From the NCBI GenBank assembly GCA_003284215.1, contig QBVW01000001.1, forward strand, positions 1 through 64,000: a DNA stretch of 64,000 bases, read 5' to 3'. The notes under the pieces were generated by a model. The model saw only the letters and a program-made list of their open reading frames with translations. It had not been told where the DNA came from and ran no database searches. The position numbers and the translations under genes are program-made. Shown here one piece after another: positions 1-64,000 of this stretch. This DNA comes from SAR86 cluster bacterium AG-313-D11. GTDB lineage: Bacteria; Pseudomonadota; Gammaproteobacteria; Magnimaribacterales; D2472. Each line of letters opens with the position of its first letter. Within the stretch, counting starts at the first letter, position 1.

Positions 1-132
1 GAGGCAAGTGATGGGCTAAAGCAAGAAATTGCTAAGTCTTTTTTCTATTCTAAGGCTTATACTATCGCCGGAGGAAGCTCAGAGGTTCAGCTAAATATTA
101 TTTCAAAACATATTTTAGGACTACCATCATGA
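1..132 (+). CDS. Acyl-CoA dehydrogenase, C-terminal fragment (truncated by window start)
   Basis: Frame 1 reads EASDGLKQEIAKSFFYSKAYTIAGGSSEVQLNIISKHILGLPS*, with the typical acyl-CoA dehydrogenase C-terminal GGSSEVQxNIIxKxILGLP motif. Confidence 0.85.
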   Translation, partial: EASDGLKQEIAKSFFYSKAYTIAGGSSEVQLNIISKHILGLPS

Positions 133-731
133 CAATTAAAAAAATATCAGTATTTTGTGGGGCTCATCTTGGTAAATCACCAGACTATAAAATTGCAGCT
201 CAGCAAATCGGCAAAATGATGGCCGAACAAGGTTTAGAAGTTATATTTGGAGGCGGCAATGTTGGCTTGATGAAAGTTGTGGCTGACACAGCTATTGAGA
301 ATGGCGGAAAAGCTACCGGTATTACACTAAAGTCTCTGCATGAATTCGAACTCACCAATCCTAATATTGATGAAACAATTATTACGCACTCACTCTTTGA
401 AAGAAAAGAAAGATTTTTAGATATTAGTGATGCTTTTATTGTTCTGCCTGGCGGAGTTGGCTCCATGGATGAACTTCTCGAGGTTATGGTAAGCAATCAA
501 CTTGGAGGCATTAATAAGCCCGTGGGCTTGTTAAATATTAATGGTTATTACGACGGTTTCCTTAGTTGGTTACAACACTCTGTTGATGAGGAGTTTGTTT
601 CTCTTGAAAACCAAAAACAAATCTTGGTGAATGACAATCCCCAAGTATTATTAGAAATGATTTTGTCAGCTCAAATGCCCTCTTCGGACACATGGATTGA
701 AAGGCTTAATGTAGATTTTCCAAAAGATTAG
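129..731 (+). CDS. LOG family protein (cytokinin riboside 5'-monophosphate phosphoribohydrolase-like)
   Basis: VFCGAHLGKSPDY, GGGNVGLMKVVA and PGGVGSMDELLEVM motifs; ATGA overlap with upstream gene. Confidence 0.85.
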   Translation: MTIKKISVFCGAHLGKSPDYKIAAQQIGKMMAEQGLEVIFGGGNVGLMKVVADTAIENGGKATGITLKSLHEFELTNPNIDETIITHSLFERKERFLDISDAFIVLPGGVGSMDELLEVMVSNQLGGINKPVGLLNINGYYDGFLSWLQHSVDEEFVSLENQKQILVNDNPQVLLEMILSAQMPSSDTWIERLNVDFPKD

Positions 732-1459
732 CTCTTTGGATCTCGAGATATTAAAAGCCCTATCTCAAAAAGTAACCACATAGGTATAGCTAAGAATAAT
801 TGAGAGAAGATGTCCGGCGGCGTCAAAAACATTCCAATAACAAAAAAACTAATAATTAAATATGGCCTCATGGTCTTTATGCGTTCTTTAGACACTAATC
901 CAGTAGTAATAACAAGAAATGTTGCTATGGGAATTTCAAAAGCAAAACCAAAAGCAAAAAAAAGCTTTAATACGAAATCTAAATATTTATTTATGTCTGT
1001 CATTACTTGGATAGAGTCTGGAGCAGAGGAGATAAAAAAACTTAGGATAATTGGGCTTACAACAAAATACGCAAAAACAATCCCTGCATAAAAAAGCAAT
1101 ATTGAAGAAAGTATTAATGGGCCAACAAAAGTCTTCTCTTTTTTATATAACCCAGGCGAAATAAACCCCCAAAGCTCAATTAAGAAATAAGGCAACGATA
1201 TTATTAGCGCCGAATAAATTGTAACCCTTAATGGCGCGATAAACGGAGAGGCAACTTCTGTTGCAATCATACTGCTGCCTGCGGGCATCAACTCCAGTAA
1301 TGGCGCTGACACGAAAGCATAAATATGATTAGTGAATGGTAAACAGCATACAAGAATTATCCCTGCAAATAAGAACATCCTGATTATTCGTGAGCGCAAT
1401 TCCTTTAGGTGTCCCATGAACGTCATGTCATTTGGATCGGTCATCATCTTCCTTTTCAA
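728..1459 (-). CDS. tatC: Sec-independent protein translocase TatC (start may be an internal Met)
   Basis: HLKELRSRIIR N-terminus, multi-TM, adjacent to tatB/tatA. Confidence 0.93.
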   Translation of the reverse strand: MKRKMMTDPNDMTFMGHLKELRSRIIRMFLFAGIILVCCLPFTNHIYAFVSAPLLELMPAGSSMIATEVASPFIAPLRVTIYSALIISLPYFLIELWGFISPGLYKKEKTFVGPLILSSILLFYAGIVFAYFVVSPIILSFFISSAPDSIQVMTDINKYLDFVLKLFFAFGFAFEIPIATFLVITTGLVSKERIKTMRPYLIISFFVIGMFLTPPDIFSQLFLAIPMWLLFEIGLLISRDPKS

Positions 1460-1673
1460 ACTCTTCCATTTTTAGTTCATTAAAAATATCTTGTTTAAGA
1501 TCTTCTGCACCAATATCTCTTTCAATGGAAGATCTAAATTCAAAAAATTTATTTTGGAATCTGGTGAAGGTTTTCAATATAGATTTTATGAATCCTGGTA
1601 ACTGATCAGGGCCAATCACAATTATCCCAACAAGTAGGATAATTAGAATTTCAAGAAATCCAATCTGTAACAA
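1428..1673 (-). CDS. tatB: Sec-independent translocase TatB
   Basis: Single TM plus VIGPDQLPGFIK amphipathic helix; position in tat operon. Confidence 0.88.
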   Translation of the reverse strand: MLQIGFLEILIILLVGIIVIGPDQLPGFIKSILKTFTRFQNKFFEFRSSIERDIGAEDLKQDIFNELKMEEFEKEDDDRSK

Positions 1674-1676
1674 TTT

Positions 1677-1862
1677 TTATTGATCGTCTGATTTAGACTC
1701 AGAGTCTTTGGGTGAGTCATCATCTTTTATAGCTTTTTTAAAACCCTTAAGGCCCTCTCCAAGGTCCGAGCCCATGGTTTTTATTTTTTTTCCACCAAAT
1801 AAAATTAATATCAACACCAGTATGATTAATATTTGCCAAAAACTTATTCCACCTATTCCCAT
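1677..1862 (-). CDS. tatA: Sec-independent translocase TatA
   Basis: FWQILIILVLILILFGGKKIKTMGSDLGEGLKGFKKAI. Confidence 0.93.
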   Translation of the reverse strand: MGIGGISFWQILIILVLILILFGGKKIKTMGSDLGEGLKGFKKAIKDDDSPKDSESKSDDQ

Positions 1863-1878
1863 AATAAACTCCTAATTC

Positions 1879-3447
1879 CTACGCTAATATTGTTCCTGCA
1901 AGAATCATAATAATACCTATAAGTGTAAGTATAGTTAGATTTTGCCATTTTCGCTGATTTTGGAGACTTGCTTCAAGGCTTTTAATGAGATCAGTATTTT
2001 TTTTTCCATCATTTGCTATAAATTTTATGTTATCAAGCAAGTTAAAAATTTCACCTGGCAAAGAAGAGGCCTTATCTAAAATTTCATAATGATTATTTTC
2101 AAGAAATTCTTTCAATTTGAGTGGACTAAATTGTTTATCAATCCATTGATCAAGGTAGGGTTCAGCAAGACCCCAGAAATCGAGATCTGCATATATTTCT
2201 CTTCCCATGCCTTCTATATGAATAAGCGTTTTTTGTAAAAGTATTAGAGAGGGCTGGACGGATAAACCAAATTGCCTTGTTGAATCAAATAGATAAAGCA
2301 GTAATTTTCCGAATTCAATTTCTGATAGCGGCTTTTCAAATATCGGTTCACAGGTTGCTCTTAAGGTTTGCTCTAATTCCGCTTTACTAGTTTGATTTGA
2401 TACCCATTCAGCACTTATGAAGAGCTCAGATAGTTTGTAGTAATCTTGCTTTAGTGTTGCTTGAAGCATTCTTGCTAAATTGTATTGATCCTCTCTGCTC
2501 AAAGATCCAACGATAGCGCAATCAATGGCTATATAACTTGGCTGGGTAACATTGATCTTGCTAACAAAAATATTTCCTGGATGCATATCAGCATGAAAAA
2601 AATTGTCTCTAAACACTTGGTCTAAAAATATCTTCACTCCATTTTCTGCAAGAATTTTTCTATCAATACCAAGCTCATCCATCATCTTAATATCTGTACA
2701 TGCTATGCCGTCAATCTCTTCAAGTGTTAAAACATTTACCGCAGTTTGATCCCAAAATACTTTTGGAATAAATAATAGATCTGAATCAGCAAAGTTTTTC
2801 TTAGTAACGGTAGTATTTGCCGCTTCAACTTTTAAATCTAATTCTTTAAAAATTGTTTTTTCATAATCATTAATTACATCTTTAAGCTTGAGTCTATCGC
2901 TCTCTTTGTAAAATAGATTGATTAAAAAACCTCCGGCTTTCATAACTCGCACATTCCTTTTAACACGCTTGTGAATGCCTGGCCTTAAGACTTTTATTAC
3001 AACTCTTTCAGATGAACTTTTTAATTTTGCTCTATGAACTTGGGCCAATGAGGCAGCAGCAAGTGGCTCATCCTCAAATTCTTCAAAAACGTCATCAATT
3101 TTGATGTTTAGACTCTTTTCAATTATTTCCTTGGCTTGCTCAGTTGAAAATGGGTTGCACTGATCAGTTAAGCCCTTTAAATGGGTGGTTATTTCGACTG
3201 ATACAGCATCCGTTCTTGTTGAAAGCAATTGACCAAATTTTATAAACATGGGGCCCAAGCTTTCTAAAAAATTTCTAATTCTCAAGCCATGAGGAGTTTT
3301 TCTATTACTAATAAAAAAAGGATTCAACAACCCTATTGCTTTAATTGCAACAGAAGCGCTGTTGTCTGTTGGTATGTTTACAACACCATACCTTAATGCT
3401 TGAAACATAATTTTTATACAATCTAAAATTGAAAGAAGAATATTCAT
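1879..3447 (-). CDS. ubiB: Ubiquinone biosynthesis protein UbiB (ABC1/ADCK family)
   Basis: LGPMFIKFGQLLSTR, AAASLAQVHRA, FHADMHPGNIFV motifs; synteny. Confidence 0.95.
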   Translation of the reverse strand: MNILLSILDCIKIMFQALRYGVVNIPTDNSASVAIKAIGLLNPFFISNRKTPHGLRIRNFLESLGPMFIKFGQLLSTRTDAVSVEITTHLKGLTDQCNPFSTEQAKEIIEKSLNIKIDDVFEEFEDEPLAAASLAQVHRAKLKSSSERVVIKVLRPGIHKRVKRNVRVMKAGGFLINLFYKESDRLKLKDVINDYEKTIFKELDLKVEAANTTVTKKNFADSDLLFIPKVFWDQTAVNVLTLEEIDGIACTDIKMMDELGIDRKILAENGVKIFLDQVFRDNFFHADMHPGNIFVSKINVTQPSYIAIDCAIVGSLSREDQYNLARMLQATLKQDYYKLSELFISAEWVSNQTSKAELEQTLRATCEPIFEKPLSEIEFGKLLLYLFDSTRQFGLSVQPSLILLQKTLIHIEGMGREIYADLDFWGLAEPYLDQWIDKQFSPLKLKEFLENNHYEILDKASSLPGEIFNLLDNIKFIANDGKKNTDLIKSLEASLQNQRKWQNLTILTLIGIIMILAGTILA

Positions 3448-3944
3448 TAATTTATTAAAGCATGCTCAAGCCTATCAAGCCTTATTGAAAGATCTCTAAA
3501 AGATTCAAGGATTTTATTTGCTTCATTCTCCTGCCGCAAAGAATCTTTATCTGCTGATTGAGTGAGAATTACTTTTCTTAAAATTATTGCGGGGATATCT
3601 CCAAAATATTTATAGACTAGAAGCTCTAAGTCAATATCAATATTTGCCAAAGCGCCTAAAAAAATTAATGCACTCTCAACGTCCCCAGAAATGGATTTTG
3701 TTGGAATTTGTTTACTGTTTAATGCATTCAACATAGTAAAAGCATTCAATTTTATTGAAAAGTTTGGGTTTGGATTTTCAAAGAAATTAAAAGCCTGTGT
3801 GTCATGATTTAAAGCAATAGAAAATTTAGATATCGAAGAAACTTCTAAATTAAATTCCAAGGGATACAAGTTCTCAATTTGACTAAAAACTCCTGGAGAT
3901 AAAGATTTTAGCTCTTGTAAAAATTTATTTAATGATATCTGCAT
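3447..3944 (-). CDS. ubiJ: UbiJ, SCP2-domain ubiquinone accessory factor
   Basis: Position between ubiE and ubiB; ISGDVESALIFLGALANIDIDLE resembles SCP2/UbiJ. Confidence 0.8.
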   Translation of the reverse strand: MQISLNKFLQELKSLSPGVFSQIENLYPLEFNLEVSSISKFSIALNHDTQAFNFFENPNPNFSIKLNAFTMLNALNSKQIPTKSISGDVESALIFLGALANIDIDLELLVYKYFGDIPAIILRKVILTQSADKDSLRQENEANKILESFRDLSIRLDRLEHALIN

Positions 3945-3946
3945 AA

Positions 3947-4681
3947 TTATTTTGCTTGATGAATAGCAACAACGCCGTTAACGAGATTGTAAAATTTACA
4001 GTCATCGAAGCCAGCATCAAGAACCATATTTTTTAATGTCTCTTGATCAGGATGCATTCTTATCGATTCAGCCAGGTATTGATAGCTTTTAGAATCATTA
4101 GCCAGAAAGCTGCCTAATTTTGGAATAATATTAAAGGAATACCAATCATAAACTTTAGAAAAAAAAGAATTTGTAGGCTTAGAAAATTCTAAAATTAATA
4201 AGACGCCATCAGGTTTTAAGACCCTTTTCATTTCTTTCAATCCTTTTTCCTTGTCAGTAAAATTGCGCAATCCAAAACCAACAGTAACTAAATCAAACGT
4301 TTGATCTTGATATGGAAGGCTCTCTCCAGATGCTAAGGCAAAATTACAATTATGAAAGAAGTTTTCATTAATTGCTCGCTCTTTCCCAAGAGCAAGCATT
4401 GATGCATTAATATCTGTTACATGCATTGATACAGATTTAAATTTTTTGTTAATTAATCTTGGAATATCAGCTGTACCACTTGCAATATCTAGAGCCATAG
4501 AGCCTTCGCTAAGCTCTGAGAGCTCAATTAACATTTTCTTCCAAAGTCTATGCATGCCAAATGACATAGCATCATTCATCAAATCATATTCCTCAGCAAC
4601 AGAGTGAAAGACATCTCCAACATGCTCAGCTTTTTTATTAACATCGACTTCTTTGAAGCCAAAATGTGTTTTTTCATTCAT
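3947..4681 (-). CDS. ubiE: Demethylmenaquinone/demethoxyubiquinol methyltransferase
   Basis: FHSVAEEYDLMNDAMSFGMHRLWK, VGFGLRNFTDKEKGL motifs. Confidence 0.95.
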   Translation of the reverse strand: MNEKTHFGFKEVDVNKKAEHVGDVFHSVAEEYDLMNDAMSFGMHRLWKKMLIELSELSEGSMALDIASGTADIPRLINKKFKSVSMHVTDINASMLALGKERAINENFFHNCNFALASGESLPYQDQTFDLVTVGFGLRNFTDKEKGLKEMKRVLKPDGVLLILEFSKPTNSFFSKVYDWYSFNIIPKLGSFLANDSKSYQYLAESIRMHPDQETLKNMVLDAGFDDCKFYNLVNGVVAIHQAK

Positions 4682-4692
4682 TTACTTTTCTC

Positions 4693-5568
4693 TTATTTGC
4701 TTAAAAAGATAAAATTATTGTATCTACTTTCCTTAATATCGCCATTTTTTAGAGCAGTGATAACGGCACACCCTTCATCAATTTGATGCGAGCAGTTGGG
4801 AAAAGCGCAGTTTAAGGAATAATTCATAATCTCAGGAAACCCTAAAATGATTTCATTTGGTTTTAAATGATCAATGCCAATATCCCTTACTCCTGGAGAA
4901 TCAATGATCTGCATTTCTTTTGCTTTATAAAGAGTAGAAACTGAAGTTGTATGAACACCTTGATTGTTAGAAAGCTCTCTTGATAATATTTTTTTACCAG
5001 TAAGTGCTGAGGTTAAAGTAGATTTTCCAGAACCAGAGTTACCAACAAATATTGTGGTTCTTTCAGAAAGATATTTTTTTAACTCATCTATGTTAGTTGA
5101 TAATTTTGCAGATATTTGAAAGGTTTTTATCCCAATGCCTTTATAAACTTTCTGAATTTCATCAAATGCATCATCTTGCAATAGGTCTATTTTATTAAAA
5201 ATAACAAAAGGCTCTATTGAAGCATTCTTTGAAATTGCTATCCATTTATCAATAAACTCAAGATTTGTTTTAGGACTTTTAGTGACTAAAATACCAATGT
5301 GTGAAACATTTGCGGCTATTGGCTTTTTGACTTTTTCTTTGGACTTATAAAGAGCAGTGACTCTTTCAAAGCGCTTTGTCACTATCCCTTGCAAGGAATC
5401 ATTGCTAGAAACTATCTTAAGTTCAACAAGATCACCTACCACAAGATTAATTCTTCCTTGTATTGTGCATTTAAATTCTTTGCCTGCAGAAGCTACACAA
5501 CAGGAGTTTGAGTAGAACTCAATTATTTGACCGGTTTGAACTTTTAACATCTTGGGCTCAAAATACAC
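4693..5568 (-). CDS. rsgA: Ribosome small subunit-dependent GTPase A (circularly permuted)
   Basis: NKIDLL ... GNSGSGKSTL ... DSPGVRDIG order; C-terminal Cys/His zinc motif. Confidence 0.92.
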   Translation of the reverse strand: MYFEPKMLKVQTGQIIEFYSNSCCVASAGKEFKCTIQGRINLVVGDLVELKIVSSNDSLQGIVTKRFERVTALYKSKEKVKKPIAANVSHIGILVTKSPKTNLEFIDKWIAISKNASIEPFVIFNKIDLLQDDAFDEIQKVYKGIGIKTFQISAKLSTNIDELKKYLSERTTIFVGNSGSGKSTLTSALTGKKILSRELSNNQGVHTTSVSTLYKAKEMQIIDSPGVRDIGIDHLKPNEIILGFPEIMNYSLNCAFPNCSHQIDEGCAVITALKNGDIKESRYNNFIFLSK

Positions 5569-5592
5569 TATAGTTAAAATTTAACAACATTT

Positions 5593-6138
5593 ATGTCTAC
5601 TCAAAAATCAAATCAAAATCTAATCTGGATTGATCTTGAGATGACTGGATTAGATCCAGACAAAGAGAGAATTATAGAGATTGCTACTATTATCACAGAT
5701 AGTAATCTTACCATTGTTGCTGAAGGTCCAAATTTAGTTATCAATCAACCTAAAGAACTGATTGAAAACATGGATTCATGGAATACTAATCAGCATGGGA
5801 ACTCTGGTCTCACCAAATCAGTCCATGAAAGCAGTATCTCTGAGCAGGCCGCAGAGATAGAAACTCTAGAATTTATTTCAAAATATGTAGGAAACAAGGT
5901 ATCTCCAATGTGTGGGAATACTGTTTCTCACGATAGAAGGTTCCTCGCAAAATATATGCCAGATTTAGAATCATATTTTCACTACAGGCATGTTGACGTT
6001 TCTTCAGTTAAAGAACTGATTTCAAGATGGATGAATGATGCTCAGACATATGAAAAAAAGGGTTCTCACAGAGCCAAGGATGACATTAAAGAATCTATTA
6101 ATGAGCTGAAGCTATATAAGCAAATGCTGTTTGATTAA
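5593..6138 (+). CDS. orn: Oligoribonuclease
   Basis: LIWIDLEMTGLDPDKERIIEIATIITD; DEDDh family. Confidence 0.96.
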   Translation: MSTQKSNQNLIWIDLEMTGLDPDKERIIEIATIITDSNLTIVAEGPNLVINQPKELIENMDSWNTNQHGNSGLTKSVHESSISEQAAEIETLEFISKYVGNKVSPMCGNTVSHDRRFLAKYMPDLESYFHYRHVDVSSVKELISRWMNDAQTYEKKGSHRAKDDIKESINELKLYKQMLFD

Positions 6139-6139
6139 T

Positions 6140-7756
6140 CTAAGTTTTAATTTCTTCCAATCTAAGACCTTCTTTGTGAAGAATAAAAGTCTTAGATGAG
6201 GCAATTGCGGAATTAATCTTTTCTAGCTCTTTGATGTAGTTATAAGAGGCTACGATTTTGTCCTCCATACAATGCAAAGATAAATATCCTCTATTAGAGG
6301 GATCCATCCATTGCAGCTCTTTGTTAATTTTTATAATGCCATCAATAAATTTCTTTTCATCTAAATTTAATATATCCGTAATGCCAGGTGAAGTTACAGA
6401 GGGAGCTCCCAATTCAATACCTACTTTTTTACCTGATTGGTCCTCAAGCTCAGATACCCAGCTATTATGAGTGTCTCCAGCAAGACTAATGAATCTCTTT
6501 TTAGCATTGCTCATTAATTGGTAAAGCTTTTTTCTTTCTGCAGGATAGCCATCCCAAGCATCCAGGTTTGAAGGAATACCTAAGCCTAAAAATTTTAAAT
6601 AAGGTTTTAGAAAACCTGGAACTTCTTTTGACTTGAGCATCTTACTTATATCAGGAAACTTTAATTTCGCCATTAAGACCTGTTGACCAAAAATAGTCCA
6701 AACAGTATTTGTATTTAAAATACTATTTTCAATCCAAGCAAGCTGTTCAGTACCTAGGAGCTCTCTATCATCAGAATTAAGGTCGTTATAAAATTTTGCC
6801 TGATTAAATCCAGTATTGGTTAAGTATTCTTTTGGTTGAATTTGCTTATCTCTGGCATATTGCCTAGTGTCTAGCATTATTAAATGAATTAGTTTGCCAA
6901 TCTTAAACTCTCTAAATATTCGTCTTTTATTTTGCTGCTCCCTTATAGGCATCCATTCGTAGTAGGCCTTGATAGCAGCCGATCTTCTAGCATAGAAGTC
7001 TCCCTCTGACCCATCTTCAGAGTGATTTTCTGCCCCACGCTTCCAAGCATCATTTGAAAACTCATGATCATCCCATACTGCAATTAGCGGGGCATGTTTA
7101 TGTAAAGCAATGGAAGCCGGATCTTTTTTATATTGAGCATGCCTTAGTCTGTAATCTGCAAGAGTAACCATTTCATGTAAGGGCTCAGGAACTCTTCCTA
7201 GTTTTTTTGCCTTGTCTGTTGCATAGCCACCCATAGGATACTCATATAAATAATCACCTAGATGCAGCCAAAGGTCTAAGTCATTTGTTTCAGCTGCAGC
7301 CTGGTAAGCATTGAAATATCCTGCAGGAAAGTTACTACAACTGAAAATTCCAATTTTTGCAGCTATTGTCTTTTCTGAAAATGTCTTTGACTTACCAATC
7401 TCTGAGATTGCATTTCCAGCTCTAAATCTATAAAAAAAACCCTCATCACTATCACAATACTGTTTTGCTAAAAAATCATATTTTATTGTGTAGTCTGACA
7501 AAGAAGAAGTTTGTAATTTCTTTGAAAAAATAATTGAGGAAAAATTTTCATTTTCTGAGATTTCAAGAATTGCCTCCAGTGGACCTGCTTGTTTGGGGGT
7601 TACCCTAGTCCACAATATCACTCTATCAATTAATGGATCTCCACTGGCAACGCCGTGATGAAAAAAATAAGTATTTTTTGCACAGCCAGAACTTATTGAC
7701 GCCGTTAGACCGATTGCTCCAATTGAAGAAATTTTAAGAGCCTGTCTTCTTTTCAT
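6140..7756 (-). CDS. PhoD-like alkaline phosphatase D family protein with Tat-like signal
   Basis: Twin-arginine N-terminus MKRRQALKIS; FHHGVASGDPLIDRVILWTRVTP, LHLGDYLYEY, WDDHEFSND, GDTHNSW motifs. Confidence 0.9.
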   Translation of the reverse strand: MKRRQALKISSIGAIGLTASISSGCAKNTYFFHHGVASGDPLIDRVILWTRVTPKQAGPLEAILEISENENFSSIIFSKKLQTSSLSDYTIKYDFLAKQYCDSDEGFFYRFRAGNAISEIGKSKTFSEKTIAAKIGIFSCSNFPAGYFNAYQAAAETNDLDLWLHLGDYLYEYPMGGYATDKAKKLGRVPEPLHEMVTLADYRLRHAQYKKDPASIALHKHAPLIAVWDDHEFSNDAWKRGAENHSEDGSEGDFYARRSAAIKAYYEWMPIREQQNKRRIFREFKIGKLIHLIMLDTRQYARDKQIQPKEYLTNTGFNQAKFYNDLNSDDRELLGTEQLAWIENSILNTNTVWTIFGQQVLMAKLKFPDISKMLKSKEVPGFLKPYLKFLGLGIPSNLDAWDGYPAERKKLYQLMSNAKKRFISLAGDTHNSWVSELEDQSGKKVGIELGAPSVTSPGITDILNLDEKKFIDGIIKINKELQWMDPSNRGYLSLHCMEDKIVASYNYIKELEKINSAIASSKTFILHKEGLRLEEIKT

Positions 7757-7818
7757 AACAAAATATTAACAGTCATTTGCTTAAATGCTAAGCAAAAGAA
7801 TAGGCTATTCTTGATGAA

Positions 7819-8145
7819 TTAGTCTTGTTTGTTAGCAGGCTGAATATTAATAGGTAATGGAGATACTTGGCTTTTATTTTGCTTGATCTTTGCTTCACCA
7901 GACTCAACTACTTCGTCTATTCTAATTACTGAATTGATAGGGATATATGATCTTTCAACAGACTTAAACTCTTTTTCTAATTTTTCTGATGTTGGGTCAA
8001 CTACTAGCTGTTTATTTTGATTAAATATATACTCTTCGACCTCGATGAAACCGTACATGTCACTTTGATAAATTTGTTTTGCAAAAATCTCATAGATTTC
8101 TCCGAGTTGCATAAAAATTATTTTATATGTGGTCTTTTTCTTCAT
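7819..8145 (-). CDS. DUF1820 family protein
   Basis: YKIIFMQLGEIYEIFAKQIYQSDMYGFIEVEEYIF pattern; divergent from miaB. Confidence 0.75.
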   Translation of the reverse strand: MKKKTTYKIIFMQLGEIYEIFAKQIYQSDMYGFIEVEEYIFNQNKQLVVDPTSEKLEKEFKSVERSYIPINSVIRIDEVVESGEAKIKQNKSQVSPLPINIQPANKQD

Positions 8146-8155
8146 AATTAGATAT

Positions 8156-9490
8156 ATGGGTACAAAACTTTATATTAAAACCTATGGTTGTCAAATGAAT
8201 GAATATGACAGCCAAAAAACATTAGAGATACTTAAAAAAGATCCTACGATTGAAGAAACAGATAATCCTAATGATGCGGATATTATTTTACTGAATACAT
8301 GCTCCATAAGAGAAAAAGCTGAAGAAAAAGTTTATTCAGAATTAGGAAGACTTAATAAATTAAAAAAAACTAACCCGAATTTAAAAATTGGCGTTGGTGG
8401 CTGTGTTGCTACTCAAGAAGGCAAGAATATTTATAAACGCGCGCCTTATGTTGATTTAATTTTTGGACCCCAAACCATTCATAAAGTCCCCTCTTTAATA
8501 AAAGAAGAAAATAAGATTAAAGCTATAGATGTTTCCTTTCCTATTGAGGAGAAATTTGATTCATTACCAGAGCCAGATGCAACAGGCGCATCTAGCTTTG
8601 TATCAATTATGGAGGGCTGCTCAAAATATTGCTCTTTTTGTGTTGTTCCATATACCAGAGGAGACGAGGTTAGCAGGAAGCCTGAGCAAATATTTGATGA
8701 AGTGGCAAGATTGGTTGAACAAGGAGTTTCAGAAATAGTCTTTGTTGGGCAGAATGTAAATGCGTATAAATATTCATTGGATGGGCGATTGCTTGGTTTA
8801 TCAGATTTAATTGAAGTATGTGGGAGCATTGATGGAGTTGAAAGAATTAGATATACAACATCACACCCATTAGAGATGACTGATGATTTGATAGACGCAT
8901 ATGGGCACGTTCCTCAATTAGTCAGTCATTTACATCTTCCTGTTCAATCAGGTTCGAATGATATTCTTACAAAAATGAAACGGAACTATTCCAGAGAAGA
9001 ATATATTGAAATCATAAATAAGTTACTCAATGTCAGACCAAATATCAAGATTTCTTCGGATTTCATCGTGGGGTTTCCCAACGAAACTGAGTTTGATTTT
9101 CAGCAGACTATGGATCTTATTGAAGAGGTTCAGTTTGATGCATCGTTCAGCTTTATCTATTCAGCAAGACCTGGTACACCCGCCTCTCAACTTGAGGATA
9201 TAGTCCCATTAGCATTAAAAAAAGAACGCTTATATATTCTTCAGAAACGTATTGATGAACTGCAGCTGGGCTATAGCAATGATCTCGTGAATACTATTCA
9301 GAGATGTTTGGTTACAGGAGTATCAAAAAAAGACGTTAATCAGTTGCAAGCAAGAACTGAGTGCAACAGAGTTGTAAATTTTGACTTCCAAAATATCAAT
9401 ATTCTAGGTAAATTAGTAGATATTGATATTACCAAGGCATACCAGCGTTCATTGACAGGCAAGATTTTCAATTCTGAAGGAGTTTCTTAA
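8156..9490 (+). CDS. miaB: tRNA-2-methylthio-N6-dimethylallyladenosine synthase MiaB
   Basis: KLYIKTYGCQMNEYDSQK start; radical SAM SIMEGCSKYCSFCVVPYTRG; start placed at the internal ATG at 8156 rather than 8129. Confidence 0.95.
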   Translation: MGTKLYIKTYGCQMNEYDSQKTLEILKKDPTIEETDNPNDADIILLNTCSIREKAEEKVYSELGRLNKLKKTNPNLKIGVGGCVATQEGKNIYKRAPYVDLIFGPQTIHKVPSLIKEENKIKAIDVSFPIEEKFDSLPEPDATGASSFVSIMEGCSKYCSFCVVPYTRGDEVSRKPEQIFDEVARLVEQGVSEIVFVGQNVNAYKYSLDGRLLGLSDLIEVCGSIDGVERIRYTTSHPLEMTDDLIDAYGHVPQLVSHLHLPVQSGSNDILTKMKRNYSREEYIEIINKLLNVRPNIKISSDFIVGFPNETEFDFQQTMDLIEEVQFDASFSFIYSARPGTPASQLEDIVPLALKKERLYILQKRIDELQLGYSNDLVNTIQRCLVTGVSKKDVNQLQARTECNRVVNFDFQNINILGKLVDIDITKAYQRSLTGKIFNSEGVS

Positions 9491-9496
9491 AGCCTA

Positions 9497-10465
9497 ATGG
9501 CAGAAACAAACCAAAATCTCACGCAATTAAAGCTTGAACCAGCAAATACCAAAAACCTTAAATCTTTTGTTGGAGAATTAAACGGTAATTTAAAAATTCT
9601 TGAAAAAGGGTTTGGAGTTAAAATTTTTCAAAATGGAAATAAAGTAAGTATTTCTGGTAACGAAGAAAGTATTATAAAAGCTTCTAATGCAATTCAAGAT
9701 CTATATGCAACAACAACTCAAGGAATAGAGCTTTCCAAGGAAACCATCCAAATGGCAATAAATAAAAATGATGATATTAATCCCGCTCCTATCTCATCGA
9801 GCGGTAATGAATACATTATAAAGACACCCAGAAGAACAATTAAACCCAGGGGAAGAAATCAAAATAATTATCTGGGCAATATGAAAAATTTTGAGGTTAA
9901 TTTTGGGGTTGGTCCAGCTGGAACGGGAAAAACATATTTGGCAGTTGCAAAGGCTGTAGAGATGCTGGTTCAAGAGGAGGTTAAAAAAATTATTCTTATA
10001 AGACCTGCAGTTGAAGCTGGCGAAAAGCTTGGCTTTTTGCCCGGCGATTTATCGCAAAAAGTTGATCCTTATCTTAGGCCCTTATATGACGCATTATACG
10101 AAATGCTAGGATTTGAACAGGTAGTGCGGTTGCTAGAAAAAGAAATTCTTGAAGTCGCCCCGCTTGCGTATTTAAGGGGCAGGACCCTAAACAATGCTTT
10201 TATAATCATGGATGAAAGTCAAAACACTACTGTCGATCAGATGAAAATGTTTTTAACAAGGATGGGCTTTGGTTCATATGCTGTAATTAATGGAGATATG
10301 ACTCAAATTGATTTGCCAAAAAATATTGAGTCAGGGCTATCCCATGCCTTAAAAGTTTTGGATGGATTAGAGGATATTGGCTTTACAGTTTTTAATTCTA
10401 AAGATGTTGTTAGGCATCCATTGGTGAGAAAGATTGTGGATGCATATGACAATTTTGATCAATAA
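9497..10465 (+). CDS. ybeZ: PhoH-like protein (YbeZ)
   Basis: FGVGPAGTGKTYLAVAKAVEML, PGDLSQKVDPYLRPLYDAL; synteny with ybeY. Confidence 0.93.
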   Translation: MAETNQNLTQLKLEPANTKNLKSFVGELNGNLKILEKGFGVKIFQNGNKVSISGNEESIIKASNAIQDLYATTTQGIELSKETIQMAINKNDDINPAPISSSGNEYIIKTPRRTIKPRGRNQNNYLGNMKNFEVNFGVGPAGTGKTYLAVAKAVEMLVQEEVKKIILIRPAVEAGEKLGFLPGDLSQKVDPYLRPLYDALYEMLGFEQVVRLLEKEILEVAPLAYLRGRTLNNAFIIMDESQNTTVDQMKMFLTRMGFGSYAVINGDMTQIDLPKNIESGLSHALKVLDGLEDIGFTVFNSKDVVRHPLVRKIVDAYDNFDQ

Positions 10466-10922
10466 AAAAGTGAGCCTTAATATTTTAAAACATCACTTTC
10501 AAGAGATCTCATCTGAGCTAGAGTCTAGGCTTGAGCTTTTAGCTGAGCATATTTTATTTGATCATCATGAGTATGAATTAAAAGTAAATCTTAAGCTTAT
10601 TTCAAGCAAGGAAATGATCAAATTAAATGGAGACTTCAGGGCAAAAGCATTAGATACAAATGTTTTATCTTTTCCTGTTGAAAAAGATATACAAAAAATT
10701 TCAGGAGAACTTGGTGATATAGCTATGAGCATGCCCTATCTCCAAAATGAGTCACAGAACTTGAATCGAGGCCTAGACGATCATATGATGCATCTATTAG
10801 CTCATGGAATATTACATTTAATAGGTTTTGATCATAAAAAATATCAGGAAGCCAATATAATGGAGGCTCAAGAGATAAAATACCTAGAGTTCTTTAAAAT
10901 AGCTAATCCTTACTTAATATGA
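10446..10922 (+). CDS. ybeY: Endoribonuclease / rRNA maturation factor YbeY
   Basis: LGDIAMSMPY, HLLAHGILHLIGFDH zinc motif; start chosen at internal ATG. Confidence 0.92.
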   Translation: MTILINKKVSLNILKHHFQEISSELESRLELLAEHILFDHHEYELKVNLKLISSKEMIKLNGDFRAKALDTNVLSFPVEKDIQKISGELGDIAMSMPYLQNESQNLNRGLDDHMMHLLAHGILHLIGFDHKKYQEANIMEAQEIKYLEFFKIANPYLI

Positions 10923-11761
10923 TGAATCAAGATACTGAAAAAGATCAACCTCCGTCGAGTTTCTTAAATAAAATAAAACGTTTCTTTACGATCAAGCCAT
11001 CAAGCTTAGACGATGTGTCTGTGCTTTTAGAGGACGCACTTAGTGCAAGATTAATAGATAAAGAGGCTCAATTTATTGCAGAACGAGCTATTAGATTGGG
11101 AGACACAACTGTAAAAGAAATTATGGTGCCTAGGGTTGAGATGGTCATAATTGCGCCTGATGAAGATCCAATGGGGATGATTACTAGAATTATTGATTCT
11201 GGCCATTCTAGATATCCTGTGCTTGGGCCAGCTAAAAATGAAGTTCAGGGAATATTGCTTGCTAAAGACCTTCTACCTATTATCAATAAAGACTTAGAAG
11301 AATTTAATCTGGGCAATCTAATTAGAGAGATTAAAGTTGTGCCAGAATCAAAGAAAGCTGACTCACTGCTTGAAGAATTTAAAAAAGATCGATCTCATAT
11401 GGCTATAGTTATTGATGAATACGGCACAATATCTGGACTAGTAACCATTGAAGATATTTTAGAAGAGCTTGTTGGCGAAATAGAAGATGAACACGACTCA
11501 GATGATGAAGACCTAATTCAAGTTAGTGAGTATGAATATATCGCTGATGCAACATTGGAGCTAACAGAATTTGAAGCTAAATTTAACAAAAATTTTAATG
11601 GTATGGATGCAGAAACTTTAGCTGGACTATTTATTAACAAATTAGGGTTCCTTCCGAAGGTTGGCGATAAAATTGAACTGGATGACATGATTTTGGCAGT
11701 CACAGCTGCCGACAAAAGAAAAATAAAAAAAATTGGCATCACCATTAAAACAAATACATAA
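10919..11761 (+). CDS. corC: CorC/YbeX CBS-domain protein
   Basis: VKEIMVPRVEMV, CBS pair, DEYGTISGLVTIEDILEELVGEIEDEHD. Confidence 0.94.
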   Translation: MMNQDTEKDQPPSSFLNKIKRFFTIKPSSLDDVSVLLEDALSARLIDKEAQFIAERAIRLGDTTVKEIMVPRVEMVIIAPDEDPMGMITRIIDSGHSRYPVLGPAKNEVQGILLAKDLLPIINKDLEEFNLGNLIREIKVVPESKKADSLLEEFKKDRSHMAIVIDEYGTISGLVTIEDILEELVGEIEDEHDSDDEDLIQVSEYEYIADATLELTEFEAKFNKNFNGMDAETLAGLFINKLGFLPKVGDKIELDDMILAVTAADKRKIKKIGITIKTNT

Positions 11762-13211
11762 AATCCCTTTAATTCAATATATATTTTTAGGATTTGTTGG
11801 CGCACTCTCTACCCTCGCTTTTAGTCCGTTTGATTTTAAGTTGGTCATCCCATTAACCCTATCAGTTCTTATTTTCTCTGTTATTAATTCATCAAATTTT
11901 ATCAATTCGTTGAAGCTTACTTTTTCTTGGGGAATGGGATATTGGATAAGTGGAACGGGGTGGTTAATAGTAAGTATTTACTATTATGGAAACACTCATT
12001 TGACAATATCTATTGCCATTATAATATTAATGGGAATATTATTGTCACTAGTATTTATTACCCCTTTTGCGGCTGTAAAACTCATAATATTTAACAGTAA
12101 TATATTTATTAATAGCCTTATTATTTCAAGCTGCTTGATGTTACTAGAGTTAGCTAGGTTTTTATTATTAGGTGGTTTCCCATGGCTATTACCAGGACTA
12201 GTATTTTTGGATACCTATGGTCAGGCTGTCATACCTAATTTTGGAGTATATGGAGCTTCATATATTATTTATTTTTTTTCATCATTTCTTGCTTTAAGCA
12301 TAGCTAACAAAAAGAATAATTTTGTATTTGTTGGATTGATCTTCCTGATAATATTCCTACCCTATCAAAAAAATAATAACGAAACTTTTGAAGAAAGTTT
12401 AAATCTTTCTATTATCCAACCCTCGTTAGATCCTTTTGATAAATATAAGCCTGGATCAGATACAAGTATCGAAAATACATTGATAAATTTAACAAATGAG
12501 AACAAAAGAGCAGATCTAATAATTTGGCCAGAATCACCCTTGCCCTATTTGAGCTCAAATCCAAAAATGGAAAAACTGATTGCAAGGATAGAAGAGGGTC
12601 CGACAGTTTTATCTGGATCATGGAAATATAAAAATAATAACCTATATAACTCAATGACTATTCTAGGCACTGACCAAACCTATTTAAAAAGGCATCTTGT
12701 ACCTTTTGGTGAGTATGTACCTTTTGAAAATACGCTTAGGGGATTGATTGAATTTTTTAATATGCCGATGTCATCATTAAACAGAGGAAGTGCTAATCAA
12801 GACCTTCTGAAATTTAAAGATTTCAGAATCTTGGGGATGATATGCTTTGATATTGCTTTTCCTTTAAGCTATTTGCAAGAGATAAGAGACTCTGATTTTA
12901 TAGTTAATATAAGTAACGATACATGGTTTGGAAGTTCGTTTGGGCCATATCAACATCTTCAGATTGTTAGAGCGCGTGCATTAGAGTCTAATAAATGGAT
13001 TGCAAGAGGAACATCAGACGGAATATCAACAATAGTCGATAATAAAGGAACAATTGTTTCTATATTAAAAAAGGGAGAAAGTGGCTTTTTAAATGGGACT
13101 ATATATAAAACATCTAAATCCAGTTTTTTCTATTTTTATGGCTTCCTTTTAGCGCCAATGTTATCGCTTATTGTGCTAATTAGTGTTCTTATATTAAGAT
13201 TGAGAGCATGA
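11733..13211 (+). CDS. lnt: Apolipoprotein N-acyltransferase
   Basis: Multi-TM N-terminus, nitrilase domain (WPESPLPY, LVPFGEYVPFE, CFDIAFP, NISNDTWFG); TTG start. Confidence 0.92.
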   Translation: MASPLKQIHKIPLIQYIFLGFVGALSTLAFSPFDFKLVIPLTLSVLIFSVINSSNFINSLKLTFSWGMGYWISGTGWLIVSIYYYGNTHLTISIAIIILMGILLSLVFITPFAAVKLIIFNSNIFINSLIISSCLMLLELARFLLLGGFPWLLPGLVFLDTYGQAVIPNFGVYGASYIIYFFSSFLALSIANKKNNFVFVGLIFLIIFLPYQKNNNETFEESLNLSIIQPSLDPFDKYKPGSDTSIENTLINLTNENKRADLIIWPESPLPYLSSNPKMEKLIARIEEGPTVLSGSWKYKNNNLYNSMTILGTDQTYLKRHLVPFGEYVPFENTLRGLIEFFNMPMSSLNRGSANQDLLKFKDFRILGMICFDIAFPLSYLQEIRDSDFIVNISNDTWFGSSFGPYQHLQIVRARALESNKWIARGTSDGISTIVDNKGTIVSILKKGESGFLNGTIYKTSKSSFFYFYGFLLAPMLSLIVLISVLILRLRA

Positions 13212-13741
13212 AACTTCTTACAATAATATTGATTCCAATTCTATCTTTATCATTACTTGCCGACTACTCTATAAACGTAAGCATCTCAGAACAAAGACTC
13301 TATTTACTTAGCGATGATGATATTGTTAGAAGTTATCCTATATCTAGTTCAGCTTATGGAGAGGGCCAGATAGAGAACTCGTTGAAGACTCCCCTTGGTA
13401 TGCATGAGGTACAAAAAAAAATAGGAACAAATGTTACTAAATACCAATTTTTTGTAAGCAGAGAACATATACCTCAGAAGGTCAATATTATCCATGAACC
13501 AATTGACTCCCCTGATGACTTTATTACAACGCGAATTATGTGGCTTACAGGTTTAACAGAAGGCTTTAACAAAGGTGAAAACGTTGACTCCTTTAATAGA
13601 TACATTTACATACATGGCACCCATGAAGAGGGGTTAATAGGTAAAAAAGCATCTCATGGATGCATCAGGATGCTAAATCATGATGTTTTAGAGCTTTTTA
13701 AGATAGTTCCAGCAAAAACAGCTGTAAATATCTATTTATAA
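13208..13741 (+). CDS. L,D-transpeptidase (YkuD domain)
   Basis: IYIHGTHEEGLIGKKASHGCIRM catalytic HGT...SHGCIRM motif. Confidence 0.9.
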   Translation: MKLLTIILIPILSLSLLADYSINVSISEQRLYLLSDDDIVRSYPISSSAYGEGQIENSLKTPLGMHEVQKKIGTNVTKYQFFVSREHIPQKVNIIHEPIDSPDDFITTRIMWLTGLTEGFNKGENVDSFNRYIYIHGTHEEGLIGKKASHGCIRMLNHDVLELFKIVPAKTAVNIYL

Positions 13742-13752
13742 GGTTTTTAGCC

Positions 13753-15912
13753 CTATACGCCACCCATATTAGCCATTTTAAAGCTTAACAACTCTGATCT
13801 ATCCTCTGGAGCAGGGGCTTCACCAAACGCACCTGATTCATCTGCCAGTTTTTTTAATAATGGTGCAGGCTCCCAGAAATTCTTATCTAACTCGGAGAAA
13901 TTACTCATTTTATTAATAACTTCTGATAAACCAAGTTGATTTGCATAGAACATTGGGCCGCCTCTCCATATTGGGAATCCGTAACCATTTATATAGACTA
14001 TATCCATATCACCAGATCTTTGGGCTACACCCTCTTCCAAAATCCTTGCCCCTTCATTTACAAGAGCTAAGATACATCTATCTATAATTTCTTGATCAGA
14101 TATTTCTCTTCTTTCTATATTATTTTGATCTGATATCTCTTTATATATAGCTTCATTTTCTGGAGCAGGATTTGGAGCCCTAGAGCCCTCTGAATAATTA
14201 TAAAAACCTTTAGAAGTTTTTTGACCGAATCTATCTTGTTCACATAAAGCATCTGAAATTTTATTAGCTAATGGAGTTTCCATATCAGCTAATTTTCTTG
14301 CTCTCCACCCAAGATCTAAACCAACTAAATCTAACATCCTGAATGGTCCCATGCTCATACCAAATGATTCTAAAGCACTATCAATTTGATTTGGTAACGC
14401 CCCCTCAAGCAGCAACATATTCGCTTGATGTGTATAACCAGCTAACATTCTATTCCCAATGAAGCCAGGAGCATTTAGTGAGACAACAGCTGCCTTACCC
14501 ATCTTTTTTCCAATAGACATTACAGTAGCCATAGTTTCATCTGAGGAGTCTTTTCCTCTAACAACCTCAAGCAACCTCATAACATTTGCTGGGCTAAAAA
14601 AGTGAGTACCCACTACTTTTCCAGGCCTATTCGTTGAGGCAGCTATTGCATCAATATCTAAACCAGAAGTATTAGATGCAAGAATAGCGTGATCATTAGT
14701 AACTGTGTCTAAGGTCTTAAATATTTCTTGTTTTAAATCTAGATTTTCATAGACAGCTTCGACTGCAATATCAACATTGGATAGGTCTTCATATGAAAGA
14801 GTTGGGGTAATCAAACCCATCACAACATCTTTTTGTTCTTGAGACATTCTGCCTCGATCTACCATCATTTGATAATTCTTTTCTATAACTCCCATTCCTC
14901 TTTCTAGGTTCTTTTCATCTTGATCAAGAATTAAGACAGGGATGCCAGCATTTGCAAAATTCATTGCAATACCTCCACCCATTGTTCCTGAACCTACTAT
15001 TCCAGCTGAACCAATTGGAAGGAGGGGAGTATCTTTGGGGACATCAGAAATTTTTGAGGCAGCACGTTCGCCAAAGAAGATATGGATCATTGCCTCACGT
15101 TGAGGATTCATTAAACATTCTAAAAAATATTCAGACTCTTTTTTCATTCCAATATCAAAATCATCTTCATTAATTGCAGCTTCAACACAAGCTATAATTT
15201 GGCCAGGTGCAAACTGTCCTCTTCTAGTTTTTGCTGCTAATGCTTTAGCCTCTGCAAGCACATTATCATCGCCTCTTGCTTCAAGCACCTTTTCATTTTT
15301 ATCTCTTACCTTGGGATGCACCTCTGATCCAATTTTCTCCTGAAGAAACACAATTGCGTCATCCATAAGAGAGTTTTCTGAAATTGCATCAATTACCCCT
15401 TGTTGCAGTGCCTTTTTAGCTGAAAGAGGGGTTCCAGCAATCATCATTTTTAAGGCTTGTGAAGGTCCGATTAGTCTTGGGAGCCTTTGTGTACCGCCTG
15501 CGCCTGGTAATAAGCCCAAATTTACCTCTGGAAGGCCGACTATAGCCTTATTTGTTCCCATTCTGTAATTACATACAAGTGCAGTTTCTAGACCTCCCCC
15601 AAGAGCAGTACCATTTATAGCTGCTAAAACGGGTTTTTTGCTATATTCAATCTCTTTTAGTGCTGTATGGAGGTCTGGTCCATCAGGTGTTTGACCAAAT
15701 TCAGAGATATCTGCTCCAGCTATAAAAGATCTTCCTGCTCCAGTAAGAATAATTCCTTCAATTGAATCATCTTCATTAGCTTTAGTTATATATTCTGATA
15801 AGCCGGCTCTAACACCGCTACTTAGGGGATTAACTGGTGGATTGTCTACCTCTAAGATAGCAATATTCCCGCTAGTACTATAATTTACCTTACCTTTTAA
15901 TTCGTTTGTCAT
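13753..15912 (-). CDS. Multifunctional 3-hydroxyacyl-CoA dehydrogenase / enoyl-CoA hydratase (FadB/FadJ-like)
   Basis: Crotonase domain (INGTALGGGLETAL) fused to HAD domain (GSGTMGGGIAMNFANAGIPV; THFFSPANVMRLLEVV). Confidence 0.92.
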   Translation of the reverse strand: MTNELKGKVNYSTSGNIAILEVDNPPVNPLSSGVRAGLSEYITKANEDDSIEGIILTGAGRSFIAGADISEFGQTPDGPDLHTALKEIEYSKKPVLAAINGTALGGGLETALVCNYRMGTNKAIVGLPEVNLGLLPGAGGTQRLPRLIGPSQALKMMIAGTPLSAKKALQQGVIDAISENSLMDDAIVFLQEKIGSEVHPKVRDKNEKVLEARGDDNVLAEAKALAAKTRRGQFAPGQIIACVEAAINEDDFDIGMKKESEYFLECLMNPQREAMIHIFFGERAASKISDVPKDTPLLPIGSAGIVGSGTMGGGIAMNFANAGIPVLILDQDEKNLERGMGVIEKNYQMMVDRGRMSQEQKDVVMGLITPTLSYEDLSNVDIAVEAVYENLDLKQEIFKTLDTVTNDHAILASNTSGLDIDAIAASTNRPGKVVGTHFFSPANVMRLLEVVRGKDSSDETMATVMSIGKKMGKAAVVSLNAPGFIGNRMLAGYTHQANMLLLEGALPNQIDSALESFGMSMGPFRMLDLVGLDLGWRARKLADMETPLANKISDALCEQDRFGQKTSKGFYNYSEGSRAPNPAPENEAIYKEISDQNNIERREISDQEIIDRCILALVNEGARILEEGVAQRSGDMDIVYINGYGFPIWRGGPMFYANQLGLSEVINKMSNFSELDKNFWEPAPLLKKLADESGAFGEAPAPEDRSELLSFKMANMGGV

Positions 15913-16056
15913 AATTATCTCTAGATTAAAATTTTCAATCTGAAATTATATATTTTTTTACAGCATTAGGCTCAAATATGTTGTTTCTGCATTAATTTAT
16001 TACAAAATAAATAAATCTTATATATTAAAATAATTTAAATTTATTTATCATTTATA

Positions 16057-16084
16057 TTGATATATGATTATAAATATATATAAT
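16057..16084 (+). promoter_or_regulatory. Predicted sigma70-like promoter for the candidate small RNA
   Basis: TTGATA (16057-16062), 16-nt spacer, TATAAT (16079-16084); surrounding DNA is very AT-rich, so chance matches are possible. Confidence 0.55.
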
Positions 16085-16089
16085 GATGT

Positions 16090-16167
16090 TTATCAACACT
16101 TCTCCCCCCCTATGATTTGTTGATAAATCTCTGGAATCATGGAGGGCTTCGGCCCTCCATATCTTTT
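16090..16167 (+). ncRNA. Candidate small RNA with a C-rich hairpin loop and intrinsic terminator
   Basis: Perfect 10-bp stem TTTATCAACA (16089-16098)/TGTTGATAAA (16118-16127) with loop CTTCTCCCCCCCTATGATT, then terminator hairpin. Confidence 0.55.
16139..16167 (+). terminator. Rho-independent terminator hairpin
   Basis: ATGGAGGGC-TTCG-GCCCTCCAT (9-bp perfect stem, UUCG loop) followed by ATCTTTT. Confidence 0.75.
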
Positions 16168-16181
16168 AAAAAAGGTTAATT

Positions 16182-16271
16182 ATGAAAGCAAAGTTTGTCG
16201 AAAAAGTTGAATTAGTCACATTAGTTTCAATATTCATATCTTCTGTTTACGCTATATCTCCATTGGTGTAA
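16182..16271 (+). CDS. Putative 29-aa small hydrophobic protein (not in ORF track)
   Basis: ATG...TAA reads MKAKFVEKVELVTLVSIFISSVYAISPLV; AAAGG-like SD 4-6 nt upstream; directly upstream of the glutathione peroxidase gene. Confidence 0.4.
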   Translation: MKAKFVEKVELVTLVSIFISSVYAISPLV

Positions 16272-16281
16272 TATTTAAAGG

Positions 16282-16806
16282 ATGAAAAATCTTTTAATCC
16301 TTACGCTATCTATACTATCTTCTTCTGTATTTGCATGTTCCGACTTGTTAAACAGCAACCTCAGGGTTTTAGACTCAGATGATGAGTTAAATTTATGTGA
16401 ATATTCAGGAAATGTTGTATTAGTAGTAAATGTTGCAAGCAGATGTGGTTATACGCCGCAATATGCTGCCCTACAAAGAATTTACTCTAAATATAAGGAT
16501 GATGGTTTTGTTGTGATTGGTATCCCATCAAGAGATTTCAAGCAAGAGTTTTCTGAAGAAGCAAAAGTTGCTGAATTCTGCAGCACAGAGTATGGAGTTG
16601 ATTTTCCAATGTTTGCTACTGCTAAGGTAAAAGGTGAAAACGCTCATCCTTTTTATAAAAAGCTTATAGCAGCCTCAGGAAAAGAGCCTAGATGGAATTT
16701 TGCAAAATATTTAATTGGTCGAGATGGTGAAGTTATAGATCATTACAAATCTAGAGTAACTCCAGAATCAGAAAAACTAGTTTCTGCTATCACAGCAGTA
16801 CTCTAG
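16282..16806 (+). CDS. Glutathione peroxidase family protein (Cys type) with signal peptide
   Basis: NVASRCGYTPQYAALQ, WNFAKYLIGRDG motifs. Confidence 0.9.
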   Translation: MKNLLILTLSILSSSVFACSDLLNSNLRVLDSDDELNLCEYSGNVVLVVNVASRCGYTPQYAALQRIYSKYKDDGFVVIGIPSRDFKQEFSEEAKVAEFCSTEYGVDFPMFATAKVKGENAHPFYKKLIAASGKEPRWNFAKYLIGRDGEVIDHYKSRVTPESEKLVSAITAVL

Positions 16807-17444
16807 TCTTTTCCCACAATTACTTTTTGTGGCTTGCAGTTTGCAAACAGTCCATTATCTAAAACTCCTGGAATTAAATTAAGCCTTCGTTCTAAATCTA
16901 ATGGGTTTTCAATTATTAAATCTTTAATATCTAAAATCTGATTACCTTGATCGGTCAAGAAATCTTTTCTTAGCTCAGGTAATCCTCCAAGCTTTACAAT
17001 TTCGCGTGCGACATAGCTTCTGCTTTTAATCATGACCTCAACTGGAAGCGGGAAATTACCTAATGTACCAACAAGCTTTGATTCATCAACAATACAAACA
17101 AATTCACTTGATGCTGATGCAACAATCTTTTCTCTGGTGTGGGCTCCACCTCCGCCCTTAATAAGATTGTAAGAAACGTCTACTTCATCTGCTCCATCAA
17201 CATATACAAGAATTTCATTAATATCATTTAATTCAAATACATCGATACCTAAGTTCTCTAGTAGTTTAGTAGAAGCCTCTGAGCTTGATACAGCGCCCTT
17301 AAATATATGCTTAATTTTTGCAAGCTCCTCAATAAAGTAATTAACGGTTGACCCAGTACCAACTCCAACTATTGAATCCTGTGTAATTTTAGGTTTTATA
17401 TATTCTATAGCTTCAATTGAAGCATTTAATTTTGAATTGCTCAT
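16803..17444 (-). CDS. rpiA: Ribose-5-phosphate isomerase A
   Basis: VGVGTGSTVNYFIEEL, DGADEVD, KGGGGAHTREKIVA. Confidence 0.95.
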   Translation of the reverse strand: MSNSKLNASIEAIEYIKPKITQDSIVGVGTGSTVNYFIEELAKIKHIFKGAVSSSEASTKLLENLGIDVFELNDINEILVYVDGADEVDVSYNLIKGGGGAHTREKIVASASSEFVCIVDESKLVGTLGNFPLPVEVMIKSRSYVAREIVKLGGLPELRKDFLTDQGNQILDIKDLIIENPLDLERRLNLIPGVLDNGLFANCKPQKVIVGKD

Positions 17445-17468
17445 TATGGGTATAATACTTAAATTATT

Positions 17469-19016
17469 ATGCGACTTAAAATAAAAAAATCCGGCTCATA
17501 CAAATTTTCTAAAAAATATTTAGATTTGATAGCTAATTCTAAAGTATATGATGTTGCTGAGAAAACACCCACAACTTTTGCTGGCAACTTATCTAGTAAA
17601 TTAAAAAATGATATTTTTTTAAAGCGAGAAGATATGCAGCCGATATTTTCTTTCAAAATAAGAGGTGCTTATAATAAGATTGCTAGCTTAAGTCCGCAGC
17701 AACAAAAAAGAGGTGTTTTGACGGCATCAGCAGGTAATCACGCTCAGGGCGTTGCTAATGCATGTAAGAAACTTAAGGTTCCTTGTTTCATAGTAATGCC
17801 AATAACTACCCCAGAAATAAAAGTTAAATCTGTTAAAAGGTTTGGATCTAAAGTTTTATTACATGGAGATAACTTTGATCAAGCTTCAAAAAAAGCATTG
17901 CAAATGGCAAAGGAACAAAAGCTTGAATTTATTGAAGCATTTGATGATCCATTAACTATCGCTGGACAGGGTACCGTTGGAAAAGAAATTTTGGATGAGT
18001 ATCAAGACTTAGATGTTATTTTTGTTCCGGTTGGAGGAGGGGGCCTCCTCGCAGGCGTAAGTGCTTGGGCAGCTCAAACTCAAAATAAGACTAAGATTTA
18101 TGGAGTTGAAGTTGAAGATTCAGCTTGCTTAGCAGAAGCAATAAAAGCCGATAAAAGAGTTAGATTAAGAGAGGTGGGATTATTTGCAGATGGAGTTGCA
18201 GTAGAGCGCATTGGAAAAAATAATTTTGATGTTATTAGAGAGTGTGTTGATGGAGTCATAACTGTCAGCATTGATGAATTATGCGCGGCAGTAAAAGATA
18301 TTTTTGAAGATACAAGGGTTCTTTCAGAGCCTGCTGGTGCTCTAGCTTTGGCAGGATTAAAAAAATACGCCTCAAAAATTTCAAATAAACGTCTACTTGC
18401 TATTAGCAGCGGGGCAAATGTAAATTTTGAAAGGCTTAGCTATATTGTTGAGAGATCTGAGGTTGGAGAAAATAGAGAAAAACTCCTAAGCATCAAAATC
18501 CCAGAGCAGCCTGGAAGTTTTTTAAAGCTTTGCAAAGTCTTTGGTCGATCGCAGATTACAGAATTTAATTATAGATTTGCAAATAAGGTAGATGCGCGTG
18601 TTCTAGTAGGAATTAAAACTGAAAATGAAGATGCATTTAAAAAAATTAAAAATAAGCTTTTAAAAAGTAAATTTAAATTTACTGATCTAACTAAAAATAA
18701 AATTTCAAACGACCATCTTCGACATATGGTGGGAGGGCACAAGAGTATTATTTCAGAAAGAGACTCTGAGAGATTGTATAGATGTCAATTTCCAGTAAGG
18801 CCAGGAGCTTTGATGGGCTTCTTAAAAGATTTTGGTTCAAAGTGGAACATTTCTTTATTTCATTATAGAAATCTTGGAGCAGCATTTGCTAATGTATTAA
18901 TCGGCATAGAAGACAAAAGCAAATCTGTGAATGCGTTAGAAAAGCATCTTAAGTCTTTGGATTATAGTTTTGTTGAAGAAACAGACAATACCGCTTACAA
19001 GGAGTTCCTAAGGTAA
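17469..19016 (+). CDS. ilvA: Threonine ammonia-lyase, biosynthetic (two ACT-like regions)
   Basis: KREDMQPIFSFKIRGAYNKI PLP site, GGGGLLAGVSAW, C-terminal regulatory region. Confidence 0.94.
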   Translation: MRLKIKKSGSYKFSKKYLDLIANSKVYDVAEKTPTTFAGNLSSKLKNDIFLKREDMQPIFSFKIRGAYNKIASLSPQQQKRGVLTASAGNHAQGVANACKKLKVPCFIVMPITTPEIKVKSVKRFGSKVLLHGDNFDQASKKALQMAKEQKLEFIEAFDDPLTIAGQGTVGKEILDEYQDLDVIFVPVGGGGLLAGVSAWAAQTQNKTKIYGVEVEDSACLAEAIKADKRVRLREVGLFADGVAVERIGKNNFDVIRECVDGVITVSIDELCAAVKDIFEDTRVLSEPAGALALAGLKKYASKISNKRLLAISSGANVNFERLSYIVERSEVGENREKLLSIKIPEQPGSFLKLCKVFGRSQITEFNYRFANKVDARVLVGIKTENEDAFKKIKNKLLKSKFKFTDLTKNKISNDHLRHMVGGHKSIISERDSERLYRCQFPVRPGALMGFLKDFGSKWNISLFHYRNLGAAFANVLIGIEDKSKSVNALEKHLKSLDYSFVEETDNTAYKEFLR

Positions 19017-20137
19017 TGATTAAAGAATTCAAAATTTTTATTCCTGACGAAAAAATTGAACTATTAAATAAAAAAATAGATATAACTAGGTGGCCTGATG
19101 AGGTTAATGATGATCGATGGACTTTAGGAGCTAAAAAGTCTTATCTTCAAGATGCTGTCAAAACTTGGAGAAACAGTTTTGATTGGAGAAAACATGAATC
19201 GAAACTGAACGAAGCTGGTAGTTTTAAATATAAAACTAATTCAGGACTTGAGCTTCATTACTTACATAAGAAATCTAATTCAAAGAATGCAATTCCTTTA
19301 CTCCTTACACATGGATGGCCAGGAAGCGTTCAAGAATTTCTTAAAATCATGCCTATACTATTAGAGGGTAAGGATGGGATTGAATTCGATGTAGTCTGTC
19401 CGGCTATTCCGGGGTATGGATTTTCAGATAAACCTACTGAATCTGGCATGAATGCTCAAGAGGTTGCTAAACTTGAAAATGAGCTCATGCTTGCCTTGGG
19501 GTACAAAAAATATGTTGCTCAAGGAGGAGATTGGGGCTCAATGATAACAAAGTGGATAGCAGAAATGTTTCCAGAAAACTGTATAGGCATCCACTTAAAT
19601 TTAGTCATAGCTTTTCCACCCGATGGACAAGACCCCATGGAAGGCGTTTCACCCGAAGAAGCTGAAGGAATGAAAAATATAGAAAAATATCAAGCTACTG
19701 GATACGGATATTTTGCGATTCAAAGCACAAAACCCCAAACGGTTGGTTATGGCTTAAATGACTCTCCTGTTGGGTTAGCCGCTTGGATTATTGAGAAATT
19801 TCATGGATGGACAAAAGACGATACAGATAAACTTGTGGTCTCGCTTGATGAAATTTTAGCAATCGTATCTCTATATTGGTATACAGAATCTATAACATCT
19901 TCTGCGAGATTTTATTACGAGAATGGCCCGTTAGGATTCACGTTTAATCCAATATCTCAGCCAATGGCTGGGGCTATTTTTAAAAATGAAATCGCCAGAC
20001 CACCAAGAGTTTGGGCAGAAAAAATCTATAATATTGTTCAATGGAATCAGTATCCAGGCGGGCATTTTGCTGCATTGGAGAATCCAAAGATTCTTTCAGA
20101 TGATATTTTTAGTTTTGCTGCTAAATTAGAAATTTAA
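19016..20137 (+). CDS. Epoxide hydrolase family alpha/beta hydrolase
   Basis: N-terminal EHN-type domain; LLTHGWPGSVQEFLKIMP; GGDWGS nucleophile elbow; GGHFAALE. Confidence 0.88.
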   Translation: MIKEFKIFIPDEKIELLNKKIDITRWPDEVNDDRWTLGAKKSYLQDAVKTWRNSFDWRKHESKLNEAGSFKYKTNSGLELHYLHKKSNSKNAIPLLLTHGWPGSVQEFLKIMPILLEGKDGIEFDVVCPAIPGYGFSDKPTESGMNAQEVAKLENELMLALGYKKYVAQGGDWGSMITKWIAEMFPENCIGIHLNLVIAFPPDGQDPMEGVSPEEAEGMKNIEKYQATGYGYFAIQSTKPQTVGYGLNDSPVGLAAWIIEKFHGWTKDDTDKLVVSLDEILAIVSLYWYTESITSSARFYYENGPLGFTFNPISQPMAGAIFKNEIARPPRVWAEKIYNIVQWNQYPGGHFAALENPKILSDDIFSFAAKLEI

Positions 20138-20153
20138 AAAAGAAATTCTTAAA

Positions 20154-20720
20154 TCAAGAAAATTTTTTACTTTGTTGTTCGGAAAAGACTATATCTAATT
20201 TAATATCATGCAATTCATTGAAAGAGTCATCAATAAATTGAAAATCATAAATTAAGCCAATCAGAAGAGGCCTATTACTAGTTTGTGTAACAGATTCCAA
20301 AAATCTGTCATAGTAACCTCCACCATATCCAAGTCTATAGCCGTTTTTATCTACACCAACCGTTGGAATAATAATGATTTCATGATCAATTGGGTTTATT
20401 TCGTCCCCATCTGATGGCTCGAAGATATCATATTTATTTTTTCTTAGTCTTTTAAAATCATTGGGCGCAATTAAACTCATAGAATGATTTGGCTCAATCT
20501 TTGGAAAGGTGGTCAAGAGATTTTTTTTCAATCTTATGTTGGTAAGAGTCTCAAGATCAACTTCATTATTTGCAGAAAAGTAACTTCCTAGAGTTTTGAT
20601 AGCACTCAAGCTCAACTCTAAGTCAGCACTTCTTAGAATTATTTTCGAGAGATTTAAGACCTCATATGAATCCAAAGTATTTCTTTTTTGGAGGATAGAT
20701 TGTCTATATTTCGTTTTCAC
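20154..20720 (-). CDS. ygfA: 5-formyltetrahydrofolate cyclo-ligase (start moved to GTG at 20720, outside the 6S RNA)
   Basis: YDRFL, RLGYGGGYYDRFLE motif; next to 6S RNA/zapA as in gammaproteobacteria. Confidence 0.88.
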   Translation of the reverse strand: MKTKYRQSILQKRNTLDSYEVLNLSKIILRSADLELSLSAIKTLGSYFSANNEVDLETLTNIRLKKNLLTTFPKIEPNHSMSLIAPNDFKRLRKNKYDIFEPSDGDEINPIDHEIIIIPTVGVDKNGYRLGYGGGYYDRFLESVTQTSNRPLLIGLIYDFQFIDDSFNELHDIKLDIVFSEQQSKKFS

Positions 20721-20741
20721 ATTTGTGTTAACTAAAAACCA

Positions 20742-20903
20742 ATTCACCGCTACTCATCGTTACCTGAACCGAAAGCTCAGGTGGTGAAGCTCATACTGCA
20801 TCAGGCTTCCCTCAATGGTAATGCACAACAGCAGCAGTGGAAAATCACCTTTAAATATATTATCGGTTCAAAGAATCTCGATAAGTTGGCGAATGAACCA
20901 GTT
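20742..20903 (-). ncRNA. ssrS: 6S RNA (ssrS)
   Basis: Located between zapA and ygfA on the same strand; closing stem ATTCGCC/GGTGAAT joins both ends; GAACCGATAATAT resembles E. coli GAGCCGATATTTCAT; TATAAT -10 at 20915-20910 (minus). Ends approximate. Confidence 0.72.
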
Positions 20904-20946
20904 AACTTGATTATAAATCAGTTGATATTAAAAAGAGAAGGTTATT

Positions 20947-21216
20947 TTAATTAAGGGATTGCTCGATCTTTGAAACAAGATCATTTAGATTTTTCTCCTC
21001 TACCTTCGAGAGGGCGGTACCTTCTTGAGGAAGTTGACTTTTAAAAGCCAAATCTAGGCTTGTCAAAATTAATGCATTTGATTTATCTGGAATTGATTCT
21101 ATTTGCTCATTTAATATTTCAGCTGCCTTGATTAGGCCTTCTTTGTCTTTAGGCGGACATGCAATTGATATCTTTTTGCCCATAATCATTAAATCTAAAA
21201 CTTCTTTATTGCTCAT
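20947..21216 (-). CDS. zapA: Cell division protein ZapA
   Basis: KEVLDLMIMGKKISIACPPKDKEGLIKAAEILNEQI; synteny with 6S RNA. Confidence 0.85.
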   Translation of the reverse strand: MSNKEVLDLMIMGKKISIACPPKDKEGLIKAAEILNEQIESIPDKSNALILTSLDLAFKSQLPQEGTALSKVEEKNLNDLVSKIEQSLN

Positions 21217-21418
21217 GTAATTTAATTATTTTAGCTAGCTTGGAATTAACCTTTTCAAGTTTTTTTATTTCATTTGCTTGTAAAAGTTTGTGTTTTTTCC
21301 ATTCTCTCTCTTTTTTGATGTAAGCATCAATGATGCCTCTTTGTTCATTAAACCTTTTTAAAAGCTTTTCAGTCTTTTTGATTAAAATATTGATAGAACT
21401 TTTGGAACTTTCACTCAT
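21206..21418 (-). CDS. Small coiled-coil protein (TIGR02449/ZapB-like)
   Basis: Coiled-coil 70-aa protein immediately upstream of zapA. Confidence 0.6.
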   Translation of the reverse strand: MSESSKSSINILIKKTEKLLKRFNEQRGIIDAYIKKEREWKKHKLLQANEIKKLEKVNSKLAKIIKLHEQ

Positions 21419-21489
21419 ATGAATATATTAAGTTTAAGTCTTCGTATGCAAATAGGGAAGTTTGAAAAAGAAAAGAGTAGAATGAGCAC

Positions 21490-22785
21490 ATGAATAATAG
21501 ATACATACAACGAAGAAATCAGCTTGGCGCAATGTTGCCGAAGAACTCCGCTGTAGTTATTGCAGGTGCTTCAACCCAATACAGAAACGCAGACTCATCT
21601 CATGCCTTCAGGCAAGATAGCAATTTTTGGTATCTCAGTGGTTTTAACGAGGCTGAATCAACATTGGTGCTTTTAATTAATGAAGAAAATGATGTGCAAT
21701 CCATAGCTTTTGTTCCAGAAAAAAATGAACTAAAAGAAATTTGGGATGGTTATAGAGCTGGGCCAGAAGGCGCTATGCAAGACCATGGTTTTGACCTGGC
21801 ATTTAGTAACACTGAGATCAATGATAGATTGCCAGATCTATTAGCTGGACACAATCAAGTTTATTATCCTGTTGGCAAAAGTAAGACATTGGATGCCGAC
21901 ATAATTGATTGGATTAAATCTGCAAAATCGAAGGATAGACACAGCTCAGCCATTGATATTGCTGATGCATCATCCAAAGTTGGCAATCAAAGACTCATCA
22001 AGGATGAAGATGAGATTGAAATCATGAGGAAGGCTTGCAAGATTTCTGCTGAAGCTCATGTAGAGGCCATGAAATTTGTAAAGCCGGGTATGACAGAGCA
22101 AGAAATTGAGGCATTTTATCAGTACGAATTCTCAAAAAGGGGTGGGCGTTTTTCAGCTTACACTCCTATTGTAGCTGGCGGTGAAAATGCCTGTGTTCTG
22201 CACTATGTTGAAAATTCAAAACCTCTTAAAGATGGTGAGTTGCTATTGGTAGATGCAGGCTGTGAGTTTGAGCTTTATGCATCTGATATTACCAGAACTT
22301 ATCCAATCAATGGTAAATTTACCGAACCTCAGCTTGCTATCTATGAAGTTGTTTTAGAGGCTCAACTCAAAAGCATTGAAGCAATTTCTACAAATAATAA
22401 CGTTATGGACGCACAAATAATTTCTGAAAAAGTAATTACTCAGGGCTTGATAGACCTTGGAATATTACAAGGCTCAATGGATGAGCTCCATGAAGCTGGT
22501 GCCTTTCGAGATTTTTATATGCATAAAATAGGTCATTGGTTAGGCATAGATGTGCACGATGCAGGCGACTATATGGAGGATGGTGATTATATGAAGTTTA
22601 AACCCGGAATGGTTACAACTGTAGAGCCTGGTATTTATATTTCATCATCAGCAGATGTTGAAGACAAATGGAAAGGAATTGGCATTAGAATTGAAGACGA
22701 TATTTTAGTTACCGCTAATGGCAATGAGAATCTAACTGCCTTTGTTCCCTCTAATCCTCGAGAAATCGAAGCATTAATGGCTTAA
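21490..22785 (+). CDS. pepP: Xaa-Pro aminopeptidase
   Basis: DSNFWYLSGFNEAES, VDAGCEFELYASDITRTYP, HKIGHWLGIDVHDAG. Confidence 0.93.
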   Translation: MNNRYIQRRNQLGAMLPKNSAVVIAGASTQYRNADSSHAFRQDSNFWYLSGFNEAESTLVLLINEENDVQSIAFVPEKNELKEIWDGYRAGPEGAMQDHGFDLAFSNTEINDRLPDLLAGHNQVYYPVGKSKTLDADIIDWIKSAKSKDRHSSAIDIADASSKVGNQRLIKDEDEIEIMRKACKISAEAHVEAMKFVKPGMTEQEIEAFYQYEFSKRGGRFSAYTPIVAGGENACVLHYVENSKPLKDGELLLVDAGCEFELYASDITRTYPINGKFTEPQLAIYEVVLEAQLKSIEAISTNNNVMDAQIISEKVITQGLIDLGILQGSMDELHEAGAFRDFYMHKIGHWLGIDVHDAGDYMEDGDYMKFKPGMVTTVEPGIYISSSADVEDKWKGIGIRIEDDILVTANGNENLTAFVPSNPREIEALMA

Positions 22786-22791
22786 ATTTTT

Positions 22792-23940
22792 ATGTCTCAA
22801 TCTGTATTGATTTCTGGAGGTGGGATTGTTGGATCTTTTCTAGGTCTCGAGCTTGCTGCCAGAGAAATACCTTTTAAAATTATTGAAAAAAAACCTTTTG
22901 TTTCCTCGGAAGATGATCATATTAGGTCGTTAACTTTAAACCTAAGTGCTAGTGAAAGACTTGAACATTTGGGTATTACAACAAACTCATCGCTTATTCA
23001 AAGAATGAAAATATTTGATGGTTCTGGATCTGGAAAATTATCGTTTGATTGTCATGAGGCCAACATCGATTATTTAGCAAAGGTTTTTAATTTCAATGAA
23101 TTAAGAGAAGCTTTAATTAAAAAAGTTGAAAGCTCAGTATCTATTGGAGATGAAATTACTTCTTTTAAAACAATAGAATCTGGGATTCAAGCTTCACTAA
23201 GCAATGAATCAACATTAGATAGCAATCTCCTTGTAATTGCTGAAGGCAGGAATTCCAATTTGGCGAAGTCTATTGCATCAGAAAATTTTTCTAAAGATTA
23301 TGAGCAGATTGCTAAAACATTCTTGGTTGAAATTCCAGAACTAAATAGTGAAGAGGCGGTTCAAGTTTTTCATGAAAAAGAAATTTTTGCATTAATGCCA
23401 TATAAGAATGGTACTGAGATAAATCAATTTTCAGTAGTTTGGTCCATGCCAAAAGAGCTTGCCCATGATTTATCATTAGAAAATTTTTCTACTCACATTC
23501 AAAAGTTCGAAAAGAAACTTTCTTGTAAAATAAAAGTAACTAGCGAATTGCTCTCATTCCCACTTTCAGCTCACCATCTTGATGCATACTGTGATCATGG
23601 CGTTTGTGTAATTGCTGATGCAGCTCATTCCATTCATCCTTTAGCAGGTCAAGGTATTAATTTGGGTATTTCGGATGCGATTATTCTTGCTGAAGAAATC
23701 GAGCGAGCAGTTAACTCTGATAAAGAAATTGGACAATTGGCTTTTTTAAAGAAATATGAGCTTAGAAGAAAAACGCTGAATGCATCAATGATAAGGGGAG
23801 TCGACTTCCTTTTTAATCTTTTTCAACAAGATAATCCCTATCTAAGATTAGGCCGTAACTCTGGATTAAAGGTGGTGGATAAGTTTAGTTTTTTGAAGAA
23901 AAATTTTATTTTGCATGCATCTGGTATTCACAAAATTTAA
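22792..23940 (+). CDS. UbiH/UbiF/VisC family FAD-dependent hydroxylase
   Basis: GGGIVGSFLGLELA FAD motif; DAAHSIHPLAGQGINLGISDA; downstream of pepP. Confidence 0.88.
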   Translation: MSQSVLISGGGIVGSFLGLELAAREIPFKIIEKKPFVSSEDDHIRSLTLNLSASERLEHLGITTNSSLIQRMKIFDGSGSGKLSFDCHEANIDYLAKVFNFNELREALIKKVESSVSIGDEITSFKTIESGIQASLSNESTLDSNLLVIAEGRNSNLAKSIASENFSKDYEQIAKTFLVEIPELNSEEAVQVFHEKEIFALMPYKNGTEINQFSVVWSMPKELAHDLSLENFSTHIQKFEKKLSCKIKVTSELLSFPLSAHHLDAYCDHGVCVIADAAHSIHPLAGQGINLGISDAIILAEEIERAVNSDKEIGQLAFLKKYELRRKTLNASMIRGVDFLFNLFQQDNPYLRLGRNSGLKVVDKFSFLKKNFILHASGIHKI

Positions 23941-23946
23941 AAAGCT

Positions 23947-24546
23947 CTATTTTTTATTCCAATAAGAAATCCCCAATTCTTTAAAAAGCTCAACTACTTC
24001 ATGTATGGGCAAACCTACAATATTAGAATAACTACCATCTATTTTTTTGATAAAAGCAGAGCCGTAGCCTTGAATCCCATAGCCGCCTGCTTTATCAAAC
24101 GGCTCATTAGTTTTGCAATATTCTTTACAATCAATCTCAGTTAACTTTGCAAACTCGACATTCGATGCAACATTGATAGTGTGAAATTTAGCTTGGTCTT
24201 TACTTATGATCCCAACAGTCACTGCAGTCATTACTATGTGAGTCTTGCCTGAGAGTTTTAGAAGCATCGAGATAGCATCTGATTCCAATTCTGGTTTTCC
24301 AAAAACCTTATCTCCTAAAACGACAATAGTATCAGCAGCAAGTACTGGAAAAGAACCTACATCATCAGTTAACACCTTGCGAACACCTTCCTGACATTTC
24401 AATACTGATAACGCTCTGACATTTTCTTGAGGAGAATTTGAGCTGCTAATATTTTCGTCAACCTCTATATCGATGATTTTATGTTCTACACCAATTTGTT
24501 GTAAAAGCTCAGTTCTTCGAGGTGATTTGGAGGCAAGATAGATCAT
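23947..24546 (-). CDS. maf: Maf family nucleotide pyrophosphatase
   Basis: YLASKSPRRTELLQQIG, ADTIVVLGDKVFGKP. Confidence 0.92.
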   Translation of the reverse strand: MIYLASKSPRRTELLQQIGVEHKIIDIEVDENISSSNSPQENVRALSVLKCQEGVRKVLTDDVGSFPVLAADTIVVLGDKVFGKPELESDAISMLLKLSGKTHIVMTAVTVGIISKDQAKFHTINVASNVEFAKLTEIDCKEYCKTNEPFDKAGGYGIQGYGSAFIKKIDGSYSNIVGLPIHEVVELFKELGISYWNKK

Positions 24547-24573
24547 CTATTACAATTTTAACAGGAGAACAAT

Positions 24574-25455
24574 ATGACTAATCAAAATAAAAGAGTAATT
24601 TTAGTAACAGGAGCCAGCAGGGGGGTAGGCAAAGGCATTGCTGAAGGAATGGCCAGAAAGGGAGACATTATTATTTGTGCTGCAAGAAGCCAAAAGAAAG
24701 GATCAACCGTCCAACAATTTGGCTTTGAGATTCAAAGCAGTCTTGATGAAACAGTTGAAAAGATTAAGGAAAAGAGCGCAAATGGCATCGCCTACTCAAT
24801 TGATCTAAATAATCAAAAAGAAATTTTAGAATTGTCTGGTTATATTAAAAAAGAGTTCGGTAGGCTAGATCTGCTTATTCACTCTGCTTGCCAGATTCAT
24901 GATGATTTAGTTCAGCCTAAGCCTTATTGGGAAAAATCTGTTGATCTTTGGTCTGTGATGGATGTTGGGCTTAAGTCTAATTATTTGCTGTCCCATGCAT
25001 TGACTCCTTTGATGATTGAAAGCAAAGGCAAGTTAATAGTTCAAATTTCTTCTCATGGAGCCATGTGCTATATGCATGGGCCCATATATGGAGCACAAAA
25101 AGCTGGCATAGATAAAATGGCATTTGATATGGCTTATGATCTAAAGCCTCATGATATTTGTTCATTATCTTTGTGGTCTGGAATAGTAAAAGATGAGAAA
25201 ACTCAAAAGGTGAGCGAAATGCATGGAGAGCAATATGCAGAGTTTTTGAAGGGCGCTGCCAGTCAAGAATATGCGGGCTTGGTTATTAATGAGCTATATG
25301 ATGATGAAAAACTCATGACATTATCAGGAAAAACACTGCTGGCCGCAGAAGTTGGTAACCAATATGGAGTTGAGGATATAGATGATTGTACTCCTAGGAG
25401 TGATAGAGAAGCACTAGGCGGGCCTAGAGATTTTTCAGAAGCAGTGGTTTATTAA
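24574..25455 (+). CDS. Short-chain dehydrogenase/reductase
   Basis: VTGASRGVGKGIAEGMA, YGAQKAGIDKMA. Confidence 0.88.
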   Translation: MTNQNKRVILVTGASRGVGKGIAEGMARKGDIIICAARSQKKGSTVQQFGFEIQSSLDETVEKIKEKSANGIAYSIDLNNQKEILELSGYIKKEFGRLDLLIHSACQIHDDLVQPKPYWEKSVDLWSVMDVGLKSNYLLSHALTPLMIESKGKLIVQISSHGAMCYMHGPIYGAQKAGIDKMAFDMAYDLKPHDICSLSLWSGIVKDEKTQKVSEMHGEQYAEFLKGAASQEYAGLVINELYDDEKLMTLSGKTLLAAEVGNQYGVEDIDDCTPRSDREALGGPRDFSEAVVY

Positions 25456-25692
25456 TTAGACCTTTTCGCCGCGAGATCTCATGTCTTTGAGGACCTCATC
25501 AATGCCTTTTTTATCTATGATGCGCATGCCTTTAGTGGACAGTTTCAGAGTTACAAATCTGTTTTCTGACTCAACCCAAAATTTATGTGTATGGAGATTA
25601 GGAAAGAACTTTCTTTTCACTCGGTTATTCGCATGGGAAACATGATTACCGCTTTGTGGCATCTTCCCTGTTACTTGACATACTTTACTCAT
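25456..25692 (-). CDS. rpmB: 50S ribosomal protein L28
   Basis: [33 protein letters not shown]. Confidence 0.96.
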
Positions 25693-25746
25693 AGAAACGC
25701 GATTTTATAGGACATAGAGAGTCTTAGCAAGATAGAATTAACAAGA

Positions 25747-26241
25747 ATGAAAAATTTATTTTTACTTAGGCATGCCAAATCTAGTTGGGATAATGCAGTA
25801 CTTGGAGATTTTGACCGCCCATTATCTAAAAGAGGAATATCCAATGCAATTCAATTGTCTGAATACATACAAAAACATAGCATTTCATTTGATCTTGTTT
25901 TATCTAGTCCAAGCGAAAGAACACAATCAACTCTTGATCTTGTATTGAGCTCTCTTGATTCTATGCCAACAAGCAATTTAAAAGAATGCATTTATCATGC
26001 ATCAGCATCAAGCCTCATCCAGTTAATTACAGAGCAAGATGACGAGATAAACAATTTACTAATTATCGGACATAATCCCGGACTGCATATTCTTACAGAA
26101 ACATTAACCAATGAATCCATTGTAAAATTCTCAACCTGTGCTTTCGCAAAAATTACTAATTTTAATCATTGGAAAGATGTAGATGCTGGTATATTAACTC
26201 TCGAATCCGTAATTACTCCCAAGGAGCTCAATCATGATTGA
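25747..26241 (+). CDS. SixA-like phosphohistidine phosphatase (histidine phosphatase superfamily)
   Basis: [13 protein letters not shown] ... [16 protein letters not shown]. Confidence 0.88.
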
Positions 26242-26689
26242 TTTGAAAGTAAAAATTCTAAATCCACTCATTGGTGATTCCATTCCATTGCCAGAATACT
26301 CTACAGAAGGTTCAGCGGGATTAGATTTAAGAGCATGCGTTGAGGAAAGTTTTAAGCTAAAACCTCAAGAGTGCAAATTAATCCCTTTAGGTTTTTCTAT
26401 TTATATAGAAGATCCAACCCTGTCTGCTTTAGTAATTCCAAGATCTGGTCTTGGCTCGAAACATGGAATTGTTATGGGTAACTTGGTGGGATTAATTGAT
26501 TCTGATTATCAGGGCGAGCTGAAAGTACCACTTTGGAATAGATCAACTGAAGATTTTTTAGTAAGCAGTGGCGATAGAATTGCTCAGATGATTCTTGTGC
26601 CAATTAAGCAGGCTAAATTAAGAGTTGTACAAGACTTCTCTGAAACAAAGAGGGGAAATAAAGGATTTGGTAGTTCGGGAGTTGAGTAA
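26234..26689 (+). CDS. dut: Deoxyuridine 5'-triphosphate nucleotidohydrolase
   Basis: [51 protein letters not shown]. Confidence 0.96.
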
Positions 26690-26693
26690 GAGC

Positions 26694-27131
26694 TTATTTA
26701 TCTTCTTTGCTTTCACTATCTGATTCAACAGTAGTTTCTACTTCAGCATTGTCTTCAGAAACCTCTTCTTCATTAGCTTCTTCCACTGCCTCTTCAACAT
26801 CAGATACCTCAGCAGAATTTTTTTCGACAACCTCTTCGACAGGAGTCTCCACGACTTCTTCTACCATTTCTTCTACAGCGGTTTCCTCAACTTTAGCTTC
26901 AGCTTTTTTAGCTGCAGGCTTTGAGGCCCCTGATGCACCAAAACGATCTTGGAATTTCTTAACTCTTCCGCCAGAATCAAGCATCTTTTGCTTTCCGGTA
27001 TAGAATGGATGACATTTAGCACAAACATCTAATGTCAAATTATCTTTCATCGTACTCATGACAGGCAGCACATTACCACAGCTGCATGTTGTAGTTATTT
27101 CTTGATAATTGGGATGTATGTCTGTTTTCAT
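26694..27131 (-). CDS. rpmE: 50S ribosomal protein L31 (C+ type) with long acidic C-terminal extension
   Basis: [20 protein letters not shown]...[29 protein letters not shown] core, then ~70-aa Glu/Val-rich tail. Confidence 0.93.
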
Positions 27132-27188
27132 AATAAAATCAAATTTGGATGAGCACTATACCAAATACAGTTAGGTTTACAAACACAT

Positions 27189-29168
27189 ATGAGTAAATTT
27201 TTTTACAATGTGGCTATAGCTGTCCCGCTTAGACAAGCCTTTACCTATCACTCAAATCAGCAGATTATTCCTGGCACTAGGGTGGCTGTTAAATTTGGCA
27301 GAACCAATAAGCTGGGTATAGTGACAGAGGTCATTAGTGAGGCCAACATCAAGACTAAACCCATTCATATGGTTTTAGATGATTTACCAATCTTTTCTAA
27401 AACTGAGCTAAAAATTTTAAAATGGGCGTCTGATTATTATTTGCATCCAATAGGTGAAGTGATTAACTCCTTTTTGCCAACAAATCTTAGACAAACGAAG
27501 AATACCTTTGAGGCTGAAACGATGATAAAGAGTAACAGAGAAATCATAGAACAGAACTTAGAATTTGAAACAATTCTCAATTCTGAACAGATTAAAGCTG
27601 TAAAGTTTTTAAATGAGCTAAAAGGATTCACGCCAACTCTTTTACATGGAGTAACAGGCTCAGGCAAGACAGAAGTTTATATAAGATGCATTTATGAACA
27701 ATTATTAAAAAATAAATCAGTTTTGCTTCTAGCACCTGAAATTGCTTTAACGCCTCAATTGGAAAGCAGGCTAAGAAATCAGTTTGGAGATTCGGTTGGG
27801 ATTTTTCATTCTAAAATGACACCATCCGCTCGCTATAAAGCTTGGAAAAAATTTAAAAGTGGTGAGATTAAAGTCATCATCGGTACTCGATCTGCTGTAA
27901 TGATGCCAGCGCCAAAACTGGGACTCATCATTGTTGATGAAGAGCATGATGCCTCATACAAACAACAAGAAGGATTTAAATTTTCTGCACGAGACATTGC
28001 AATCAAGAGAGCGCAGATGATAAAAATTCCAATTATCCTTGGTTCAGCAACGCCATCCCTAAGAACACTGAAACTAGTTGAAGAAAGAAAGTTTAAAACT
28101 ATCAGCTTAACCAAAAGAGTAACTCAAAAAAGCCCACCAAAATTTTCTATCCTTGATATTAATGAGGTGAAGTTAATTAGCGGCTTAGCTCCTCAGGCAA
28201 TAGAGGCTATAAGCCAAACCTTAAAGCAAAAAAAACAAGCCATGATCTTTATTAACCGGCGAGGATTTGCTCCGCAATTTATATGTTCTTATTGTGACTG
28301 GAAGGCTATGTGCAATAGTTGTGACTCTAGTTTAGTGTTTCATCATCAAGTAGCTCGATTAATTTGTCATCGTTGCGACTCAGCCTTTGGTGTGCCAACC
28401 CACTGCCCAAGTTGTTCTAAGGCACAGTTATCATTTCATGGCACAGGCACAGAGCAACTTGAAGAAACGTTAAAAGAGCTTTTTCCTGGCACATCTATTC
28501 ATAGAGTGGATCGAGACTCAACGGCAAAAGTTGGTTCCTTAGAAACAATACTCTCAGAAATAAATAATGCTGAAACAGGCATTCTCATAGGCACACAAAT
28601 GTTAATTAAGGGGCATGATTTTCCAAATTTAGAATTAGTTGTAACTGTAGATGTTGATCAAGGCATTACAAGTTTAAATTCATCTGCTGTAGAGGAAATG
28701 GGGCAGCAACTCATTCAAGTGGCCGGAAGGGCAGGACGCTCAGATGGGAATGCGACTGTATTGGTTCAATCGAGGTATGTCAATGATCAGAACCTATTAC
28801 AGCTAAGGAGTGGCAATTATTTAAACTTTGCTAAATCTTTGATGAAGCAACGTCAAGCAACTAATCAGCCTCCATATACTTTTGAAGCCACTATCAAAGC
28901 CTCATCACCGAAAGCTCAAACCAATATAGAAATGTTAACTTATGCCAAGCAATTTATAGATACTAGCACGTGTGTGCTTATTGGGCCCATTCCAGCCATG
29001 CAATCTAAAGTTAGGGGCTCCTATCATCATCATTTAGTTATTCAGGCCAATACGAGAATCAATTTGAATAAACTTCTGATTTATTTAGCAGATTCACTTA
29101 CTAATGATAAAAATGCTATCTCTAAGAAAGTTCGATGGAGTATCAACGTTGATCCTATAGAGTTTTAG
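27189..29168 (+). CDS. priA: Primosomal protein N' (replication restart helicase)
   Basis: LLHGVTGSGKTEVYIR, VDEEHDASYKQQEG, zinc cysteines CSYCDWKAMCNSCDSS/CHRC, GTGTEQLEE. Confidence 0.95.
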   Translation: MSKFFYNVAIAVPLRQAFTYHSNQQIIPGTRVAVKFGRTNKLGIVTEVISEANIKTKPIHMVLDDLPIFSKTELKILKWASDYYLHPIGEVINSFLPTNLRQTKNTFEAETMIKSNREIIEQNLEFETILNSEQIKAVKFLNELKGFTPTLLHGVTGSGKTEVYIRCIYEQLLKNKSVLLLAPEIALTPQLESRLRNQFGDSVGIFHSKMTPSARYKAWKKFKSGEIKVIIGTRSAVMMPAPKLGLIIVDEEHDASYKQQEGFKFSARDIAIKRAQMIKIPIILGSATPSLRTLKLVEERKFKTISLTKRVTQKSPPKFSILDINEVKLISGLAPQAIEAISQTLKQKKQAMIFINRRGFAPQFICSYCDWKAMCNSCDSSLVFHHQVARLICHRCDSAFGVPTHCPSCSKAQLSFHGTGTEQLEETLKELFPGTSIHRVDRDSTAKVGSLETILSEINNAETGILIGTQMLIKGHDFPNLELVVTVDVDQGITSLNSSAVEEMGQQLIQVAGRAGRSDGNATVLVQSRYVNDQNLLQLRSGNYLNFAKSLMKQRQATNQPPYTFEATIKASSPKAQTNIEMLTYAKQFIDTSTCVLIGPIPAMQSKVRGSYHHHLVIQANTRINLNKLLIYLADSLTNDKNAISKKVRWSINVDPIEF

Positions 29169-30028
29169 AGATCAAAAGTTTGATTTACTAATTCCTCTGA
29201 TATGCTCCAAAGCTTATGTGCTGCTTCAAGATTTTTAGAATAGGCAGTTGATTTATGTATTTTTGAATCCACAAAGTATTCACCCGTGATCCCATCATCT
29301 TGCTTAGTTGCAAGATAAATAATGCTTTCAGCTCCCTTCAATGGCGATCTAAAGAAGGGCCTCAAAATCAATCTTAGGGGCTTGCTGTACCAAGCTTTAT
29401 TTTGACTGCCAAGTGAAGTATTGACGCCGCCTGGATGAATGGCGTTAACTGAAACAGTTTCAGTAGATAATTTTGTTGCTAAATATCTTGTAAAAAGTAA
29501 GTTCGCAAGTTTTGATTGTCCATAAGGCCTTAAGCCTTGCCCAAAATTATTTTTAAAATTTATATCTTGCCATTGCATTTCTTTTACAAATGAATGAGCG
29601 GCAGATGAAACATTTATAATTCTGGTCTCATTTTCGCCTTTCAGTTTGTGAAGCAGTAGATTTGTGAAAAGAAAATATCCCAGATGATTAACCGCAAATG
29701 TGTTTTCAATACCATCATTTGTTTCATAATAAGAGGTATTTACAACGCCGGCATTATTAATAAGAACATCAATCTGCTCACACAAATCATTAATTTCATT
29801 CGCACATTTTTTGATGGAGTCTTGATTTGAAAAATCACAATATACAGAGTGGACTTGAGTATCTGGAGAGAGATCTTTAATTTCAGCAAGCAGTTTATCT
29901 GCAAGACCCTGATTTCTATAAGTAAATAATAGTTTTGGATTTTCCTTAGACAGCTCAATAGCCGCTGCTTTTCCTATGCCATTTGTAGCCCCTGAGATAA
30001 CGACTGTTTTATTTTTAAGATTCCACAT
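29165..30028 (-). CDS. Short-chain dehydrogenase (retinol dehydrogenase-like)
   Basis: ISGATNGIGKAAAIEL, NNAGVVN, YGQSKLANLLF. Confidence 0.88.
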   Translation of the reverse strand: MWNLKNKTVVISGATNGIGKAAAIELSKENPKLLFTYRNQGLADKLLAEIKDLSPDTQVHSVYCDFSNQDSIKKCANEINDLCEQIDVLINNAGVVNTSYYETNDGIENTFAVNHLGYFLFTNLLLHKLKGENETRIINVSSAAHSFVKEMQWQDINFKNNFGQGLRPYGQSKLANLLFTRYLATKLSTETVSVNAIHPGGVNTSLGSQNKAWYSKPLRLILRPFFRSPLKGAESIIYLATKQDDGITGEYFVDSKIHKSTAYSKNLEAAHKLWSISEELVNQTFDL

Positions 30029-31305
30029 TAGATAGATATTTGAATTACTTGACCAGGATAAATACTTTTATTTTTTAAATTATTCCAATTGATTATTTCA
30101 TCAATGGTAACACCAAAACGAATGGCAATCTCTGAGATTACATCTCCTTTTTGAATTTCATATTCAACATATTGTGGTAGAGATACCATAAAGGTATTTG
30201 GTTTAGGTTTGATTTTAAAATAATTATGAATCCCTAAAAAAATGCTTCTAGCAATCATTCTTCTGCCTGCTTTGCCCTCTAATCTTTTGGCATCATCAGG
30301 ATTAGTTATAAATCCAGATTCGATAAGGACCGAAGGAATATCAATTGATTTTAAGACCCTAAAATCTGCAAATTCTACGTTGGGTTTATGCATTTTGGTA
30401 TATGGATCTTTTTTTAGCTGCTCTAATATTTTTTCCGCCAATATAACGCTATTATCTATTTTAGCTTCATATGCAATTTGATAAAGAGTTCTGGCTGCAT
30501 CCTCATCAAAATCCCTTACATCTAATTTGCCAATCTTTGATTTTACCTCAGGGCTTGTGGTTAATTTATTTTTTGAAAGCGTTGCAGCTGTGATTGAAGA
30601 GGCTTCTTCTGACCAAACATAAACAGAAGCACCTTTTACAGATGAGAGTCTAAAGCCGTCAGCATGAATAGAAACAAATAAATCAGCGCCTAGCTTTCTG
30701 GCATTTTGATATCTATCATCTAATCCTACGTATCTATCATCAGACCTTATCATGACTGGTCTATACCCATAAGTATTTTTCAAGGTTCGTTCTAACTCGC
30801 GCGCAATCAAAAGTGTCACGTCTTTTTCTAGTATGTTTTTACCAACTGACCCTGGATCTCTTCCGCCATGACCTGCATCAATAGCTATAATAATATCTCT
30901 TAGATTTGTAGAGATTTTTTTATCTCTTTTAATCTCTAAAACTAAGTCAATACGATCTTTGTATTTTACTTGCCAAGGTTTTTTCCAATAAACAGATCCT
31001 TTTAAATCAATCACAATTCGAGTAGTGCCCCCCACTTCACTTGCCCTGATAAGTTTTATAGGAGCGAATGATTCAGATTTTATTTCTCCTTTAAGAGAAG
31101 TATTTTTTAAATCAATTACTATCCTTGAAGGGTCATCCAATGCATATGAATTAATTAAAGCAACCTTATCGAGACTGAATACTATTTTTAAATTACCCGA
31201 TTCAAGTTCAGAAATATCACTAAAAGATACTTGATTGGCAGCCTTCACTGTAAGAGTAAAAATGCATAGAATTCCAAGTAGAAGTCTTAATCTATTGGTT
31301 TTCAT
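30028..31305 (-). CDS. amiC: N-acetylmuramoyl-L-alanine amidase with AMIN and LysM domains
   Basis: IAIDAGHGGRDPGSVG, ESGFITN; C-terminal LysM VEYEIQKGDVISEIAIRFGVT. Confidence 0.92.
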   Translation of the reverse strand: MKTNRLRLLLGILCIFTLTVKAANQVSFSDISELESGNLKIVFSLDKVALINSYALDDPSRIVIDLKNTSLKGEIKSESFAPIKLIRASEVGGTTRIVIDLKGSVYWKKPWQVKYKDRIDLVLEIKRDKKISTNLRDIIIAIDAGHGGRDPGSVGKNILEKDVTLLIARELERTLKNTYGYRPVMIRSDDRYVGLDDRYQNARKLGADLFVSIHADGFRLSSVKGASVYVWSEEASSITAATLSKNKLTTSPEVKSKIGKLDVRDFDEDAARTLYQIAYEAKIDNSVILAEKILEQLKKDPYTKMHKPNVEFADFRVLKSIDIPSVLIESGFITNPDDAKRLEGKAGRRMIARSIFLGIHNYFKIKPKPNTFMVSLPQYVEYEIQKGDVISEIAIRFGVTIDEIINWNNLKNKSIYPGQVIQISI

Positions 31306-31762
31306 AGTAAGTTTTTATCCTGGATTCAATATCACTATCCTTACATTCTATTGAGGCATGTCTTGTCTGCTTGTCATGATTAAGGCCAATTATAACGTCC
31401 ACATCCCTTTCTGTCTGGAGATTTTCAGGCCATTCAATGAATATAATTTTCTGCATGGCACTTTCCCTATCAAGATTTAATATTTCTATATCTTCATGAG
31501 AATTGATTCTGTATAGATCAACATGTAATAACAATATCTCATCTATTTCATACTCTTCACATAAGGTATATGAAGGACTGGTTACAACATCTTTCCAATT
31601 TAAATATTGAAGAATGCCTCTTACCAAAGTTGTCTTTCCAGCTCCTAAATCCCCACTTAAATGAATTTCAAAATTTTTAAATTCAAGATATTTGATCGTT
31701 TTCCCAATAGCTGAGCCTAGAAGCAATGTTTTAGATTCGTTCTGTAAATTTAGCTCGAGCAT
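31292..31762 (-). CDS. tsaE: tRNA threonylcarbamoyladenosine biosynthesis ATPase TsaE
   Basis: HLSGDLGAGKTTLVRGIL, SPSYTLCEEY, FIEWPE. Confidence 0.93.
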   Translation of the reverse strand: MLELNLQNESKTLLLGSAIGKTIKYLEFKNFEIHLSGDLGAGKTTLVRGILQYLNWKDVVTSPSYTLCEEYEIDEILLLHVDLYRINSHEDIEILNLDRESAMQKIIFIEWPENLQTERDVDVIIGLNHDKQTRHASIECKDSDIESRIKTYYENQ

Positions 31763-31768
31763 TGAAAA

Positions 31769-33238
31769 TTAATTTAAGAACTTTCTAATATAAGAAATCA
31801 GTTCGCTAGCAGCTAGCCCTATTTTGCCCACATCATTAGCAAACTCTTCACCAGCTCGCGCATGAATTGCAACACCAGTTTTTGCTGCATCAAGTGGAGT
31901 TAATCCCTGAGCAATTAAAGATCCAATGATTCCAGAAAGAATATCTCCAGTGCCTGCAACAGCTAATTCTGGGCCCCCAGAAGAACATAGGTAAGCATTA
32001 TTTTTATCGCAAATAATTGTTCCATTGCCTTTCAGAACGACTATGCAGCCATATTTTTTCTGCAATTCTTTTGCTGATGCTATTCTATTTTTTTGAATTT
32101 CTTTAGGGGTAGTATTTAGCATTTCAGCAGCCTCACCTGGATGAGGAGTTAACACTGTTTGGCTATTCAGTGTAAGTCGAGAAAAAGCTTTATGAGCTAG
32201 CAATCTTAATGCTCCAGCATCTAAAAGGGTAGGAGTGCCACTATCTGCTACAAAGGAAAGAAGCTTATATAGTATTTGTTCCGACCAGAAGTTTTTATAC
32301 ATTCCAGGACCTGCAACAACTGCATCAGGCCATTCTAAGTTAGCTTCTAGGTCTTGAGCATTATCAGCACCAGACACCATGATCTCTGGATTTTTTGCCA
32401 AGCTTGAACTGACATGAGATTTTCTAGTTAACAGTTTTACAAGTCCTGCTCCTGTCTTTAGTCCAGACTCTGAAGACATAATTCCTGCTCCTCCAAAACC
32501 CTCATCTCCTGCAATTATCAAAAGCTTGCCATGATCACCTTTGTGTGAATTTTCTTTTCTTATTGGAATATTTTCTTTTATATCCTCAAAAGAGAATTCC
32601 TTTATTATTGGGCTTACACTTTCATTCATACCAAGTCCAAGATCTTTTAAAATTAGCTTGCCGCAATAATTCTTACCTTCGTTGATTCGCTGCCCAAGCT
32701 TATAAGCAATAAATGTAATTGTTTTATCTGCATTAAAACATGCCTGAGATATTTCTCCAGTATCACAATCTATACCGGTCGGAACATCTATGGCAATCTT
32801 AGATTCAAATCTATCACAGGCTCTTAAAATTTCCTCTATCCTACTTCCCAAATCTATTCTTCCACCTATTCCAAATATTGCATCTATTACAACTGTTTTG
32901 CTAGAAATTTTTTTTAGCGAATTTACATCAATGAATTCTAAATTTTTTGCTTTTTCAAATGCATGCTCACATAGAGGAGATTTTTTTGCATCATCTAGTA
33001 CATCTACACATTTAACGTTTTTGTTTAATTTGTCTAGTCCAATGCCTATGAAATATCCATCTCCACCATTATTGCCTGGCCCACATAAAATCAAGAAGTC
33101 GGTTGATGAAAAAATATTATTTAAGATCTCTACAGATTGCTTGGCAGCTTCCATCATTGCACGCAGAGCATCACCCTCATTAATAAAAGAATTTTTTTCG
33201 TAAGTTTTGACCTGCTGAGCTGTATAAATACTATTCAC
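31769..33238 (-). CDS. nnr: Bifunctional NAD(P)H-hydrate epimerase / ADP-dependent NAD(P)H-hydrate dehydratase
   Basis: LCGPGNNGGDGYFIG, DVPTGIDCDTGE, LTPHPGEAAEML, GGPELAVAGTGDILSGIIG. Confidence 0.94.
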   Translation of the reverse strand: MNSIYTAQQVKTYEKNSFINEGDALRAMMEAAKQSVEILNNIFSSTDFLILCGPGNNGGDGYFIGIGLDKLNKNVKCVDVLDDAKKSPLCEHAFEKAKNLEFIDVNSLKKISSKTVVIDAIFGIGGRIDLGSRIEEILRACDRFESKIAIDVPTGIDCDTGEISQACFNADKTITFIAYKLGQRINEGKNYCGKLILKDLGLGMNESVSPIIKEFSFEDIKENIPIRKENSHKGDHGKLLIIAGDEGFGGAGIMSSESGLKTGAGLVKLLTRKSHVSSSLAKNPEIMVSGADNAQDLEANLEWPDAVVAGPGMYKNFWSEQILYKLLSFVADSGTPTLLDAGALRLLAHKAFSRLTLNSQTVLTPHPGEAAEMLNTTPKEIQKNRIASAKELQKKYGCIVVLKGNGTIICDKNNAYLCSSGGPELAVAGTGDILSGIIGSLIAQGLTPLDAAKTGVAIHARAGEEFANDVGKIGLAASELISYIRKFLN

Positions 33239-34313
33239 TATTAGATAGACTGCCTTCTGCTAATCTGTCTGAGTGATACGAGCCAATCCACAATGATTCA
33301 TTGTGAGGCAAGCCAACCGTGCCGACTCCCATGTTTTTGCTTTGAAATTTATAGGAGTCAATTAGTGAAAGATCAAATAAAGATAATTTATTCACTGAAA
33401 AAGGAAGCGTACAGTTAACTGCTTCACCACATCCCAAAGACTCTATAACAGAATGATCATGATTAGTAACCCAAGCAAAACCATCTTTAATAATTACATT
33501 ATCAGGCGAATTATGCTCATAAACTCCCAGAGGCTGTTTTGAATTCAAGTTAAATAGAACAGTTTTATCCCCTAAGTTGTAATTTACTATGAGGTTATTA
33601 TTCTTTTCATCTAATGCAATACCATTTGGAAAAGAGCCAGCTGTATATTTTAGTTCCTCAAATTTATTATTCTGAGTCCATTTAATAACTAAGCCAGTAT
33701 CTGATTTAGCAAACACATTCCATAAGGCGCTCAATAAAGAAAAGTCAGATTCAAACATATGAGATGCATAGAAGTTCCCAGACCTATCTAGGGAAACATC
33801 ATTGAAATAATATTGACCATCGACATCAATACAGCCCTTCCACTCAAGCATCCAACCATTTTTATCTACCAACTCAAACATCTCTATACTCTCATTAGGA
33901 TAGTGACTAACGACTGCAAGTTGCAGTTTCCCATCGTCTCTTTGGACTAAATCAATACCATGTGGACCAAAGGGGATACTTGGATCTCTAGCACAGTCAT
34001 CAGAGCCCCATTCATTTTTTCCAAAAGCTATATTCGCTTTATCTCTGGTCTTATTTTTAATGTTGAAAAAACTTAATTTACCAGCTGTCATTTCAACCAA
34101 TGGAGCCATTCCACCAAACTCGGCCACAATTAAAAAATTTCCATCTGGGGTGAGAGCCAAATCTTCAGGATTCATAAAATTACAATAGACTTTAAGTTCC
34201 TCATTGTTTTCACATGCGCTCAAGGGCTCAATGCTTTGATTATTTATAAACAATAACAATGTCCCAACACTCAATGTAAGAATTCCTAATATAGTTATTG
34301 ATATTTTTTTCAT
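33231..34313 (-). CDS. Secreted SMP-30/arylesterase-like beta-propeller protein
   Basis: N-terminal TM/signal; NPEDLALTPDGNFLIVAEFGG; FPNGIALDEKNNNLIVN. Confidence 0.6.
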   Translation of the reverse strand: MKKISITILGILTLSVGTLLLFINNQSIEPLSACENNEELKVYCNFMNPEDLALTPDGNFLIVAEFGGMAPLVEMTAGKLSFFNIKNKTRDKANIAFGKNEWGSDDCARDPSIPFGPHGIDLVQRDDGKLQLAVVSHYPNESIEMFELVDKNGWMLEWKGCIDVDGQYYFNDVSLDRSGNFYASHMFESDFSLLSALWNVFAKSDTGLVIKWTQNNKFEELKYTAGSFPNGIALDEKNNNLIVNYNLGDKTVLFNLNSKQPLGVYEHNSPDNVIIKDGFAWVTNHDHSVIESLGCGEAVNCTLPFSVNKLSLFDLSLIDSYKFQSKNMGVGTVGLPHNESLWIGSYHSDRLAEGSLSNSE

Positions 34314-35218
34314 TTTCGCTCACCCCACTCCTGTAAATAATTATTAATAAGCAATACGAGTTTTAGTGGAGAATCTAGCGGAACATGATGAGCCGCATCC
34401 TCAATTACTTCGACTATCATAGAGTCTTCGAAAGCCTCTCTTATGTATTGCATAATCTTTGATTCTACGAGGAGACTTTTACCGCCAGCAATAAAAAGTG
34501 CCGGACACTGAAACTTAAATTCATAATTATGCAGGCGTCTAAGAGTGGCAAAAAGCTTATCATCAAATCGCCATCTCCAACCATCTTTCACATTGAAAAT
34601 TGAGTGCTCCGCAATATATCTGAGATACCAAGCATTATCACAGTCCTGAGGAGGCATCAGCCTAAATCGTTCTATGATTGAAATCTTGTCAGGATAGTAT
34701 TTAATTTTTCTTAGCGGACCAGTGCTTTGATGTTTGTCATAGTCATATGTTGGCGGGCGAATTGGAGAGTCTATCATTACCACGCCATGAAATAGGCTTG
34801 GAAATTCACATGCCATAAAGCCAGCGACATGTCCGCCAAGCGAATGTCCTACTAGATAAACTTTTTGGCTAGCTCCAATAATTTTTTCCTGATGCATGAT
34901 TGCAACTATTGCCTCACTAAAGTCTTCAAAATTATATTCTTCTCTATGATCAGACTCTCCCATACCGGGAAGATCTGGAGCTATAATAGAAAATTCTTCG
35001 TTTATCAGCGGTGCAATCGGATCCCACCATTTTTTATGAGCTCCTGTGCCATGAATCAAGATAACTAGATCTTTAGCATTATTTCTATCCCATACTTGAT
35101 AGGCAAGATTGCCAAGTTGATGCTGAAGATTTTCTAATCTAGGTCTTTGGGATATAGCAGAATGGAACCAGTCCGGGGCATCTTTTGTATCAGTTTCAAG
35201 TGAGTCTGTAATTTCCAT
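34310..35218 (-). CDS. Alpha/beta hydrolase (start trimmed to MEITDSLETD...)
   Basis: LVILIHGTGAHKKWWDPIAPLI, LVGHSLGGHVAGFMA, AAHHVPLDSP; upstream part of the 536-aa ORF is antisense to the NUDIX gene. Confidence 0.85.
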   Translation of the reverse strand: MEITDSLETDTKDAPDWFHSAISQRPRLENLQHQLGNLAYQVWDRNNAKDLVILIHGTGAHKKWWDPIAPLINEEFSIIAPDLPGMGESDHREEYNFEDFSEAIVAIMHQEKIIGASQKVYLVGHSLGGHVAGFMACEFPSLFHGVVMIDSPIRPPTYDYDKHQSTGPLRKIKYYPDKISIIERFRLMPPQDCDNAWYLRYIAEHSIFNVKDGWRWRFDDKLFATLRRLHNYEFKFQCPALFIAGGKSLLVESKIMQYIREAFEDSMIVEVIEDAAHHVPLDSPLKLVLLINNYLQEWGERK

Positions 35219-35267
35219 TAAGTTGTATTCTAAAGGATAATAAATCACTCTACTATTGAAATAAATT

Positions 35268-36047
35268 ATGACATCACCCATTAAACCAGCGGCAACAGTT
35301 ATTTTAATGCGAGAGGTAAAAGAGGGTGGTTTTGAAATATTCATGGTTAAGAGAAGCAGCAGATCTCCTTTCGGGAGTCTGTATGTTTTTCCAGGCGGTA
35401 AATTAGATCCTGAAGACTCTGAAAATGACTTGTATTCATACTGCGAGGGAATGAATGATGAAGAAGCTTCTAAGCAGCTTGGAATTGCAGACAATGGACT
35501 ATCTTTTTGGATTGCATGTATTAGAGAGTGTTTCGAAGAAGTAGGGGTTTTACTTGCTAATCCTGATGATCCAATCATGCAGAATACTAAAAAGCTTTCC
35601 AAATTGAGAGAGAAACTAAACAACAAAGAAATTTTTTTTAAAGATATCTGCATATCTGAATCTTTAAGATTAAGAGCGAAGAATATTGTGCCTTGTGCAC
35701 ATTGGATAACTCCTGCAATTGAACCAAAAAGATTTGATACAAGGTTTTTTCTTGCTAAGGTAAATGTTGAGCAATTAGCCAGCCATGATGGTTTTGAATT
35801 AACGGAGAGTTTTTGGATAAAACCTGAAGATGCTTTGGCTAAACTACAAAATGGAGAGATGAGTATGATTCTTCCAACCATAAAAAATATTGAAAAGTTA
35901 GCTGAATTTTCTACTAGCACAGAAGCTTTTAATCACTTTAAAGGGTTAGGAAATAATGCAATTCCACCCATACTTCCAAAATTTATTAAAAGAGAGGGCG
36001 AGTGGGTTGGTTTTCTTCCAGGAGAGGAGGGATATGAAAATGTCTAG
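35268..36047 (+). CDS. NUDIX hydrolase (NUDT19/NudL-like)
   Basis: VFPGGKLDPEDSE ... IACIRECFEEVGVLL Nudix box with insertion. Confidence 0.85.
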   Translation: MTSPIKPAATVILMREVKEGGFEIFMVKRSSRSPFGSLYVFPGGKLDPEDSENDLYSYCEGMNDEEASKQLGIADNGLSFWIACIRECFEEVGVLLANPDDPIMQNTKKLSKLREKLNNKEIFFKDICISESLRLRAKNIVPCAHWITPAIEPKRFDTRFFLAKVNVEQLASHDGFELTESFWIKPEDALAKLQNGEMSMILPTIKNIEKLAEFSTSTEAFNHFKGLGNNAIPPILPKFIKREGEWVGFLPGEEGYENV

Positions 36048-36849
36048 AGCATTTATTGAAAGAGTGACGGCTTCTAATGGAAGTGTATTTACAGGCCCAG
36101 GAACAAATAGTTACCTTATTGGTAAAGAGGATATTACTCTTGTAGATCCAGGACCAAAAATTGATGCTCATATTGAAAATTTAATAAAACTTTCTGAGGG
36201 AAAACTTAAACGAATTTTGGTTACCCATACTCACCGTGATCATTCTCCCGCAGCTAAAGTGCTAGGAGAAATGCTTAATATACCTTTAATGGGCAGATTA
36301 CTTGCAAAAGATGATTCTCTCCAAGACAGAACATTTAAACCCGATCGTATTTTAAAACATGGAGATTTAATTGAAACAGATGAATACACCATAGAGGCGG
36401 TTCATACTCCAGGGCATGCTTCAAATCATTTATGTTATTTCATTCAAGAACAAAAAGTTATGCTTACCGGAGATCACATTATGAATGGCTCGACTGTTGT
36501 TATTGCGCATCCAGATGGGTCCATGAAAGATTATTTGCAATCCTTAGAGTTATTGCGGAATTATGATTTTAATAAAATAGGGCCTGGCCATGGAGATTTT
36601 CTTGGAGATCCAATGGCGGTGGTTGACTGGATTATTGACCATAGACTAGAAAGAGAAAAAAAAGTTATCTCTAAGCTAAAAACATTTTCAAAGGTAACCT
36701 CTAAGGATTTAGTTAAAAGTGTTTATGATGATGTTGACCCAAAATTGCATCCTATTGCAATATGGAGTTTGGAAGCTCATTTATACAAATTGCTTGAAGA
36801 TGAAGTGATTCAATATGAATTAGCAGAAAAAAAATGGTCTGTTAAATAA
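36034..36849 (+). CDS. MBL-fold metallo-hydrolase (LACTB2-like)
   Basis: VTHTHRDHSPA, HTPGHASNHL, TGDHIMNGS; SD GGAGAGGAGGG just upstream. Confidence 0.9.
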   Translation: MKMSRAFIERVTASNGSVFTGPGTNSYLIGKEDITLVDPGPKIDAHIENLIKLSEGKLKRILVTHTHRDHSPAAKVLGEMLNIPLMGRLLAKDDSLQDRTFKPDRILKHGDLIETDEYTIEAVHTPGHASNHLCYFIQEQKVMLTGDHIMNGSTVVIAHPDGSMKDYLQSLELLRNYDFNKIGPGHGDFLGDPMAVVDWIIDHRLEREKKVISKLKTFSKVTSKDLVKSVYDDVDPKLHPIAIWSLEAHLYKLLEDEVIQYELAEKKWSVK

Positions 36850-36854
36850 AATAG

Positions 36855-37217
36855 ATGTTTGCTTTTATATTGGGTTGCCTGTATTTGATTACAGCTTTGG
36901 CAACATTATGGCTAATAAAAGAAAGATTTAATATTTTTGGGTTTATTTATAATCCCGACAATAGAAAAATTTTACTTATTTTTGATTTACCTTTCTTGCT
37001 TATAAGTTTTGCAGCAATCATTGAAGAAAATCATTGGTTTCTAATTGTAATATTCCTTATGCATTCACTAAATTCATTAACTCTCTTAATAAAACCTCAA
37101 CTTTTTTACCAGTCTAAACAGGAAATGCAGTTTATGGACAAAGAGTCTGTAAATAATTATTTAGTGATCATGACTTCAGTTTTTGGAGTGGGATGTTTAT
37201 TAATTAGTTATTTATAA
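36855..37217 (+). CDS. Hypothetical membrane protein
   Basis: Four hydrophobic segments; adjacent to MBL gene. Confidence 0.5.
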
Positions 37218-39140
37218 ACTAAGTTTATTTTTAATTAAATTATCAACCACTGCAGGATCAGCTAAGGTTGATGTATCACCAAGATTATGAAATTCTCCGC
37301 CAGCAACTTTTCTTAAAATTCTTCTCATAATTTTTCCAGATCTTGTCTTCGGAAGTCCCGGCGCCCATTGAATGAGGTCAGGCTTAGCAATGGGGCTAAT
37401 TTCTTTAGCAACAAAATTTCGTAATTCTTTGATTAAGCCCTCATTCTCCTCTTCGCCAATCATAAGAGTTACATATGCATAGATTCCCTGACCTTTGATA
37501 GGATGTTCAAAACCAACGATTGCTGCTTCAGCAACTTTCTCATGCAGCACCAAAGCACTTTCTATTTCAGCGGTACCAAGCCTATGCCCAGAAACATTAA
37601 GCACATCATCAACTCTGCCGGTAATCCAAAAATAACCATCTTTATCTCTTTTTGCGCCATCGCCAGTGAAATAAGCATTTTCATAGGTAGAAAAGTATGT
37701 GTCTATCATTCTTTGATGATCACCATACACGCTTCTTATTTGGCTTGGCCATGATTGAGTGATAATAAGATTACCTGATTGCTCACCCTCCAAAATACAG
37801 CCATTTTCATCTACAAGCTCTGGCTTAACACCAAAAAAAGGCAAAGTTGCCGATCCTGGTTTTACTGGAGTGATGCCTGCGATGGGAGAGATTAGAACCG
37901 AGCCTGTTTCTGTTTGCCACCAAGTATCAATTACCTGACATGCCTCATTACCAACAACCTTATAATACCATTCCCAAGCCTCTGGATTGATTGGCTCTCC
38001 GACGGTTCCTAACAATCGAAGACTTTTTCTGCTTGTTTTTAAAACATGTTTATCGCCTTGGGCCATTAAAGCCCTAAGCGCTGTTGGCGCTGTGTAAAAA
38101 ATTGAGATTTCATGCTTATCGCAAATATCCCAGAATCTAGACGGAGTAGGATATGTTGGCACACCCTCAAACATTAAACTGGTGGCTCCATTAGACAAGG
38201 GGCCATAGAGAATATAGGTATGACCAGTGATCCATCCGACATCTGCAGTACACCAATATTTATCGTCTGCCTTATATCCAAAAAGGTATTTAAAACTTAA
38301 ATGTGCACCCAGTAGATATCCCCCGGATGTATGCATAACACCTTTTGGTTTTCCGGTTGAGCCAGAAGTATATAAAATGAATAATGGATCCTCTGAATCC
38401 ATTGGTTCGCAGGGACAATCACTTGATGCCTCTGCAAACATTTTTTCATAATCTTTATCTCTTTCTGTTATCCAATTAATATCCCCACCTGTTCGTTTGA
38501 TAACGAGGCAATGCAACACTTTAGGACATTCTAGTAGGGCGGCATCAACGTTTTCTTTTAGAGGAATTTTTTTGCCACCCCTGATTGCTTCATCTGCTGT
38601 AATTACAATGCTGCAATCCGCATCTAGAATTCTATCTTTAAGGGATTCTGGAGAAAATCCTCCAAAAACCACTGAATGAATTGCACCAATTCTTGCACAA
38701 GCTAACATTGCATATGCAGCTTCTGGGATCATTGGCATGTATATACAAACCCTAGATCCTTTTGTGGCACCCAAACTCTTTAAAATATTTCCAAATCTAC
38801 ACACGTTTATGTGTAAGTCAGCATAATTAATTTCTGAGGATTGATTGGGATCATCGCCTTCCCAAATAAGGGCAGTCTTATCAGAATGCTTTTTTAAATG
38901 CCTATCAATACAGTTATAAGCAATATTAATCTTGCCTCCTTCAAACCATTTTGAATCTACAAATTCATTATTGTGAACGCTAGAAAAGGGCTCTACCCAA
39001 TCTAAATTTTCTTTAGCCTGTTCTCCGAAAAAACTTTGAGGATCCTCGATAGACGACTGATACATTTCATTGTATTCATCTAAATTTTTGATAAATGGAT
39101 TAAGTAGATGTCGAGGGGGTGAGTAAGTTTTTTCGGCCAC
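37212..39140 (-). CDS. acs: Acetyl-CoA synthetase
   Basis: [47 protein letters not shown]. Confidence 0.94.
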
Positions 39141-39156
39141 TAAATTTCCTTCAACT

Positions 39157-39822
39157 TTATAGGATAGACGGTTGAGGATTTATAAAATTTTTGCCTCTTG
39201 GATCAGACATGATCTTATTAACAAGCATGTCATAATCAGAACTTCCTTCCTCAAGATCAATATCAGCTGCATTAATAATTAGCAAAGGAGCATTTTCAAA
39301 ATATAAAAAGAATTTTGAATAGGCATCATTGAGTCTTTCTAGATAATCCACAGTCAGAAATTTTTCGTCAGGATTACCGCGTTTATTAATTCTCTCTAAT
39401 AAAATTTCCACTGGAGCCTGAAGATAAATTACCAAATCAGGTGAGGGTGCGTCTAAAGTTAAATGCTCATATACTTTGTCGTATAAACCCATTTCCTCTT
39501 CTGACAATGTAACCTCGGCAAATAATCTATCTTTTTGAATCAAAAAATCGGCTACACGGACAGGTTCGAATAATGATCTTTGTTTCAAGTCCTCAATTTG
39601 CTGCATGCGTTGAAACAAAAAGAATAACTGGGTTGCAAGTGCAGACTGTTTAGGATTCCTATAAAAGCTTTTTAGGAAAGGATTTTCTGCTGGCTGCTCT
39701 AAAAACACATCGTAATTAAAAGTTTCAGCAATTTTATGAGCAAGGGTAGTTTTTCCCACGCCAATTGGTCCTTCTATCGCTATATATTTTGGAAGCGGAA
39801 CTTCCTGTAAAGCTGGTTCCAT
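39157..39822 (-). CDS. Deoxynucleoside kinase
   Basis: [40 protein letters not shown]. Confidence 0.88.
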
Positions 39823-39848
39823 AAGGTTTTTATTCTGTTTGGTAAAGA

Positions 39849-41129
39849 TTAGCTTAACTCTTCCAAGAAACCAAATTTTTTCTCAACTGGGCCGCTTCGT
39901 GATTCTCTCAACAGTTTCAGTAATTCAATTTTTCCGGGTCGGTTTACCTTTTGAAATTCAGTCCACCAGGCACCCATGCCTTGAGAGTCTCTTGCTGCTT
40001 CCTCCCTTAAAAGCAAAAAATCATAAGCAGCTCTAAAGCGAGGATGATTTAAAATTTTATAGGGCTGATGTCCCAAACGGGTCTCAAGTTTTAATTGAAG
40101 AGACCAAATATCCTTAATGTATCCATGAAATTTTCTTGGAACAGCAGTTAACACTTGTTGCTCTCTGATAATTCTATCCATGCTCCTGAAAAACTTTCTC
40201 AGATTAAGACTTCCTTTGTCTTTAGATGCATCAATTAACTTTGGCCACAGTAAAGCAGCAATAAGAAATCCTGGAGTTACAGATTTAGATGCCTTTAATC
40301 TATTGTCAGTATTGATTAGTGCTGCATGTTGAAATCTCAAACCAAATGAATTTTCAACATAATTATCTGTATTAATTAAATATTTTAAAACTCCGAATGA
40401 GTCCAGCTTATTAAAGTTATTAAGAGCTTTTTTTGTAAGAAAAATTTTACAAAACTCGTCAAACATCCTTGCATTAGAAATATTTCCGAGCAAATGACCT
40501 TTTTGATATATGGCATCTTTGACGTCATTAGAAATTTTAAAATCTAGTTTTGAGCTGAATCGAATAGCCCGCAAACTTCGCACGGGATCTTCTTCAAACC
40601 TAATAAGAGGATCACCAATTGAGACAAGAATTTTTTTTTGTATGTGCTGTAAACCATTATGAAAATCACATAATTTATTTTCTATCGGATCAAAATAAAG
40701 TGCATTAATAGAAAAATCCCTTCTTATGCAGTCCTCTTCTAAGGTCCCCCAAACATTATCTCTAAGAATTTTTCCTTCTGAATCTTTTACGACTCCAGAG
40801 CCATCATCTTTTTTAGAGGTATTTGCTCTAAAGGTTGAAACTTCAATCAGCTCATTCCTACTAAAAACATGGACTAGCCTAAACCTTTTGCCAATAATCC
40901 TAGATGCTCTAAAGATTTTTTTAACTTCTTCAGGCGTTGCATCTGTCGAAACGTCGAAATCTTTTGCTTTGATTCCGACAAGTGAATCACGAACACACCC
41001 GCCAACTAAATATCCCTGAAAGCCAGACTGCTTTAATTTCTTAACAATCTCCATTGCAAGAGGGCTGAATTTATTTCCCTTTAGTGTGTTTGGAATTTTT
41101 GCTGAAGATGCTTTATTATTTTTTTTCAA
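39849..41129 (-). CDS. pcnB: Poly(A) polymerase I
   Basis: YLVGGCVRDSLVGIKAKDFDVSTDATPEE, RRDFSINALYFDP. Confidence 0.92.
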   Translation of the reverse strand: MKKNNKASSAKIPNTLKGNKFSPLAMEIVKKLKQSGFQGYLVGGCVRDSLVGIKAKDFDVSTDATPEEVKKIFRASRIIGKRFRLVHVFSRNELIEVSTFRANTSKKDDGSGVVKDSEGKILRDNVWGTLEEDCIRRDFSINALYFDPIENKLCDFHNGLQHIQKKILVSIGDPLIRFEEDPVRSLRAIRFSSKLDFKISNDVKDAIYQKGHLLGNISNARMFDEFCKIFLTKKALNNFNKLDSFGVLKYLINTDNYVENSFGLRFQHAALINTDNRLKASKSVTPGFLIAALLWPKLIDASKDKGSLNLRKFFRSMDRIIREQQVLTAVPRKFHGYIKDIWSLQLKLETRLGHQPYKILNHPRFRAAYDFLLLREEAARDSQGMGAWWTEFQKVNRPGKIELLKLLRESRSGPVEKKFGFLEELS

Positions 41130-41161
41130 AAGCTTAAAAGAAACTTTTTTGAGCTGGGTCG

Positions 41162-41764
41162 CTATCCACCAAGTTGTTTTTCTTTAATTTCATCTAGTGT
41201 CTTGCAATCGATACAATGTGTAGCCGTTGGTCTAGCCTCAAGTCTTTTTACTCCTATTTCTATTCCACAAGCATAACAGTATCCATAATCATCTTGTTTG
41301 ATTTGTTCTAGCGAGCTTGCAATTTTATTTATCAGTTTCCTTTCTCTGTCTCTTGTCCTCAGCTCAAAAGCAAACTCTTCTTCTTGTGAAGCTCTATCTA
41401 TTGGATCTGCATATGATTCACCTTTATTTTTAAGATGATCAAACGTTTTTTGCATTTCTTCTTTCAAGTGTTCACGCCACTCAATTAAAACAGCATTAAA
41501 ATGTTTTTTCATTGCAGCGCTCATATATTTTTCACCCTTACGGCCCTTATATGAGGAGATTGGAGTAGTTCTTTTCTTGGTGGTAGCTTTTTTTACCGTA
41601 GCCTTCTTTGCAGGAGCCTTCTTAACCGGAGCTTTCTTAACCGGAGCTTTCTTAACCGGAGCTTTCTTAAGGGGAGCCTTCGTAGCTGAAACTTTTTTTA
41701 GTGTAGCTTTCTTAGTGGCTGTTTTTTTAGCAGTAGATTTTTTTGAGTCTGCTTTTTTTGGCAT
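41162..41764 (-). CDS. dksA: RNA polymerase-binding transcription factor DksA with Lys/Ala/Pro-rich N-terminal extension
   Basis: DPIDRASQEEEFAFELRTRDRERKLI; YGYCYACGIEIGVKRLEARPTATHCIDCKTLDEIKEKQ; N-terminus (KKAPV)n repeats. Confidence 0.95.
   Translation of the reverse strand: MPKKADSKKSTAKKTATKKATLKKVSATKAPLKKAPVKKAPVKKAPVKKAPAKKATVKKATTKKRTTPISSYKGRKGEKYMSAAMKKHFNAVLIEWREHLKEEMQKTFDHLKNKGESYADPIDRASQEEEFAFELRTRDRERKLINKIASSLEQIKQDDYGYCYACGIEIGVKRLEARPTATHCIDCKTLDEIKEKQLGG
41621..41680. repeat. 15-bp in-frame tandem repeat (cttaaccggagcttt), 3 perfect plus 1 degenerate copy
   Basis: cttaaccggagcttt at 41621, 41636, 41651; cttaaggggagcctt at 41666; encodes KKAPV on the minus strand. Confidence 0.95.
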
Positions 41765-41821
41765 ATGTTAGTGGATAAAAGTTTTTAGGCGCATGAAATT
41801 ATCAGAAAGTGGGACAATTAG

Positions 41822-42826
41822 CTAGCTTTTTTTATAATTATTTAATACTTCCTTATATCCCTCACGGGTAAGTCTTGGTCCAAATGTCTCTACAACCTTT
41901 GATGCCCCATAATTTGCAAATTCAGCACAAGACCTTAAATCATTATTCTGAAGCAAGGCATACAAAAAACTACCTGCAAACATATCCCCAGCACCGTTCG
42001 TATCAATAGGATCGATATTAACATTCGGTGTATTAATAATTTCTTCATTGGTTACCACAACGCTGCCTTTTTCTCCCATGGTAATTATTGAGGTATAAGA
42101 TCTTTCTTGCAGTTTGATGAAAGCCTCTTCAATATTTTCAGCATCTACAAAAGCCATCGCCTCATCATCATTACCAAATATATAGTCCAAACCAAAAGAT
42201 GCAATGTGATTAAATTTATCTTTAAATCCCATGACAATTCCAGGATCAGACAATGAGAGAGCCACTTTTACATCAGGGAAATTCTTAAGGTGCTCAAGAG
42301 CCTGCAAAGTTACTTTGTAATTTTCCTCGCTTGTCACCATATATCCCTCGATATAGAAGATTTTTGAATTTGCAATTTGATCTAGATCAAGATCACTTTC
42401 ATCCATCAGCGAGCTAATATTTAATGCAGTGGTCATTGTTCTTTTAGCATCTGGAGTTACAAGAATCAGGCACTTACCAGTTGGAATAGAGTTTGTCGAT
42501 GCGGCATTTCCTTTATGATCAACCCCAGCCTCTTTGAGGCTTTTGAGATACCTTATTCCATCTTGGTCTTCCGATACTTTGCAAATATGAAAGCACTTAG
42601 CACCAAAGCTTGCTGCGGCAACAAGGCTATTCGTAGCAGATCCGCCACAGTCAGAAATAGTATCAGCTCCAGAGGCAATGAGCCTTTCAATTATGGGGGC
42701 ATGTTCCTCTGCACTTGAGAGAGTCATTTGATCAATTTCTAAGCCAAGCTCAGAAATCAGACTATGCTCTACTTTAAACACAGTATCTACAAGAGCATTT
42801 CCAATTGCGCTAATATCATTTTTCAT
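41822..42826 (-). CDS. PfkB-family carbohydrate/adenosine kinase
   Basis: DTISDCGGSATNSLVAAASFG; DPIDTNGAGDMFAGSFLYAL. Confidence 0.88.
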   Translation of the reverse strand: MKNDISAIGNALVDTVFKVEHSLISELGLEIDQMTLSSAEEHAPIIERLIASGADTISDCGGSATNSLVAAASFGAKCFHICKVSEDQDGIRYLKSLKEAGVDHKGNAASTNSIPTGKCLILVTPDAKRTMTTALNISSLMDESDLDLDQIANSKIFYIEGYMVTSEENYKVTLQALEHLKNFPDVKVALSLSDPGIVMGFKDKFNHIASFGLDYIFGNDDEAMAFVDAENIEEAFIKLQERSYTSIITMGEKGSVVVTNEEIINTPNVNIDPIDTNGAGDMFAGSFLYALLQNNDLRSCAEFANYGASKVVETFGPRLTREGYKEVLNNYKKS

Positions 42827-42828
42827 TT

Positions 42829-44112
42829 TTATAATTCCTTTATTACTTCTTCAATCTTACTTTTAGTTTGGTCCACTATGGATTGGTCATGGGTTGTAGA
42901 TATAAATCCAGCTTCATATTTTGATGGCGCAAAGTATATACCATGATCTAAAGCAGCATAAAAAAACTTTTTAAACATATCATCATCACTTTTAACAACA
43001 TCCTCAAAATTATTTGGTAAATGCTCTGTGAAGAAAAAACCAAACATACCACCGATAGAAGAGGTTGAAAATGGTATACCTTTTTTATTCATGAGATTTT
43101 TTGTATGAGTCATTATTTCTGAGGAAGATTTTTCCAACTCATCAAATGGATCTTTTTGGATTAAAGTTTTTATCAAGGCAATGCCAGCACTCATTGCCAA
43201 TGGATTTCCAGACAATGTCCCTGCCTGATATATGGGGCCCAATGGAGCAAGCTGATCCATAACTGATTGTTTGCCTCCAAAGGCTCCAACAGGCAGTCCA
43301 CCTCCTATAACTTTTCCAAGAGCAGTTAAGTCAGGCTGAATCTGATAAATAGCTTGTGCGCCTCCAAGTCCGACTCGAAAGCCAGACATCACCTCATCAA
43401 ATATCAGAAGAGAATTATGTTTATTACATAACTCTCGTAAAGTATTAAGAAATTTAGGCTCTCCGGGAATAAATCCCATATTGCCTGCAATGGGCTCAAC
43501 AATTATTGCAGCAAGATCATCACCAATTTCATTAATTACATTAGATAAAGCTTCAATATTATTATATGGACAACTGTATGTGAGTGCCGCTAATTCCTTT
43601 GGTATTCCAGGTGAATCAGGTAGGCCAAAAGTAGAGACACCAGAACCAGCCTTAACTAGCAATGAGTCAACATGACCATGATAACAACCAGTGAATTTGA
43701 TAATTTTATTTTTTCCTGTACAGCCTCTGGCAAGCCTGATACAACTCATTGTTGCTTCAGTTCCAGAATTCACCATTCTTAATTTTTCCATTGACGGAAC
43801 CTGACTTTTAATGATGCTTGCAAGGCTATTTTCAATACTTGTCGGAGCACCATAACTTGTTCCAAGCTCTAGTTGAGCCTTAATAGCTTCTAATATAATT
43901 GGATTTGAATGCCCTAGAATCATGGGGCCCCATGAACCAATAAAATCTATATATTGATTCTCATCTTCATCAGTCAAAATAGGACCTTTTGCAGATTTAA
44001 AAAAAACAGGCTTGCCGCCAACATTTTTAAATGCCCTGACTGGTGAATTTACTCCTCCTGGCATTAGAGATTGAGCTTGCTCAAATAGCGATTCTGAATT
44101 ATTTCTTTTCAA
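42829..44112 (-). CDS. hemL: Glutamate-1-semialdehyde 2,1-aminomutase
   Basis: LMPGGVNSPVRAFKNVGG, NSGTEATMSCIRLARG, ALGKVIGGGLPVGAFGG. Confidence 0.96.
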   Translation of the reverse strand: MKRNNSESLFEQAQSLMPGGVNSPVRAFKNVGGKPVFFKSAKGPILTDEDENQYIDFIGSWGPMILGHSNPIILEAIKAQLELGTSYGAPTSIENSLASIIKSQVPSMEKLRMVNSGTEATMSCIRLARGCTGKNKIIKFTGCYHGHVDSLLVKAGSGVSTFGLPDSPGIPKELAALTYSCPYNNIEALSNVINEIGDDLAAIIVEPIAGNMGFIPGEPKFLNTLRELCNKHNSLLIFDEVMSGFRVGLGGAQAIYQIQPDLTALGKVIGGGLPVGAFGGKQSVMDQLAPLGPIYQAGTLSGNPLAMSAGIALIKTLIQKDPFDELEKSSSEIMTHTKNLMNKKGIPFSTSSIGGMFGFFFTEHLPNNFEDVVKSDDDMFKKFFYAALDHGIYFAPSKYEAGFISTTHDQSIVDQTKSKIEEVIKEL

Positions 44113-44188
44113 AGATATTTAGCGATAAATTTTTTATAGATAGCGAGTCCGACAATATCAAATTATATCAAATTTCTTTCTAGTGTTT

Positions 44189-44620
44189 TTAAAATTTAAA
44201 GACAGCTGCGACAATTCCGCCAAGCAAAAGTAAAACTGGTATTTCATTAAAAACTCTTAACCTAAAGCCAGTCCAATTATGAGTATTTGAACTAAGATCC
44301 TTAAGAATCTTCCAACAGTAAGCCTGATAGAAAATCAAAACTAAAACTATAAGAATTTTTGCGATAATCCAGTTTTGTGAAAAAAACCCAATCCAATTAG
44401 ACCCAATAAAGCCCATCATCAAACCAAAGAACAATGCTAATAAGCCCAGCGGGGTAATAAATCTAATTAAGTTTTTTTGCATTATTGCTAATTGATCTTT
44501 TGTATTTTGATTGTCACTCTCAACGTGATAAACAAATAGGCGCGGCAAGTAAAAAATACCAGCAAACCATGAAACCATAAATAAAATATGCAGGACTTTA
44601 AAAACTAAATATAGGTTCAT
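44189..44620 (-). CDS. hemJ: HemJ-like protoporphyrinogen oxidase
   Basis: FKVLHILFMVSWFAGIFYLPRLFVYHVE; FRVFNEIPVLLLLGGIVAAVFKF. Confidence 0.87.
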   Translation of the reverse strand: MNLYLVFKVLHILFMVSWFAGIFYLPRLFVYHVESDNQNTKDQLAIMQKNLIRFITPLGLLALFFGLMMGFIGSNWIGFFSQNWIIAKILIVLVLIFYQAYCWKILKDLSSNTHNWTGFRLRVFNEIPVLLLLGGIVAAVFKF

Positions 44621-44715
44621 TTAAGTCATATCTTAGCGCTTCTAAGGTCATGATAGAAAAATATTTTAACTAAGTATTGTTGAATATATTTTTAATCCTA
44701 TAAACTAGACATTCA

Positions 44716-45051
44716 ATGAGCTCTGAAATGATATCAATTAACCTAAGTGGCAATGCTGTGAAGCGCATTCAGGATCTTTTGCCTAACCATAAATCTAATT
44801 ATTTTAGGGTATATGTTACTGGTGGAGGGTGCTCAGGATTTCAATATGGTTTTAAGTTTGATGATAATCCTGAGGGCGATGATGATCTTGTTGATTTTGA
44901 TGGATTTACCATCTTATTAGATTCTCTTTCATATCCATACCTTTATGGCTCAACCTTAGATTATGTAGAGGATTTATCTGGCTCAAGATTCTTGGTTACT
45001 AACCCAAATGCAAAGACAACTTGCGGTTGTGGTGAGTCGTTTACTATTTAG
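44716..45051 (+). CDS. erpA: Iron-sulfur cluster insertion protein ErpA (A-type)
   Basis: VTGGGCSGFQYGF ... CGCGESF. Confidence 0.92.
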   Translation: MSSEMISINLSGNAVKRIQDLLPNHKSNYFRVYVTGGGCSGFQYGFKFDDNPEGDDDLVDFDGFTILLDSLSYPYLYGSTLDYVEDLSGSRFLVTNPNAKTTCGCGESFTI

Positions 45052-46132
45052 GTTTAGTAAGAGTTCCAATCAACCCTTTATTTTCTTTTACAACAATAGG
45101 ATTCTTGCACAGTCTCTGCCTTGCCATCCATCCAAATGCCATGGCCTCGATAGCCTGAGGATCAAAACCATAATCATTGCTTGAAATGAGACTCATATTT
45201 ATGTGTCTTTCAATTGAGTTTATCAAGAATATATTTCTCAACCCACCTCCACATGCAATTACTTGATGAGGAAATTTTTTTTGTGAGCACAAAGATCTTG
45301 CAATGCAGATAGCAGTGAGTTCAGTAAGCGTAGCTAATATATCGTAAGGAGATCTTCTTAAAAGCTGCTTAGGAATAAACCTTATATTGAATATTTCTTT
45401 CCCTGTTGATTTTGGATGCCGCCTTCTGAAAAATGGATGACTGAGCATTTGATTAAGCGAAGGGAGATGAATTACACCTTTTTTTGCATGTTCACCACCT
45501 CTATCAAAGGGGCGATTAAGAAAACTTTGACAGTAAATATCCATTAGTGCGTTTCCAGGTCCGCAATCCGATCCATAGAAATTATGCTTTCCATCTAAGT
45601 AGGTAAAGTTTGAAATCCCACCAATATTTAACACAGCTAAAGGAACATTTTTTTTTGCAAATAATTTTTGGTGAAATTCTGGAACAAGTGGCGCGCCTTC
45701 TCCGCCAAGCTTAATATGATCATTTCTAAAATCACTGATGACATCAATTTCAGAGTCATTGGCTATTATCCTTGGATTCCCCGCTTGAATAGAAAAAGGG
45801 AATTTACCTTTTGGTTTATGAAATAATGTTTGCCCCGACAGACCAATGGCCGCAACATTATTTTTATTTATTCTATTTTGGATAAGAAATTTATCTATTG
45901 ATTTACTAAACGCAATTCCAATTTTTTTATCAAGTTCAAAATACATATTAAGACTTAATTTTTGTTGCTGGATTGTTTTAGAAATATCTTCCCTTAACTT
46001 TGTTGGATACTTAAAAGAAGAAAATTTTAATAAGCTAATTTGATTAGCAATCTTCAAAGCACAAATATCAATCCCATCATGACTTGTACCACTCATGGTT
46101 CCTATAAATATTTTATCTGAAGAGTTTTTCAT
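45044..46132 (-). CDS. anmK: Anhydro-N-acetylmuramic acid kinase
   Basis: IGTMSGTSHDGIDICAL, NIGGISNFTYL, DCGPGNALMD, CGGGLRN. Confidence 0.94.
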   Translation of the reverse strand: MKNSSDKIFIGTMSGTSHDGIDICALKIANQISLLKFSSFKYPTKLREDISKTIQQQKLSLNMYFELDKKIGIAFSKSIDKFLIQNRINKNNVAAIGLSGQTLFHKPKGKFPFSIQAGNPRIIANDSEIDVISDFRNDHIKLGGEGAPLVPEFHQKLFAKKNVPLAVLNIGGISNFTYLDGKHNFYGSDCGPGNALMDIYCQSFLNRPFDRGGEHAKKGVIHLPSLNQMLSHPFFRRRHPKSTGKEIFNIRFIPKQLLRRSPYDILATLTELTAICIARSLCSQKKFPHQVIACGGGLRNIFLINSIERHINMSLISSNDYGFDPQAIEAMAFGWMARQRLCKNPIVVKENKGLIGTLTKPK

Positions 46133-47369
46133 TTGGATCTTTAGATAATATCTGATCTGTTATTTCTATGTAATTATTTTTTAATACTACAAATTGCTTC
46201 ATCTTAGATTGATCTAGTGGAGATGCTGATGGAAGGGCTACTTTTAGCGGATCAGTTCTTTTATCTCCTATTCTAAATTCATAATGTAAATGAGGGGCTG
46301 TTGCCAAGCCTGAGTCTCCTACATAGCCTATAGTTTGACCCTGAGAAATTTTCAGGCCTTTAGAAATGCCCGGATGATACTTCTCTAAATGAGCGTATAA
46401 AGTTGTTATCTCACCTCCGTGACGAATCACTATTGTTCTTCCATACCCACTTTTCCAACCTACAGATTGAATTACTCCTTCACCAGTTGAGCGAATAGGA
46501 GTCCCTCTTTTTGCAGCATAATCAACTCCGTTGTGAGCTCTTATAGTATTAAGGATTGGATGTCTTCTATTCGGATTAAAATGTGAACTTACGTATGCAA
46601 AATCAAGAGGCGCTCTTAAAAAGGCTTTCTCTAGACTGCCACCAAATTCATTAAAATATTCCCATTTCTTTTTTTTACCTTTGTATCTAATTGCGGTATA
46701 TCGATTATTTTGATTATAAAATTCTGCAAATAAAATACTGCCATTTTCGATTTGCTGCCCATTCACAAAAGGTATTTCATATAGAATTTTGAATCTATCA
46801 CCAACCCTAATATCAAATACAAAATCAATATCCCAACCAAAAATATAAGCCAGATCCATGATGACACTCTCGGGAATGTCATTTTTTAATCCGGCTAAAT
46901 AGAAAGATGAATCTATAACACCTGTTTTAAAAGAGTTTATAAGTTCTGGCTTTTTATCAATTCTCTTAATTGTTATTTCTGGTGACAATGCAATGTGATA
47001 AGAGAGAAGAGGCCCTTTATGAATATGAATTTCTTGTAGCTTCCCATTTATGGATAGAAATTCTAATCTATCATTGGGAAGGATGTTTTTTACTTCATTG
47101 GATTCATCTTTTCTGAATATTTTGTAAGTATTATTTAAAGAGACTTGATATTTTTCGAATATCAATGAAAGATTTTCGCCTTCTTGAACAACATGAATTT
47201 TCTTATTTTGCATGCTGGGAGTATTTTGATTGGGCAATAGCAGAGTTTCTGAAATTATTTCTGGTGCGGCTGTTTCTTGTACAACACCAGCATCATAAAT
47301 AAACAAAATTCCAACTAATGCCAACAATACAAAAGGCCATGTTTTGATATTAGGTCTATAGGTGCTCAC
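46113..47369 (-). CDS. M23 family murein endopeptidase (MepM-like)
   Basis: HNGVDYAAKRGTPIRS, LYAHLEKYHPGI, APHLHYEFR; LysM-like region. Confidence 0.9.
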   Translation of the reverse strand: MSTYRPNIKTWPFVLLALVGILFIYDAGVVQETAAPEIISETLLLPNQNTPSMQNKKIHVVQEGENLSLIFEKYQVSLNNTYKIFRKDESNEVKNILPNDRLEFLSINGKLQEIHIHKGPLLSYHIALSPEITIKRIDKKPELINSFKTGVIDSSFYLAGLKNDIPESVIMDLAYIFGWDIDFVFDIRVGDRFKILYEIPFVNGQQIENGSILFAEFYNQNNRYTAIRYKGKKKKWEYFNEFGGSLEKAFLRAPLDFAYVSSHFNPNRRHPILNTIRAHNGVDYAAKRGTPIRSTGEGVIQSVGWKSGYGRTIVIRHGGEITTLYAHLEKYHPGISKGLKISQGQTIGYVGDSGLATAPHLHYEFRIGDKRTDPLKVALPSASPLDQSKMKQFVVLKNNYIEITDQILSKDPNEKLFR

Positions 47370-47382
47370 GTTTCTTAATTTA

Positions 47383-48078
47383 TTAAATTAGGTCAAAAGA
47401 AAGTGTGCCAACATTCTCTATCTCTGCTTCAATTTTATCATTTAGATTGAGCGTGCTGACTCCCGAGGGAGTGCCGGTAAATATAATATCTCCAGCCTTT
47501 AGTGTTATAAATTTTGATAACCAGCTGATTAATTCATCCACTTTCCACGCCATATGTAATAAATTGCTTGATTGTTTTTCTTGACCATTAACTTTAAGAG
47601 AAATAACTCCCTTGCTTAGGAGAACTCCTTCATTTTTCTGAATTTTTGAGATAGGTGCAGAATTATCAAATCCTTTGCTTAAGTCCCAAGGTTTTCCATT
47701 TTTTTTTGCAGCAGTTTGAAGGTCTCTTTTAGTCAAATCTACACCAACTGCATATCCAAAAATATGCTGGCTTGCTTCGCTTGGAGAGATATCCGAACAG
47801 CCTGATTTCAAAAAAACAACAAGCTCAACTTCATGGTGCAGGTTTTCTGTTTGAGTTGGGAAAGGAATTGAGTTTGATTGCGTTACAGCTTGAGCAGGCT
47901 TGCTAAAAAAAAATGGTTGATCTTGATCTAACTTGCTTTCCATTTCTTTTGCATGATCAGAATAATTTCTGCCAACACAGTAGACTTTTCCGATTGGAAA
48001 TAAATCTGCGCTTTCTGAAATCACCATTCCCCTAATAATTGGTTTAAATGCAAAATGAACTTTTGAGTCTTCAGCCAT
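47383..48078 (-). CDS. Fumarylacetoacetate hydrolase family protein
   Basis: YCVGRNYSDHAKEM, LHHEVELVVFL, FTGTPSGV. Confidence 0.9.
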   Translation of the reverse strand: MAEDSKVHFAFKPIIRGMVISESADLFPIGKVYCVGRNYSDHAKEMESKLDQDQPFFFSKPAQAVTQSNSIPFPTQTENLHHEVELVVFLKSGCSDISPSEASQHIFGYAVGVDLTKRDLQTAAKKNGKPWDLSKGFDNSAPISKIQKNEGVLLSKGVISLKVNGQEKQSSNLLHMAWKVDELISWLSKFITLKAGDIIFTGTPSGVSTLNLNDKIEAEIENVGTLSFDLI

Positions 48079-48126
48079 ATGATTTCAAACATTTTTTCGA
48101 TTAAATACTATAATAAATGAAAACTC

Positions 48127-49314
48127 ATGAAAGAAAATCTTAATCTAATTAAACGAGGGATTGATGAGCTAATAAGCGAAGAGGAGCTATTGGCAAAACT
48201 CAAATCAAAGAAGCCTCTTATTGTAAAGGCTGGATTTGACCCAACTGCACCAGATTTACATCTAGGCCATACAGTGCTTATTAACAAGTTAAGACATTTT
48301 CAACAATTAGGCCATCAGGTGGTATTTTTAATAGGCGATTTCACAGGAATGATTGGAGACCCTTCTGGAAAAAATAAAACAAGACCAGCTTTAGATGAGT
48401 CTGAAATAAAAGAAAATGCAAAATCATACAAAAAACAGGTTTTCAAAATCTTAGATCCAAAACTAACTGATATTAGGTTTAACTCCGAGTGGAGCAATAA
48501 ACTTGGCGCAGAGGGAATCATTAAACTTGCTTCGCAATATAATTTAGCAAGAATGCTTGAACGAGATGATTTTAATAAAAGATATAAGTCTAATCAGACA
48601 ATCGCGCTTCATGAATTCTTGTACCCATTAATTCAAGCCAATGATTCTATTGCACTAAAAGCAGATATAGAACTCGGCGGCACCGATCAAAAATTTAATC
48701 TTCTAGTTGGCAGAGAGCTTCAAAGGGCATATGGCCAAGAGCCTCAAGTAGTCATCACTGTTCCAATCCTTGAGGGCTTAGATGGAAAAAATAAAATGTC
48801 TAAATCTTTAGATAATTACGTTGGGATTGATGAGGCGCCAAATGAGATGTTTGGAAAGATAATGTCTATTTCGGATGAGTTAATGTGGAGGTGGTTTGAT
48901 TTATTAAGTTTTAAATCTACCGATGAGATTAATGTGCTTAAGGGCGATCAAGCTAAAGGGAAGAATCCTAGGGATATTAAAATTGAGCTTGCTAAAGAGC
49001 TCATTACCCGTTTTCATGATGCTGAATCAGCCAACTTAGCAGAAGAAAATTTTATTAATCAGTTCCAAAAAAAGAACATACCAGATGATATAGAAGAGAT
49101 ATCTTTTACTTTATCAGAGAGCTCAATTACCCTGGCTAATCTTTTGAAACATTGCGGTATGACTAGCAGCGCTTCAGAGGCAATGAGAATGATTAAACAA
49201 GGCGCTGTCAGAATTGATGAGGAGAAAATTATAGATACAAAACATATCATCTCTTCCGGCACTTCCGCCATTTATCAAGTGGGAAAAAGAAAATTTAAAA
49301 AAATAACCCTCTAG
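48127..49314 (+). CDS. tyrS: Tyrosyl-tRNA synthetase
   Basis: [37 protein letters not shown]4 domain. Confidence 0.96.
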
Positions 49315-49349
49315 TTTTAATAATATAATTTCAAATTGAGTATATAAAT

Positions 49350-50045
49350 ATGCAACAGTTTTTTTCTTCTATTAGTTTTTGTTTAAGTAACATTGGGTAC
49401 TTATTTATCTTGTGCCTCCCAGTTATGACGCTAGAAATCGCTTTGGCAAGCCTCATAGCTTCTTTAGATATTCAATCAGGCTCAGATACTGCGGCTCTTG
49501 AGGCTATTGGACAAATATCTGCCCAAGTATTTTTCTTAGTGTTTGTTTCTCTTATTCTCTCAGTAGCTTTAAGCGGTGGTTGCATGACGGCCTTTCGCTC
49601 ACTGTCCAGTGATGGCTTGATCAGCCCATATCAGGCGCTTTTTGCAGGATTGAAGAAATTTTTTCCACTCCTTTGGGCTAATATTTTGCACTCTTGTGCA
49701 TACGGATTAGGTTTCTTAATGTTAATTTTGCCAGGCTTTTATTTGTATGGTCGCCTTGGACTATTCCCTTTGTTTGTTATGTTCGAAAATAAAGGCGTGA
49801 TGGACTCTCTTGGAGAATCTTGGAATACAACAGATGAAGTTGCAACAAAACTCTTTACTCTCACCGCAATTTTTATGAGTATTCAGCTCGGTTTTGGATT
49901 TTTTGGAGGCATTATTGGAACAGATGGATTGTTGTGGTTTCTAATTGCATCAACCATTGTAAAATATGCAACATTAATGCCTCTATTTTATCTATTTTTT
50001 AGTTTGTATGAGTCTGTTAAAAATAAACCACAATTTGGAAGTTAA
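49350..50045 (+). CDS. Hypothetical integral membrane protein
   Basis: Multi-TM composition. Confidence 0.55.
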   Translation: MQQFFSSISFCLSNIGYLFILCLPVMTLEIALASLIASLDIQSGSDTAALEAIGQISAQVFFLVFVSLILSVALSGGCMTAFRSLSSDGLISPYQALFAGLKKFFPLLWANILHSCAYGLGFLMLILPGFYLYGRLGLFPLFVMFENKGVMDSLGESWNTTDEVATKLFTLTAIFMSIQLGFGFFGGIIGTDGLLWFLIASTIVKYATLMPLFYLFFSLYESVKNKPQFGS

Positions 50046-50050
50046 AAAAG

Positions 50051-50461
50051 ATGAAAATATTAGTAATGGGATTGCCAGGTAGCGGCAAAACTTACCTTAC
50101 ACAAAGATTAGTGCCATTGCTTAATGCTGCATGGTATAACGCTGATCAAGTAAGAAAGATGTCTAATGATTGGGATTTTTCTGATGAAGGTAGAAAAAGA
50201 CAGTCTATGAGAATGAAGACATTTGCAGATTTTGAAAAATCACATGAAAGATATGTTGTATGTGATTTTGTCTGCCCCACCAAAGAAACGCGAGAAAATT
50301 TTGATGCTGACATTGTGATTTGGATGGATACAATTAAGGAGGGAAGATACGAAGATACTAATAAGCTTTTCCAAAACCCGGATAAGGTTGATTTCCATAT
50401 TACAGAATGGAATGAGCATAATCATGATGATGTGGCTAAGGAGATTTTAAAAAATGTTTAA
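50051..50461 (+). CDS. P-loop kinase, adenylylsulfate-kinase-like
   Basis: ILVMGLPGSGKTYLTQRLVPLL, YNADQVRK, VVCDFVCPTKETREN, FHITEW. Confidence 0.75.
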   Translation: MKILVMGLPGSGKTYLTQRLVPLLNAAWYNADQVRKMSNDWDFSDEGRKRQSMRMKTFADFEKSHERYVVCDFVCPTKETRENFDADIVIWMDTIKEGRYEDTNKLFQNPDKVDFHITEWNEHNHDDVAKEILKNV

Positions 50462-50846
50462 TTGGAAAAAACCAACAGTACAGATGTTAGGAAGATGGCA
50501 GCCTTGGCATGATGGTCATCAAGCACTATTCAAGAGGTGCATTGCAAAAACTGGTCAGGTAGCAATTCAAGTTCGCGATGTCCAGGGAGCTTCTGGTGGA
50601 GATGGGCAAGATGATAATCCTTTTGATTGGGATGCTGTTTGTCAGAATATTGAAGCCGGCCTTTTAAAAGATGGTTTCAAAAGAGGGCAAGAGTATGAAA
50701 TTATGTTGGTACCAAACATTGTAAATATTACTTATGGTCGTGGCGTAGGATATACATTTGAAGAAGAGATATTTGATAGCTCAGTAACTGAAATCAGCGC
50801 CACAAAAATTCGTCAAAAACTTAGAGATGAAGGCAAGCTCGATTAA
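50454..50846 (+). CDS. Cytidylyltransferase-like nucleotidyltransferase
   Basis: MLGRWQPWHDGHQALFKR (HxGH-like) and EISATKIRQKL (ISxTxxR-like) motifs. Confidence 0.75.
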   Translation: MFNWKKPTVQMLGRWQPWHDGHQALFKRCIAKTGQVAIQVRDVQGASGGDGQDDNPFDWDAVCQNIEAGLLKDGFKRGQEYEIMLVPNIVNITYGRGVGYTFEEEIFDSSVTEISATKIRQKLRDEGKLD

Positions 50847-50905
50847 TTTATTAGTTAGTTTCCCAAGATCATTGTTTAGTTTATAATCGCTTTTCCCAAT
50901 CTATT

Positions 50906-50983
<78 letters not shown>

Positions 50984-51067
50984 TATTTAAGATCTCTCAA
51001 ACACGAAATTATATTTTTTGTTTTGTTATCTATATAATTTATTATTTCCTGACATACATTAATCTTT

Positions 51068-52630
51068 ATGAAAAAGTTTCTTTTTTATTTGTTTATCTCT
51101 TTTTGCTTAGATATTTTTGCTCACACAAACTCAATTACAGCAAAGTATCCAGACGAGATGGCTCATTTACCATCTCCTCTGCCAGACAGAGTTGTCTTAA
51201 CATGGAATGATGATCCTGCTTCAACTCAGGTAGTAAATTGGCGAACAGATGTATCTGTTTTGGAAGGCATTGCACAGCTAGCAATAGCAAATTCAAATGG
51301 AAGGGCGCTTGATCCAAAAGAAGTTAAAGCAGAAACAACTTATTTTAAAAGCGACATCAATGAGGCTCATTATCATAGTGTCATATTTAAGAATCTAAAG
51401 TCAGACACTCTCTATGCATATCGAGTTGGAGACGGCATAAATTGGACGGAGTATTATCATTTCAAAACAGCTAGTTCTGAAGCAAAACCTTTTAGCTTTA
51501 TTTATTTTGGTGATGCGCAGAATGAAGTAAAGACTCATTGGTCAAGGGTATTCAGAGAGGCATTCCGAGACGCCCCAAGGGCAGCATTTACACTTCATGC
51601 AGGAGATCTTGTTGATGTTCACAATATGGATTCGCAATGGGGTGAGTGGCATCAAGGACCTGACTGGGTCAACGGAACTATTCCTGTTATTGCAACGCCA
51701 GGAAACCATGAATATCAGAAGGACTCAGAGCTGAAGAGAATATGGACAACCAAAGAGGGCAAAAGGATCAATATTGATATTAAATCTTACAATAATGATA
51801 TTCCAGGAATGCTTATACTTGATATTGAAGATTCCGAGGGTAAAGCAGGAACAATAGATCTTCAGGACTCTGGAAAAATAATAACAGTTGATGAAGGAAT
51901 TGAATTAATAACAGGATTTTCAAAAGATGAACTTGCTGATCAATTTATTTTAGGTGGCAAAGCTCCTTTATATGATCGTCTTAGAAACTCAAGTGGTATT
52001 GAAAAAGTAAGCAGCCACTGGAGACCACAGTTCTCTTTTCCGATTCAAGATGTTCCTGATGAAAGGCTAAAGGAAACCCTATACTACATAGACTATCAAG
52101 GTGTTCGTTTTATATCATTAGACTCCAATATTGCTATTGAGGATCAGGTGAGTTGGTTGAGAAACACTCTTGAAAATAATCTAAATCGTTGGACAGTAAT
52201 CACTTTTCATCATCCATTTTATTCACCTGCTTCTGATCGGGATAACAAAAACATGCGCCAATTATGGAAGCCAATATTAGACGAATTTAAAGTTGATTTA
52301 GTTTTAAGTGGCCATGATCATACTTACGCAAGAACTGGCTTAATTGAAACTAAGAATATTAAAAATATTCCAACAGGTTATCAGCAAGCATATGATCCTA
52401 AGATTGGGACTGTGCACGTAGTCTCCGTCAGTGGCCCCAAAATGTATGAAATTACTAAGGGGAGCTATGCTAAAAAGTTTGGGGAGAATACTCAGCTTTA
52501 TCAAATTATTGATATTGATAAAAATATTCTAAGATTTCGAGCCTATACCGCTACAGGAAAATTATACGATGAGTTTATGCTAGAAAAGCGTCTAGGCAAG
52601 CCAAATTTATTAATAGAATCTAATCCTTAA
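51068..52630 (+). CDS. Purple acid phosphatase-like metallophosphoesterase with signal peptide
   Basis: FGDAQNE, HAGDLVD, TPGNHEY, TFHHPFYS, LSGHDHTYART. Confidence 0.88.
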   Translation: MKKFLFYLFISFCLDIFAHTNSITAKYPDEMAHLPSPLPDRVVLTWNDDPASTQVVNWRTDVSVLEGIAQLAIANSNGRALDPKEVKAETTYFKSDINEAHYHSVIFKNLKSDTLYAYRVGDGINWTEYYHFKTASSEAKPFSFIYFGDAQNEVKTHWSRVFREAFRDAPRAAFTLHAGDLVDVHNMDSQWGEWHQGPDWVNGTIPVIATPGNHEYQKDSELKRIWTTKEGKRINIDIKSYNNDIPGMLILDIEDSEGKAGTIDLQDSGKIITVDEGIELITGFSKDELADQFILGGKAPLYDRLRNSSGIEKVSSHWRPQFSFPIQDVPDERLKETLYYIDYQGVRFISLDSNIAIEDQVSWLRNTLENNLNRWTVITFHHPFYSPASDRDNKNMRQLWKPILDEFKVDLVLSGHDHTYARTGLIETKNIKNIPTGYQQAYDPKIGTVHVVSVSGPKMYEITKGSYAKKFGENTQLYQIIDIDKNILRFRAYTATGKLYDEFMLEKRLGKPNLLIESNP

Positions 52631-52641
52631 AAATTTTTTGT

Positions 52642-53955
52642 ATGGAAAATATTGATAAATCAAAATCAAACATGCAAAAAGTTGCGCTTACAGCTTTAGC
52701 TGGAACCAGCATAGAATGGTATGACTTTTTTCTTTACGGTGCCGCTGCAGCATTAATATTTCCAACAGCTTTTTTTGGTGAAGCCACTCCTTCTACTGCT
52801 TTAATTTTGTCCTTGCTAACTTTTGCAGCTGGTTTTATTGCAAGGCCAATTGGCGGGATTATTTTTGGTCACTATGGCGACAAAGTTGGCAGAAAAAAAA
52901 CTTTAGTTATGGCTTTAATCTTAATGGGAGTATCTTCAACTTTGATAGGCCTATTACCTACATATGCAATGATAGGCATCACCGCACCAATATTACTTAC
53001 TTCACTTCGATTTGCTCAAGGGCTTGCAATTGGCGGACAATGGGGAGGAGCCATGTTGTTAGTTACTGAAAGTGCTCCATCTACTCAAAGAGGCTACTAT
53101 GGTGCTTTTGCTCAAGCTGGAGCTCCTGTAGGGGTAATTCTGGCCAATCTTGCTTTTATAATAACGAGCACACTAGTTTCTGAGGAATCTTTTTATGCTT
53201 GGGGATGGCGTATACCTTTTCTTGCGAGTGCAATTTTAATTGGAATAAGCATGTATATTCAATTAAATCTAGAAGATACGGATGCTTTTCAGGAGCTACA
53301 AGCCTCCAAGCAAGTTGACGAAGATCACAAGGAATCAATAGAGAGATCACCAATACTTGAAGCAATAAGAAAATATCCAAATCGAATCGCATTGGCTGCA
53401 GGTGCCTTCCTATCGATCCAAGTAACTTTTTATATTTTAATAGCTTTTTTGCTTGCATATGGAGTTACAAGCGCAGATATGTCCAGAGATGATATGTTGG
53501 CTGCTGTTTTAATTGCATCAGCGATAATGGTTCCATTGCAATTTATATTTTCATCTTTTTCAGATCGTCATGGAAGAAAGGGTATATTTATGACTGGCGC
53601 AATTCTTACAGGTTTATGGGCCTTTGCGATATTTCCCCTTGTCGACACTGGAAACTTTTGGCTGATCGTTCTGGCTATAACAATTGGCTTAATATTTGTC
53701 GCTATGATGTATGGTCCCCAAGCTGCATTTTTTACAGAGCTGTTTACTACAGAGGTAAGGTATTCCGGAGCAACGTTGGGTTATCAATTTGGAGCAATTT
53801 TAGGAGGAGCATTTGCTCCAACTATCGCAGCTTTTCTTTGGAACAACTATGGAATAGTTTGGGTCTCTGTATATATTTCTTTTGCCTCGTTGCTTACCTT
53901 ATTTTCTGTGATGGCATTAACAGAAACTTTTGAAACTAACTTAAATGAAAAATAA
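52642..53955 (+). CDS. MFS transporter, metabolite:H+ symporter-like
   Basis: GTSIEWYDFFLYGAAAALIFP, ARPIGGIIFGHYGDKVGRKKTL. Confidence 0.9.
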   Translation: MENIDKSKSNMQKVALTALAGTSIEWYDFFLYGAAAALIFPTAFFGEATPSTALILSLLTFAAGFIARPIGGIIFGHYGDKVGRKKTLVMALILMGVSSTLIGLLPTYAMIGITAPILLTSLRFAQGLAIGGQWGGAMLLVTESAPSTQRGYYGAFAQAGAPVGVILANLAFIITSTLVSEESFYAWGWRIPFLASAILIGISMYIQLNLEDTDAFQELQASKQVDEDHKESIERSPILEAIRKYPNRIALAAGAFLSIQVTFYILIAFLLAYGVTSADMSRDDMLAAVLIASAIMVPLQFIFSSFSDRHGRKGIFMTGAILTGLWAFAIFPLVDTGNFWLIVLAITIGLIFVAMMYGPQAAFFTELFTTEVRYSGATLGYQFGAILGGAFAPTIAAFLWNNYGIVWVSVYISFASLLTLFSVMALTETFETNLNEK

Positions 53956-53989
53956 TATGTTGCGATGCATAAATTTAAAAGACTAACAA

Positions 53990-56848
53990 TCAATCATTCA
54001 TGGCTGCCCATGAAAAGAAATCACTATCCTTGAAATCCTTGCCTCTAAGCTGAACATTAATATTCATCAATTTTCCATCAAAGGTCATTGAGTTGTTCAG
54101 GTCAACTAAATCTTGTTTTGTTGAGCCCGCTATATATTTTTTGACTTGTTCTTGGGTATCAAATAAGTAATTGCCTTGTTGCCAATCATAAACATAGCCA
54201 CCAGACTCGACATAAATATTTTCCGGCTTTTGATTCATATCATCTAAAATTGCTTTTTTAGTACCTTCAACCGTTTTCTCATTTATTTTTTCAAGAGCAA
54301 TAGCAAATCCATACTGAAAATTAATAATTTTCTCTTTAAGACTTTGTAAGTCTGTGTTGTCACTAATAATTACCATTGATATTGCTGGATATTCCCTTAT
54401 TCTGCTCTCAAAGCTATTGACCACATATCCAACTTGTTGGTCAGTTCGCAAGCTATTGAAGAAAGTAGGAGCTAGTAGTTTATTTAAAATTCTAAATTGG
54501 CTAAATACTTTCAGTGATTTCTCTGGATAAATGCTTATATCAACCATTCCTATGCCATCTCTAGGAATGCTAACTTTCTTCATTCTAGAAGTGCCAGTCT
54601 TAACATTGAAATTATCCTCAAGATGCCATGGATCAGTTGCTGTAGTTGCACCCAGTAGATCTCTTGAATCAGATGCGAATAATTTAAATTCATCCGGTGA
54701 AAAAAGACCATGTCCGTATATGTCAAGAAAGATAGACTGATTTAATTTTTTTTGGAAAATTTCAACATCTGCAAGCTGAAAATTATTTAAAGCATTAAGA
54801 ATTTGTTTTTTTGAATATATATTCGGCGGTCGTTTGATTGCATTATCTGTGTACCAATCTAATTGGTCGGAAACATCTTGCTCATCAAAACCTTCCCAAT
54901 AATCTTGCAAAATTTTAGTTGCATTTTTAAAGGTTCTTTCATCTGGCGCGAACTCAGAATATTTCTGTATTAGTTGTTTCGCATACTGAATTTGTTTACT
55001 GCTTCTTCCGTAGAATCTAAATATCATATTGCCCTGATCATCCGGAGATGGATCCAAAGCTATGCCTCGTTTATATGCCCTCTGATAAAACCTTCTATTT
55101 TTTTGAATAAACATCACAGTCAATAAACCAGAAGCAATGTAGTTCTCTAGACTGATAATAGGTAATTCAGAAATTAGGCCAATTTGGAGCATGCTTTCTT
55201 TGCCGCTGAAGTTTTGAGTATGTGATAAATAAGCTTGGACACCTTCTGATGAAAATACTTTTTGAGGAGTCTCAAACCCAGCAAGTATTTTATTAGAAGC
55301 AGCATCATCATCTTCAATTAATTCAGCTGCAGGTATGGCAAGAGCATATTGAGATTTTTCCCAATTTAGAAAATCTGAATCTTTAATATCTTCAACTCTA
55401 TATCCTCCATCAGCAAATTGAAGTTGCTGATTGATTTCTTCATTTGGACCTACATGATAGATTCTGACATTTTCTGGTTTCATTTGACTCAATACGCTGA
55501 GGATGAGATCCGCATCAAAATCCTCAGTTACATATTCATATTCAATCAAATGAACTGGTTCTATTTCAAAAATGCGTTCAGTCAAGGTCAATGCAGCTTG
55601 CAATGGGGGCAGGCTTGAATAATTATCATATGCGATGTTGTTAGTTGCTTTCAGTTCGTTGTAATGATCGAGTGTTACGCCGTTTTCACTTATCATATTT
55701 AAGTAATTGAAAATCATAGAAATAATATCGTCCTTATTTTTTTCACCAAACTCGGTAAGGTTTACGTCAATAAACATAGAGCCATCGAAACCCCAAACAT
55801 CTGGTAAAAATGATGCCTGACCGCCTTGGATATATCCTTCATCGTCTAATTTCCCCATTAAAGAATTTTTTTCTTGAGAATTTAAAATTTTTGCTAGATA
55901 TTGATTAGGTTTTTTCTTCCAATCACTTAAATTATTTTTTATAGGAAATTCAAGGCCAATCCCAGATGATTTTTCCTTGCTTTTTATGTATATATTCTTC
56001 TTAAGATTGGTGGATAAATATGCTGGGATATTAATTCTCTGCCTATCGATTTTTTTATTTTTGATGCCGGCAAAGTATTTTTTTGCAAGTCGTTTTAGCT
56101 TCTGTGGAGATTCATTCCCAACAAGAACTAATTTCATAATATTGGAAGAATAGTATTGATTATAAAAATCTTTTAATTCTTTTAATAAAGTTTCTCTTTT
56201 TGCTGATAGCGTTTCTTTATTTCCCACACCTAAGAGAATACGAGGATGATTGGGGTTGCCGGTCATTGAAGCTGCCCTTGATCTTATGAAGGGTTCAGAT
56301 TGCCTTCTGAGAAGCCACTCAGAATTAACTGCATTAATTTCTTTTTCGACCATGTCACCATTAAATAAAGGGGCCTTAATTGCTGAGCTTAATCTATCTA
56401 GTGCATCAGGAAATTTATCGCTGTTGATAGAAAAAAGATAAGTTGTCTGCTGTGCAGCTGTATAGGCATTTGTTTGCCCACCATTTTCACTTATAAATTG
56501 CATATATTCATTTGGCGATTTATATTTTTCAGAGCCCATGAAAATCATATGCTCAAGAAAATGTGCTATTCCTTGAGCATTTTTTGGATCTTGAAATTGA
56601 CCAACTTCAACACTTAGAGTTGCTGCAGATGTAGCAAGACTTGGATCACTTACAGTGATGACCTCTATTCCATTTTTCAGAGTAAAAGTTTCATATTCTC
56701 TAGAATCTGCTGGGCTTTTATTAACAGTTCCTGCCTCAGCTATCAAGGGAATGAGGAGAAAGAATACACTCAATCTTTTTAGTTTATATTTCATATTATT
56801 TTTATTATTCAACACTTTATTTATATTTTTTATTAGAGCATCAAGCAT
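53990..56848 (-). CDS. M16 family peptidase (insulinase/pitrilysin-like)
   Basis: HFLEHMIFMGSEKY (HxxEH) with downstream conserved Glu; ~950 aa. Confidence 0.92.
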   Translation of the reverse strand: MLDALIKNINKVLNNKNNMKYKLKRLSVFFLLIPLIAEAGTVNKSPADSREYETFTLKNGIEVITVSDPSLATSAATLSVEVGQFQDPKNAQGIAHFLEHMIFMGSEKYKSPNEYMQFISENGGQTNAYTAAQQTTYLFSINSDKFPDALDRLSSAIKAPLFNGDMVEKEINAVNSEWLLRRQSEPFIRSRAASMTGNPNHPRILLGVGNKETLSAKRETLLKELKDFYNQYYSSNIMKLVLVGNESPQKLKRLAKKYFAGIKNKKIDRQRINIPAYLSTNLKKNIYIKSKEKSSGIGLEFPIKNNLSDWKKKPNQYLAKILNSQEKNSLMGKLDDEGYIQGGQASFLPDVWGFDGSMFIDVNLTEFGEKNKDDIISMIFNYLNMISENGVTLDHYNELKATNNIAYDNYSSLPPLQAALTLTERIFEIEPVHLIEYEYVTEDFDADLILSVLSQMKPENVRIYHVGPNEEINQQLQFADGGYRVEDIKDSDFLNWEKSQYALAIPAAELIEDDDAASNKILAGFETPQKVFSSEGVQAYLSHTQNFSGKESMLQIGLISELPIISLENYIASGLLTVMFIQKNRRFYQRAYKRGIALDPSPDDQGNMIFRFYGRSSKQIQYAKQLIQKYSEFAPDERTFKNATKILQDYWEGFDEQDVSDQLDWYTDNAIKRPPNIYSKKQILNALNNFQLADVEIFQKKLNQSIFLDIYGHGLFSPDEFKLFASDSRDLLGATTATDPWHLEDNFNVKTGTSRMKKVSIPRDGIGMVDISIYPEKSLKVFSQFRILNKLLAPTFFNSLRTDQQVGYVVNSFESRIREYPAISMVIISDNTDLQSLKEKIINFQYGFAIALEKINEKTVEGTKKAILDDMNQKPENIYVESGGYVYDWQQGNYLFDTQEQVKKYIAGSTKQDLVDLNNSMTFDGKLMNINVQLRGKDFKDSDFFSWAAMND

Positions 56849-56954
56849 AAGCTCAAATAATAAGTTCCTTTTAAGTATATAGCTTAATAGAAATATTATT
56901 TTTAAGGGATTAAAAAATATAGATTTTATGAAACTTATTTTATAAGATTATATA

Positions 56955-57036
56955 AATTGCAAAGGGGTGGTTTTAACCTGAGATCTATATGAAACCCTTT
57001 GAACCTGATCCATACAATAATGGCGGAGGAATTGCA
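56955..57036 (+). promoter_or_regulatory. TPP riboswitch (THI element)
   Basis: GGGGTGG...CCTGAGATCTATATGAAACCCTTTGAACCTGATCCATACAATAATGGCGGAGGA matches the THI-box core (CTGAGA...ACCCTTTGAACCTGATC...). Confidence 0.93.
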
Positions 57037-59141
57037 TGCAAATCTATAAAAGTATTTTTTTTTCACTTCTCTTTATATTTATAAGCATTGATTTGTTGAC
57101 TGAGGATGTTGAGGAAATAATTGTAAAGGGAAATTGGCGGGAATCTTCAGCGCTTCAGAAAAGCTCTAGCATTGTTATTCTTAATAAAAAAATTCTAGAA
57201 TCTCAACCAGTAAAACATTTTGAAAATCTTTCATATTTAGTTCCAAATCTTAATTTTGCTGCAAGTGACTCTAGAGCTAGACATTTTCAAATCAGAGGAA
57301 TTGGCGAGAGATCTGGATATGAAAGAACTCCAAATTCTGCGGTTGGATTTTTAATAGATGATATTGATTACTCAGGTCAAGGCGGCATAGCAACAACTTT
57401 TGATTTAGAACAAATTGAAGTTCATAGAGGGCCTCAAGGCTCTAGAATTGGTTCTAATGCAATGGCTGGCTTGATTTATTTAAAAACAAAAGAGCCAACT
57501 GAAAAATTTGAGGCAATCAGTGAGCTTACTTCAGGAACTTTTAATACCTTAAATGCAGGGATTGCATTTGGAGGGCCAACTAACTTCAGTGACAATCTTT
57601 CGTATAGACTTGCCCTCAGAAAAGATTATTCAGATGGATTTAGAAAGAACTTGTATTCAGGCAAATCAGATACATCGAAAAAAGATGAAAGCACCTATCG
57701 TCTAAAAATTGACTGGGATTTCTCAGATAAAACAATATTCAAGTTTCTTATTACTCAAATAGACCTAAATGATCCTGCAGATATATGGGCAATTGATGGA
57801 AGCTTGAATACCCTTTCAGATAGGCCCGGAATGGATTCTCAAAAGACAAATGCGTATGGAATAAAAATCTTTCACCAGCTTAGTGGAAAAGAATTTCAAA
57901 GCTTAAGTAGCATGACCGATTCAGATATTGTTATCAGTTACGATGCAGATTGGGGCAACCCATTATCTCATGCGCCATATATTTATGACTATTTTTCAGA
58001 AACTATAAGAAATAGAAAGACTATTGCCCAGGAATTTAGATTAGTTTCAGATTCAGTTGATTTTGATTTAAATAAAAAGACTGAATGGGTTATTGGCATT
58101 AGTTACTTTGATGTTACCGAAGGCAATTATAAAAAGGATGACGGAGTATATGGGGACCCATCTGATCCCTTCGGCCCTTATTTCAGTGAATCTCTATTTT
58201 CAAGCAAATTTTCTTCTGAAAGTTTCTCACTTTTTGGAAATTTAGATTACTTTATAAATGAATCTTTAAAGTTTTCAATGGGAGCCCGATGGGAAAATTA
58301 TGAATCACAATATGCAGATTCATTGGGCGAGTTATTTAATCCATCAGATAAAATGTCAGGTGGAAAAATTTCTCTTAATAAAAATTTAAATGATAGCTCT
58401 AATATTTTTATAAGCATTGCAAGAGGTTTCAATCATGGAGGATTTAACCTTAATCTTGGCCTGGCACCATCATCCAAAAATAGTAACTTGTATTATGATC
58501 CTGAATTTTTAACGAATTACGAAATTGGATTTAATTCTCAGCTCTTTTATAAGATGATGAGTGTCTCTGCTGTAATTTTTTATTCTGATAGAGATGACCA
58601 GCAAGTTTTAATATCTACTCAAGTTGATCCAACAGACCCAAATACATTCTCTTTTTTAACTCAGAATGCTGCGGAAGGAATAAATAAAGGAGTAGAGCTT
58701 AATCTTGATATGAAGCTATCAGAGTCTATATATATCTTTTCAAGATTTGGCCTACTGCAAACAGATATCAATAATTGGAAGTCTAGACCTGATTTGGAGG
58801 GCAGGGCTCAAGCGCATGCACCTAAAAAAAGTTTCGCATTAGGAATTAATTGGTCCATAACAGACAGAGCATCTTTATCGATCGATTTAGTTGGCAAAAG
58901 CAGCTTTTATTATTCTGATTCTCACGATAATCAATCAAAGTCATATTCATTAACAAATATAAATTATGATTATTCAATTGGACGGTGGACATACTCTATT
59001 TGGGCTCGAAATGTATTTGATGAATATTATTCAGTTCGTGGTTTTTATTTTGGAAATGAAGCTCCCGATTTCAAAGACACTCTATACGAGCGACATGGTG
59101 ATCCAAGGCATCTAGGCCTTACAGCGAGATATGATTTTTAA
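57036..59141 (+). CDS. TonB-dependent outer membrane receptor (predicted thiamin-related)
   Basis: Plug-domain motifs (FQIRGIGE, IEVHRGPQGSRIGSNAMAGLIYLKT), C-terminal Phe; directly downstream of TPP riboswitch. Confidence 0.92.
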   Translation: MQIYKSIFFSLLFIFISIDLLTEDVEEIIVKGNWRESSALQKSSSIVILNKKILESQPVKHFENLSYLVPNLNFAASDSRARHFQIRGIGERSGYERTPNSAVGFLIDDIDYSGQGGIATTFDLEQIEVHRGPQGSRIGSNAMAGLIYLKTKEPTEKFEAISELTSGTFNTLNAGIAFGGPTNFSDNLSYRLALRKDYSDGFRKNLYSGKSDTSKKDESTYRLKIDWDFSDKTIFKFLITQIDLNDPADIWAIDGSLNTLSDRPGMDSQKTNAYGIKIFHQLSGKEFQSLSSMTDSDIVISYDADWGNPLSHAPYIYDYFSETIRNRKTIAQEFRLVSDSVDFDLNKKTEWVIGISYFDVTEGNYKKDDGVYGDPSDPFGPYFSESLFSSKFSSESFSLFGNLDYFINESLKFSMGARWENYESQYADSLGELFNPSDKMSGGKISLNKNLNDSSNIFISIARGFNHGGFNLNLGLAPSSKNSNLYYDPEFLTNYEIGFNSQLFYKMMSVSAVIFYSDRDDQQVLISTQVDPTDPNTFSFLTQNAAEGINKGVELNLDMKLSESIYIFSRFGLLQTDINNWKSRPDLEGRAQAHAPKKSFALGINWSITDRASLSIDLVGKSSFYYSDSHDNQSKSYSLTNINYDYSIGRWTYSIWARNVFDEYYSVRGFYFGNEAPDFKDTLYERHGDPRHLGLTARYDF

Positions 59142-59730
59142 CTATATTTTTCAGAATTGGATTGAGATATCAGCGGTTATTCTTGCAATCTTATATCTTG
59201 TCTTAGCGGTCAAACAGAATATTTTATGTTGGGTCTGCGGAATTATTAGCTCGGCTTTATACTTTTTTATAATGCGCTCAGCTGGATTGTACATGGAGGC
59301 ATATTTACAAATTTTTTATGTCTTCATGGGTTTTTATGGTTGGTCACAATGGAAAAAGGAAACAATAAATAAAGAAAATTTTGTTGTACATACTTGGAGT
59401 AAATTACATCATTTTTTTGCTCTTTCAATGATATTAATACTGTCATTTCTTTCGGGCACTTTGCTAAGCACATTCACAGATTCATCACTTCCATTCCTAG
59501 ATGCCTTAGTGACTTGGGGAGCAGTAGTGGCAACTTACATGGTCGCAAAAAAATTGCTCGAAAATTGGCTATATTGGTTAGTTGTTGATTCAATTTCAAT
59601 ACTATTGTTTATTTCAAGAGATCTTTGGCTCACAGCATGTTTGTTTGGAATTTATATAGTAATAATAATGTTTGGCTTTCGTTCGTGGAGGCAAGCTCTG
59701 AAGGAGAATGATGCAGTCAACCATAGATAA
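59131..59730 (+). CDS. PnuC-family transporter (PnuT-like, predicted thiamin)
   Basis: NILCWVCGIISSALYFFIMRSAGLYMEAYLQIFYVFMGFYGWSQWKK. Confidence 0.9.
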   Translation: MIFNYIFQNWIEISAVILAILYLVLAVKQNILCWVCGIISSALYFFIMRSAGLYMEAYLQIFYVFMGFYGWSQWKKETINKENFVVHTWSKLHHFFALSMILILSFLSGTLLSTFTDSSLPFLDALVTWGAVVATYMVAKKLLENWLYWLVVDSISILLFISRDLWLTACLFGIYIVIIMFGFRSWRQALKENDAVNHR

Positions 59731-60511
59731 AATTAAATCTATTCCTGGGAAGTGTATTTTAGAGCGTGAGCTATCTTTAAGCTCAATTTCAAATATTTAT
59801 TTAGGTGTTCTCAATGATGTTCAGGCGGTTATAAGATTGGATCTTTTCGCTGCTTCAAGACTAGCAATTGATCGGCAGCATGAAGAAAATATACTCAAGG
59901 ATATCCGTCACTTAGACCTTGCCCCAAAAGTGCTTTATAGCGATATTTCAGCAGGCATCTTGATATGGGAGTATATTCCTGAGGCTAAATCTCCTTTTGC
60001 CGGAAAGAAATTTAATTCAGACACTTTATATCAATTAGGTAGCTGTCTTTATTCTCTTCACAGCCATCCAATTCCTCAGAATTCTGTAGATATATTCTCT
60101 AATTCAATGGCTTTATATCAAAGTTTGCTGGATGACCCATCTGAGAAAAATTTATTTAATAAAGCATTAGATTTATATAAAGAATTATTGCGTGATAGGG
60201 CAAATAAAGTGCTTTCGCATAATGATTTACATCAGGGGAATCTACTCTGGAACCAAAAATATTATTTCCTAGATTGGGAATACGCTGGAGTGAATCATCC
60301 ATGCTTTGATATCGCCTACATGGTTAAGAGTTTGCAATTGAATCAAAGTCAAATCAATAAAATGTCGCTTGGATATAAATTTGGCAACAAGCTTTTTCAT
60401 AGAGACAAACTGCATCAATGGATTGAATTTATTGATTATCTAGATGAGATTTGGAAGATATCTCTTGCAAAGATTTTAAAGAATAAAATTATCAGAAATA
60501 CCAAAGACTAA
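59708..60511 (+). CDS. APH/choline kinase-family phosphotransferase, ThiK-like thiamin kinase
   Basis: LSHNDLHQGNLLWNQKYYFLDWEYAGVNHPCFDIAYM; overlaps pnuT in riboswitch operon. Confidence 0.8.
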   Translation: MMQSTIDKIKSIPGKCILERELSLSSISNIYLGVLNDVQAVIRLDLFAASRLAIDRQHEENILKDIRHLDLAPKVLYSDISAGILIWEYIPEAKSPFAGKKFNSDTLYQLGSCLYSLHSHPIPQNSVDIFSNSMALYQSLLDDPSEKNLFNKALDLYKELLRDRANKVLSHNDLHQGNLLWNQKYYFLDWEYAGVNHPCFDIAYMVKSLQLNQSQINKMSLGYKFGNKLFHRDKLHQWIEFIDYLDEIWKISLAKILKNKIIRNTKD

Positions 60512-60531
60512 ATTTTTGGCATAATTAGTAG

Positions 60532-61005
60532 ATGAAAAATCTATTTATCTTTTTAACAATAGTAATTTTTATTTCTGCATGCAGCAAATCATCAAATATA
60601 GAAATAAATTTGCAACAAAGTGAATTATTTCTGGGACAGAATTTATCAAACTCTGAGGTGGTAGAAATTGAACCAGGTCTTCAGTATATGATTTTAGAAT
60701 CATCTCAAAGCGATGCATCTAGCCCAAAACTTGAAGACATAATTACTGCAGATTTTCATGGAACATTAATGGATGATTCTGTATTTTGGAGCTCTATTGA
60801 GATTGGTGAGCCTTTAACCATTCAACTTTCACAATTAATTCCTGGATGTCAAAAGGTGATCTCTCTTATGCAAGAAGGTGATTTTTGGAGAGTCTTTATT
60901 CATCCTGATCTAGCATATGGTAAAGAGGGCAGACCCACTATACCTCCTAACTCTGTTCTAATATTTGATATAAAGCTTCATGCGATTGCACAAGAAACAT
61001 TATAA
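60532..61005 (+). CDS. FKBP-type peptidyl-prolyl isomerase lipoprotein
   Basis: Signal with ISACSK lipobox; SQLIPGCQKVISLMQEGDFWRVFIHPDLAYG. Confidence 0.87.
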   Translation: MKNLFIFLTIVIFISACSKSSNIEINLQQSELFLGQNLSNSEVVEIEPGLQYMILESSQSDASSPKLEDIITADFHGTLMDDSVFWSSIEIGEPLTIQLSQLIPGCQKVISLMQEGDFWRVFIHPDLAYGKEGRPTIPPNSVLIFDIKLHAIAQETL

Positions 61006-61047
61006 AATTATGACAAAATATCATTTTTAAGTTCATAATAGATATCA

Positions 61048-61245
61048 ATGTTAATTGAAAAATTTTTTGATCATATTTCGAACTGGAAAATGGCTTGGTT
61101 TGGCCTAATTTTTTTGGGAAGTATCATTAATGCAGTCCTGCAAAAATCTAGTTTAGTTGGAGATTCGCCATATGTTTCAGTGTTTGCTTTTGGAGCAGGA
61201 GCCTTGATTGGACTTGTTGCAAAAATTAGGGGAGCTTGGTTATGA
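61048..61245 (+). CDS. Small two-TM hypothetical protein
   Basis: 65 aa; stop overlaps start of desaturase gene. Confidence 0.5.
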   Translation: MLIEKFFDHISNWKMAWFGLIFLGSIINAVLQKSSLVGDSPYVSVFAFGAGALIGLVAKIRGAWL

Positions 61246-62135
61246 GAGAATCACCAGAAATTGCTGCAGAGTTTTCATTTGAGAAAGAAAAAGCAATTGC
61301 TAAAAGCTTTTCACAAAGATTTCAGTGGGAAATGATTCTAATAGGTTTGGGGCAGACAGTCATTTGGCTTTCACTATGGCCGCTGGTCCTGAATGGCATT
61401 ATAGATTTATGGGTAGGATTTTTAATCGCAAGCCTATGCGCATGTTTTGCTTATTTGCCATCTCATGAAGCTCAACATGGCAATTATTCTAGAGGCAATC
61501 CTAAGCTAAGATGGCTTGATGAGTTCGTTGGTCACATAACTCTTATTACTCTTATATATCCTTATCATCTTTTGAGAGTGACCCACATGAAACATCATGC
61601 CTATACCAATGATCCAGAAAAAGATCCTGACTATCTTAATGCGCATACTAGTTCTGTGCTGAAAGTTATTAAAAATGTTTTAGATGGCTCAACAGTAAAC
61701 TATGAAAAGTATCTTAAAGTTTTTTCAGCTGACAAGGCTTTTGTAAATTCTTTTGAAAAAGCAATTCCAATCGCGCTTTTATATAGATTTATCCTCTTAG
61801 TGCTGGTTGTTATGTTTCCATTGGAAACCTTATTATTATGGTGGCTGCCCGCCAAGATAGGTACGGTTTATACAACAGTCTTTTTCTCTTACTTTCCACA
61901 CCTTGGGACTTCTACTGGAAGATATCAAAACACTCGATTCTGGACTCATTGGATGCCAAGATATTTAAATCATTCCATGCAACTTCATTTTGTGCATCAT
62001 CTTCATCCAGGCATTGGACACTATGATGAGCCCAAAGCTATCGAAGCCCTTAAACCCTTTCTTGTTGCTAGAAATGTTCCTGGTGCAGATCAGATTCCTG
62101 ATAGAGTAAGCTTAAATCCTTTAATTAGAATATAG
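61236..62135 (+). CDS. Membrane fatty acid desaturase/hydroxylase family protein
   Basis: Three His boxes HEAQHGNYS, HMKHHAYT, HFVHHLHP. Confidence 0.88.
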   Translation: MVMRESPEIAAEFSFEKEKAIAKSFSQRFQWEMILIGLGQTVIWLSLWPLVLNGIIDLWVGFLIASLCACFAYLPSHEAQHGNYSRGNPKLRWLDEFVGHITLITLIYPYHLLRVTHMKHHAYTNDPEKDPDYLNAHTSSVLKVIKNVLDGSTVNYEKYLKVFSADKAFVNSFEKAIPIALLYRFILLVLVVMFPLETLLLWWLPAKIGTVYTTVFFSYFPHLGTSTGRYQNTRFWTHWMPRYLNHSMQLHFVHHLHPGIGHYDEPKAIEALKPFLVARNVPGADQIPDRVSLNPLIRI

Positions 62136-62150
62136 CTTTAATTTTTATAA

Positions 62151-62315
62151 CTAAATATTTTTTATTTTTGCTTCTAACTCTGCAACTCTCTTTTCAAGTT
62201 TTTTTAATTCAGACTCTTTCACAAAACCTGACTCTTGCATAAATTTTTCTAGTGCAGGTTTAAGCATTTTTTCCATGCCCTTCATATCGCCTGCCATTTT
62301 TAGTGGGTTAAACAT
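62151..62315 (-). CDS. Small coiled-coil protein, possibly UbiK/BMFP-like (not in ORF track)
   Basis: 54 aa: MFNPLKMAGDMKGMEKMLKPALEKFMQESGFVKESELKKLEKRVAELEAKIKNI; AAGGAGA SD upstream on minus strand. Confidence 0.6.
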   Translation of the reverse strand: MFNPLKMAGDMKGMEKMLKPALEKFMQESGFVKESELKKLEKRVAELEAKIKNI

Positions 62316-62411
62316 GCTGATCTCCTTTATATTATAAATATAGGGATAGAATAAATTATTACAATTCTAAATTAGACATCAGCTACAATAAATAAAAAAA
62401 TAGGAGAGCAT

Positions 62412-62828
62412 ATGAGCATTTCAAATTATTTAGATAGTGTTGCAAAACCCTTTGAGGGATTGGCACCATGGATTTTAAGACTAGTATTAGGAGTTTCTTT
62501 TATTCTTCATGGGTTAGGAAAATTTCCTTTGCCTCCGGAAAAGATGGTTACATGGTTTGAAAGCATGGGAATAGCAGCACCTGAGGTTGTTTCTAGTCTG
62601 GTAGCTGTTGGAGAGGTTGGTGCTGGAGCAGCAGTGATCATAGGTGGTTTTCTTGGTGGAGCGGGACATCTTATTACTAGACTGGGTGGCGGTGCAGTGT
62701 TGGTGATAATGATTGGAGCATTCTATTTAGCTCATGCTGATTGGTTCATCACACAAAAATTGTTTATGAGTGAGCAGATCTTTTTAATTGCACTAGGGCT
62801 ATATTTTGCAATTAAAGGAAATAATTAA
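62412..62828 (+). CDS. DoxX family membrane protein
   Basis: LRLVLGVSFILHGLGKFPLP; four TM. Confidence 0.88.
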   Translation: MSISNYLDSVAKPFEGLAPWILRLVLGVSFILHGLGKFPLPPEKMVTWFESMGIAAPEVVSSLVAVGEVGAGAAVIIGGFLGGAGHLITRLGGGAVLVIMIGAFYLAHADWFITQKLFMSEQIFLIALGLYFAIKGNN

Positions 62829-62858
62829 AAAAAAATTCTAAAAGCTTGTAAATCTAAA

Positions 62859-62885
62859 TGAGAATGATTATCATTACCATTCTCA
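62859..62885. promoter_or_regulatory. Fur-box-like palindrome
   Basis: TGAGAATGATTATCATTACCATTCTCA: perfect 8-bp outer inverted repeat, core close to GATAATGATAATCATTATC. Confidence 0.75.
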
Positions 62886-62928
62886 ATTAGACCAATTGTC
62901 TTCTTGAGCATATTTCAAGGAGATAATA

Positions 62929-64000
62929 ATGGAAAATTGGCCAAATATTCATACAAAAATTAATTTTGTAATTATGGGGTTGTTAACAATCCTTTTCTTT
63001 GTTCCAGCCTTTGCTGATGAAGAAGAAGTCATAGAATCAGTAACAATCATCGGGTCCGCAGAAGATCAAAGAAAACTAGCGGGATCTGGACAAATTATCT
63101 CAAATGATGACTTATTAAAGGCCATGGATACTGATATCCAAAAAATTCTGACGGCAGTTCCCGGTGTATACATGAGAACTGAAGAGGGTTATGGACTTAG
63201 GCCAAATATATCCATTCGAGGTACTGCTATTGAAAGATCTGCAAAAGTTGCCGTTATGGAAGACGGTGTTCTTGTTGCTCCTTCTCCATATACTTCATCT
63301 TCAGCATATTATTTTCCGACAACAGGTAGAATACATTCAGTTGAAGTACTAAAAGGACCTGCAGCTGTTTCTCAAGGACCTCAAACCATTGGAGGAGCAA
63401 TCAACTTAATCAGCACGCCTATCCCGAGCACGAATTCAGGAAAATTTGTTCAAGAACTCGGTGAAAATGGAATGATGCGGACTCATGCTTATTTTGGAGG
63501 AACCAGTGGTAATTTTGGAGCTCTGGTAGAAGTACATGAGCATGAAAGTGATGGTTTTGACTCTATAGCCAATGTTGGTGGCGATACTGGTTTTGATAAA
63601 TCTGACTTTATGGTCAAAGCTAGATACGAAAGCGGCGCTCATTCGTTAACCTTCAAAATGGTTGATCTTGATGAAACTTCTAATCAATCCTACGTTGGTC
63701 TATCACAAGCAAGCTTTAATGCAAATCCAAGAGTCAGGTATGGAGCAACTGCCTACGATAAAATGATGAACGATGGTGAGCAGACTTCATTAACTTATGT
63801 AGGTAATTTTGAAAATTTTAATGTTCAATTTACTTCATGGCAGAATGACTATCACAGAGATTGGTTTAAAGTTAGCGACTTCAATAATGATAAAGAGCAT
63901 GGAGAGCAGGACGATATTAATGAATTAATTAGTGATGCTAATAATGGTAGCGCAAATGCTCAAGCCATTCTTGACGGTCAGCTCCCAGTAGAAATTGAGT
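62929..64000 (+). CDS. TonB-dependent siderophore receptor (FecA-like), truncated by window end
   Basis: MENWPNIHTKINFVIMGLLTILFFVPAFADEEEVIESVTIIGSAEDQRKLAGSG...PNISIRGTAIERSAKVAVMEDGVLVAPSPY; open reading frame to the window end; Fur-like box upstream. Confidence 0.9.
   Translation, partial: MENWPNIHTKINFVIMGLLTILFFVPAFADEEEVIESVTIIGSAEDQRKLAGSGQIISNDDLLKAMDTDIQKILTAVPGVYMRTEEGYGLRPNISIRGTAIERSAKVAVMEDGVLVAPSPYTSSSAYYFPTTGRIHSVEVLKGPAAVSQGPQTIGGAINLISTPIPSTNSGKFVQELGENGMMRTHAYFGGTSGNFGALVEVHEHESDGFDSIANVGGDTGFDKSDFMVKARYESGAHSLTFKMVDLDETSNQSYVGLSQASFNANPRVRYGATAYDKMMNDGEQTSLTYVGNFENFNVQFTSWQNDYHRDWFKVSDFNNDKEHGEQDDINELISDANNGSANAQAILDGQLPVEIE

Follow-up and report, generated by a model that had tools for sequence, protein, structure and literature searches.

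The window analysed (64,000 nt in full) carries an intergenic RNA element upstream of a 29-aa membrane-type peptide ORF and a glutathione peroxidase gene (Table 1). Gene order at this ancestral site is the same family-wide: a fatty-acid oxidation gene, the RNA, the 29-aa ORF, glutathione peroxidase, then rpiA-like and ilvA-like genes, the last two labels being readings of the translations. The peptide ORF is kept in this position throughout the SAR86 family, and its product gives no match in Pfam or NCBIfam. Of 2814 pairwise differences in the ORF, 1618 fall in third codon positions and 273 in second positions, a pattern indicating that it is real; 12 residues are invariant. The statement of the initial annotation that no ORF explains the segment holds for the RNA itself, but a genuine ORF begins 22 nt past hairpin 2. 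A short ORF within the loop (AUGAUUUGUUGA) was discarded, as inspection showed its frame to be lost in relatives.

Table 1. Features of the RNA locus, and other structured RNAs of the window.
Feature	Position	Strand	Basis
Upstream region with inverted repeat TATCA-N7-TGATA overlapping the -35 box; possible regulator site	16036-16062	+	Conservation in 17 genomes
Sigma70-type promoter, TTGATA-N16-TATAAT	16057-16084	+	Invariant hexamers, promoter scan
-35 box, TTGATA (16-nt spacer follows)	16057-16062	+	Read from sequence
-10 box, TATAAT	16079-16084	+	Read from sequence
Hairpin 1, perfect 10-bp stem	16089-16127	+	Fold, covariation
Hairpin 1, 5' arm TTTATCAACA	16089-16098	+	Read from sequence
C-rich loop CUUCUCCCCCCCUAUGAUU, 19 nt; predicted target-binding region	16099-16117	+	Near-invariant; complementary to AGGGGGA SD sites
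Seven C of the loop	16104-16110	+	
Hairpin 1, 3' arm TGTTGATAAA	16118-16127	+	Read from sequence
Linker with CUCUGGAAU motif	16128-16138	+	Conserved in leader-type copies
Hairpin 2 and weak U-tract; leaky terminator or RNA 3' end	16139-16167	+	Fold, covariation, scan
Hairpin 2, ATGGAGGGC-TTCG-GCCCTCCAT, 9 bp, UUCG loop	16139-16160	+	
ATCTTTT	16161-16167	+	
29-aa membrane-type peptide ORF, MKAKFVEKVELVTLVSIFISSVYAISPLV	16182-16271	+	All 17 genus genomes
Glutathione peroxidase gene (same direction, 10-bp gap)	16282-16806	+	PF00255, E 6e-29; family synteny
6S RNA	20732-20907	-	Rfam
TPP riboswitch	56953-57048	+	Rfam

The promoter, the perfect stem with its loop of seven C, and the UUCG hairpin followed by ATCTTTT had all been proposed in the initial annotation, and each can be read directly at the positions given for it. 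In a scan the promoter scored 11/12, the best of the region (tied with one minus-strand site), where shuffling leads to an expectation of 3.7 promoter-like sites. Both hexamers are invariant across the 17 copies aligned from the genus. The inverted repeat overlapping the -35 box lies in a region that is conserved in the same alignment, and may be the binding site of a regulator. A site resembling this repeat precedes another gene in a sister family, f2 (L018). The predicted RNA fold has an energy of -27.8 kcal/mol (z -5.8), which none of 200 shuffles equalled, and z becomes -6.5 once five more 5' bases are included.

Hairpin 2 is the only terminator-like match in the region (0.2 in shuffles), and ATCTTTT behind its GC-rich stem passes a simple terminator scan. 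The proposed terminator of the RNA is a conserved hairpin that the scan accepts, but its U-run is weak in the window copy and is not conserved within the genus, where relatives carry CACCTCTTA and the like. Long U-runs (TTTTTTTT) follow the other terminators seen in these genomes, unlike hairpin 2. Copies of hairpin 2 from other genera have a better U-tract, such as TTTTTTT in L081.

A 301-bp query spanning the site found matches at the same place in 16 other genomes of the genus. In the resulting alignment, the loop (CUUCUCUCCCCCUAUGAUUUG) is near-invariant and the stem bases show paired changes. In an alignment of 51 copies, bases pair in 97.4% of stem cells and changes on both sides were found in 10 of 14 stem pairs; this larger alignment is model-fitted and leans towards structure, whereas the first genus alignment, which also showed covariation, is not. 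None of 500 shuffles reached any of the covariation measures. The comparison with relatives specified beforehand in the initial annotation thus found covariation in both stems and a conserved C-tract. The covariance model that it had also proposed was built and searched, and detected the element in 20 of 26 genomes of the genus; across one SAR86 family the count is about 92 out of 103 genomes, from some ten genera. Five of the six genus members lacking the element also lack the orthologous peroxidase (a 36–41% paralogue or nothing is found), so that their assemblies probably miss this contig; in the sixth (G041), the sequence breaks off with the contig at this very point. AT-rich DNA often holds promoter-like sites, as the shuffling expectation illustrates, and the hairpins could in principle have arisen by chance in an AT-rich intergenic region that contains no RNA gene. 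This is contradicted by the family-wide conservation, the covariation and the existence of duplicated copies, and is extremely improbable.

Outside this family no convincing match was found. The covariance model found none in the other families of the order, apart from two chance-level matches, and a broader model applied to 274 gammaproteobacterial genomes gave no credible match beyond the SAR86 family. Those weak matches in other Gammaproteobacteria or SAR86 families that were inspected are ordinary terminators, with neither a C loop nor a promoter; L077 and L097 are chance matches in which promoter and C loop are both absent, and weak opposite-strand matches at element positions are self-complement artefacts. 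When 85,462 named species were scanned for the exact pattern, 46 stretches matched. The structured element is present in 41 of these, all from records whose titles give SAR86 or unresolved Gamma-/Proteobacteria (including D2474, AAA076-P13 and AAA168-P09). The other five, from Roseibacillus, Anaerospora, Anaerotruncus, Rhodobacteraceae and Mesorhizobium, have no such structure. The carrier family appears to be GTDB D2472, the 'Suzuki' family of PMC11582366. No Rfam family matches the element at gathering score, and a relaxed threshold gave chance-level matches alone (E 0.18 or more). Among the papers searched, there was no report of sRNAs from SAR86. Judged by these comparisons, the element is a real and new RNA family belonging to one SAR86 family.

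Several genera have an additional copy that shares promoter, loop and hairpin 2 with the first but is not followed by an ORF. Its neighbours are a copper-protein or phosphoribosyltransferase-like gene on one side and, on the other, a convergent gene of exonuclease type, which has its 3′ end towards the RNA. The promoter is retained in both contexts family-wide. A further copy (L069, G170:C10) occupies a third context, again without the peptide ORF. Duplication into an ORF-free site favours a trans-acting RNA, and the standalone copies support the initial proposal of a candidate undescribed small RNA.

The RNA might instead be a cis-acting leader or attenuator and nothing else. Its two hairpins would then govern how far the genes for the 29-aa peptide and peroxidase are reached by read-through or translated, and the C-rich loop would sense a protein, a metabolite or, within hairpin 2, the GGAG arm. 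At every ancestral site, throughout the family, the RNA is upstream of these two genes, which have no room for another promoter. Leader-type copies conserve the linker motif CUCUGGAAU, which standalone copies lack, and hairpin 2 is without a good U-tract in the genus of the window. The rule that a cis leader always precedes the same gene or genes, true of the ancestral site, is nevertheless broken by the standalone copies, which retain promoter, loop and hairpins with no downstream ORF. The loop also matches the Shine-Dalgarno (SD) sequences of receptor genes (see below) rather than that of the 29-aa peptide. Pairing of the loop with hairpin 2, suggested in the initial annotation (CUCC with GGAG) as the basis of attenuation and considered here as CUCUCC with GGAGGG, is possible but weak, reaching at most about 6 bp on inspection against the 9-bp stem. 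An exclusively cis-acting role is accordingly unlikely, though it is the main rival. The attenuator alternative is kept for the window copy, because the peptide ORF and peroxidase have no room for a promoter of their own; both roles may hold, the ancestral-site copy perhaps keeping a second, leader-like role besides trans-action.

The loop is the complement of AUAGGGGGAG, and evidence for targets came from pattern and family searches. In six genomes, the sequence AGGGGGA occurs 2–13 nt before ATG at 52 sites, compared to 28 for a backward control. The dominant class among the ORFs behind these sites is TonB-dependent receptors, 11 of which were recognised by their plug sequence. When receptor genes were gathered independently via PF07715, and their starts then read with a simple rule for start codons, the SD region contained GGGG in 35 of 72 receptor genes, as opposed to 8 of 227 non-receptor genes from the family (p = 3.5e-18), the hypothesis having been found and tested on overlapping genomes. 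The longer run GGGGG was seen in 15/72 and 0/227, respectively. Among genes having an SD, the GGGG excess of receptors was still 10.8-fold (p = 8e-10). Predicted duplexes with the loop have a median of -11.05 kcal/mol for receptors against about -3.5 to -4 kcal/mol for others. The strongest case, in G055, is predicted to form 14 contiguous bp (-27.5 kcal/mol), with the lineage-specific 3′ side of the loop also pairing. This complementarity to one gene class supports the anti-SD mechanism put forward in the initial annotation.

Genes for a membrane protein of 71–72 aa (L138, G000:C1:310960; L163; L046), which has no family match, carry a leader, ACCAUAGGGGGAAAUUAUG, conserved across three members of the genus and complementary to the loop of the RNA at nearly every position. 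For the 71-aa protein, the predicted duplexes in G000 and G009 are 13/14 bp, at -20.1 and -21.5 kcal/mol.

It could be that the sRNA is conserved and its match to TonB receptors coincidental, G-rich SDs or translation enhancers of receptor genes having causes of their own and the true partners of the RNA being a protein or other mRNAs. Sister SAR86 families that lack this RNA do have G-rich receptor SDs at a similar frequency (19/47 vs. 35/72, p = 0.45), so that the code either predates the RNA and is read by other RNAs, or has another cause. The flanks of the loop also contribute little: the median duplex is -11.2 with the real loop, -10.6 with the loop reversed and -10.3 with its flanks shuffled, while the strong-duplex tail (12, shuffle mean 9.1) was reached in 7 of 40 shuffles and is not significant. 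The pairing consequently rests on the C-run and G-run. Coincidence is harder to reconcile with the rarity of such SDs elsewhere, AGGGG being an unusual SD type in these genomes (GGGG at the SD of 10/367 other genes), with the 13–14 bp reached by some duplexes whose flanks match by lineage, and with the presence in f2 of an unrelated C-rich RNA candidate. On balance it is improbable.

The f2 candidate is a conserved intergenic element (L325:1470-1640, equivalent to G027:C1:307722-307892, and L333) found in 26 of 35 f2 genomes, with no Rfam match. Besides a promoter of its own (TACTATACAAA..TATATAAT), it contains two modules in tandem, UUCUCCCCAGAAAAA..CCUCUCCAAGGU, also described as UUCUCCCCAGAAAAA..CCUCUCC. 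This is possibly a convergent C-rich anti-SD sRNA, which would fit an SD code that is older than the RNA of the window and read elsewhere by other RNAs.

Searches for RNA chaperones, with E. coli as a positive control in each case, did not find Hfq (PF17209) in six genomes of the family (G000, G009, G042, G043, G051 and G055, five of them at least 92% complete), so the element does not conform to the Hfq-dependent sRNAs. ProQ (PF04352) was not found in nine SAR86 genomes, i.e., the same six plus G025, G027 and G029. Lack of Hfq and ProQ is notable for Gammaproteobacteria.

The best explanation, with a probability of roughly 60%, is that the element encodes an Hfq-independent anti-SD sRNA of about 75 nt that acts on TonB-receptor mRNAs and doubles as a leader by read-through. 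Its own sigma70 promoter would initiate transcription close to position 16090, with hairpin 2 as the end point, and hairpin 1 would present an accessible C-rich loop containing CUCYCCCCCUAU. This loop is predicted to pair with G-rich SDs of the AUAGGGGGAG type and to block ribosome binding, needing neither Hfq nor ProQ. The main targets would be mRNAs of TonB-dependent receptors, with a few others, such as that of the 71-aa membrane protein. Part of the transcription at the ancestral site would run on through hairpin 2, so that the RNA would also be the 5′ leader of the peptide/glutathione peroxidase operon. A more far-reaching version has the sRNA as a family-wide master regulator, coordinating much of the TonB-receptor set through an extended SD code without Hfq or ProQ, with the f2 RNA as its unrelated, convergent C-rich counterpart and the leader role at the peptide and peroxidase genes retained; this is a tentative proposal, somewhat more likely to be wrong than right.

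A C-rich single-stranded motif aimed at SD sequences is typical of sRNAs such as CcsR and RsaE, to which no relation was found in sequence, lineage or gene neighbourhood. The SAR86 RNA most likely joins the C-rich-loop anti-SD sRNAs, a known mechanistic kind: its fold and conservation place the C-rich motif in an exposed hairpin loop, and G-rich ribosome-binding sites are concentrated in one gene set, equally so in the sister families without the RNA. A close parallel is sX13 of Xanthomonas, an Hfq-independent sRNA with C-rich hairpin loops that recognise G-rich motifs near target start codons (PMC3771888). Both are short gammaproteobacterial RNAs with a C-rich loop and G-rich target motifs near starts, Hfq-independence being predicted for the SAR86 RNA. 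However, sX13 has three C-rich loops in 115 nt, whereas the SAR86 RNA has one plus a terminator-like hairpin, has no Rfam match, precedes a peptide/peroxidase operon, and is predicted to target mostly TonB receptors. Cyanobacterial Yfr1 uses a CU-rich motif to pair with translation initiation regions and so represses mRNAs for outer-membrane proteins; its validated or predicted targets include porins and TonB transporters, and marine oligotrophs are among its hosts (PMC6974561). Yfr1 is likewise short and strongly conserved with outer-membrane targets (predicted in SAR86), but shows no sequence relation (no Rfam match) and differs in phylum, loop and genomic context. In Caulobacter, the Hfq-independent ChvR binds the mRNA of a TonB-dependent receptor by pairing of its stem-loops at the SD region (PMC6237742); one target is known for ChvR, which has two pairing sites, while a whole receptor class is predicted for the SAR86 RNA.

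Since its loop matches the ribosome-binding sites of outer-membrane receptors, the RNA is probably a shared brake on nutrient-uptake genes. SAR86 is among the commonest groups of surface-ocean bacteria, and the RNA is a candidate regulator of nutrient uptake in streamlined genomes in which neither Hfq nor ProQ was detected. As the RNA is conserved and its predicted targets share one code, it can be tested directly as a regulator, and the new family can be searched for in existing ocean metatranscriptomes.
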